A stretch of 37,447 nucleotides of DNA from Bacteroidota bacterium (GTDB lineage: Bacteria > Bacteroidota > Bacteroidia > Chitinophagales > LD1), in NCBI GenBank assembly GCA_947478005.1, contig CANJVG010000020.1, forward strand, positions 1 to 37,447, in the 5' to 3' direction. The translations under genes were made by a program, and so were the position numbers. Shown piece after piece: positions 1 through 37,447 of the stretch (its first letter is position 1; each line of letters begins with the position of its first letter). Under the pieces are notes generated by a model. It saw nothing but the letters and a program-made list of their open reading frames with translations, searched no databases and was not told the DNA's origin.

Positions 1-875
1 ACGAGGATAGGCGTTTCGGGTATTGCTTCGCGGAAATAAGTGATTAGCGCTTTATCTCCAGTGCTGTATTTTTCGGGTTTCTTGCCTGCTTCCCAAGGGG
101 AGAGATGAATATAATCGGCACCGTCCTGCGCCAATAATTTTGAGAGTGCAACGCTTTCATCAAAATCAATTCCCTGAAAGGTGTATTTGTCTTCGGGCGA
201 GAGGCGAATGCCAACGAGAAAATCTTTTTTAACCACAGCTTTGATTTTCTGCAACACGGTGCGCAATAACCGATTTCGGTTTTCGAAACTGCCGCCCCAT
301 TCATCGGTGCGGTGATTTGTGGCGGTGCTCAGGAACTGATGCAGCAGATAACCATGGGCACCGTGCAATTCAACCCCGTCAAAGCCCGCCAGCTCGGCAC
401 GTTGAGCTGCTGCTACAAAATCGGCTATCACACGACTAATATCTTCGGTGGTAGCGGCACGAACTTCTACCGGAACTTTAGCATGGGGCATGGTATGGGC
501 GCTTGCGCTCAAGGGTTGTGCGCCAATTAAATCCTGGGGGCTGCGGGCACCTCCGTGAAATATCTGGACAACTGCAAGACTGCCATAAGCCTGAATGCCT
601 TTGGCCAAGCGGGTGAGACCTTGCAAATGTTTATCGTCATAAATTCCCAACTCGCCTTTCCAGCCCTGACCATCGGCCGAAACGTTGGCGGCACAGGTTA
701 TAATCATACCGAAGTTTTGTTTGGCGCGGCTCACCAACCAGTTGTATTCATCATCGCTCAGAGTGCCGTCTTCATGGCTTTGCAGATTGGTCATGGGTGC
801 CAATGCTATTCGGTTGAGCATTTTTTTGCCGGAAGATGGAAAGGTAAACGGGCTGAAGAGTTTATTAAGTGACAT
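1..875 (-). CDS. NADH:flavin oxidoreductase, Old Yellow Enzyme family (3' end missing)
   Basis: FMN-dependent ene-reductase of the YqjM-like class, a TIM-barrel enzyme that reduces activated C=C bonds with NAD(P)H in the cytosol. The frame is open from the ATG at 873-875 to the window edge, giving about 291 of the usual 340-380 residues. Visible family marks are APMTN at residues 26-30, QIFHGGAR at 104-111, the ELHGAHGYLLHQFLS block at 169-183 with the two substrate-binding histidines H171 and H174, and the TNHRTDEWGGSFENR run just after it. The stop lies outside the window. The gene follows the SOUL protein on the same strand after a 96-nt gap, so co-transcription is possible but not shown. 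The physiological substrate cannot be read from the sequence. Confidence 0.93.
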   Translation of the reverse strand, partial: MSLNKLFSPFTFPSSGKKMLNRIALAPMTNLQSHEDGTLSDDEYNWLVSRAKQNFGMIITCAANVSADGQGWKGELGIYDDKHLQGLTRLAKGIQAYGSLAVVQIFHGGARSPQDLIGAQPLSASAHTMPHAKVPVEVRAATTEDISRVIADFVAAAQRAELAGFDGVELHGAHGYLLHQFLSTATNHRTDEWGGSFENRNRLLRTVLQKIKAVVKKDFLVGIRLSPEDKYTFQGIDFDESVALSKLLAQDGADYIHLSPWEAGKKPEKYSTGDKALITYFREAIPETPIL

Positions 876-971
876 TCTACTTTGCTGCTTTGATTTGAAG
901 CTGCGAAGGAATAAAAAGTGAGCGATTAGCGCTTTCGCCTATAAAATTATCGCTGTGAACGCTGTGGCAAA

Positions 972-1577
972 CTAAGCTGGCACAGACTCTTTGCTGATGC
1001 CTACGATAATTTCATTTCTGCGAAAAAGAAAATCCCATGGTGCATTGTAGCCGAGAAAGCGAAAGTTGTTTTGGTGCTTAATGCCGAGTTTTGAAAGCTG
1101 TTGGTTCAGTTCCTTTTTTCTGCTTTCAATTTTTTCATCGGATGCCCAGCCACCGAAACGGATGACTGCCACATATTCTTCGGGTGACTTGTGTAGCTCA
1201 ATGGAACCCGAGGATGGTTTGGGTAGATTGTTGAGATTATATCCTTCGGGCATTACAAAGCTCATGGTTGATTGGCCGTTTTCCATTTGCATGTGGACGG
1301 GAGCGGTCATGGCAATTTTGTTGCTGCTTTGGTTGCCGCCAAAAATATAGCCTGCCAAAACCCGGAAGTTTTTATTGGCAGAACCTTTATAAGTCGGGTT
1401 GCTGTTGGTGACGGAAGCAAGGACGGCTGCGGGATAGTAGCGAAATTCAAGTTCGTCTTTTTTGCCAAGCTCTTTGTAGGGTTGTTGTGGTGTTTTTGCC
1501 ATAATGGTAGTGATGAAGGCTATTGCTATAGTCAGCAGCAAAATTACTACTGAAGAAATGAATAGTTTCCTTTTCAT
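972..1577 (-). CDS. SOUL-family haem-binding protein, membrane-anchored or exported
   Basis: 201-residue protein of the SOUL/HBP family, small beta-barrel proteins known to bind haem or tetrapyrroles. It begins with a hydrophobic stretch at about residues 8-28 that acts as a signal anchor or signal peptide. The mature part carries the family blocks LEFRYYPAAVLASV near 43-56, KIAMTAPVHMQ near 87-97, MSFVMPEGY near 104-112 and the C-terminal RRNEIIVGI. Length and motif order fit bacterial SOUL proteins. Ligand and partner are unknown. Upstream lies the gene-free repeat region; downstream on the same strand is the Old Yellow Enzyme gene. Confidence 0.9.
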   Translation of the reverse strand: MKRKLFISSVVILLLTIAIAFITTIMAKTPQQPYKELGKKDELEFRYYPAAVLASVTNSNPTYKGSANKNFRVLAGYIFGGNQSSNKIAMTAPVHMQMENGQSTMSFVMPEGYNLNNLPKPSSGSIELHKSPEEYVAVIRFGGWASDEKIESRKKELNQQLSKLGIKHQNNFRFLGYNAPWDFLFRRNEIIVGISKESVPA

Positions 1578-1682
1578 GCGGGTATAACAAGCAGAATGAT
1601 TAATAGTTTAGGGTTGTTGATGGCGTATCGCAGAGCGAATAATTGAACACCTCTAACAACAAAGAACGAATACCTTGCTTTG

Positions 1683-1934
1683 CGGCTTGTCGTCACAGTC
1701 ATATTCGGTGCTGTCAGCTTTATTTTCGGTGTCGTAAGATATGTTTTCGGTGCTGTCAGATTTAATTTCGCTGTCGTAAGATTCATTTTCGGTGTTGTTC
1801 GATATAGATTCGTTGTTCTCATTATCGTGTTCGTTGTCGTTTAGTTTAGATTCGGTGCTGTCAATATTATTTTCGGTGACGTAACTGTTGTGTTCGGTGT
1901 CGTCAGTATTGAATTCGTTGTCGTCACTATCGTG
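1683..1934. repeat. 21-bp tandem repeat (minisatellite), 12 units
   Basis: Twelve head-to-tail units of exactly 21 bp, with clear unit starts at 1704, 1725, 1746 and so on to 1914, and a more diverged unit at 1683-1703. The conserved core at the left of each unit reads TTCGGTGYCGTMA with small changes (TTCGTTGTCGTCA is common); the last eight bases vary widely. No unit is inserted or lost against the 21-bp ruler. On the minus strand one frame stays open through all 12 units and would encode an acidic heptad (E-x-x-x-D-D-T), but that frame has no ATG, GTG or TTG start between the upstream stop at 1980-1982 and the repeats. Confidence 0.9.
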
Positions 1935-1970
1935 TTCGGCCTGCTTTTTGCTAAAAAATTGACCTTTTGT

Positions 1971-2022
1971 GGGGTGTATTCAACTTTTGAATGGGAAACT
2001 TGTACGGGGTGTATTCAATTTT
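1971..2022. repeat. 17-nt direct repeat pair
   Basis: GGGGTGTATTCAAYTTT occurs at 1971-1987 and 2006-2022, a 35-bp step, differing at one base (C/T). It sits right after the minisatellite. No coding or regulatory role is apparent. Confidence 0.8.
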
Positions 2023-2255
2023 GGGACTAAAAACGAAACCAGGGACAGGTGGTGCGTGGTAAGGTGGTGTGGAGGGAGAGAGTTTCGGATAGCGGATGGC
2101 GGATTTCGGATTGAAATGGGAATGCAATGGAACGCCCGCTTGAAAGACAAAGTCGGGCAGGCCGATGGGGGAGATTTTTATGATTTTGGAGATTTAGGAA
2201 ATGGGGTTGGGATTTGTTGTTGGTCAGGCGACCAACAATGGCTGAAGATGGCGAA

Positions 2256-3110
2256 TCATTCTACTAATCTCTTAGGTTTTTGCACGGCTAATTTTTCATC
2301 TACAAAAAGCGCTTCGTTAAATCCATCCAACTCTTCGACAAGATGACAGAAATAGTTGTGGTAATTGGCAACCCATAGATATTTTGACCAAATCTTAGGA
2401 TTGCTTTCATGGCGCTTGAGATTTGTTTCTATTTTTTCCTTATGACGGTCAAGGATACCTGCATCAACTGCTCCATCGCCAACAGTATTCGCTAAGTAGT
2501 TTACAAAGGGCTGATTGTCTGAGTCAATTAATATGTCTGAGTAATGGGGGGAATGTTTCGGATTTCCATAATACTTAAGATGCTGACTAACCAATTCCAT
2601 CACTTCCTTTGACAAAACCACCCTAGGATTACTAGCAATTGAATTTTCAATTTTGTACGACTCTAATAAAGCCTTGCCATATACAACATCATCCCCTACA
2701 AATAACTGACCAACGGAAAATCCTCCTCTTACAAAAAAACCTTCAAGCGCCATCGTCAACTGATAGTACGACAACTTCTGAATAACAGCCCCAAATTCAC
2801 TCTCTCCATCACCAGATTGGATCGGATAACCTAAAACGATATTATCAGTGAAAATTTTTGCTATCCACGCAAGACCAAAGTCTGATTCAAGTTCATAAAC
2901 TTTGGGTTTCATCCAAGTACCACCTACTTGCAAAGCACTATATAACCTGTTCAACAAATCCTGCTCATCCTCAGGACTTGTAGTAGCAATAATTTCATCA
3001 GTAAAACCTAAAATGTCCATATAGACACAAAAGGACAATCTTTGAAAAGGGTTTTTGTCTTTAAAATATGGATGGCTGATGAGGGGTTGAGGCAATTTCT
3101 TTTCTTCCAT
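2256..3110 (-). CDS. Orphan class III nucleotidyl cyclase-like protein
   Basis: 284-residue soluble protein with no signal peptide. The layout recalls a class III nucleotidyl cyclase catalytic domain. VYMDILGFTDEI at residues 29-40 places D32 where the first metal-binding aspartate lies, followed by the usual GFT. KIFTDNIVLGY at 85-95 places D89 at the second metal position. RGGFSVGQLFVGDDVVYGKAL at 128-148 matches the conserved segment with a small-residue turn and an acidic/aromatic pair before the dimer helix. The C-terminal 100 residues are unrecognised. Families of this kind include Pycsar-type cyclases, but no effector gene (TIR, membrane or cNMP-binding protein) lies next to it, so that role is only a possibility. 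It is flanked by the repeat region and by divergent gcvH, so it is transcribed alone. Confidence 0.6.
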   Translation of the reverse strand: MEEKKLPQPLISHPYFKDKNPFQRLSFCVYMDILGFTDEIIATTSPEDEQDLLNRLYSALQVGGTWMKPKVYELESDFGLAWIAKIFTDNIVLGYPIQSGDGESEFGAVIQKLSYYQLTMALEGFFVRGGFSVGQLFVGDDVVYGKALLESYKIENSIASNPRVVLSKEVMELVSQHLKYYGNPKHSPHYSDILIDSDNQPFVNYLANTVGDGAVDAGILDRHKEKIETNLKRHESNPKIWSKYLWVANYHNYFCHLVEELDGFNEALFVDEKLAVQKPKRLVE

Positions 3111-3336
3111 TTTGGGTTTTGATTTAGGTTTATCTATCGCTACACACTCCTTCTATACTGCGCGAGCACTTCATACGGTGTATAAAACGAAATTGTCATT
3201 TCCTGTTATACCAAAAGTAGTTAGAAAATAGCGGGGGAGCAAAATTCCTTCGGCTATTTGATTATTTGGCTAATAGAGTGATATGAATTAGGGGTATTTT
3301 TTACATTCGCCCATTCAAAAATTAAAAACAAGCAAA

Positions 3337-3717
3337 ATGAATTTTCCGGCAGATTTGAAATACAGCAAAGAGCACGAATGGGTGCGTGTAGAAGGTAACT
3401 CAGGGACTATAGGCATTACTGATTTTGCACAAAAGGAACTGGGTGATATTGTTTATGTAGATATTAATACGGTTGGCGAAACTATTGCTAAAGATGCGGT
3501 GTTTGGTACCGTGGAAGCGGTGAAAACGGTGAGCGATTTGTTTATGCCAGTAGGCGCTAAGGTGTTGGAAGTGAATCCATCTCTGAACGATGCTCCCGAG
3601 AGCGTGAACAAAGATCCATACGCAAGCGGATGGATGGTGAAAGTTGAATTTACCGATGCTGCTCAACTCAATGAGTTGATGGATGCTGAGGCCTACAAAA
3701 AGCATATTGGCGCGTAA
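3337..3717 (+). CDS. gcvH: Glycine cleavage system H protein
   Basis: Lipoyl carrier protein that shuttles the aminomethyl group between the P, T and L proteins of the glycine cleavage complex. It has 126 residues, the standard length. The lipoylation lysine is K63 within [13 protein letters not shown], and the N-terminal [11 protein letters not shown] and the GDIVYVDIN strand are typical. The ATG at 3337 has an A-rich leader with no Shine-Dalgarno, usual for this phylum. The P and T protein genes are not next to it. The VanZ-like gene starts 21 nt downstream and probably shares the transcript. Confidence 0.98.
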
Positions 3718-3738
3718 GCCATTCCTTACGGCAATCCA

Positions 3739-4107
3739 TTGATTTCCTTCTTAAAATATAATATACCGTCCATACTCTGGGCGGTTTTTATTTTGGCCTT
3801 ATGCCTTATGCCGGGGCATCATTTGCCGCATGTGACTATTTGGGAGTTTGATAAGGTTATTCATTTCGGCATGTATGTGATGCTTGCAGTCCTCATGTTT
3901 TACGGCTGGCAAAAGCAGGTCTCTTTTCCCGGTCTTCACTCTAAAACGTTTCTAAAAATTCTGCTGATAACCTCGGCTTACGGTTTTGCTGTAGAAGTAA
4001 TGCAGGAATTATTTACCAGCGACCGTCAATTTGATTTGGTAGATGCGCTGGCCAATTCTACAGGAGCTATCGTAGGTTGTTTTTTCAGCGCCCGATTTAT
4101 AAAATGA
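3739..4107 (+). CDS. VanZ-like small integral membrane protein
   Basis: 122-residue protein with about four transmembrane helices, beginning at a TTG codon 21 nt after the gcvH stop. The family signature D-K-x-x-H-F-x-x-Y is present as D38 to Y46 (FDKVIHFGMYVML), after LCLMPG at the end of helix 1; helix 3 begins near KILLITSAYG and ends in a FDLVDALANSTGA block before helix 4. The TTG start is preferred because the next in-frame ATG would remove helix 1. VanZ relatives are linked to glycopeptide or lipoprotein-related envelope functions, but the role here is unknown. The stop overlaps the next start in an ATGA. Confidence 0.85.
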   Translation: MISFLKYNIPSILWAVFILALCLMPGHHLPHVTIWEFDKVIHFGMYVMLAVLMFYGWQKQVSFPGLHSKTFLKILLITSAYGFAVEVMQELFTSDRQFDLVDALANSTGAIVGCFFSARFIK

Positions 4108-4361
4108 AGCTGCGCATAAAAGTAAAGCCCGGTTCGAAGACGGATGAGGTGATTCATGAAACAGATGGTTCGTGGAAAATAAAAATCAAAGGACAGCCCG
4201 TAGAAGGCAAGGCGAATAAATATCTGGTGGAATATTTAAGTGAGGTATTGCAACTACCTAAATCGAAAATTGTTTTGCTGAAAGGAGAAACGAATTCATT
4301 TAAAACGCTGGAGATTGATGCTGAAGAGAGTTATGTTCTGGAGAAACTTTCTGCCGCCTAA
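4104..4361 (+). CDS. DUF167 (YggU-like) protein
   Basis: Small 85-residue cytosolic protein of the YggU/DUF167 family, function unknown. The family core VKPGSKTDEV near residues 6-15 and the GKANKYLVEYLSEVL segment, plus SKIVLLKGETNSFKTLEI, are all present. The ATG at 4104 is chosen because it overlaps the VanZ-like stop as ATGA, which suggests translational coupling, and because DUF167 proteins start just before this strand; an upstream TTG at 4077 would add nine residues that overlap the VanZ gene. The 3' end overlaps the convergent recX stop by 4 nt. Confidence 0.9.
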   Translation: MKLRIKVKPGSKTDEVIHETDGSWKIKIKGQPVEGKANKYLVEYLSEVLQLPKSKIVLLKGETNSFKTLEIDAEESYVLEKLSAA

Positions 4362-4813
4362 CTAAGATCTTTGATGGCGTTGAGCGCTTTGCCCATTTCA
4401 TATCCTTTGCTGAGAAGAAAGCGCAGGAGTTTGGTTTTTCTATCGCGAGGAGTTTTCGCTTTAATGGTCGGCCACTTTTTCTCTGCCTGAATTTTTATCT
4501 GCTCATCGTAATTCTCTTCGTCCATATCATCCAAATATTTTTTGATGATAGAAGCATCAATTCGTTTCCCGCCTAAGGCCGCTTTCATTTTTGTTTTGCC
4601 CCATTTCTTCTTGGCGTGGCCGGCTACGAAGTATTTTACAAAGCGCTCTTCGTTCAAAAAATTATCGTCTTTCAATCGCGCAATGTATTTTCCATACTCT
4701 TCTTTCTCAATCTTCAGCTTGCGCAGTTTCTCCTTCACATCGCTTTCGCAGCGCTCCTGGTAAGCACAATAGTTGCTCAGCTTGTCGTAAATCTGTTGTT
4801 CCTCGGGATTCAT
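4358..4813 (-). CDS. recX: RecX family regulatory protein
   Basis: 151-residue helical protein of the RecX family, which binds RecA filaments and modulates recombination. The family pattern of three-helix repeats is visible: CAYQERCESDVKEKLRKL near residues 16-33, LKDDNFLNEERFVKYFV near 47-63, GKTKMKAALGGKRI near 72-85 and the last repeat LRFLLSKGYEMGKALNAI. Slightly basic and highly charged, as expected. recA is not in the window. It is divergent from the MFS gene with a 54-bp gap; on its strand a TATTTTCG element sits within that gap (complement of about 4856-4863), a possible -7 box. Confidence 0.92.
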   Translation of the reverse strand: MNPEEQQIYDKLSNYCAYQERCESDVKEKLRKLKIEKEEYGKYIARLKDDNFLNEERFVKYFVAGHAKKKWGKTKMKAALGGKRIDASIIKKYLDDMDEENYDEQIKIQAEKKWPTIKAKTPRDRKTKLLRFLLSKGYEMGKALNAIKDLS

Positions 4814-4867
4814 GCTGATTTGGTCAGAAGCATTTTCTTTTAGCTTCGTTCCGTTCGAAAATAGTAA

Positions 4868-6142
4868 TTGAAAAATTCACGCGCCATATTTCTTCTTCTG
4901 CTTGCCAATTCCATTTCAGGAGTTTCGCAAGGTATTTCGATGCTGGCTATACCCTGGTATTTTACCGGGGTTATTCATCGCGAAGGCCTTTTCGGCACTA
5001 CCTATTTTTTTATTACGGCTGCTTCATTGGCGTGGGGTTTATATGCAGGCACACTGATTGATAAGTATGACCGGAAACATATTTTTCTGGGAATCAACCT
5101 TACGGGGTTGCTGGTGCTTTCAACTATTTCGTTGATTGGTTTTAAAAACGATTCGCTGCCTTGGTTTTTGGTGGCTTGTGTATTTGCTACGACTATGTTC
5201 ATCTACAATATTCACTTCCCGAACTTGTATGCATACGCTCAGCAAATTACGACCAGCGAAAGCTATTCAAAGGTTACCTCGCTCCTTGAAATTCAGGGAC
5301 AGTTTACCTTTACTATAGCGGGTGCCGCGGCTGCTATTTTATTAAAAGGCATTGACCACCAGATTAATTTTTTTGGAGTAGATATTAGCTTGCCGTTCAC
5401 GATACGCCCCTGGAAGATTCACGAAATATTTATGATAGATGCGGTGACTTACCTGGCCGCATTCATTATTATTTACCGGATAAAATCGCTGCCTGTTGTT
5501 TTGATAAACAAGGATTTGAGTAGTTTAAAAGAAAGATTGAAAACGGGATTCAGCTTTTTGAAAAAGCATCCTGCAATTTTCCATTTCGGAAATGCGTCTA
5601 TGCTTGTATTTCTAACCATTATCGTTTTTGGAACCTACCTTCAACCGATTTATGTAGATACTTTTTTGCAGCGGGGTGGCGATGTTTATGCTTTTGGCGA
5701 CATGGCTTTTTCATTAGGCGCTTTGTTGGCTGGATTTCTAACGGCCATAGTTTTCGGAAACAAAAAGCCGGTTCAGGGAATAATTGTGCTTAGTGCTGTG
5801 TCGGGAGTAATGTATGCTGTAATGGTTGGAAGTAAAATTCTGTTTTTGTTTTTTCTGGCTAACTTTCTTATCGGGAGTTGCAATTCGGCTATTCGTATTC
5901 AGCGCATCACTTACCTCTTTCATCATATTCCAAATCATGTAATTGGGAGAGCGAATGGGGTATTCTTTGCGATTAACGTTTTTCTTCGGTTGCTCATCAT
6001 TGGCTTATTCAGTGTTCCTTTTTTCCACGAAGGCAATAATGTTTTGCTGAGTGTTGGTGTGTTGTCTATGGTTTGCTTTTCGGGTGCGATAATTCTTTCC
6101 CTACTTGTTAGGCGCTTGAATAGCCAAAAGGTAACCGGGTAA
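4868..6142 (+). CDS. MFS transporter, drug/siderophore-exporter type
   Basis: 424-residue 12-helix major facilitator. The motif A loop between helices 2 and 3 is LYAGTLIDKYDRKHIF near residues 58-73 (G-x-L-x-D-x-x-x-R-K). A second, degenerate copy between helices 8 and 9 is the expected half-repeat. The layout resembles the MFS_3 group (EntS-like and related putative exporters). Substrate is unknown. The start is a TTG at 4868; no ATG lies upstream in frame, and the first helix begins five residues in. It is divergent from recX and followed by a strong hairpin at 6152-6182. Confidence 0.9.
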   Translation: MKNSRAIFLLLLANSISGVSQGISMLAIPWYFTGVIHREGLFGTTYFFITAASLAWGLYAGTLIDKYDRKHIFLGINLTGLLVLSTISLIGFKNDSLPWFLVACVFATTMFIYNIHFPNLYAYAQQITTSESYSKVTSLLEIQGQFTFTIAGAAAAILLKGIDHQINFFGVDISLPFTIRPWKIHEIFMIDAVTYLAAFIIIYRIKSLPVVLINKDLSSLKERLKTGFSFLKKHPAIFHFGNASMLVFLTIIVFGTYLQPIYVDTFLQRGGDVYAFGDMAFSLGALLAGFLTAIVFGNKKPVQGIIVLSAVSGVMYAVMVGSKILFLFFLANFLIGSCNSAIRIQRITYLFHHIPNHVIGRANGVFFAINVFLRLLIIGLFSVPFFHEGNNVLLSVGVLSMVCFSGAIILSLLVRRLNSQKVTG

Positions 6143-6151
6143 AACACAAAA

Positions 6152-6190
6152 CCCGCTCTAAGAGTTATAGCTCTTATGCGGGCTTGATAA
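6152..6190 (+). terminator. Hairpin terminator after the MFS gene
   Basis: CCCGC (6152-6156) pairs with GCGGG (6178-6182) and TAAGAG (6159-6164) pairs with CTCTTA (6171-6176), with a 6-nt loop and a small internal mismatch. It lies 10 nt after the stop. The downstream T-run is weak, so efficiency is uncertain. Confidence 0.7.
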
Positions 6191-6379
6191 ATTAATAATC
6201 GCTTTAGCGGACAGAAACCAAGGTTTCGAGTCCTGCAATTCGTTATTTGTTTTCGTTAATAGGCCAATGAGGTCTTGGGGGTATAATTTGTTTCATGGTT
6301 TATATTTAGTGGTGGGTTCGTTTACGCCATGGTTTTTGCATTGTTTCATGGCGGCTTTGTTTTTTTTGCTGTTAAATGT

Positions 6380-6409
6380 TTTGGCAGATATTTTACAAGT
6401 CTATTTTTG
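6380..6409 (+). promoter_or_regulatory. Bacteroidota-type promoter (TTTG - N18 - TATTTTTG)
   Basis: TTTG at 6380-6383 and TATTTTTG at 6402-6409 match the -33 TTTG and -7 TAnnTTTG consensus of the Bacteroidota primary sigma factor, with an 18-nt spacer. The start codon is only 13 nt past the box, so the 5' leader would be just a few nucleotides. Confidence 0.6.
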
Positions 6410-6422
6410 TATGACACATTAA

Positions 6423-8024
6423 ATGAAGAAGTTTCTCCTCGCCATTATTGCCCTTTCGGTAAAATTTGCTTCGGCTCAGTTCCTATTACTTTCCCACCCC
6501 TATTCGAGTCAGGGTGAAGATGGTTTTTCTCCATGCCGGGACACCATTTCCATGTTTCAGCTTCACGAGTTTTACGATATTGGGGTTATTCTGCCATCAT
6601 GGCTACCGGTTGTAGATAGGAGTTATGTGGCTATTCTAGAAGGTAAAGTGGCTTACAACTTGGTAACGGGAATAAATGGCCCTCACATAAGTCATGAAGA
6701 CCTTCCGTTTTATCATTATTCACACGATACGGACTTTGATGTTATTCCGGATAAGACAGATGATAACCGGTTTACAAATCTGCTACCGTATTTGATTTAC
6801 AAGAAAAAAGATGGAACAGATACGGTGATTCACCCCGCGATTCATGTGGAATGGGAGTGCGGACTTGCCATGTGTAACAAGGTAAATCCGCTGAGCGCAG
6901 ATAACGATTATGGAAGAAGTGGCGGTTTTTTTAGTGCGGGACATGAAATAAAAGATAAGATTTGGAACTGGCCTACTATAGGCGATTGGGTGCATGTTGA
7001 AGGACAATATGTTTGGGATAGAGGGCATCCGCCAAGCGAAACGGAAATACATCCTCCGCGGTTTGTGGCGGTTAAGCGCTCGCTTCCCGAAAAAATAGAG
7101 ATAGGCGATAGTTCCGTGAAGTTTGCTACACGAGTGGACATATTTGCGAGTGGTGATGGTGGAGCACTTTACAACAATCGCTTTAATGCACAGACCTTTG
7201 TAAGGCGCGTGAACATGAGTTCGAAGGATTATGAATTTACGGTAAAAATGGAATTGCCGCGTCCTTCTCCACAAGCAAAAATGCGCTACTCACTTGCCCG
7301 CCATAATGGAGATAGCTTCAGCCAATATGAGTTGGTAGAAACTAATGATGATTCGGCAATTGCACGCATTACTATTCCCTGGAAAACAAAAAATGCAAAC
7401 GATTTAGAAATTTATGCACGCACTATTTACCTGTATTGGGATGAAGGAAAAGGAGTAGAAGCAAATTTGCCTGTAGATATTTACAAGGTGAAGTTGACGA
7501 ATCTTAAATTCCGATATATCAATGATAAACTTTCAAAGGCCGAAGTCCGTTTGTTTGCTAACGTAGGAAATGAATGGATTTTTTTAAATGACTTTTTCGC
7601 CAAGAAAGGAAAAATATTGACCAAAGGACTAGGTAAAACTTACAAGCACAAGTGGGTATTAAACAATGAATTTACCGTTTCCGTGCCTCGCGGTAAAAGT
7701 TTCAGAGTGTATATGAGCGGATGGGAAGTGGATGGTATCGATTTGCTATCGGGAGACATTCTTGACCCAACTTCGCCCTGTGACAAAAAAACTAAACGAT
7801 TTTTTAAGAATCGGATTTTTTCGATTCAGAATATGTTGCTTAAAGGATGTTTAGATGATGAATATGGCGAAATCAGCAACCTTCATTCTTTTGATAAGTT
7901 GGGCAGAAAGGATCAATTTACCAATTCGCCTCACGAAGGGAAAAATGATGACCCTTGTCCATTCAGTAAGTTTGATTTGAAAGACCGCTACTTTCTAAGC
8001 TATACGATTGAAAAGGTAAATTGA
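6423..8024 (+). CDS. Uncharacterised secreted protein with a TEIHPPR motif
   Basis: 533-residue exported protein, function not recognised. A signal peptide of about 19 residues ends at ASAQ. The middle third holds short, strikingly polar motifs: HYSHDTDFDVIPD near 98-110, HVEWECGL near 141-148, then GDWVHVEGQYVWDRGH at 187-202 and SETEIHPPRFVAVKR at 205-219. The clustered H, D, E and W residues look like a metal or ligand site, and similar GDxVxVEGxWVWDxGH...TEIHPPR blocks occur in uncharacterised secreted proteins of other bacteria, from memory. The C-terminal part appears beta-rich, ending near a conserved-looking FDLKDRYFLSYTI. No T9SS sorting domain is visible. It has its own promoter-like element and a shared bidirectional terminator. 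Confidence 0.8.
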   Translation: MKKFLLAIIALSVKFASAQFLLLSHPYSSQGEDGFSPCRDTISMFQLHEFYDIGVILPSWLPVVDRSYVAILEGKVAYNLVTGINGPHISHEDLPFYHYSHDTDFDVIPDKTDDNRFTNLLPYLIYKKKDGTDTVIHPAIHVEWECGLAMCNKVNPLSADNDYGRSGGFFSAGHEIKDKIWNWPTIGDWVHVEGQYVWDRGHPPSETEIHPPRFVAVKRSLPEKIEIGDSSVKFATRVDIFASGDGGALYNNRFNAQTFVRRVNMSSKDYEFTVKMELPRPSPQAKMRYSLARHNGDSFSQYELVETNDDSAIARITIPWKTKNANDLEIYARTIYLYWDEGKGVEANLPVDIYKVKLTNLKFRYINDKLSKAEVRLFANVGNEWIFLNDFFAKKGKILTKGLGKTYKHKWVLNNEFTVSVPRGKSFRVYMSGWEVDGIDLLSGDILDPTSPCDKKTKRFFKNRIFSIQNMLLKGCLDDEYGEISNLHSFDKLGRKDQFTNSPHEGKNDDPCPFSKFDLKDRYFLSYTIEKVN

Positions 8025-8040
8025 TTGTATTTACGAAAAC

Positions 8041-8072
8041 AAAAAAGGGGCTTTACGGAGCCCCTTTTTGTT
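8041..8072. terminator. Bidirectional terminator
   Basis: GGGGCT (8047-8052), loop TTACGG, AGCCCC (8059-8064), flanked by A6 on the left and T5 on the right, between two convergent genes. It can serve both strands. Confidence 0.9.
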
Positions 8073-8087
8073 TTAATTTTTGTTCGT

Positions 8088-8756
8088 TTATAAGCCAGCA
8101 ATACCACTGAAACTAACGTTGGTCATTTGTTTTACGTTGCCATTGCCGTCATACATCTTTGCACTGAATTTTCCGGCAAAAGCAGCAGAAGCTCCTACAA
8201 TTTCTCCGCGTGAGGTGATTGTGATGGTACTACCAGTCTGGTCACCCTTAGACGTCCAAAGAACACCGTGGGAATCGCGAAAAGTTACATAAGCTCCATT
8301 GCCTTGTTGCTGTGCATCTGAAAAAGTTTGCGTTCCAGGATTCAACATATCATAATGTTGTTGCGCTACAGGATATGGAGCTATAAAAACGCGTATAACT
8401 ACTTTCCGAAGTTCAACCGAACCTTGAGTGCTGCCGAGTAAGTCTGTGCTTGAATTATTAAACCAACGAGTTCCGGTAACCAAGGGAGGATTATTTTCCC
8501 CATCATGGTCTTCATGTTCTACATCGGCTGCATTTGAAAAAGAGGATGTAAATGGCTCTGGTGTTCCTTGAAGGCTAACGGTTTCGTCCCCAAAGGTTCC
8601 TTGCATGAAGTAAGGATTGGTAGCAACTGTGTTGTTGGAAGAAAGGGTTGTTGCCGCGGGAGCCGTGGTTTCGGTTTTTTTACATCCGGTTAGCAGAAAA
8701 AGGGCTAAAGAGGCTATTGTAAAGACAGTTGAAATTCGAGAAAATTTGTTTTTCAT
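8088..8756 (-). CDS. Hypothetical lipoprotein
   Basis: 222-residue lipoprotein of unknown function. The signal peptide ends in LFLLTGC, giving the lipidated cysteine at residue 25, followed by KKTETTAPAATT, a low-complexity linker. The mature domain is beta-strand rich with no catalytic motif I can name; a small HEDHDGENN cluster near residues 81-89 is notable. A dedicated promoter-like element lies upstream at 8772-8803 and a bidirectional terminator downstream, so it is transcribed alone. Confidence 0.85.
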   Translation of the reverse strand: MKNKFSRISTVFTIASLALFLLTGCKKTETTAPAATTLSSNNTVATNPYFMQGTFGDETVSLQGTPEPFTSSFSNAADVEHEDHDGENNPPLVTGTRWFNNSSTDLLGSTQGSVELRKVVIRVFIAPYPVAQQHYDMLNPGTQTFSDAQQQGNGAYVTFRDSHGVLWTSKGDQTGSTITITSRGEIVGASAAFAGKFSAKMYDGNGNVKQMTNVSFSGIAGL

Positions 8757-8771
8757 AATCTATAATTGATT

Positions 8772-8803
8772 CGAAGATAAAAATCTTCATTCACCTTATC
8801 AAA
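8772..8803 (-). promoter_or_regulatory. Promoter for the lipoprotein gene (TTTG - N20 - TATCTTCG)
   Basis: On the minus strand TTTG (8800-8803) and TATCTTCG (8772-8779) are 20 nt apart, and the ATG follows 15 nt later. The -7 box differs from TAnnTTTG by a single T to C. GAAGAT (8773-8778) and ATCTTC (8783-8788) form an inverted repeat over the box, a possible operator. Confidence 0.55.
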
Positions 8804-8868
8804 CTAATTCAAATACCACGTTTTGCAAACAATAAGATAAGTGAAAAAAGGCATGTACAATCTAAGAA

Positions 8869-10410
8869 CTATCTTAATCCTTTTCGCCAATCTACTTTTA
8901 CGCTTACCACCTCTTTTAGTTTCTCAATGGAAATTCTCTCTTGCTGCATGGTATCTCTTTCACGGATAGTGACAGTATTGTCTTCTAACGTTTGATGGTC
9001 AATTGTGATACAATAAGGAGTGCCCAAAGCATCCTGTCTGCGATAGCGTTTGCCGATATTGTCCTTTTCCTCGTAAAAACATTTGAAATCCCATTTCAAA
9101 GAATTGAACACTTCATATGCTTTCTCAGAAAGACCATCCTTTTTCATTAAAGGGAAAATGGCAATTTCTATGGGTGCCAAAAACGGAGGGATAGAAAGAA
9201 CAACGCGTTCGCTTCCGTCTTCCAGCTTTTCGTTTTTGTAAGCGTTGCACAGCACGGCAAGAATTGTTCTGTTCAATCCAACCGAAGTTTCTACTACATA
9301 AGGAATATAGCTTTCGTTTGTTTCAGGGTCGAAGTATTGCAACTTCTTGCCGGAATGTTCCTGATGATTTTTTAAATCGAAATCTGTTCTTGAATGGATT
9401 CCTTCAATTTCTTTAAAACCAAAAGGGAAGTTGAACTGAATGTCCACTGCAGCATTGGCATAATGTGCCAATTTTAAGTGGTCGAAAAATTTCAAACTAT
9501 TTTCAGCAAAACCAAGTGAACGATGCCATTTCATGCGGGCTTCCTTCCAATTGTTATACCATTCCATTTCGGTGCCGGGGCGAACAAAATATTGCATTTC
9601 CATCTGTTCGAATTCGCGGGTGCGGAAAATAAATTGGCGGGCAACTATTTCATTTCTGAATGCCTTACCTACCTGCGCAATACCAAAGGGGATTTTCTTG
9701 CGGGAAGTTTTTTGAACGGACAAGAAATTCACGAAAATGCCCTGTGCAGTTTCGGGTCGAAGATAAATGGTGCTTGAGTCTTCGGCCAAAGAGCCTACTT
9801 CGGTAGAAAACATCAAATTGAATTGACGAACTTCTGTCCAGTTTTTGCTTCCGGATATTTCGCAGGCAATTTCCAAATCAACTATGATTTGCTTTAGCTC
9901 TTCCAGATTATTGTCCTCCAACGCCTTCTTGAACCTTGATTCCACTGCATTGATTTTCTCCTTGTTGCGCAGCACATTTGGATTCGTCTTCAAAAACATT
10001 TCCTTATCGAACGTCTCTCCGAATTTTTTCTGTGCCTTATCCACTTCTTTGTCAATCTTATCTTCCATTTTTGCTATGGCATCTTCAATCAGCACATCGG
10101 CACGGTAACGTTTTTTAGAATCCTTATTGTCAATCAATGGGTCCATGAAAGCATCTACGTGGCCGCTTGCCTTCCATGTTTTTGGGTGCATAAAAATGGC
10201 CGCATCTAATCCAACGATGTTTTCATGTAGTTGAACCATGCTCTTCCACCAGTATTCCTGAATGTTTTTTTTAAGTTCAATTCCATATGGGCCGTAATCA
10301 TACACGGCACTCAGTCCGTCATAAATTTCACTCGAGGGGAAAATGAAACCGTATTCTTTGCAATGGGAAATTATTTCTTGAAACAAGTTTTGTGTGTTCT
10401 CTTTACTCAT
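8869..10410 (-). CDS. glyQS: Glycine--tRNA ligase (single-chain alpha2 type)
   Basis: Class II aminoacyl-tRNA synthetase that charges tRNA-Gly. It has 513 residues from the ATG at 10408-10410; an in-frame start 84 nt further upstream exists, but the extra 28 residues are not family-like. Visible elements are the N-terminal CKEYGFIFPSSEIYDG and the YDYGPYG that follows, motif 2 near residues 251-269 (FRNEI followed by FRTREFEQ), motif 3 GLNRTILAVL, and the C-terminal anticodon-binding domain beginning near PPFLAPIEIAIFPL. A 60-residue coiled insertion is rich in K, E and D. The two-gene glyQ/glyS form is absent here, as usual for Bacteroidota. It is divergent from the sigma factor gene. Confidence 0.97.
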   Translation of the reverse strand: MSKENTQNLFQEIISHCKEYGFIFPSSEIYDGLSAVYDYGPYGIELKKNIQEYWWKSMVQLHENIVGLDAAIFMHPKTWKASGHVDAFMDPLIDNKDSKKRYRADVLIEDAIAKMEDKIDKEVDKAQKKFGETFDKEMFLKTNPNVLRNKEKINAVESRFKKALEDNNLEELKQIIVDLEIACEISGSKNWTEVRQFNLMFSTEVGSLAEDSSTIYLRPETAQGIFVNFLSVQKTSRKKIPFGIAQVGKAFRNEIVARQFIFRTREFEQMEMQYFVRPGTEMEWYNNWKEARMKWHRSLGFAENSLKFFDHLKLAHYANAAVDIQFNFPFGFKEIEGIHSRTDFDLKNHQEHSGKKLQYFDPETNESYIPYVVETSVGLNRTILAVLCNAYKNEKLEDGSERVVLSIPPFLAPIEIAIFPLMKKDGLSEKAYEVFNSLKWDFKCFYEEKDNIGKRYRRQDALGTPYCITIDHQTLEDNTVTIRERDTMQQERISIEKLKEVVSVKVDWRKGLR

Positions 10411-10414
10411 GCCG

Positions 10415-10422
10415 CGAATATA
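10415..10422 (-). promoter_or_regulatory. Possible -7 box (TATATTCG) at the glycyl-tRNA synthetase start
   Basis: The complement of 10415-10422 reads TATATTCG, one base from TAnnTTTG, and ends 4 nt before the ATG. If used, the transcript would be essentially leaderless. No clear -33 TTTG is seen at the usual distance. Confidence 0.35.
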
Positions 10423-10527
10423 AAAAACAGGGGAGAGCGTAAAATGTAAAGAAAAGAACGACCTCGTGGAATTTTGATTTAAACCCTTTAACACTTTCTT
10501 CGTCTATCTTTAACAACCCGTGATCCT

Positions 10528-11091
10528 ATGACCGACAGAGAGCTTTTGGATTTATTTCATTCAGGCGCGCGTGAACAGGCGTTTACGGTGCTGATTGAGA
10601 CCTATCAGCAAAAGGTATATTACCATGTGCGCAGAATGTTGCAGAGCCATGAAGATGCAAACGATGTAATGCAAAATACATTTGTCAAAGTTTGGAAGAG
10701 TTTGGAGAATTTTCGGGCAGACTCGCAGTTGTTCACCTGGGTTTACCGGATTGCCACCAATGAAGCGATTACGTTTTTGAACTACCGAAACAAGAAGGCA
10801 ACTATTTCATTTGACGGAACGGATAGCGATGATGACGACAATAATTACTCCCCATCGAATCATATAAAGGGCGATAGCCATCAAATCGACCCTGATGATT
10901 TGTTAGCGCGTTTGCAATTGGCCATTGATAGTTTGCCCGATAAACAGAAGTTGGTTTTTAACCTTCGCTATTATGATGAGATGCCTTATGAGCAAATGAG
11001 CGAGGTATTGGGCACCAGTGAAGGCGCTTTGAAAGCAAGTTATCACCATGCGGCTCAAAAGATTGAGAAGTTTTTGTTGGGAGGAGATTAA
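10528..11091 (+). CDS. ECF RNA polymerase sigma factor
   Basis: 187-residue sigma-70 family factor of the extracytoplasmic-function type. Region 2 spans roughly residues 20-90, with DANDVMQNTFVKVWKSLENF as the core-binding and -10 reading part and TWVYRIATNEAITFLNYR at its end. Region 4 is at about 130-185, with SLPDKQKLVFNLRYYDEM followed by the helix-turn-helix YEQMSEVLGTSEGALKASYHHA. The linker between them has a run of aspartates (DSDDDDNN) and is longer than usual. It heads a three-gene set with a membrane protein and a small periplasmic protein, typical of an ECF sigma with its sensor/anti-sigma. Self-regulation is likely but not shown. Confidence 0.93.
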   Translation: MTDRELLDLFHSGAREQAFTVLIETYQQKVYYHVRRMLQSHEDANDVMQNTFVKVWKSLENFRADSQLFTWVYRIATNEAITFLNYRNKKATISFDGTDSDDDDNNYSPSNHIKGDSHQIDPDDLLARLQLAIDSLPDKQKLVFNLRYYDEMPYEQMSEVLGTSEGALKASYHHAAQKIEKFLLGGD

Positions 11092-11161
11092 ACCATTTGT
11101 AAGAAACCAAGTCATAGGACGGCGAGCAATAAGAAACAAGAGGACAACTATACAAGTTGTC

Positions 11162-11935
11162 ATGTGTAAAATGAAAAACTCAAAAGAAATAAAAGACGAA
11201 TTAAGGGAGATTGCTCCGAAATTAGCAGCACTTGAAAAAGTGACTCGCTATTCGGTTCCCGAAAATTACTTTGTGGGTTTTAAAGCGGAAATCCTGGAAC
11301 GAGTGAAGCTACGCGGAGTTGCTGAGGAGTTAAATACAATAGCACCGGTATTGGCAAAGTTAGAGAAGAAAAATTTGGTGGAAGTCCCTGCCAATTACTT
11401 TACTATACTTTCTGTTGATTTATTAAAGAAGGTTCGAACTAATGAAGTGGTTGATGAATTGAAAGCAATTGCCCCGGCACTTTCGCAACTTGAAAAGAAA
11501 AATGCTTTTGAGGTTTCAAATAATTATTTCTCGGACTTTCCTGAGCAGATGATGAAGCAAATAAGGCTTGAGAGTAAAACTCAAACGTCTACCGAGACCC
11601 CAAAGTGGTTGATTAGTCTAAATAATGTTCTAGAAAATATAGTACAGGTAATTTTTAAGCCAAAATATACGCTGGCGTTTGCAGGAACTGCAGCAACGGT
11701 ACTAATTGGGATTATGATGTTTGCGAAGGTGGAGCAATGCAACGAGCTGGATTGCAAAATGGCCTCCCTTACTGATTCGGAAATAAACAGTTACTTAGAC
11801 AACAATACCGATTCTTATAAGGATGAAATTTTTGAATCCGGAGTTGATGAGACCGAAACAAACAATATTCAGATCGAAAATGAAATGCTGAACGATTTGA
11901 GCGATGCTGATTTAAGCAATGCGATACTTGACTAA
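11162..11935 (+). CDS. Putative anti-sigma-like membrane protein with three 43-residue repeats
   Basis: 257-residue protein starting 71 nt after the sigma factor stop; an in-frame extension that overlaps the sigma gene is discarded, and the ATG at 11171 is an alternative start. The N-terminal cytosolic half is three back-to-back repeats of 43 residues (about 12-54, 55-97, 98-140), each built as D/E-E-L-x-x-I-A-P-x-L-x-x-L-E-K followed by V-P-x-N-Y-F and a basic amphipathic helix. One transmembrane helix follows at about 169-188 (TLAFAGTAATVLIGIMMF), then an acidic tail ending DLSDADLSNAILD. The VPxNYF element is common in Bacteroidota proteins encoded beside ECF sigma factors. No zinc-binding anti-sigma motif is present. 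Its role as anti-sigma is inferred from position and topology. Confidence 0.7.
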   Translation: MCKMKNSKEIKDELREIAPKLAALEKVTRYSVPENYFVGFKAEILERVKLRGVAEELNTIAPVLAKLEKKNLVEVPANYFTILSVDLLKKVRTNEVVDELKAIAPALSQLEKKNAFEVSNNYFSDFPEQMMKQIRLESKTQTSTETPKWLISLNNVLENIVQVIFKPKYTLAFAGTAATVLIGIMMFAKVEQCNELDCKMASLTDSEINSYLDNNTDSYKDEIFESGVDETETNNIQIENEMLNDLSDADLSNAILD

Positions 11936-11972
11936 ACAAATTTTTATGAAAAATAATTTTACAAACAGAAAA

Positions 11973-12485
11973 ATGAAGACGATGAAAACGATAACTAAAC
12001 TGAACCTTTGCTTGGCTATGTTATTTATGATAAACTTACAAGCATTTGCACAAGGACAGCCCGAGCCAAATACACAAGGCAATAAGGGCGAAAAAATAGA
12101 AGCCTTGCGAATAGCCTTTATCTCACAACAACTAAACCTCAACCCACAGGAAGCGCAAAAGTTTTGGCCTGTTTATAATCAGTATCACAATGATTTGAAA
12201 ACGATGCACCAGAATTTTAAGATGGATGCCAACGGTCAGGTAGATGCTAACAGACAATTGGATTTTGAACAAAAGAAATTAGACCTCAAGAAAAAATACA
12301 AGAATGAGTTTGATGGGGCGCTTGGTAAAGACAAGGTCAATCAGCTTTATAATTTGGAGCACAAGTTTCAGGAGAAGTTGAAAGACCTGCGCGAGCAACG
12401 TCAGCAAATGAAAGGCAATGGAGGAAAGGGAGGCCAAAGACCCGGAGGCGGGAATGGTGGTGGAAGACAGTTTGGGCCGAGATAA
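11973..12485 (+). CDS. Small periplasmic protein, Spy/CpxP-like in outline
   Basis: About 170 residues. Three in-frame ATGs are possible (11946, 11973, 11982); 11973 is preferred because it gives a normal signal peptide, LNLCLAMLFMINLQAFAQ, and has the A-rich leader typical here. The mature protein is alpha-helical: KIEALRIAFISQQLNLNPQE and KFWPVYNQYHNDLKTM resemble the two-helix arrangement of periplasmic Spy/CpxP-type sensors, with a long amphipathic helix after them. It ends in a Gly/Arg-rich low-complexity tail (GGKGGQRPGG). As the third gene of the sigma operon it may be the envelope-stress sensor or a chaperone. That is inference. Confidence 0.75.
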   Translation: MKTMKTITKLNLCLAMLFMINLQAFAQGQPEPNTQGNKGEKIEALRIAFISQQLNLNPQEAQKFWPVYNQYHNDLKTMHQNFKMDANGQVDANRQLDFEQKKLDLKKKYKNEFDGALGKDKVNQLYNLEHKFQEKLKDLREQRQQMKGNGGKGGQRPGGGNGGGRQFGPR

Positions 12486-12504
12486 TTTTGAGGTTTTTAA
12501 ACGT

Positions 12505-12533
12505 AAAGAGGAGCACAAAGTGCTCCTCTTTTT
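12505..12533. terminator. Bidirectional terminator, perfect 12-bp stem
   Basis: AAAGAGGAGCAC (12505-12516), loop AAA, GTGCTCCTCTTT (12520-12531), then more Ts. It separates the sigma operon from the convergent beta-helix gene and can act on both strands. Confidence 0.92.
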
Positions 12534-12555
12534 ATGCTTGATAGGCTGGTTGGTT

Positions 12556-14448
12556 CTACTGTTTTACAATTTTCTTTACAGAGAAAAATTGCTCGTCCTG
12601 AATTTTCAAGAGATAAACCCCTTTATTGAATCCCGCCAAATCCACTGTTGTATTCGAATTGGTCAACTTCCCTTGCCAAACGATTCTACCCATCAAATCT
12701 TCTATTTCCAGGTTAAATGATTTAGCCGATTTGTTACCCCAATTCGAAACAGTCAATTCCAGATTCTTATGAAAGGGATTCGGATAAACCTTGATGTCTT
12801 TCGAAAAGGAAGGCTCGAAGACTTTAGTTTCGATTAAGCAAAAACTATCTAATTCAATAGCCCCAACGTTTGATAAAGGGCTTCTTCTTGGTGAATAATT
12901 AAAGTCTTCCGTTAAGATAGTGAATGGAACCGGAGCGTCATAGATATATGAAGAGTTTGTTTCGCATGGCGTAACCGAGTAAATGGAATCTTTAAACAAC
13001 GATGAACTAAACGGCAGCTCGTATCTCACAACATCTCCAACACCCAATGAGCTATGCGATTGAATCCAAAGATTGTTGCTGAAGGTAATATCCATAGGGC
13101 CGGGATGAAGCGCGCTAAACACTTTTCTTACCGGTATTAAACGGGCGAAAGCGCTGGTGTCATAACTGAAAATATTATTCATGATTTTCACGTTGCTTAG
13201 ATACGAATAGAAGGAGTTAAATATAGGATTGTAAGAAGGGAAGTAGAAATTAACCACCCCTATTAAATTGGCTAAGGAATCACCCGTGATGCCACTTACT
13301 GTATTGTTGAAGAAAAAAACATTTCGAATGCAATTTGTTCCGGTTACATTGGTGTTTCCTTCCCAAAAACTAAAGACGGAACTTGTGTTTTGAAATAAAT
13401 TATTGAAAACATAGACACTGTCCACATCCCAAAAGCTTTCGGAAGGGAAGGAACAATCAAGCCGACAAAAATTGTGGCCCGGTCCGTTGCCATTTATACA
13501 AGCACCTTCGTTTGCCAGTAGTATTCCTGTACCTGACCAGTTGGCACCTGTATCTGCAGGGCAAGTTCTCCAATAACGTTTGTTAATACCCGGGGTATTA
13601 TAAATCAGGTTGTTTCGGATAATCAGATTCGCGGAGTTATCATCATAGATATTTGAGCTGTTATCGTGTAATAAATTATTGTAAGCAAGGCCGTAGTGTG
13701 AATTATGAAAATTCAGACCTTCACCCCTGGTATAGCCTATTTCAGAATGATGGATGGTGGTGTAAGCACAACCTAAAAACTTAATACCACTTGGCCATTG
13801 GCAGGGAGATGTCAAGCTATCGCTTCCAGGACGTGCTCCATATAATCCAGATGAATTTTTTACCAGAATGGAATCGATGCTTTTAAACAACATGCAAAAT
13901 CCTTTTACGCTATCAACCTGAACCCCATCAATTAAAATATTGGTTTGTCTAGGTAGCGTTATGTTGCTACGAGATAATAAAATGCCATGCGAATTGGAAT
14001 AGCGAAGTTTCAGATTTCGGATGTAGATATGACTGCCCGACAAATACAAAAGTGTATTCGAGGCAAAGGTATCGACCGTGCCGCAAACGGTTACGTCACC
14101 GATTCCTTCTACACTAACGTTCCGATATGTATTTCCGCTTTGCCAGGTGTTAGCATATTGCTGAAAGCCGGTGGCGGTGTAGTAGGTGCCGGGCTTGAGA
14201 AGGATAAGGCCATAAGCATTTCCTCCGTTAATACCCGCTGTGCCATAAGGTAGTTTGCTGAGTGCGGTGGTAAAACTTTTTACCGGTGCGTTGAAAGTGC
14301 CTGCGTTTGTATCATTTCCGGCAACGTCCATATAAACCGTATCGGTAATGGCATATACGCCCGTGTTGGGCAATGGTTCGGGAATGTCAAATTGAGCTGA
14401 AGCATGAAGGAAAATGAATACGCAAATATGGAGTAGATATAATCGCAT
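12556..14448 (-). CDS. T9SS-exported right-handed beta-helix protein
   Basis: 630 residues from the ATG at 14446-14448, which gives a clean signal peptide (LHICVFIFLHASAQ); a longer frame upstream overlaps the 5alpha-reductase gene and is rejected. The N-terminus carries DTVYMDVAGNDTNAGTF, the opening common to pectate-lyase-like and DUF1565-type beta-helices, then PYGTAGI and LKPGTYY. The central 400 residues are dense in N-x-x-I/L-x-N-N repeats such as LIIRNNLIYN and YVFNNLFQN, the ladder pattern of parallel beta-helices. The last 85 residues are a type A T9SS sorting domain (IKVYPNPFHKNLEL ... NKGVYLLKIQ). Likely a surface or secreted polysaccharide-acting or adhesive protein; catalytic residues are not identified. 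Confidence 0.85.
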   Translation of the reverse strand: MRLYLLHICVFIFLHASAQFDIPEPLPNTGVYAITDTVYMDVAGNDTNAGTFNAPVKSFTTALSKLPYGTAGINGGNAYGLILLKPGTYYTATGFQQYANTWQSGNTYRNVSVEGIGDVTVCGTVDTFASNTLLYLSGSHIYIRNLKLRYSNSHGILLSRSNITLPRQTNILIDGVQVDSVKGFCMLFKSIDSILVKNSSGLYGARPGSDSLTSPCQWPSGIKFLGCAYTTIHHSEIGYTRGEGLNFHNSHYGLAYNNLLHDNSSNIYDDNSANLIIRNNLIYNTPGINKRYWRTCPADTGANWSGTGILLANEGACINGNGPGHNFCRLDCSFPSESFWDVDSVYVFNNLFQNTSSVFSFWEGNTNVTGTNCIRNVFFFNNTVSGITGDSLANLIGVVNFYFPSYNPIFNSFYSYLSNVKIMNNIFSYDTSAFARLIPVRKVFSALHPGPMDITFSNNLWIQSHSSLGVGDVVRYELPFSSSLFKDSIYSVTPCETNSSYIYDAPVPFTILTEDFNYSPRRSPLSNVGAIELDSFCLIETKVFEPSFSKDIKVYPNPFHKNLELTVSNWGNKSAKSFNLEIEDLMGRIVWQGKLTNSNTTVDLAGFNKGVYLLKIQDEQFFSVKKIVKQ

Positions 14449-14503
14449 AGACTTAAATTTAAGTTGAGAATCTGAAAATAGGATTATCGATGAAATACTA
14501 TTT

Positions 14504-15262
14504 CTACAACACACCGGGAATCACAGCCATTCGCTCTTTGGGGTAATCCGCAAATTTTTGATGATACCATTTGTGGTGGTCGAGTGCACGGGGAAGCAGA
14601 TTCACGATAGTCCAGAGAGGGAAGCTGTACGCAGCCAGCGAACCAATCATTAAAGCAAAGCCCAACCACTCTATCATTTCACCAAAAAGATTGGGACAGG
14701 AAATGTATTTGAACAAAAAGCCTTGGGGAATTTTGTAGCCCGTTTCTCCGGGTTTGCGAAGCGAAATGAGGATGTTATCGCTTTTTACATTGATAAAAAC
14801 ACCACTTATGAAAACGATAATGCCTAAGATGAAGCGGGGTGATAAAAAATATCCATCAGCATAATTGCCGCCAATGTTGCCCAAGAAATAACCGAGAATA
14901 AATGTGTTGCAGGCATTGAAGAACACAGCGGAGCCGCAAATAACCAGGGGTATTTTTTTGCTTTTTGTGTTGGTGCGGAAAGGGAAAATGTAGGAACGGT
15001 AAATGTAGTGAGCCATATAGAGCAAGTAGAAAAAATAACTCGCGTGTGTTTTCTCAATGCTTCCTGTCCAAAACCAGATGCTGATGAAAAATGGTGCTAC
15101 ACCTTCCTGAATCATCCAACCAATTTGATTGGAAATCATAGGGCCCCATCCTTCTGTCGTATGTCTTCCGTAAGGTGCGGTTTTCTTTAGCAGGAAAGGA
15201 AAGGAAACGATGCCAATAACAATCCAGGCGCAGGTGATGATGTTGAATGTTTCGGGTGTCAT
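14504..15262 (-). CDS. Steroid 5alpha-reductase family enzyme, SRD5A1/2-like
   Basis: 252-residue membrane protein with about seven helices. Family enzymes use NADPH to reduce the C4=C5 bond of 3-oxo-delta4 steroids. The C-terminal half is unusually close to the animal SRD5A1/2 pattern: LRKPGETGYKIPQG at 168-181, NLFGEMIEWLG at 191-201 with the conserved glutamate E195, and LDHHKWYHQKFADYPKER at 227-244. The N-terminal YGRHT at 31-35 and HYIYRSYIFPFR at 85-96 also match. Such closeness sets it apart from the looser DUF1295 relatives common in bacteria. It is last in a minus-strand run with two dehydrogenases, 15 nt after the second. The natural substrate is unknown. Confidence 0.9.
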   Translation of the reverse strand: MTPETFNIITCAWIVIGIVSFPFLLKKTAPYGRHTTEGWGPMISNQIGWMIQEGVAPFFISIWFWTGSIEKTHASYFFYLLYMAHYIYRSYIFPFRTNTKSKKIPLVICGSAVFFNACNTFILGYFLGNIGGNYADGYFLSPRFILGIIVFISGVFINVKSDNILISLRKPGETGYKIPQGFLFKYISCPNLFGEMIEWLGFALMIGSLAAYSFPLWTIVNLLPRALDHHKWYHQKFADYPKERMAVIPGVL

Positions 15263-15277
15263 GGCTTGGGGGTTTTA

Positions 15278-16282
15278 TCAATAAAAAACAGCGTAGCGCT
15301 TGCCTTTGCTTTTTGATTCTAAAAACAGTTTGGCGCTGTCGTTGATGGATTGTTCGATGGAGATAAACGGACGATTAAAAACAGCTTTCACTTTTTCGTT
15401 GTTGTAATAGAAAGGAATTCTGGCCACCCGCAAATCATCGCGACTGTAATCGGGTTCGGTTCGGGCTAACCAGGCGCGCGCTGCTTCTATTCTCCAGGCC
15501 ATTTCACTCATCCATTTCGTCACTTTTTGGGTAGGCCTTGGAACTTTGAGGGAATCGGCAATGAGGGAAAGGAAATCTTTGAGCGAAAGACTTTCGGCTA
15601 CGGCTATGTATCGTTCTCCATTGGTATCGGTGTTCATCAATTGAATCATCAGGGCGCTTAAATCGCGCACATCAATAAAACCATTCGCGCCTTCGGTGTA
15701 AAATTTCAGGCCTGTCTGCACCGTTTCAAAAACATTCAATGGTTCGTGGTGCCAATAGCCGGCTCCTATAATTCCACCCGGGTTTACGACCACGGTTTCC
15801 AGCCCTTCTGCATTGCCTCGCCATATTTCCATTTCGGCCAGGCGCTTGCTCAAGAAATAATCGAAGCGAAGTTTAGAGGTGTGTGCGTTATAGTTTTCGT
15901 CTATCAGTTTATCGTTTTCGGGAATGCCGAGCGTTACTACCGAGCTTACATACAGCATTTTTTTCACTCCGTTTTGCAAACAGGCATTTACCAGATTGGC
16001 GGTACCCTCGGTGTTTACCTTCATCAGTTTTTCAAAATCGTTGGACTGAAAAGAAACCAAGCCCGCGCAGTGATACACTTGTTCAATACCCTGCAGGGCT
16101 GCATCCAATTCGCTTATATTATTCAAATCGGCCTCTATCCATTCCACCTGCGCAGCATAGTTTTCGAGCAGTTCGAGCGTGGAGGTAGAGCGCTTGATAG
16201 CGCGGGCCTTCTGCCCGCTGCGCAGCAAATCTTTTATTAAGTAAGAACCAACGAAGCCGGTGGCACCGGTAACTAAAATCAT
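15278..16282 (-). CDS. Extended SDR, NAD(P)-dependent epimerase / 3beta-HSD-like
   Basis: 334-residue extended short-chain dehydrogenase. The Rossmann motif TGATGFVG is at residues 5-12, the catalytic serine lies in YVSSVVTLG (S113/S114), and Tyr142-x-x-x-Lys146 is in DYFLSKRLAE. Sequence style (VYHCAGLVSF, NTEGTANLVNAC, NPGGIIGAG) fits the 3beta-hydroxysteroid dehydrogenase / dihydroflavonol reductase branch rather than a sugar epimerase. Being 15 nt upstream of the 5alpha-reductase gene suggests that they act on the same molecule. The C-terminal substrate domain is present and full length. Confidence 0.88.
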   Translation of the reverse strand: MILVTGATGFVGSYLIKDLLRSGQKARAIKRSTSTLELLENYAAQVEWIEADLNNISELDAALQGIEQVYHCAGLVSFQSNDFEKLMKVNTEGTANLVNACLQNGVKKMLYVSSVVTLGIPENDKLIDENYNAHTSKLRFDYFLSKRLAEMEIWRGNAEGLETVVVNPGGIIGAGYWHHEPLNVFETVQTGLKFYTEGANGFIDVRDLSALMIQLMNTDTNGERYIAVAESLSLKDFLSLIADSLKVPRPTQKVTKWMSEMAWRIEAARAWLARTEPDYSRDDLRVARIPFYYNNEKVKAVFNRPFISIEQSINDSAKLFLESKSKGKRYAVFY

Positions 16283-16348
16283 GAGGTGCAGGGTAAGTGG
16301 TAAGTGGTGAGTGGTGAATTAGAGTTGGTAGATTTCATCCAGATAGGT
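16283..16348. repeat. Short GTAAGTGGT / GTGAGTGGT reiteration between two SDR genes
   Basis: The gap holds four to five head-to-tail 7-10 nt words (GGTAAGTGGTAAGTGGTGAG near 16289-16308). Read on the minus strand this is the CACCACTTACC / CACTCACC wording seen again in the infB leader. It may be simple-sequence drift or a mobile short repeat. Confidence 0.5.
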
Positions 16349-17089
16349 TTAGATTGTCAATCCTCCGTCCACACTAATCACGGTGCCCGAAATAAATTGG
16401 GCTTCGGAGCTGGCGAGAAAGGCGTACACATTGGCCACATCTTCGGCCGTTCCCAGTTTTTTCAAAGGCACTTTTTCTTTCATCATCTCTATCACTTTTT
16501 CGGGAATGGTCTTTATCATATCGGTGGCAATAAAACCGGGAGCCACGGCATTCACGGTGATATTGTTCTTCCCGAGTTCGCGGGCCCATGTCTTGGTCAG
16601 CGCGATCACCCCTGCTTTGGTGGCCGCATAATTTCCCTGCCCGTAATTGCCGTGCAGGCCCACAATGCTTGAGGTGTTGATGATTCGCCCGAAATTATTT
16701 TGAATCATATTGGGCGAAATGGCCTTGGTGCAGTTGAACACGCCCGTAAGGTTCACATCCATCACCTGCTGCCATTGTTCGGCTGTCATTTTTTGGAGCG
16801 AAGCATCGCGGGTAATGCCGGCATTGTTCACCAGTACATCTATCTTGCCGAATTGATGAATGATTTCTTTCGCGGCAGTTTCTACTTCTTCAAAACTGGC
16901 GGTGTTCACTTTAATGAACCGTGCCGGAAAACCTTCGTGTTGAAGAATAATTTCCAACTCCTTGCCTTGGGTTTCGTTCACATCCCAAATGGCCACTGCC
17001 GCACCCTGACGCGCAAACAGTTCTACTGCTGCCTTGCCAATGCCCGATGCGCCACCGGTCACCACCACTACTTTATTTTGAAATCTCAT
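16349..17089 (-). CDS. fabG: 3-oxoacyl-ACP reductase-like classical SDR
   Basis: 246-residue classical short-chain dehydrogenase. The cofactor motif TGGASGIG is at residues 11-18, NNAG at 88-91, catalytic Ser140/141, and Tyr154-x-x-x-Lys158 (YAATK); the C-terminus has FISGTVISVDGG, the FabG/PhaB hallmark. Family members reduce 3-oxoacyl-ACP, acetoacetyl-CoA or hydroxysteroids. It may not be the housekeeping FabG, since no fatty-acid genes are nearby and it heads a run ending in a 5alpha-reductase. It is a candidate hydroxysteroid or long-chain 3-ketoacyl reductase. The gene begins 4 nt after a TACATTCG box. Confidence 0.88.
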   Translation of the reverse strand: MRFQNKVVVVTGGASGIGKAAVELFARQGAAVAIWDVNETQGKELEIILQHEGFPARFIKVNTASFEEVETAAKEIIHQFGKIDVLVNNAGITRDASLQKMTAEQWQQVMDVNLTGVFNCTKAISPNMIQNNFGRIINTSSIVGLHGNYGQGNYAATKAGVIALTKTWARELGKNNITVNAVAPGFIATDMIKTIPEKVIEMMKEKVPLKKLGTAEDVANVYAFLASSEAQFISGTVISVDGGLTI

Positions 17090-17093
17090 TGGG

Positions 17094-17101
17094 CGAATGT
17101 A
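17094..17101 (-). promoter_or_regulatory. Possible -7 box (TACATTCG) in front of the SDR operon
   Basis: The complement reads TACATTCG, ending 4 nt before the ATG. The 14-mer TTTACATTCGCCCA is shared exactly with the gcvH leader at 3301-3314. No clear -33 element is visible. Confidence 0.35.
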
Positions 17102-17200
17102 AAGGAATTGTGCAATCGCGAATTGGTTTTGCGGGTTGGGAAACGATTTTTTATTTTCGAAGTAAAAGCATCCGAAAATTCACTGCTCTGCGCAATCAGT

Positions 17201-17953
17201 TTATTTAAAAAACCAAACATAAACGGTCAGCAATAGAATCAGGCTGACCATTAAGCGCTTCATCCATACTTCGTTTACTGTTACACTCCACCGGCTCGTA
17301 AGCCAGCCGCCTAAGGAAGTGCCTGCGCTCATCACTAAGCCATAATACCAATGAATATTTCCTTTCCAAATAAAAATAGCAAGCGCGGCTATCGTGTAAA
17401 TAAGTGTGATGGAAACTTTGTAGTAATTGGTTTTGTTGATGCCAAAGCGGTGCAGCAAAAGAGCGGGGGCCATTAGAAAGAAGCCTGAACCGGCTTGAAT
17501 AAAGCCTCCGTAAATGCCGATGAAGAAGTAAAGAATCAGGCCAACTATTTTGTGCTTTAGTTCTATCCGCTCTTCGCTATCAGCATTTTTTTTCAGCGGA
17601 TTTACTAAAGTAATTATCAGAAACAGCAGCATCACCCCTGCCAGTATTTTATTAAACATTTCAGCAGGAATTTTTACGGCAAACAGCGCTCCAATGACGG
17701 CACCCGGCACACAGGCCGCTGCCAGCCACCATTTGTATGCATCGCTTTTTATTCCCTTGCTTTCAAAACCCTTTGCCGAAAAATAGCTTTGGAAAATGAT
17801 AGGGATTCGATTGGTGGCGTTGGCTTCGGTAGATGACAGGCCTACAAACATAAAGGCCGAAAGAGAAACCAAGGAGCCCGCGGCAGAAACGGTATTAATA
17901 AAGGCCACTACAATTCCAGCCAGAAAAATAACGAGGAGGTGAATTATTTCCAC
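17201..17953 (-). CDS. TauE/SafE family sulfite or sulfoacetate exporter-like permease
   Basis: 250-residue, seven- to eight-helix integral membrane protein of the TauE/SafE (formerly DUF81) family, which exports sulfite, sulfoacetate or related anions. The two internal half-repeats are visible: helix 1 with INTVSAAGSLVSL and the second half with YGGFIQAGSGFFLMAPAL, each carrying the Gly-rich helix break. NATNRIPIIFQS near residues 45-56 is the other family block. No neighbour suggests its substrate. Transcribed alone, with a possible TACTTTCG box just before the start (complement of 17957-17964). Confidence 0.9.
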   Translation of the reverse strand: MEIIHLLVIFLAGIVVAFINTVSAAGSLVSLSAFMFVGLSSTEANATNRIPIIFQSYFSAKGFESKGIKSDAYKWWLAAACVPGAVIGALFAVKIPAEMFNKILAGVMLLFLIITLVNPLKKNADSEERIELKHKIVGLILYFFIGIYGGFIQAGSGFFLMAPALLLHRFGINKTNYYKVSITLIYTIAALAIFIWKGNIHWYYGLVMSAGTSLGGWLTSRWSVTVNEVWMKRLMVSLILLLTVYVWFFK

Positions 17954-18098
17954 CGGCCGAAAGTAACAGAAGAACTAAATTGGTTTTGGCAAACAAACGG
18001 GATTGCACATTCAATGTCTTTTTGTTTTCTGTCAATTGCGTTGACCTAAACAAGATGAGCGATTTTCGAGTCAGACTTTATTTCTTTCTATTTACCGC

Positions 18099-19340
18099 AT
18101 GAAGAATTTATTGTTTCTCCTTCTGTCTCTAAACGCCCAACTGTTTGCGCAAACCAAAATTTTATTCGATGCCTCGAAAGCACAAATGACAAGTAATGCG
18201 GATTGGGTAATTGATGCCGATGTGTTTAATCTGGGTTTGGGTAATGGTGGAATCATGCAAGCCGGGCAAAGCAATGAAGCCAATCCTCAACGCTATCCCA
18301 CACCTGCGCAATCTGGCATTACGTCTACCACACTGGAAACTTATTGGGACGGTGCCATTTCGGCATGGGGTGTTGATTTGGTTAAGCTGGGCTATCAGGT
18401 CGAAACGCTTCCTTACAACAAAACCATTACTTACGGTAATACATCGAATGTTCAGGACCTGTCCAACTACAAGGTTTTTATTTCAGATGAACCCAACATT
18501 AAGTTTTCGGCCGCTGAAAAAACAGCCCTTCTTCAATTTGTGAAACATGGTGGCGGTTTGTTTATGATTGCCGACCACGATTCAAGCGACCGGAATTTTG
18601 ACGGCTGGGATTCTCCCCATATCTGGAATAGCCTAATGGACACGAATACGGTTCAAGCCCGTGCGTTCGGCATCACGTTCGATTATCAAGACTTTAACCA
18701 GACCAGCTCAAATGTAGCATCCCTTCCAAATGATTCCTGTTTGCATAACCCTGCTATAGGTAATGCGACTAAAATCAAAATTTCCGGAGGTACTACTATT
18801 ACCGTTAATCATGCTAACAACATCAGCGCGAAGGGTTTAATTTTCAAAACCGGAGCCAACACAACGGGCACTACACAAATTTTGCTGGCATCTGCCCGTT
18901 TCGGCACCGGTAAGGTAGCTGCGCTGTCCGACTCCTCTCCTCCCGATGACGGCACGGGTGACCCGAACGACAATTTATTTTTCAGCTATACAGGTGAAGC
19001 AAGTGGTAATCACCGGATTTTTCTGCTTAACACAACGATTTGGTTGGCTACTACCGATTCTGTTGCTACGCCTACAGGTATTGAAACGCAAAGCCTGGAA
19101 GAAGGGAGATTTTTAGTTTTTCCAAATCCTGCCAAGGACAATATTTCCATCGTTTGTAATGGATTTGCCGCCAATCAGGTCTTGCAGATTTTTGATGTGA
19201 CGGGTCGTGAAATTTATTCACAGTCAGTAACAGATTACGCTAACGGAATTATGCCTGTTGGCATTAGTGGCCTGACCGCAGGCGCTTATTTTGTAAAGAT
19301 GAATAATCACGTAATCCGCTTTTTAAAGACCGGTAACTAA
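18099..19340 (+). CDS. T9SS-exported protein with a glutamine-amidotransferase-like N-terminal domain
   Basis: 413 residues. Signal peptide MKNLLFLLLSLNAQLFAQ. Residues 20-300 look like a class I glutamine-amidotransferase/ThuA-style fold: KILFDASKAQ, then YKVFISDEPNIKFSAAEK and FVKHGGGLFMIADHDSSDR, the usual pattern of a strand, an open-ended list and a GGG turn. The classical nucleophile cysteine is not evident, so it is probably non-catalytic or a binding module. A GDPNDNLFFSYTG segment precedes the linker. The last 80 residues are a type A T9SS sorting domain (LVFPNPAKDNISIVC ... LTAGAYFVKM). Cargo of the type IX system, function unknown. Confidence 0.8.
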   Translation: MKNLLFLLLSLNAQLFAQTKILFDASKAQMTSNADWVIDADVFNLGLGNGGIMQAGQSNEANPQRYPTPAQSGITSTTLETYWDGAISAWGVDLVKLGYQVETLPYNKTITYGNTSNVQDLSNYKVFISDEPNIKFSAAEKTALLQFVKHGGGLFMIADHDSSDRNFDGWDSPHIWNSLMDTNTVQARAFGITFDYQDFNQTSSNVASLPNDSCLHNPAIGNATKIKISGGTTITVNHANNISAKGLIFKTGANTTGTTQILLASARFGTGKVAALSDSSPPDDGTGDPNDNLFFSYTGEASGNHRIFLLNTTIWLATTDSVATPTGIETQSLEEGRFLVFPNPAKDNISIVCNGFAANQVLQIFDVTGREIYSQSVTDYANGIMPVGISGLTAGAYFVKMNNHVIRFLKTGN

Positions 19341-19437
19341 GTTTTTCTTTTTTACTTCTGTCCTCTCCTCTATTCAAAAAATCCGGTTCCTGTTATAATG
19401 ATTATGCGCAGTTCGCGTTATGTGTTACGCATCTGCA

Positions 19438-19445
19438 TAAATTTG
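19438..19445 (+). promoter_or_regulatory. Possible -7 box (TAAATTTG) 4 nt before the PBP start
   Basis: TAAATTTG fits TAnnTTTG exactly, but it ends 4 nt before the GTG and no TTTG is seen at the -33 position. If used, translation would start at the very 5' end of the mRNA. Confidence 0.35.
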
Positions 19446-19449
19446 TTGA

Positions 19450-21732
19450 GTGGCAAAATCGAAATCCGTAATTGGTCGTTTTTTCAAATTCAATCCAAAT
19501 AATTTTTGGGAGGTTTTTGTTCGTGTACAAATAATTCTTTGGACCTTCATTCTATTTGTGGTCTTGTTTTTTGTTGGCGTAAACTCAGGACTGCTGGGAA
19601 AGATGCCTGACTTAGATGCTATTCAAAATCCAAACAGTGCTGTTTCTACCACTATTTATTCGGCCGATTTTGAAGTGCTTGGCTCTTATTACACCGAAAA
19701 CCGAATTGAAGTTTCATACGATGAACTGTCGCCTTATTTGGTGAAGGGTTTGGTGGCCACTGAAGACAAGCGTTTCTACGATCATAGCGGTATTGATTTG
19801 AAAGGTTTGTTCCGCGCTATTACCCTTGCATTTGTTCCGGGTCAGGATGGAGGGGGCGGCTCTACGCTTACACAACAACTGGCAAAGAATCTTTTTCACT
19901 CGGACTTTCAACATGCCGGAGTTTCGAAAAGATTATTTCAGAAAATTAAAGAGTGGGTGCTGGCGGCTAAACTTGAACGCACCTTCACGAAGGAAGAAAT
20001 CATCAATATCTATTTCAACACCGTAGGTTTTCATTACAACTCATACGGAATTAAAACGGCTGCCTTTACCTATTTCTACAAAACACCGAAAGAACTGAAA
20101 CCCGAAGAGGCCGCATTATTGGTGGCGATGTTGAATGGTCCTGCTCTCTACAATCCGCGAACCCATGTGGAGCGGGCGATGGACAGGCGAAACTTAGTGC
20201 TGCGCAGAATGACTGAATTTGCCGCCATTACCCAACATCAATGCGATTCGCTTTCTAAACTTCCCGTTAAAATCAACTTTCACAATCCCGATTATCGTGA
20301 GGGCTCGGCTACTTACATTCGCGAATACATTCGGCAGGAATTGAAAAACTGGTGTGATAAAAACAAGAAGCCCGATGGCACCAAGTGGGATGTGTATGAA
20401 GATGGACTGAAGGTATACACCACCATTGATTCGCGCATGCAGAAATATGCCGAAGCGGCAGTGGCCGAACATTTAACCGGTTTGCAGGATGCTTACTTCA
20501 AAGAGTGGAAAGGCAAAGACCCGTGGAAATTCGGTTCGCGCGCTAAACCCGATTTGCTTGACAAAATGATGAAGCAAAGCGAACGCTATCAGGATTTAAA
20601 AGCACAGGGGAAGACAGATGCTCAAATCAAAAAGATTTTCGAAACCAAGATTAAGATGGAGGTCTTTAACTGGCATGGAGATAAATCGCAGTCGGTGGAC
20701 ACGGTGATGAGTCCTTTGGATTCATTGCGTTATTATCTTCAAATAATTCAGGTTGGATTTTTGGCGGTGGATGCGAAGAGCGGTGAAGTGAAAGCATGGA
20801 TTGGCGGGCCGAACATTCGTTATTTTCAATTGGACCACGTAAAGAAAACCACCAAACGGCAGGTTGGTTCTACAATGAAGCCTTTCCTCTATGCCTTTGC
20901 GCTTGAAAGAAATTATGAGCCGTGCACGCTCATTCCATATCTGGCACCTGAGTGCCCGGGCATTGATGCCAGTTGGAATCCGGATGGCACCGATAAATGG
21001 GCAGAAGGCGCCATGGTGCCTATGAAGGATGGACTTGCTGCATCGGATAACCGAATTACTTCGCGCATTATGTGCGATATCAACGATCCGAATGGTCTGG
21101 TGCAATTTGCTCATCAATGTGAAATTGAAAGTAAGCTCGATGCAGTGCCTTCGCTTTGCCTGGGTACCTGCGATATTTCATTGTATGAAATGGTGGGAGC
21201 CTATACCTGCTTTGCCAATCTGGGTACTTACAGCAAACCGTATTTCATTAAGCGCATTGAGGATAAAGACGGCAATGTGCTGGCCGAGTTTGGCGAAGTA
21301 CATAAAGAAGCTATCCCTGAGAAAACAGCTTACACATTGACCGAAATGTTGAAGGGCGTTATTAATAAAGGAACTGCTGCTTCGCTTCGTCCCCGCTATG
21401 GATTGCAGATGCCGCTGGCGGGCAAAACCGGCACCACACAAAGCAATGCCGATGCCTGGTTCATGTGTTACAATCCCGATATAGTAATAGGTGCCTGGGT
21501 GGGTTTCGAGCAGCCGAGTGTTCACTTTGCGTCTAATCGTTCAGGTGCCGGAGCTACGGCCGCCATGCCTATTGTGGGCGCTTTTTTGCGCAAGAGTTTT
21601 AATGACCGCGCGGTGCAGTTGAAACACAATGAGTTTTCTGCCCCTGCCGATTCTTCTTCTATTTTAGGTTTGAACTGGAGTTGCACACCTGAAATGGATA
21701 CGCTAAAAAAAAACAATAGCCCCGGCCATTAG
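19450..21732 (+). CDS. Class A penicillin-binding protein 1A-like; C-terminus probably continues after a frameshift at an A9 tract
   Basis: Bifunctional peptidoglycan synthase, 760 residues as read. A GTG start and a transmembrane anchor at about 27-45 are followed by the GT51 glycosyltransferase, with E105 in VATEDKRFYDHSGID and GGGGSTLTQQLAKN. The transpeptidase has S474-T-M-K477 (VGSTMKPF), the S532-D-N triad and K659-T-G (AGKTGTTQ). The frame ends early, just after an A9 run at 21705-21713 (…DTLKKNNSPGH). In the frame one base further on, 41 more codons (21713-21835) read TIAPAISNWFLKVFAKDTNE and onward, with a TAA at 21836-21838, only 4 nt before the next gene. The tail looks genuinely coding and fills what would otherwise be a 110-nt gap. 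Cause: real slippage, mutation or sequencing error. Confidence 0.93.
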   Translation: MAKSKSVIGRFFKFNPNNFWEVFVRVQIILWTFILFVVLFFVGVNSGLLGKMPDLDAIQNPNSAVSTTIYSADFEVLGSYYTENRIEVSYDELSPYLVKGLVATEDKRFYDHSGIDLKGLFRAITLAFVPGQDGGGGSTLTQQLAKNLFHSDFQHAGVSKRLFQKIKEWVLAAKLERTFTKEEIINIYFNTVGFHYNSYGIKTAAFTYFYKTPKELKPEEAALLVAMLNGPALYNPRTHVERAMDRRNLVLRRMTEFAAITQHQCDSLSKLPVKINFHNPDYREGSATYIREYIRQELKNWCDKNKKPDGTKWDVYEDGLKVYTTIDSRMQKYAEAAVAEHLTGLQDAYFKEWKGKDPWKFGSRAKPDLLDKMMKQSERYQDLKAQGKTDAQIKKIFETKIKMEVFNWHGDKSQSVDTVMSPLDSLRYYLQIIQVGFLAVDAKSGEVKAWIGGPNIRYFQLDHVKKTTKRQVGSTMKPFLYAFALERNYEPCTLIPYLAPECPGIDASWNPDGTDKWAEGAMVPMKDGLAASDNRITSRIMCDINDPNGLVQFAHQCEIESKLDAVPSLCLGTCDISLYEMVGAYTCFANLGTYSKPYFIKRIEDKDGNVLAEFGEVHKEAIPEKTAYTLTEMLKGVINKGTAASLRPRYGLQMPLAGKTGTTQSNADAWFMCYNPDIVIGAWVGFEQPSVHFASNRSGAGATAAMPIVGAFLRKSFNDRAVQLKHNEFSAPADSSSILGLNWSCTPEMDTLKKNNSPGH

Positions 21733-21838
21733 CAATTGGTTTTTGAAAGTGTTTGCCAAAGACACCAACGAACGCCTTTCGCCAAAACAAAGACGCGAGA
21801 TAAGGAAGTATAACCGAACTCATCACCAGAAAAAATAA
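21713..21838 (+). other. Displaced 3' extension of the PBP gene (+1 frame)
   Basis: 41 open codons in the frame one base beyond the annotated one, starting in the A9 tract and ending in TAA four bases before the methyltransferase ATG. The peptide is basic (LSPKQRREIRKYNR) with an aromatic segment (NWFLKVF). It would be the natural C-terminus if the run had eight As. It has no start of its own. Confidence 0.7.
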
Positions 21839-21842
21839 GCAA

Positions 21843-22541
21843 ATGCCTTTAGGAAAAATCTACCTCATCCCTTCTTTTCTTGGCGAAGACAATGCCGCCA
21901 TTATTCCCGACCAGATAAAGACGCGGGTGCAGGAGTTGGATGAATTTATTGTGGAAGATGCGCGCACGGCCCGCAGATATTTGCGCGCTATTGGTTTCAA
22001 AAAAAATTTTGACACCGAGGTAATTATTCGTGAACTGGACAAACATGCCAAGCAACAGGATTGTCGCGCACTTCTGCAAAATGTAATGCAGGGAAAAGAT
22101 GTGGGCATTATTTCCGAAGCCGGTAACCCCTGCATTGCCGACCCGGGCAGCGAAGTGGTGGCCTTTGCCCATATCTATGATATTGAAATTGTTCCGCTGG
22201 TGGGGCCTTCGTCTATTTTGCTCGCGCTTATTGCTTCGGGTTTCAACGGTCAGCAATTTTGTTTTCATGGCTACTTGCCGATAGACAGCGCGCAACGCAT
22301 CGGTAAATTGAAAAAGCTGGAAGCTGCGGCCAACAAAGGCGCGCAGATTTTTATGGAAACGCCTTTCCGCAATCAGAAATTATTGGATGAGGTTTTGAGA
22401 ACCTGCAGCCCCGACACCAACCTGTGCATCGCCTGCGACCTTACTTTGCCCACGCAATTTATCCGCACCAAAAAGATTGCCGCCTGGAAGACTGACACGG
22501 TCGATATCAATAAGCGTTATTGCATTTTTTTGTTGGGGTAA
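21843..22541 (+). CDS. SAM-dependent methyltransferase, RsmI-like tetrapyrrole-methylase fold
   Basis: 232-residue methyltransferase of the tetrapyrrole methylase superfamily, resembling RsmI, which methylates C1402 of 16S rRNA. Visible blocks are VEDARTARRYL near 38-48, GIISEAGNPCIADPG near 88-102 (the SAM-binding turn) and VGPSSILLALIASGFNGQQF near 120-139, then FHGYLP. It is distinct in the lead-in (LIPSFLGED) from the standard RsmI (LYVVATPIGN), suggesting the paralogous Bacteroidota form. Substrate is uncertain. It lies 4 nt after the frameshifted PBP extension, so the two are probably co-transcribed. Confidence 0.87.
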   Translation: MPLGKIYLIPSFLGEDNAAIIPDQIKTRVQELDEFIVEDARTARRYLRAIGFKKNFDTEVIIRELDKHAKQQDCRALLQNVMQGKDVGIISEAGNPCIADPGSEVVAFAHIYDIEIVPLVGPSSILLALIASGFNGQQFCFHGYLPIDSAQRIGKLKKLEAAANKGAQIFMETPFRNQKLLDEVLRTCSPDTNLCIACDLTLPTQFIRTKKIAAWKTDTVDINKRYCIFLLG

Positions 22542-22948
22542 GGCACCAATCCCATTTAGATTAACACCATTTCCCAAAAGTTCCTTTCGGCATCTATTCT
22601 GTTACTTTCTATCTCCATCTTCTGTTGCTTCTTTGGCACTAATCTCCTGTTTTATTGCCTAAAGACCCGATTTTTCCAAACAAAGTGTTCGAAAGTAGGC
22701 TATAAGGCTGTGTTCATTGGAAATAAGTCTTCGTAAACTAAGATGAATTTACTAATTTACTTATGAAAGTATTTAATTTTCGTTAGTAAATTAGTAAGTT
22801 TTATATATAAATAGAATGATTTCTTACAAATATTAGTTAGTTTGTTAGGTATTTAAATTACTTCATTATAAAAGAAAAAGTATTTTATAAGTAACTGTTT
22901 TATTTTCATAAGTAAATTACTTAGTTTTGCTTTCCTAAAGCATACTTT
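22542..22948. promoter_or_regulatory. 407-bp AT-rich control region with repeated TTACTTA/TTAGTAA half-sites
   Basis: The left 200 bp shows nothing. The right part is strongly AT-rich and holds three paired sites. Site A at 22749-22763 is TTACTAA-T-TTACTTA; site B at 22783-22797 is TTAGTAA-A-TTAGTAA; site C at 22909-22923 is TAAGTAA-A-TTACTTA, a perfect 7-1-7 palindrome. A 13-bp stretch of A recurs inverted in B (22749-22761 with 22785-22797), and a 16-bp stretch of A recurs inverted in C (22753-22768 with 22904-22919). Site C overlaps the start of the -7 box at 22922. Confidence 0.7.
22922..22929 (+). promoter_or_regulatory. -7 box TAGTTTTG for the 139-residue gene
   Basis: Exact TAnnTTTG, ending 19 nt before the ATG. 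A T-rich TTTT at 22898-22901 lies 20 nt upstream as a weak -33. It abuts palindrome C, so a bound repressor there would block RNA polymerase. Confidence 0.5.
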
Positions 22949-23368
22949 ATGGGAAGAAAGACAGTCCGCGTTGCATTGCCGAAAGGCTATCCGAATAAGT
23001 TTATAGACTTAATGAAACATATCGTAGAGAAGCATGAAGAGATGGGGCCCTCCAGCCCTTTGAACGCTCCCTCTATTATTGACATGGCAGACTTTAAGCA
23101 AAAGCTCGAACAGGCCGACACCTTGCGCCAGGAAAGTGAACATCATCGCGCGCTGGCCGAATCAAAAATGAATCAGGCGCAAAAACTTTTGGGCACCGCA
23201 GCGGGGCAAACGATTAACACAGACGGAACTCTTTATTACATGCTGAATTCTATCAAGCGTTTGCTGCTAGTTACTTATCCGGGGCTGGAAGAAAATTTAA
23301 CCCCTTTTGGATTCAACGTAGTAATTGGCAGCGCCAAGGGTGGTGGAAGGCCAAAGAAGGCGAAGTAG
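22949..23368 (+). CDS. Hypothetical 139-residue protein with AT-hook-like tail
   Basis: Not recognised as a named family. It starts with basic RKTVRVALPKGYPNKF, has a central charged helix (DTLRQESEHHRALAESKMNQ) likely to form a coiled coil, then GQTINTDGTLYYMLNSIKRL, and ends with GSAKGGGRPKKAK. The last stretch (about 130-138) has a Gly-Arg-Pro core with flanking lysines as in an AT-hook, which binds the minor groove of AT-rich DNA. The region in front of the gene is just such DNA with repeated half-sites. Autoregulation is therefore a natural guess. I recall similar uncharacterised proteins in other Bacteroidota but cannot verify this. The base composition of the gene itself is normal. Confidence 0.8.
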   Translation: MGRKTVRVALPKGYPNKFIDLMKHIVEKHEEMGPSSPLNAPSIIDMADFKQKLEQADTLRQESEHHRALAESKMNQAQKLLGTAAGQTINTDGTLYYMLNSIKRLLLVTYPGLEENLTPFGFNVVIGSAKGGGRPKKAK

Positions 23369-23440
23369 GTTTAAAAGATTTCGAACTGCCGAGCGAAGAA
23401 CTCATTAAAAAATTATCTTCGTCCTACGTTTCTGTTGGAC

Positions 23441-26095
23441 ATGAAAAAAATCTTCTTCGCTGCAATACTTTTATTCATTGCTTTTTCGGCATCGGCCCGG
23501 CACATTGTTGGTGGGTTTATATCCTATACCTACGTAGCAGGCAGCACCTCTACCTATCATATTACTCTCAAAGTTTATCGCGATTGTACTACTCAAACGC
23601 CCTTTGACGGATTACCTCTTTCAGATGGAACTATAATTACCCCCCGTGTTTTTGTCTATGACAATAGCGGTGCTCAGGTGGATGTCATAGAGTTTCAAGC
23701 ACCCACGGTTACGGTAATTAACCCGCCAATAGATAACCCGTGTCTGACTAATACAAGCGGGGCTTGTGTAGAGGAAGGGGTTTATCAGGCAACCTATGTT
23801 TTGCCAAGTGCAACCGAAGGATTTACCCTGGCTTATGTGCGCTGCTGTCGCAATAATTCTATCAATAATCTTATCCTGCCCGGTGAACAGGGCGGCACCT
23901 ACTCTGCTTACATTCCACCAACGGCTACCTTTCATAATAATAGTCCGGTTTTCAACCAGTTTCCTCCAATCTTTATTTGTGTTAATGCGCCCTTGCGATT
24001 TGACCATTCAGCCACGGACGTAGATGGCGATTTACTCGTTTATTCTTTGTGCTCTCCTAAAACGGGAGCATCCCAGACGGAACCTGCTCCAACCAGTGCT
24101 CCCGGTCCGCCCTATTCAGATGTAAATTGGGAATCGGGCTACAGCGAAACAAATCCTTTGGGAAATAATTCATTGGCCATTGACGGCAATACAGGCTACT
24201 TAACCGGAACTCCCAATACCCAGGGCCAATTTGTAGTAGGTATCTGCGTAAGTGAATATCGAAACGGCAATTTAATTTCCACCTATCTCCGCGATTTTCA
24301 GTTCAACGTAACGCAATGCAATATTCCGGTGGCTGATATTCCCAGCTCAGATATTAACCCAACTACCGGAGTAGGCACTTATGTAATTAATTGCAGCAAT
24401 CTACACGTGCAGTTTAAAAACACTTCCTATAATCCGCCACCTTCCAATGTGCCAATAGACTATAGTTGGGATTTTGGCGTGAATGGAATAACCACCGATG
24501 TTTCAAATCAACCCGTTCCTTTTTACGACTACCCCGATACCGGCACTTATTTTGTAACCCTAATTGCCACCAAGGGAAGCGGACCGAATGCCTGCATTGA
24601 TACTACTTATGCCTTTGTATATATCTATCCAACTCATCATTCCGATTTTTCAGCAACCAATTTTTGTGTAGGAGTAAATACCAACTTCACCGACCAAAGT
24701 ATTTCTACAGTTGGCAATGTCAACTTCTGGAATTGGGATTTTGGCGATGGCAGCAATTCCACACAGCCAAACCCATCACACCAATTCACTACCCAGGGAA
24801 CTTTTCCTGTAACGCTTATCGGAGGCAATGATTTGGGATGCAGAGACACGATCACCAAGAACATAACCATCCAGCAAAGTCTATTTGTAACGGCAGGCCC
24901 CGATACTTCCGTTTGTATTAGCGGTGCAAATTTTCGGGACAGTGTTCAGCTAAACGCCAGCGGAGCCACTAGCTATCAATGGACACCTTCGTTCAATCTT
25001 AATTCGGGTATTGTACAAAATCCAATAGCGCGGCCTACCCTAAACACCACTTATGTGGTCACGGGCACAGATGCCAGCGGATGTTTTGGTTTCGATTCAG
25101 TTACGGTCTTTGTGTTCGACCCGAACATCGATGTAATTATTGATGATACTAAAACAGTTTGCCGCTTCGATACAGCGTACGCGAATGTGACTAGTCAGGG
25201 CGCTTCAAATTATGTATGGACACCCAACCAATTTTTACTAAACCCTAATTCCTATAGCCCTGGATTTTTTCCGCCAATCAGTACCAGCTATACACTTACG
25301 GTATCTAACTATTGCTATTCCAAAAGCGATAACATTCTGATAAATATTCTTCCTCCACCAACACTTTCTTTCAGCCCGTCCGATTCTATCTGCCCCGGCA
25401 ATCCTTCACAACTTTCTGTTAGCGGATCCCAATCCTATCAATGGCAGTTTGACAACACGCTGAGCGCTCTGGACATTTCAAATCCAATCGCCACACCAAC
25501 AAGTTCACAGTACTACTACGTAACCGGTATAGATGCAAACGGCTGCAAAAACAACGACTCCACTTTTGTGGTGGTGGTTCCTTTGCCGATAGTAAATGCC
25601 GGAAACGACACCTTAATTTATATCGACACCAAAGCCTATCTCGATGCCTACACCGATGCTTCCAAATTTTATTGGACACCGATTACCTTTTTGAGCAAAC
25701 CGAAATCCCTTCAAACTTCAGCTGCCGTTACCAAAGCGCAGTCGTATGTTTTGGTTGCTCAAAATGAATTTGGTTGCATTAACAGCGATACGATTTTTAT
25801 CACTGTAGTAAAAGACAATATCCTTCTGGTTCCAACGGCCTTCTCTCCGAATGGCGATGGCGTAAACGATGTTTTCAAAATTGTCCGTACCGTTAATATT
25901 TACAAGCTCAAAGAATTTTCTGTGTGGAATCGTTGGGGCGAAAAAGTGTTTGAAACCAGCGATGTAAATGAAGGTTGGGACGGTACTTTCGGAAATCATT
26001 TGCAAGCAATGAGTGTATATGTTTGGCAGATAATTGCTGAGTCAAAGGATTCGGAAGAAATAGTGCGCAAAGGAAATGTAACGTTGGTTCGCTGA
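23441..26095 (+). CDS. Large secreted PKD-domain protein with gliding-motility C-terminal (type B T9SS) domain
   Basis: 884 residues from ATG 23441 (a TTG six bases earlier is less likely). The signal peptide KKIFFAAILLFIAFSASA precedes RHIVGGFISYTYVAGS, the opening seen in many Bacteroidota adhesin-like proteins. PKD domains are visible, with SYDWDFG-type blocks: YSWDFGVNG with YPDTGTYFVTLIAT, and NFWNWDFGDGS with FTTQGTFPVTL. Further Ig-like repeats carry YQWTPSFNLN and YVWTPNQFLLNP, each with a GTDASGC or similar ending. The C-terminal PTAFSPNGDGVNDVFKI, followed by FSVWNRWGEKVFET and NEGWDGTFGN, is the CHU_C/TIGR04131-type domain that routes cargo through T9SS. Likely a large surface adhesin. 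A TATCTTCG box lies 19 nt upstream. Confidence 0.92.
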   Translation: MKKIFFAAILLFIAFSASARHIVGGFISYTYVAGSTSTYHITLKVYRDCTTQTPFDGLPLSDGTIITPRVFVYDNSGAQVDVIEFQAPTVTVINPPIDNPCLTNTSGACVEEGVYQATYVLPSATEGFTLAYVRCCRNNSINNLILPGEQGGTYSAYIPPTATFHNNSPVFNQFPPIFICVNAPLRFDHSATDVDGDLLVYSLCSPKTGASQTEPAPTSAPGPPYSDVNWESGYSETNPLGNNSLAIDGNTGYLTGTPNTQGQFVVGICVSEYRNGNLISTYLRDFQFNVTQCNIPVADIPSSDINPTTGVGTYVINCSNLHVQFKNTSYNPPPSNVPIDYSWDFGVNGITTDVSNQPVPFYDYPDTGTYFVTLIATKGSGPNACIDTTYAFVYIYPTHHSDFSATNFCVGVNTNFTDQSISTVGNVNFWNWDFGDGSNSTQPNPSHQFTTQGTFPVTLIGGNDLGCRDTITKNITIQQSLFVTAGPDTSVCISGANFRDSVQLNASGATSYQWTPSFNLNSGIVQNPIARPTLNTTYVVTGTDASGCFGFDSVTVFVFDPNIDVIIDDTKTVCRFDTAYANVTSQGASNYVWTPNQFLLNPNSYSPGFFPPISTSYTLTVSNYCYSKSDNILINILPPPTLSFSPSDSICPGNPSQLSVSGSQSYQWQFDNTLSALDISNPIATPTSSQYYYVTGIDANGCKNNDSTFVVVVPLPIVNAGNDTLIYIDTKAYLDAYTDASKFYWTPITFLSKPKSLQTSAAVTKAQSYVLVAQNEFGCINSDTIFITVVKDNILLVPTAFSPNGDGVNDVFKIVRTVNIYKLKEFSVWNRWGEKVFETSDVNEGWDGTFGNHLQAMSVYVWQIIAESKDSEEIVRKGNVTLVR

Positions 26096-26127
26096 TTTTT
26101 TCATTTAGATTTACAAAAAATATACGC

Positions 26128-26445
26128 ATGAAGAAAATAATGTTCGCCTTTGTTGTTATGCTCATTTCTATAGCCTCCTGTTCCAAAAAATCGACTCCAA
26201 CCGCTGCAAAAGAAGTAGCCTTGGATGGTGCACCAATATTTGCTACCAACTGTGCGCGTTGTCATGGAGCAGAGGGAATAAAGGATAGCCGCACACCTAA
26301 TTTGCACACGATTGCTTTGGATAAAGCAGGGCTTGTGAACAGCATCACTCATGGTAAAGGACACATGCCGGCATTTTCAGACAAATTATCAACTGCCGAA
26401 ATTTTGGCAGTAGCTGATTTGATTGTGCGCTGGCACAATAAGTAA
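26128..26445 (+). CDS. Lipoprotein c-type cytochrome
   Basis: 105 residues. Lipobox ISIASC with the cysteine at 18, haem site C42-A-R-C45-H46 (NCARCHGAEG), and the axial methionine M80 in GKGHMPAFSDKLS, so a single-haem class I cytochrome c tethered to a membrane. It would carry electrons to a terminal oxidase or another redox partner. It starts 32 nt after the giant secreted protein and ends 1 nt before the anmK start; co-transcription with anmK is likely. Confidence 0.93.
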   Translation: MKKIMFAFVVMLISIASCSKKSTPTAAKEVALDGAPIFATNCARCHGAEGIKDSRTPNLHTIALDKAGLVNSITHGKGHMPAFSDKLSTAEILAVADLIVRWHNK

Positions 26446-26446
26446 T

Positions 26447-27541
26447 ATGAATTCTTATCGTGTAATAGGATTAATGTCGGGAAGCTCTCTTGACGGATTG
26501 GATATTGCCTATTGCGAATTCGCTGAAGAAGAGGGCAGTTGGAGTTTTAAAATTCTTCAAACGGCAGTGGTGGCGTTTTCTGCCGAAGGGATTCAGAGAA
26601 TAAAATCGTTGCCTACTTCCTCGGCAAAGGAGATAGCACAAGCGCATTCTTCACTCGGAAATTATTTTGGTAACTGCGTGCATGAATTCATTCAGAAAAA
26701 TTCGTTGCAAAACAAAGTTGATTTCATTGCTTCACACGGGCATACTATTTTTCATTTCCCGCAAAAAGGATTTACAACACAAATAGGCGATGGTGCTGCT
26801 ATCGCTGCCCAAACAAACCTTGCGGTGGTTTGCGACTTTCGTTCTGCGGATATTGCGAATGACGGACAAGGAACACCCATAGTTCCTATTGGCGACCAGC
26901 TGTTATTTGCTGATTATAAATTTTGCCTGAACATAGGCGGCATCGCAAACATCAGTTGCAAAACAGAAACCGGAATTGTGGCTTTTGATATTTGTGCAGC
27001 CAATCAGGTTTTGAATTTTCTAGCCAATACTTTCGATAAGGAATACGATGCCAGAGGAGAAATTGCTAGTAGAGGTAAACTGGATGCTGATTTATTTACG
27101 AAGCTGAATGCTGTGAATTTTTATTCACAGCCGTTTCCAAAGTCTTTAGACAATAGTTTTTCACGCGAAATAATTCTGCCTATACTGGATGAATCTCCAA
27201 TTTCAGCAGAAGATAAAATGCGAACTTATGTGGAGCACATTGCTTTTCAAATTGCAAACCACATTCAAAGGATTATCAAAAAGGAGAAAATCAGTTTGTC
27301 GCCCGAAGACAAAATATTGATAACGGGTGGTGGAGCATTCAATACATTCTTAGTTCAAAGAATAAAAGCACAAACTAAACTCACCATTGAAATTCCCAAC
27401 GAAGAATTGGTGAAGTTTAAAGAGGCTCTTGTAATTGCATTCATGGGCGTTTTGCGAAAGCGCAACGAAGTAAATGTGTTGAAGAGTGTAACAGGAGCAC
27501 GGAAGGATACTGTAGGAGGAGCCGTCTATCTGCCTACTTAA
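26447..27541 (+). CDS. anmK: Anhydro-N-acetylmuramic acid kinase
   Basis: Recycling enzyme that phosphorylates and opens 1,6-anhydro-MurNAc released from peptidoglycan. 364 residues. The ATG at 26447 is chosen because the sequence then begins MNSYRVIGLMSGSSLDGLD, the family N-terminus; upstream in-frame codons overlap the cytochrome. Other marks are FIASHGHTIFHFP, TQIGDGAAIA, VCDFRSADIANDGQGTPIVP with the conserved aspartates, and ILITGGGAFN near the end. Its 3' end overlaps the convergent permease by 8 nt. A functional link with the cell-wall PBP 5 kb upstream is only thematic. Confidence 0.97.
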   Translation: MNSYRVIGLMSGSSLDGLDIAYCEFAEEEGSWSFKILQTAVVAFSAEGIQRIKSLPTSSAKEIAQAHSSLGNYFGNCVHEFIQKNSLQNKVDFIASHGHTIFHFPQKGFTTQIGDGAAIAAQTNLAVVCDFRSADIANDGQGTPIVPIGDQLLFADYKFCLNIGGIANISCKTETGIVAFDICAANQVLNFLANTFDKEYDARGEIASRGKLDADLFTKLNAVNFYSQPFPKSLDNSFSREIILPILDESPISAEDKMRTYVEHIAFQIANHIQRIIKKEKISLSPEDKILITGGGAFNTFLVQRIKAQTKLTIEIPNEELVKFKEALVIAFMGVLRKRNEVNVLKSVTGARKDTVGGAVYLPT

Positions 27542-28757
27542 AACTCATTTCACTCTCACTTGCCCTCTTTGCCGGGAAATAAGCTGCCAGCAAACTCACT
27601 GAAACAATAATAGTCATCGTTACAACGGGGTCGAGCCACTTTAATTTTACAGGATAGTAATTGATAACAAAGCTTGAATCTGCTCCGCCAAGTTTGAGAA
27701 AGTGAAATTTCATTTGCAAAAGAACAACGGCATAACCCAATGCCAAACCGGTAAGCGCGCCAATAAGTGAAGACAACATTCCATTGAGTAAATAAATCTT
27801 TTTTATCTCATGGGCATTTGCTCCCATTGCTTTCAGAATAGAAATGTCTTTTGTTTTTTCGAGCACCAGCATGGAAAGCGACCCAATGATATTGAACGAA
27901 ATTATCAGAATGATAAAACCAAGAATAGCAGTAGTTACCCAACGTTCAATCAGCATAATCTGATAGGTTTCGGCTTTTTGTTCATAGCGCGTTCTGACGA
28001 CAAACTCATTACCAAGCAATTCCTGCATTTGCTTTTTGGCAGCCTCTATCGAAGCACCTTCTTTCAGTTTTATTTCATAAGCAGAAACAGCCTTATCTTC
28101 TCCCAACAGCTCGCGGGCAAAATTCAAATCGACAAAAACATATTTAGAGTCAAACTCTTGTTGAATGGCAAAAACTCCCGCTGGAACTACAGACATTGTA
28201 TTGAACGCATCTTCAGGAGCAAAGGCCGTTCTTACTCCTTTGCGGGGCACCGTAATGCGAAGCGGTTCGCTACCATGGGTTACATCCATATTCATGGTGT
28301 AGCTGATGTTCGCTCCCAAAACCGCATAGTTCATAGTGGAATCGTGGAGCAAAAATTTTCCATCACGTTCATAGTTTTTGATGGTAGTAACTGCGTTGAA
28401 GTTTTCGTCAACTCCTTTGATGGTGCCCAGTTGTGCTTGTTCGCCATATTCAAGATAGGCGTTTTCTTCGAGGATGCGAGAGAGATAGGCAATGCCATCA
28501 AGGTGCAGAATCTTGGAAGAGAGCAGCGAATCGTCTTCAAACGTTTTGCCTTGCACAGCACGAATTTCCAAATCGGGATAGAATGAATTATAGAGCGAAA
28601 GAACCAACCCTTCGAAACCATTAAAAACAGAGAGGACAACGATTAAGGCAAAGGCTCCCACGCCCATACCCAACATGCTTACCCTCGAAATAATGTTGAT
28701 AGCATTGGTAGATTTTTTCGAGAAGATATAGCGAAGTGCTATTCGGAATGCTAGCAT
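27534..28757 (-). CDS. Lipoprotein-releasing ABC permease, LolC/LolE-like (FtsX family)
   Basis: 407 residues, four transmembrane helices: one near residues 22-48 (ISRVSMLGMGVGAFALIVVL) and three in the C-terminal FtsX domain (ILGFIILIISFNIIGSLSML, LIGALTGLALGYAVVLLQM and VVTMTIIVSVSLLAAYFPAK). The large extracytoplasmic domain between helices 1 and 2 fits the family. Such permeases work with the LolD ATPase to extract lipoproteins toward the outer membrane, and LolD is not in the window. The C-terminal LEKTKDISILKAMGAN is the typical coupling helix. It lies downstream of rbfA on the same strand with a 19-nt gap and may be co-transcribed with it. Confidence 0.92.
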   Translation of the reverse strand: MLAFRIALRYIFSKKSTNAINIISRVSMLGMGVGAFALIVVLSVFNGFEGLVLSLYNSFYPDLEIRAVQGKTFEDDSLLSSKILHLDGIAYLSRILEENAYLEYGEQAQLGTIKGVDENFNAVTTIKNYERDGKFLLHDSTMNYAVLGANISYTMNMDVTHGSEPLRITVPRKGVRTAFAPEDAFNTMSVVPAGVFAIQQEFDSKYVFVDLNFARELLGEDKAVSAYEIKLKEGASIEAAKKQMQELLGNEFVVRTRYEQKAETYQIMLIERWVTTAILGFIILIISFNIIGSLSMLVLEKTKDISILKAMGANAHEIKKIYLLNGMLSSLIGALTGLALGYAVVLLQMKFHFLKLGGADSSFVINYYPVKLKWLDPVVTMTIIVSVSLLAAYFPAKRASESEMSFK

Positions 28758-28776
28758 CTAACTGTTTGCTATTGGT

Positions 28777-29232
28777 TTACTTCTTAGCCTGTTTGGCTGC
28801 TGCTTTTCTTTTCGCTGCTACTTTCTTTGTCTTAGGTTTTTCTTCCAACTTTGGCTTAACAGCTTCTGCTTTTATCCGCTCATCGTCCTGGTGCACTTTT
28901 TTAAAAACCTCCTCCATGTGGAAGGCATAATCAAGCGTTTCATCGCGAAAGAATTCAATCTCGGGCATTACTCGAAGCTGATGACGAAGTTTTTCGGCCA
29001 GCTTTCTTTTCAATTCAAATTTGTGCTCATTGAATTTGTCAATTATTTCATCTGGATTTTCAGCATTGAAAATGCTGAGGTAAAAGCGCACCAGCGATAA
29101 ATCGGAGGTGGCTTTCGCTTTGGTAAGGGTTACAAACGCTTTGCCCGTAAGCGCTTTGCCTTCGCGGGTTAATATTTCTGCAAATGCTTCTTGTATTACT
29201 GAACTGACCTTTAATTGTCTGCGCGAATCCAT
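28777..29232 (-). CDS. rbfA: Ribosome-binding factor A
   Basis: 30S subunit maturation factor. 151 residues, of which about 110 form the KH-type RbfA domain: SRRQLKVSSVIQEAFAEIL at the N-terminus, VTLTKAKATSDLSLVRFYLS and the LRVMPEIEFFRDETLDYAF stretch near the end. The last 40 residues are a Lys/Ala-rich low-complexity tail (KVAAKRKAAAKQAKK) not found in the E. coli protein, perhaps an rRNA-binding extension. It leads the operon with the LolC/E-like permease, and a TACCTTTA element precedes it as a weak -7 box. Confidence 0.95.
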   Translation of the reverse strand: MDSRRQLKVSSVIQEAFAEILTREGKALTGKAFVTLTKAKATSDLSLVRFYLSIFNAENPDEIIDKFNEHKFELKRKLAEKLRHQLRVMPEIEFFRDETLDYAFHMEEVFKKVHQDDERIKAEAVKPKLEEKPKTKKVAAKRKAAAKQAKK

Positions 29233-29283
29233 GGTTTCTAATTTCCGGTAAAGGTAAAAAACAAGGCAAGAAATATTTTTCTC

Positions 29284-29315
29284 TTTCGAGCGTTTCAGTC
29301 ATCATTCTATATTTG
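29284..29315 (+). promoter_or_regulatory. Promoter with -7 box TATATTTG in front of the MsbA-like gene
   Basis: TATATTTG (29308-29315) is an exact TAnnTTTG. TTTC at 29284-29287 is a one-mismatch -33 with a 20-nt spacer. The ATG follows 6 nt later, so the mRNA would be nearly leaderless. Confidence 0.5.
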
Positions 29316-29321
29316 TCCAAC

Positions 29322-31145
29322 ATGAAGAATCTCTTTCGCATTCTTAGTTACATACGCAGGTACACTGCATTTGCCCTGCTCAATGTACTTTTCAATGTGC
29401 TTACTGTGGTATTCTCGCTGGTTTCGGTGATAATGATTATCCCCTTTTTACAGTTGTTGTTCGATAAAATTCCGAAGGTGGTGGTGAAACCGGAGTTGCA
29501 ATTGAGCGCAGAGTCGTTTATCAATTACATGAAATATATTTTGAGCGATGAAATAATGACGAATGGTCAATTGGTTGCTCTCGAAAAATTTTGTGTGGCC
29601 ATTGGTTTTTTGTTTTTTCTCAAGAACCTCTTTCGTTTTTTGGCGGTTTACTTTTTAGCACCTATCCGTAGCGGTGCAGTACGCGATATTCGCAATGAGC
29701 TTTATGCAAAAATTCTCTCGCTGCCACTTTCCTATTATTCAAAGGAAAGAAAGGGCGATATCATTTCGCGTTTGACGGACGATGTAAAAGAAGTGGAAAT
29801 AAGCATCATCAGTTTTATTGAAGTCACCGTTCGCGAGCCACTCAATATCATTATTTATCTGGCCGCGCTGCTGTTGTTGAGCCCGCAGTTGACGGCTTTT
29901 GTTTTTGTAATGCTGTTGGTTACCGGTTTTATTATTGGCCGGGTGGGTAAGAGTTTAAAAAAGCAATCGATAGAGGCGCAATCTGTTTCCGGACAACTGC
30001 TTTCTATAGCTGATGAAACGCTAGGAGGCCTGCGCATTATTCATGCGTTCAATGCCGAAAAGTTTATGCGCGAGCAGTTTGACAAAATCAATACGGAGTT
30101 TTTTACGCTTAGTCGCAAGATAAATACACGCAGAGAGTTGTCTTCTCCACTTACCGAGTTTTTAGCCATGTGCGTGGTTTGCACGGTGCTTTACTTTGGA
30201 GGAACCCTGGTGCTCGACCATAAAAATCTGGAGGCTGAAACCTTCATTGGTTTCATGGTTTTGTTTGCGCAGTTAATTCCACCCGCCAAAAACTTTTCAT
30301 CGGCTTCCTACAATATCCGAAAGGGATTGGCTTCGGCACAGCGGATTTTTGAGGTGATGGATGCCGAAGTGCAGATAGCAGAGAAAGCAAATGCACTGCC
30401 CATAAGGGAGTTTAAAAGGGAAATAGAATACCGCAAGGTTGGTTTTACCTATAACAATTACGACAGCAAGAAAATTATCAACGACATTAACCTGAAAGTA
30501 GAGAAGGGAAAAATGGTGGCTATGGTTGGGCAGTCGGGTGCCGGCAAAACCACGATGGTAGATTTGCTGCCACGGTTTTATGATATAAGCGAAGGACAAA
30601 TTTTAATTGACGGAACAGACGTGCGTGATTATAAACTCAATGACTTGCGTGGCTTGTTTGGTATGGTTTCGCAGGAGTCTATTTTGTTCAATGATTCGGT
30701 CTTCAACAATATTGCATTTGGTATCGAAAACGCTACCCGGGAAACAGTCATTGAAGCAGCGAAGATTGCAAACGCCCATGATTTCATTATGAAATTAGAG
30801 AACGGCTACGACTCTACTATTGGCGACAGGGGTGGAAAGCTGAGCGGTGGCGAGCGCCAGCGCTTAACTATTGCCCGTGCGGTTTTGAAAAATCCCCCTA
30901 TACTCATCTTGGATGAAGCTACTTCTTCACTTGATTCGAACTCGGAGAAACTGGTGCAGGAAGCCCTGCAAAAGCTAATGAAAGGGCGCACGACCATTGT
31001 CATTGCTCATCGCCTTTCTACCATTCAGTATGCCGATGAAATTATAGTGATGCAGGACGGCAAAATTTCTGAGCGCGGCAATCACATCGGTCTGATGGCC
31101 AAAAACGGCATTTACAAGCGCCTGGTGGAGCTTCAGGCCTTCTAA
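29322..31145 (+). CDS. ABC exporter, MsbA-like (ATPase-permease fusion)
   Basis: 607 residues from ATG 29322 (a TTG nine bases upstream overlaps the promoter box). Six N-terminal transmembrane helices (residues 10-320) join an ATPase with Walker A GQSGAGKTT at 403-411, the Q-loop MVSQESILF, signature LSGGERQRL, Walker B ILILDEATSSLD and the H-loop IAHRLSTIQ. Family members flip lipid A or lipids, or export drugs and peptides; MsbA is the likely role in an outer-membrane organism, though other exporters look alike. It is divergent from rbfA and followed by a 208-bp gap. Confidence 0.93.
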   Translation: MKNLFRILSYIRRYTAFALLNVLFNVLTVVFSLVSVIMIIPFLQLLFDKIPKVVVKPELQLSAESFINYMKYILSDEIMTNGQLVALEKFCVAIGFLFFLKNLFRFLAVYFLAPIRSGAVRDIRNELYAKILSLPLSYYSKERKGDIISRLTDDVKEVEISIISFIEVTVREPLNIIIYLAALLLLSPQLTAFVFVMLLVTGFIIGRVGKSLKKQSIEAQSVSGQLLSIADETLGGLRIIHAFNAEKFMREQFDKINTEFFTLSRKINTRRELSSPLTEFLAMCVVCTVLYFGGTLVLDHKNLEAETFIGFMVLFAQLIPPAKNFSSASYNIRKGLASAQRIFEVMDAEVQIAEKANALPIREFKREIEYRKVGFTYNNYDSKKIINDINLKVEKGKMVAMVGQSGAGKTTMVDLLPRFYDISEGQILIDGTDVRDYKLNDLRGLFGMVSQESILFNDSVFNNIAFGIENATRETVIEAAKIANAHDFIMKLENGYDSTIGDRGGKLSGGERQRLTIARAVLKNPPILILDEATSSLDSNSEKLVQEALQKLMKGRTTIVIAHRLSTIQYADEIIVMQDGKISERGNHIGLMAKNGIYKRLVELQAF

Positions 31146-31223
31146 TTTACGCTTCACAATTTATTTTCCATTTTTTAACAATAGGATTACAATGTTTTCC
31201 ACAACTCTTCGTTTGGTTAAATG

Positions 31224-31353
31224 TATATTTGTGGCGAAAATTCGCTGAACAAGGATTTTCGCTAAATGGGGGCAGGTGGGGCAGGTTTAACTTTATCAAT
31301 TTTCAGTAGTCATAATCAGTATTTAATCATCATTTAATAAAAAGGAGGTCGTT
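31224..31353 (+). promoter_or_regulatory. Leader region: TATATTTG box, hairpin, short ORF and strong Shine-Dalgarno
   Basis: TATATTTG at 31224-31231 would place the transcript start near 31238, giving a leader of about 115 nt. GCGAAAAT (31234-31241) and ATTTTCGC (31255-31262) form an 8-bp inverted repeat. A 23-codon ORF from ATG 31266-31268 to TAA 31335-31337 ends 4 nt before AAGGAGGT (31342-31349), a near-perfect anti-16S match with 4 nt to the ATG. Shine-Dalgarno sites of this strength are rare in this phylum. Confidence 0.5.
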
Positions 31354-31854
31354 ATGAAAACAAAAACCACACTTACGCTAAGCGTAGGCTTCCTGTTGGC
31401 CCTTGTATGTGGAAATCTTTCCGCACAGAGTACATTATCAGCAGGCAAAACCAATTTAACCGCAGGTCCGCAAGCGGTAACCAACCATGCTATCGCTAAC
31501 CCCGATGTATTAGTTGTCACGGGAAAAATTTTGGATGCCGAAACGGGTAAACCAATTGTCAACGCGAAAATCAATTTCGATAAGTTTGGCGAAGAGTTGC
31601 TGCAGGCATCTATTGATGACAAAGGCAACTATGCCCTTGCCCTTAATAAAAAAGAATTGGGCGAGCCGGTGCGATTAGTGTTTAAAATATCGGGTTACAA
31701 GCGATTTACCATTAAAGGAATCGACAAAGCGCAAACCTATATAGACGCTGATATTTTTCTTCAGCCTATGGAAAGCGAGGAAAAAAGCAATGCCAATGTA
31801 AAATACCAGATGAACAATGACCCGTTCAACACCATGGTTATTAAAATGCAGTAA
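31354..31854 (+). CDS. Secreted protein with a carboxypeptidase-regulatory-like domain
   Basis: 166 residues with a signal peptide (LTLSVGFLLALVCGNLSAQ). After a polar stretch, VVTGKILDAETGKPIVNAKI near residues 53-72 starts a carboxypeptidase-regulatory-like (CarboxypepD_reg) beta-sandwich with the usual DKGNYALAL turn and an FKISGYKRF strand. These domains serve as structural modules on secreted or outer-membrane proteins. It has no T9SS tail. Its role is unknown. Translation probably depends on the strong Shine-Dalgarno in front. Confidence 0.82.
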   Translation: MKTKTTLTLSVGFLLALVCGNLSAQSTLSAGKTNLTAGPQAVTNHAIANPDVLVVTGKILDAETGKPIVNAKINFDKFGEELLQASIDDKGNYALALNKKELGEPVRLVFKISGYKRFTIKGIDKAQTYIDADIFLQPMESEEKSNANVKYQMNNDPFNTMVIKMQ

Positions 31855-31875
31855 ATTTTTTTCGGTGAACAAACG

Positions 31876-31908
31876 AAATCCGCTTCCTAATCAGGAGCGG
31901 ATTTTTTT
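31876..31908 (+). terminator. Rho-independent terminator
   Basis: AAATCCGCTTCCT (31876-31888) pairs with AGGAGCGGATTT (about 31893-31904), one T bulged, with an AATC loop and a T-run after the stem. It lies 21 nt after the stop. Confidence 0.85.
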
Positions 31909-31969
31909 ATGCCCGATGATTAGGGATAAATGCCCAACTGCCACGCAAGGCAACAGATATTCCGGATTT

Positions 31970-32545
31970 TTAAATCAGGCATTTCTGCATAATCTGATCG
32001 GCATGTGGGGTAGGAGCAAATTGCTGATAACCTGTACGTTTAATCAGGTTCCATTTTTTCAGCGACATAATAAACTTGGCAACACCGCCTTCTGAAAGCC
32101 CCGTTAGTTTGCGCAGTTCAGGATATCCGCCTCTGCCTTTATTATGAAAGTGGAGCAGTAGCCGCGCTGCATTTTCGGTAGTGTCGCGCTTTGCGTGTTT
32201 AAAGCCCGATTGGCGAAGCACTTGCGAAAGCAAAGAAATCAACCCTTGACTTATCTCTAGTGTTTGAGGCAATGGCTTTGCACTAGTGCTTATTCCAACA
32301 TTAGAACTTTCATTGCCATTTACAGTTCTGCTTATTCCTAAGTTGGAATTATCAAGGGAAGAAGCAGAGCCGCTTATTCCTGTACTATAACTGTTATTGG
32401 AATTATCAGCAGCACTTATTCCTAAGACAGTTTTAAGGCGGGCATTTTCGCTCTCTAAGCTTGCTACACGGGAAAGAAGAACATCAATAATGGAGTTGAG
32501 ACGCTGTGTTTCGGCAATAACATGGGAAGGAGTTGTTTCGCTCAT
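31970..32545 (-). CDS. Winged-helix DNA-binding protein with four 14-residue GIS repeats
   Basis: 191 residues. The N-terminus (about 8-40) is a coiled coil (ETQRLNSIIDVLLSRVASLE and ESENARLK). Residues 41-96 are a Ser/Asn-rich linker made of four exact 14-residue units starting LGIS, TGIS, LGIS and VGIS; in the DNA the word CTTATTCC recurs at 32289, 32331, 32373 and 32415, spacing 42 bp. The C-terminal third is a predicted winged helix (LRKLTGLSEGGVAKFIMSLK and WNLIKRT). I do not know the regulated genes. A CTAC-GAAA-GTAG inverted repeat (32560-32571) lies at the promoter-like TACTTTCG box, which hints at self-control. Confidence 0.72.
   Translation of the reverse strand: MSETTPSHVIAETQRLNSIIDVLLSRVASLESENARLKTVLGISAADNSNNSYSTGISGSASSLDNSNLGISRTVNGNESSNVGISTSAKPLPQTLEISQGLISLLSQVLRQSGFKHAKRDTTENAARLLLHFHNKGRGGYPELRKLTGLSEGGVAKFIMSLKKWNLIKRTGYQQFAPTPHADQIMQKCLI
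32289..32422. repeat. 42-bp periodic repeat inside the winged-helix gene
   Basis: CTTATTCC starts at 32289, 32331, 32373 and 32415, exactly 42 bp apart; the surrounding bases vary much more than this core. It encodes the GIS core of the 14-residue protein repeat. Confidence 0.9.
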
Positions 32546-32925
32546 AGGAATTTATTTTTCTACGAAAGTAGAGAAACTAAGCCAAATGGTAGGAACAAGA
32601 GAGGAGAAGTGCTGCGTTTCTGGGTTTCTTTATAATGGACAATCTCATTCTGCCTTGCGGCAAAAATTCCTCTTGGGACAAAATGGGTATCTGCGAAACT
32701 AAAAGCCTCGGTCTCGCGCACCATCATTCCTTGTTGCGTTTGGATGAATGAAAATGCGCTGAGATGATGCAAAGTAGCCCGATCAAGCTGGCCAAACTCG
32801 TCCACCAAAAATTGGATAGATTGATGAAGTAGTGGGGCAACAGGAAGCGTAAACCTTAGGCGCACAAAATGAGCATCGGCAAGGACATGAAAGGGCGAAC
32901 TATAGAAAAAGAAGTGCGGAAATGA
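32546..32925. other. 380-bp interval, no convincing gene
   Basis: On the minus strand a frame of about 100-125 codons (stop near 32560) reads FTLPVAPLLHQSIQFLVDEF and FSFADTHFVPRGIF, which looks protein-like, but it has no ATG at a sensible place and would need a GTG at 32865. It may be a decayed or unusual small gene. It has no recognisable family. Confidence 0.35.
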
Positions 32926-33747
32926 TTAGTTAAGACTTGCCTTGAAGGCAGTATAGTCAGCATTTTCGGTCCCATCTGAAGGAACGCCCGAACAATTAAG
33001 TTCTGTTTTCTTGGCATGAATATTTGCCACGCGGGTATCAGGATTGGGGTGGGTGCTTAAAAAAGCAGGAACGGGCTGTGATGTGCCGGAGGCAATTATT
33101 TTTTCGAAAAAATCGGCTGCACCATCTGCACGGTACTGTGTCGGACAAAGATATATCACAGAGTGAGCATCGGCATCCTTCTCGTCTTCTCGGCTAAAAG
33201 CAAGGGTAGATAAACTGGCGGCAATTTGAGCAAGCTGTCCTCCGCTGGTGGTGCCGGCAACTATGCTCACCAGCAAATCTAAGCCATACTGTTTGGTCAT
33301 TTGGTTGGTGCTATGGCGCTGATCGGCATGAGCCATTTCGTGACCAATTACTCCGGCAAGAGACGAGGCGTTATTCAAATACTTTATAAGCCCCGTGTAA
33401 ACATAAATGTAACCACCTGGTGTGCAGAAAGCATTTTGAGTGTTGTCGTCTTTAATAATGTAAAGCTTCCAAACAAAATCATTGGCATGGGTCAACTGGC
33501 CGCTGGCCAGAATGTTTTGCTTGAGCGAGTTGAGATAAGCATATGAAGCCTGATGAGTGGCTTGGTCGAGCAAAGGATATTGCGTGGGGTTGTTGGCAAT
33601 TTCCGTTTCCATTTTGGCGCCAAAATTTTTGTCGTCTTCAATAGAGAAAATATTCAGGCCGGTTCCTTTTTTACAACCGCTTGCAAAAAGCATTGTTACC
33701 AATACAAACGCAAAACCTGCGCGCACTACTTTATTTGTTGACTTCAT
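32926..33747 (-). CDS. M48-family metalloprotease lipoprotein
   Basis: 273 residues, a membrane-tethered zinc peptidase. Lipobox LFASGC places the lipidated cysteine at residue 25. The zinc site is H136-E-M-A-H140 (GHEMAHADQRHS), and the third ligand is E189 in SREDEKDADAH, with the family A-D pair. N-terminal FCTPGGYIYVYTGL is another M48 block. Relatives (BepA, LoiP) degrade or rescue misassembled outer-membrane proteins. No chaperone domain (TPR) is present, so it is the short LoiP-like type. It lies downstream of infB with 43 nt between them. Confidence 0.92.
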   Translation of the reverse strand: MKSTNKVVRAGFAFVLVTMLFASGCKKGTGLNIFSIEDDKNFGAKMETEIANNPTQYPLLDQATHQASYAYLNSLKQNILASGQLTHANDFVWKLYIIKDDNTQNAFCTPGGYIYVYTGLIKYLNNASSLAGVIGHEMAHADQRHSTNQMTKQYGLDLLVSIVAGTTSGGQLAQIAASLSTLAFSREDEKDADAHSVIYLCPTQYRADGAADFFEKIIASGTSQPVPAFLSTHPNPDTRVANIHAKKTELNCSGVPSDGTENADYTAFKASLN

Positions 33748-33790
33748 TGCCCCTTATTTTAATAACCGCTATTTGGAAAATCAACTTGCC

Positions 33791-36538
33791 TTAGAGCTTA
33801 CGTTGCACTTCCACCTCCTCATATACCTCAATCGTATCGTTCTCTTTTATATCCTGATAGTCTTTCAGCATCACTCCGCACTCTAATCCGCTTACCACTT
33901 CTTTCGCATCATCCTTAAATCGCTTTAAGCCCGATACGCTGCCGGTGTGCACCACAATGCCATCGCGAATTACGCGCACTTTCGATTTTTGGAACACTCT
34001 TCCATCGCTTACAAAGCAACCTGCAATTGTGCCGAACTTGCTAACGTGAATAGCGGTGCGTACTGCCAAATTACCGATAATCTTCTCTTCAATTTTAGGT
34101 TCCAGCAATCCTTCCATCGCGCTCTTGATTTCCTCAATAGCGTTGTAGATGATAGAGTAAAGACGAATATCCACACCTTCTGTATCGGCAATCTTACGCG
34201 CATTTTGCGATGGGCGAACATTGAAACCAATTACAATAGCATCTGAAGCGGTGGCCAAAAGCACATCCGATTCGGAGATGGCACCCACTCCCTTGTGAAT
34301 AATCTTGATTTGAATTTCTTCGGTCGAAAGTTTGAGTAATGAATCGGCCAAGGCTTCCACCGAGCCGTCCACGTCTCCCTTGAGAATAATGTTGAGCTCC
34401 TTGAAATTGCCCAATGCCAAACGTCTTCCAATTTCATCCAACGTGATATGTTTCTTGGTGCGAATTCCGGTTTCGCGTTCAATCTGTGCGCGTTTAGTGG
34501 CCAATTCCTTCGCGTCTTGTTCATTGTCAAACACCTTGAACTTTTCACCCGCTTGCGGGGCTCCGCTTAGTCCTAATACTTGTACCGGAACAGATGGACC
34601 GGCTTCTTTCTTTTTTGATCCTGTGTGGTCAAACATAGCCTTAACTCTACCATAGTATGGTCCGGCAACCATAATATCACCCATCTTTAAGGTTCCGGTT
34701 TGCACAAGAACGGTAGCCGTATAACCTCGTCCTTTATCGAGCGTAGCTTCAATTACAGAACCTACAGCCAGTCTTTCGGGGTTGGCTTTTAACTCAAGCA
34801 ATTCTGCCTGAATCAAAATCTTTTCCAAAAGCAAATCAATATTCAAACCTTTCTTGGCAGAAATTTCCTGACTTTGGTAAGGACCGCCCCATTCTTCCAC
34901 CAATATATTCATAGAAGAAAGTTGCTCGCGTATTTTATCAGCGTTTGCTCCGTCTTTATCAATCTTATTGAAAGCAAAAATCATTGGTACCCCGGCACTT
35001 TGTGCGTGGTTGATGGCTTCTTTTGTTTGAGGCATTACGGCATCATCAGCCGCCACAACAATTACCGCAATATCCGTAACCTTAGCTCCGCGGGCACGCA
35101 TAGCGGTAAACGCTTCGTGTCCCGGTGTATCGAGGAAAGAAATCTTTCTTCCATCGGCAGTGGTTACTTCATAAGCACCAATGTGCTGTGTAATACCTCC
35201 AGCTTCTTTGGCTACCACATTTGTTTTTCGGATATAATCGAGCAATGATGTCTTACCGTGGTCAACGTGTCCCATGATAGTAACAATCGGAGCGCGGGTT
35301 TGCAAGTCCTCCGGTTTATCCGGTACTTCTTCCTTAAACGCTGTTTGATCAGCCGCAGAAATAAATTCTACTTCATATCCATGCTCGGCAGTTACTAATT
35401 CTATGACCGTAGCATCCAAACGTTGATTAATAGAAACGATAACTCCCAACTGCATACAAGTAGAAATAATTTGCACGGGCGACATGTTCATTAAACTCGC
35501 CAACTCGGAAACAGAGATGAACTCTGCCACTTGCAGCTTGTTGTTTTGCATGCCCTCTTGAGCCGCTTCCATCTTTTCCTGCACCGCTTCACGCTTACCT
35601 CTTCTAAATTTCGAGCGGTCACTCTTAGAAGTTTGCGCCTGAATCTTCGCCATGGTAGCGCGAATCTTATCTTCAATCTGCTTTTCGGTAATTTCTGTTG
35701 GCTGGTTCGATTCCGGCTTCTTAACTACATCGCGCTTTGTCTGAAAATTGGAAACCTTTTTGTTGTAGGCCGTATCCTGAACAAGTGGTGCTCGTTCTTT
35801 TTTCTTAACGAGAATACGTTTCCGTTCGTGCTTAACTCCATCACCGGCAGGTTCTTCTTTCTTTTTAGGCTTAGGGTCAAACTGAGTAAGGTCAATTTTG
35901 CCCACCACCTTGGTGCCTTCAACGGTTTGGTATTTTGTTTCAATCCTTTCTTCCGGCTCCGGCTCCGGTTCGGCTTTCTTTTTCTTGGTAGTTTTTTTCT
36001 CTTCAACTACTTCAACAACCGGTTCAGGTTTTACTTCTACAACTACCTCTTCTACGGGAGTCCCTGCTACCACCGCCTCTTCTTCCTTCTTCTTTTTTCC
36101 TTTTTTAGGCTTTGCCTCCAAATCGATTGTGCCTACTTGTTTCAGGCCTTCAATTTTTTGTTTTTTGGCGGTAATTAAATCATCCGTCTTTTCTTCTTTG
36201 GGCGCCTGAATGGTTTTTACCAGCAGTTCTTTCTCTTCTTCCTGCTCCTTTTCTTTTTCTTTCACCTTTACCACAGGCGGGGCAACTACTTCCTGAACAA
36301 CCTCCACTACCTTCACCTTCTCCGCTATTATTTTGACGGTGTTATCAGCCTGTTGCTTAATAGATTTGTCGGCCCCGAACTCTTTGTCGAGTACAGCAAT
36401 CATCCCTGCATCAAGTTTGGTATTCGGATTCACCTCCTTGAAACCTTTTGCCTTTAAGGCAGCCATAATATGGTCTGAGCTGACATTATAAATACCAGCT
36501 GCTTTACTTAATCGAACTGCTTTTACTTCTTCTGACAT
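33791..36538 (-). CDS. infB: Translation initiation factor IF-2
   Basis: GTPase that brings initiator tRNA to the 30S subunit. 915 residues with an N-terminal IF2_N domain ([20 protein letters not shown]), a long K/E/V-rich linker to about residue 330 with VGTIDL/VGKIDL mini-repeats, then a second IF2_N-like helix pair near 338-385. The G domain has G1 GHVDHGKT at 423-430, G3 DTPGH at 470-474 and G4 NKID at 524-527, then domains II and III and the C-terminal fMet-tRNA binding part. The expanded linker is usual in Bacteroidota. It follows nusA with a 108-nt leader that can form alternative hairpins. Confidence 0.98.
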
Positions 36539-36566
36539 GTATTTTATTTAGTGAATAGTAATTTGT

Positions 36567-36610
36567 ATTGGTGATGAGTGTTTGGCATTCATCACCAATC
36601 ACTCATCACC
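36567..36610 (-). promoter_or_regulatory. Mutually exclusive hairpins in the nusA-infB gap
   Basis: ATTGGTGATGA (36567-36577) pairs perfectly with TCATCACCAAT (36589-36599). GGTGATGAGTG (36570-36580) pairs perfectly with CACTCATCACC (36600-36610). The two share 36570-36577, so only one can form at a time. No poly-U follows on the coding strand, so this is not a plain terminator. Confidence 0.55.
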
Positions 36611-36646
36611 TTTCGCTTTGTTGTTTGTTTGTGCTCATCTCAAAAA

Positions 36647-37447
36647 CTATGACTTCGCATCGTTCTGAAACTCGCTCTCCAAAATCTTTCTAATTTCTTT
36701 GATTGACTCTTCTTCTAAATCGGTTCTCCGCACCAGTTCTTCTTCGCTCAAGTGCAAAACACTCTTGGCGGTGTCGCAACCAATCTTCTTCAACTCATCA
36801 ATCATCCAACCTTCAATTTCATCTGCAAATTCTTCTAAGTCAATATCGTATTCCTCTACGTTTTCTCCATCATTTTCACGGAATACATCGATTTCAAAAC
36901 CTACTAACCGGCTTGCTAGTTTAATGTTTACTCCACGCTTGCCGATGGCTAAAGAAACCTGCTCAGGTGCGAGATAAACGGAAATTCTTTTCTTATCCTG
37001 GTCAATATCCAACGAAGTGATTTTAGCAGGAGCCAAGGCACGCTGCACCATCAACGAAAGATTGGTGGTGTAGTTAATGATGTCAATGTTTTCGTTTTTC
37101 AACTCGCGCACTACACCGTGGATACGCGAACCCTTTACGCCCACACAAGCACCCACCGGGTCGATGCGGTCATCGAAAGATTCAACTACTACTTTTGCTT
37201 TTTCGCCCGGCTCGCGAACGATTTGTTTGATAACAATGAGTCCGTCAAAAATTTCCGGCACTTCGCCTTCCATCAATTTGGCCAGGAAAGAATTGTCGGT
37301 TCTTGATAGAATGATTGCCGGGGTGCCGCCTCTCAATTCTACCTTCTTCACCACTGCACGAACGGTTTCGCCTTTCTTGAAGAAATCGGTTTTGATTTGT
37401 TCGGTTTTAGGAAGCAATAGTTCATTGCCTTCTTCATCGAGCAACAG
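36647..37447 (-). CDS. nusA: Transcription termination/antitermination factor NusA (5' part missing)
   Basis: C-terminal 267 codons of NusA; the start lies outside the window. Visible are the end of the S1 domain (KTDFFKKGETVRAVVKKVEL and GTPAIILSRTDNSFLAKL), two KH domains (DPVGACVGVKGSRIHGVV, SLAIGKRGVNIKLASRLVG), and a C-terminal acidic helix-hairpin-helix region (EEYDIDLEEFADEIEGW and LVRRTDLEEESIKEIRKIL). The short acidic tail is the Bacteroidota type. Order nusA-infB is the conserved arrangement in this operon. Confidence 0.95.
   Translation of the reverse strand: MLLDEEGNELLLPKTEQIKTDFFKKGETVRAVVKKVELRGGTPAIILSRTDNSFLAKLMEGEVPEIFDGLIVIKQIVREPGEKAKVVVESFDDRIDPVGACVGVKGSRIHGVVRELKNENIDIINYTTNLSLMVQRALAPAKITSLDIDQDKKRISVYLAPEQVSLAIGKRGVNIKLASRLVGFEIDVFRENDGENVEEYDIDLEEFADEIEGWMIDELKKIGCDTAKSVLHLSEEELVRRTDLEEESIKEIRKILESEFQNDAKS

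Follow-up and report, generated by a model that had tools for sequence, protein, structure and literature searches.

The window (the whole 37,447-nucleotide stretch of contig CANJVG010000020.1 that was analysed) carries a penicillin-binding protein gene followed by an rsmI-like gene on the forward strand (Table 1). Pfam analysis of the first protein showed the domains Transgly (PF00912, 1.6e-54) and Transpeptidase (PF00905, 2.9e-20), both above cut-off, and by this pair of glycosyltransferase and transpeptidase domains it is a class A penicillin-binding protein of PBP1A type; its score against the NCBIfam model PBP_1a_fam (TIGR02074) was 448.9 bits, below the cut-off of 508.75. A second PBP1A paralogue is encoded in the genome of the window, possessing the C-terminus KSSGEKGNEYE and lacking the adenine tract described here, and plasmid records contained only distant penicillin-binding proteins (<60% identity). 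The rsmI-like protein (232 aa) scored 101.8 bits against a cut-off of 167.9 bits for the NCBIfam 16S rRNA 2'-O-methyltransferase and may represent a divergent subfamily. Elsewhere in the window, an imperfect tandem repeat array with 21-, 42- and 105-base units is located at positions 1688-1939.

Table 1. Features at the 3' end of the PBP1A gene (positions within the window)
Feature	Position	Strand	Remarks
PBP1A-type class A penicillin-binding protein, 0-frame short form	19450..21732	+	760 aa, C-terminal KKNNSPGH
A9 slippery tract (putative)	21705..21713	+	A9 or A10 at the matching site (11 of the 18 species in the genus)
Short 0-frame C-terminus 3' of the tract	21714..21732	+	TAG at 21730-21732
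Alternative basic tail	21716..21838	+	40 codons plus TAA (IAPAISNWFLKVFAKDTNERLSPKQRREIRKYNRTHHQKK); would be fused to PBP1A by a transcript with one A fewer or two more
rsmI-like gene, TP_methylase family	21843..22541	+	starts 4 nt past the tail stop

The run AAAAAAAAA lies inside the main frame of the PBP1A gene, which begins with GTG and ends as CTA AAA AAA AAC AAT AGC CCC GGC CAT TAG, the stop codon being six codons 3' of the tract. The frame reached with one A fewer or two more reads ...KKTIAPAISNWFLKVFAKDTNERLSPKQRREIRKYNRTHHQKK up to a TAA at 21836-21838, and the third frame (A10, one A more) gives LKKKQ and an immediate stop. The tail stop is separated from the ATG of rsmI by 4 nt, the stop of the short form by 110 nt. 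The initial annotation had placed the tract and the main-frame stop correctly to the base, and its coordinates for the open frame one base on, with the 4-nt spacing and the 110-nt gap otherwise left before the next ATG, are confirmed.

Tract and tail across the family

Orthologues were collected from all available genomes of the family, which comprises uncultured Bacteroidota of Chitinophagales type. A single scan of named contigs supplied further sequences; by their titles these contigs are all metagenome-assembled, and nearly all are labelled Bacteroidetes/Bacteroidota or Chitinophagales. After removal of duplicates, usable C-termini were available for 29 species, eighteen of which belong to the genus of the window; eleven species bear the tract and eighteen are tract-free. 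The tract occupies exactly the same site in 11 of the 18 species of the genus, as A9 in ten and as A10 in one, and no tract-bearing species outside the genus was identified among the 29 compared. In all eleven, exactly one of the frames following the tract codes for a basic tail, 38-51 residues in length with a net charge of +3 to +11; the two other frames end within 17 codons of the tract start. The initial annotation had considered that orthologues might end at the short-form site with nothing conserved downstream; comparison of the C-termini showed instead a conserved tail in the eleven species and its absence from all 18 tract-free C-termini.

The frame of the tail differs among these species. 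The window alone enters it with one A fewer, six species (L002, L003, L004, L012, L015 and L018) enter it with one A more, and in four (L008, L010, L013 and L014) it is the templated frame. These differences originate from indels in the flanks of the tract and do not involve its length. The window is 1 nt shorter at the tract region than its three sister species, and an undercalled A10 in its assembly is possible; this would leave the conclusion on slippage unaffected. On a tree of the PBP body, from which the C-terminus was left out (support of the genus node 100/99), the distribution of tract and tail requires four changes. They were gained once, at the root of the genus, and lost three times (L011; L009, L016 and L017; L005, L006 and L007), jointly in each case. 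Retention of ORF organisation and tract in non-identical homologues, a criterion described for slippage genes (PMC1088944), is seen in 11 species.

Sequencing error and recent mutation had been among the options of the initial annotation. On this view, which also takes in assembly error, the gene would be a normal longer one whose frame was broken only recently or only in the data, and a single miscalled A could account for the nucleotide by which the window is shorter than its sisters. However, an out-of-frame tail is located behind A9 in six other independently assembled species, and both non-tail frames stop early in all eleven. Because the arrangement recurs in independent genomes, is under purifying selection (see below) and is lost as tract and tail together, neither error nor recent mutation can explain it; the exact A count of the window (A9 or A10) aside, both are ruled out as its cause by the comparison of the 11 species, and the probability left to them is negligible.

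Selection on the tail was analysed for L001-L004 (the window and the three tract-bearing species nearest to it), whose tails align free of internal gaps and do not overlap rsmI. Pairwise, these tails are 69-83% identical in DNA and 63-80% identical in protein. Pooled pN/pS was 0.33 in the tail frame versus 1.05 and 1.25 in the other frames, and none of 2000 column shuffles (mean 0.86) gave a value as low as 0.33. In these four species purifying selection acts on the tail as read in its own frame, which agrees with the earlier impression that the peptide looks coding, and protein-level selection on the new-frame product is itself a criterion for slippage genes. As pN/pS is low in the tail frame only, the tail is most likely a translated peptide that is subject to selection. 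It could be argued that the tail is never made and that its sequence, as a relic or leader of rsmI, is conserved through regulation of that gene, since it occupies the space ahead of rsmI and overlaps the rsmI start in five species. This is extremely improbable given the amino-acid-level selection in the tail frame where such overlap is absent, the basic character and aromatic/hydrophobic start (NWFLKVF-like) kept across the genus, and the loss of the tail jointly with the tract.

The tail has no match in Pfam or NCBIfam, and so no known domain was identified. A profile of the tail searched against 299 genomes of the order matched the tract-bearing species of the genus, once per genome and at the end of PBP1A; two further matches (L131 and L132) were weak (E about 0.002), and no confident copy was identified elsewhere in these genomes. 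An AlphaFold model of the whole protein of L010, in which the tail is naturally in frame, reached a pLDDT of 43 with 11 sequences and was too poor for use, and helical-moment figures did not pick out a single conserved amphipathic segment in the tails. Class A penicillin-binding proteins usually possess one N-terminal membrane helix, with the C-terminus in the periplasm. As this topology would place the tail in the periplasm, a basic tail with an aromatic/hydrophobic start could tether the synthase to the membrane surface or to polyanions of the cell wall.

The A9 tract as a putative slippage site

In the 4.0-Mb genome of the window, A/T runs of exactly eight bases number 410 and those of exactly nine 82, and 4 runs have ten bases or more. 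The sharp fall at ten (G000) suggests either avoidance of longer runs or an effect of assembly. Runs of nine or more occur about once per 46 kb, yet one is found at the same site in 11 species, and the A9 at the end of PBP1A therefore exceeds chance. A run of at least nine As is unbroken in all eleven, across all three codon phases. Of 27 lysine columns that are invariant in these species, only two use AAA in every species, and identity at four-fold sites of the PBP1A gene is only 41-52% among L001-L004. On these patterns the tract is held at the nucleotide level. In a synonymous-recoding simulation of the tails, the two non-tail frames close sooner than expected (112 codons summed against 201; P 0.0015), a value that is indicative only as the species are related.

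Among runs of the genome that follow an open frame of 80 codons or more, the PBP1A tract alone combines a short 0-frame end with a coding-like alternative frame. Inspection of A/T runs with nine or more bases in this genome revealed no other slippage gene that convincingly matched this shape. L166 (G000:C107, near 6408-6418), where A9 ends a frame of approximately 470 codons, was considered as a second case and rejected, its 89-codon -1 extension not being coding-like. At five further loci (L107, L115, L116, L163 and L165; G000), A9 is located mid-frame in long open frames, the two other frames mostly closing early; should slippage be frequent, these loci are candidate sources of truncated products.

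The arrangement of two alternative C-termini in PBP1A is real, conserved and selected. The A9 tract at the 3' end of the gene is probably a conserved and functional site of transcriptional slippage that gives rise to both. RNA polymerase would stutter on A9 to produce mRNAs with varying numbers of As, and standard translation of this mixture would yield a short PBP1A ending a few codons past the tract as well as a long PBP1A bearing the basic tail. It has been described that bacterial RNA polymerase adds bases and, less often, removes them on long A runs, leading to all three frames in the mRNA (PMC1088944, PMC5574713, PMC6260861), and a tail frame that drifts behind a fixed tract would be expected where transcripts in each of the three frames occur. 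The authors of GeneTack interpreted +1/-1 cluster pairs within one transposase family as transcriptional realignment, and their reporter gave 40% frameshifting on a cassette of nine As (PMC3711429). The junction of the overlapping frames carries at least nine As, a further criterion for slippage genes (nine or more As or Ts), in the ten A9 species and the A10 species alike. Slippage yielding two C-termini, one of three options left open by the initial annotation, is supported by tract and tail in 11 species; from these we infer that the frame shifts in transcription and that the short and long forms are made in a certain ratio.

The second C-terminus could also arise in translation, by programmed ribosomal frameshifting on A_AAA_AAA as in dnaX. 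An in-frame A_AAA_AAA is present within A9 whatever the phase, in six species a -1 ribosomal shift (equivalent to one A more) reaches the frame of the tail, and in the four species with a 0-frame tail such a shift would lead to an early stop, as in Escherichia coli dnaX. That ten of the 11 species also fit -1 ribosomal frameshifting counts against slippage. The tail of the window, however, requires a +1 or -2 shift, neither of which is given by A_AAA_AAA, and a 7-base motif would be enough for frameshifting, whereas the tract of all eleven species has 9 or 10 As and occurs in each of the three codon phases. The -1 frameshifting of E. coli dnaX employs a Shine-Dalgarno-like stimulator and a hairpin (PMC3711429); PBP1A resembles it in having an A-rich slippery motif and two C-termini, but the 11 species showed neither an upstream Shine-Dalgarno-like element nor a stable downstream structure at the tract (z -1.8 to +1.1 for structures other than pseudoknots). 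Ribosomal frameshifting is therefore considered unlikely.

Homopolymers also slip in replication, and phase variation, in which changes of tract length in the DNA toggle the tail between cells or strains, would fit a frame relation that varies between species. Against this, the tract is A9 in ten of 11 species and its length hardly varies in the between-species comparison, the variation in frame stems from flank indels at constant tract length, and A9 is short for a contingency locus, making phase variation very unlikely. Because the tail frame varies (0, +1A, -1A) while the tract is fixed at 9-10 As, with no stimulator found, bidirectional transcriptional slippage is favoured over both of these explanations.

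Some observations weigh against transcriptional slippage. The tail of the window requires one A fewer (or two more), and deletion is the less favoured direction in E. coli, whose RNA polymerase prefers insertion on A runs (PMC5574713, PMC6260861). Many genes in the genome of the window hold A9 mid-frame; A9 is therefore tolerated and slippage on it perhaps modest. Conservation of the tail is confounded by overlap with the rsmI start in five species, although the selection test avoids these.

The rsmI-like gene and known slippage systems

In the six species with a non-overlapping tail and a short 0-frame form (the window, L002, L003, L004, L012 and L018), the tail stop is located 1-13 nt and the short-form stop 108-162 nt from the rsmI start. 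In most tract-free species the PBP stop lies within approximately 10 nt of it. Because only transcripts that make the tail would bring ribosomes beside the rsmI start in these six species, slippage may also set rsmI expression by translational coupling. In L008, L010, L013, L014 and L015 the tail overlaps the rsmI start in another frame (by 83-119 nt in the four measured, L008 excepted), so that one stretch of DNA encodes both the selected tail and the conserved beginning of an enzyme. Two species that have lost tract and tail also lack the close neighbourhood of PBP1A and rsmI, the latter being approximately 470 nt away in L007 and not found nearby in L011.

Transcriptional slippage on A9 in dnaX of Thermus thermophilus produces tau and gamma (PMC1088944), and split dnaX genes with A7-A10 tracts were identified by GeneTack in other bacteria, including Chlorobi (PMC3711429). 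Like these, the PBP1A gene is a chromosomal housekeeping gene with A9 and close stops in the frames that do not lead to the product, and as in the dnaX family, one gene family includes both genes with the long form in a single frame and genes split into two ORFs (PMC1088944, PMC3711429). It differs in encoding a cell-wall synthase, in its short, lineage-specific and basic tail, and in a frame relation that switches within one genus. The longer forms of mxiE (T9) and spa13 (A10) of Shigella flexneri require slippage, and the spa13 extension overlaps the next gene, spa32, whose expression is altered by slippage (PMC5009743, PMC6260861). A longer form made by slippage is likewise proposed for PBP1A, whereas mxiE and spa13 are plasmid-borne secretion-system genes with no known sequence relation to it. 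Frameshifted cell-wall (mur) genes of Buchnera are rescued by slippage on A10 (PMC5009743, PMC6260861) and share with PBP1A long A runs in cell-wall genes and mixed reading frames; in Buchnera, however, slippage mends decaying genes of an endosymbiont, while the tract, tail and early stops of PBP1A are kept across species with genomes of approximately 3-6 Mb.

The mechanism of slippage is already known; what is new, on the literature searched, is its likely occurrence in this gene and this lineage, together with a frame that drifts within a single genus. No report of slippage for a penicillin-binding protein was found in the open-access literature, and publications on slippage together with penicillin-binding proteins or Bacteroidetes contained nothing on the PBP1A gene. 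Conserved transcriptional slippage beyond mobile elements has rarely been documented in bacteria, a survey of 108 genomes having yielded a single non-mobile candidate (PMC1088944). A set of species with one gain, three joint losses and moves of frame makes slippage testable by comparison and experiment, and standard annotation would overlook a selected C-terminal form of a cell-wall enzyme.

A broader reading, which is speculative and unlikely, is that the tract acts as a frame-indifferent device for setting a ratio: 9-10 As and early stops in two frames are kept while the tail frame drifts, and the device would set the share of tailed PBP1A and, through ribosomes that end beside the rsmI start, link a cell-wall synthase to a ribosome-modifying enzyme. 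If this were true, one genus would hold every frame relation possible for a slippage gene.
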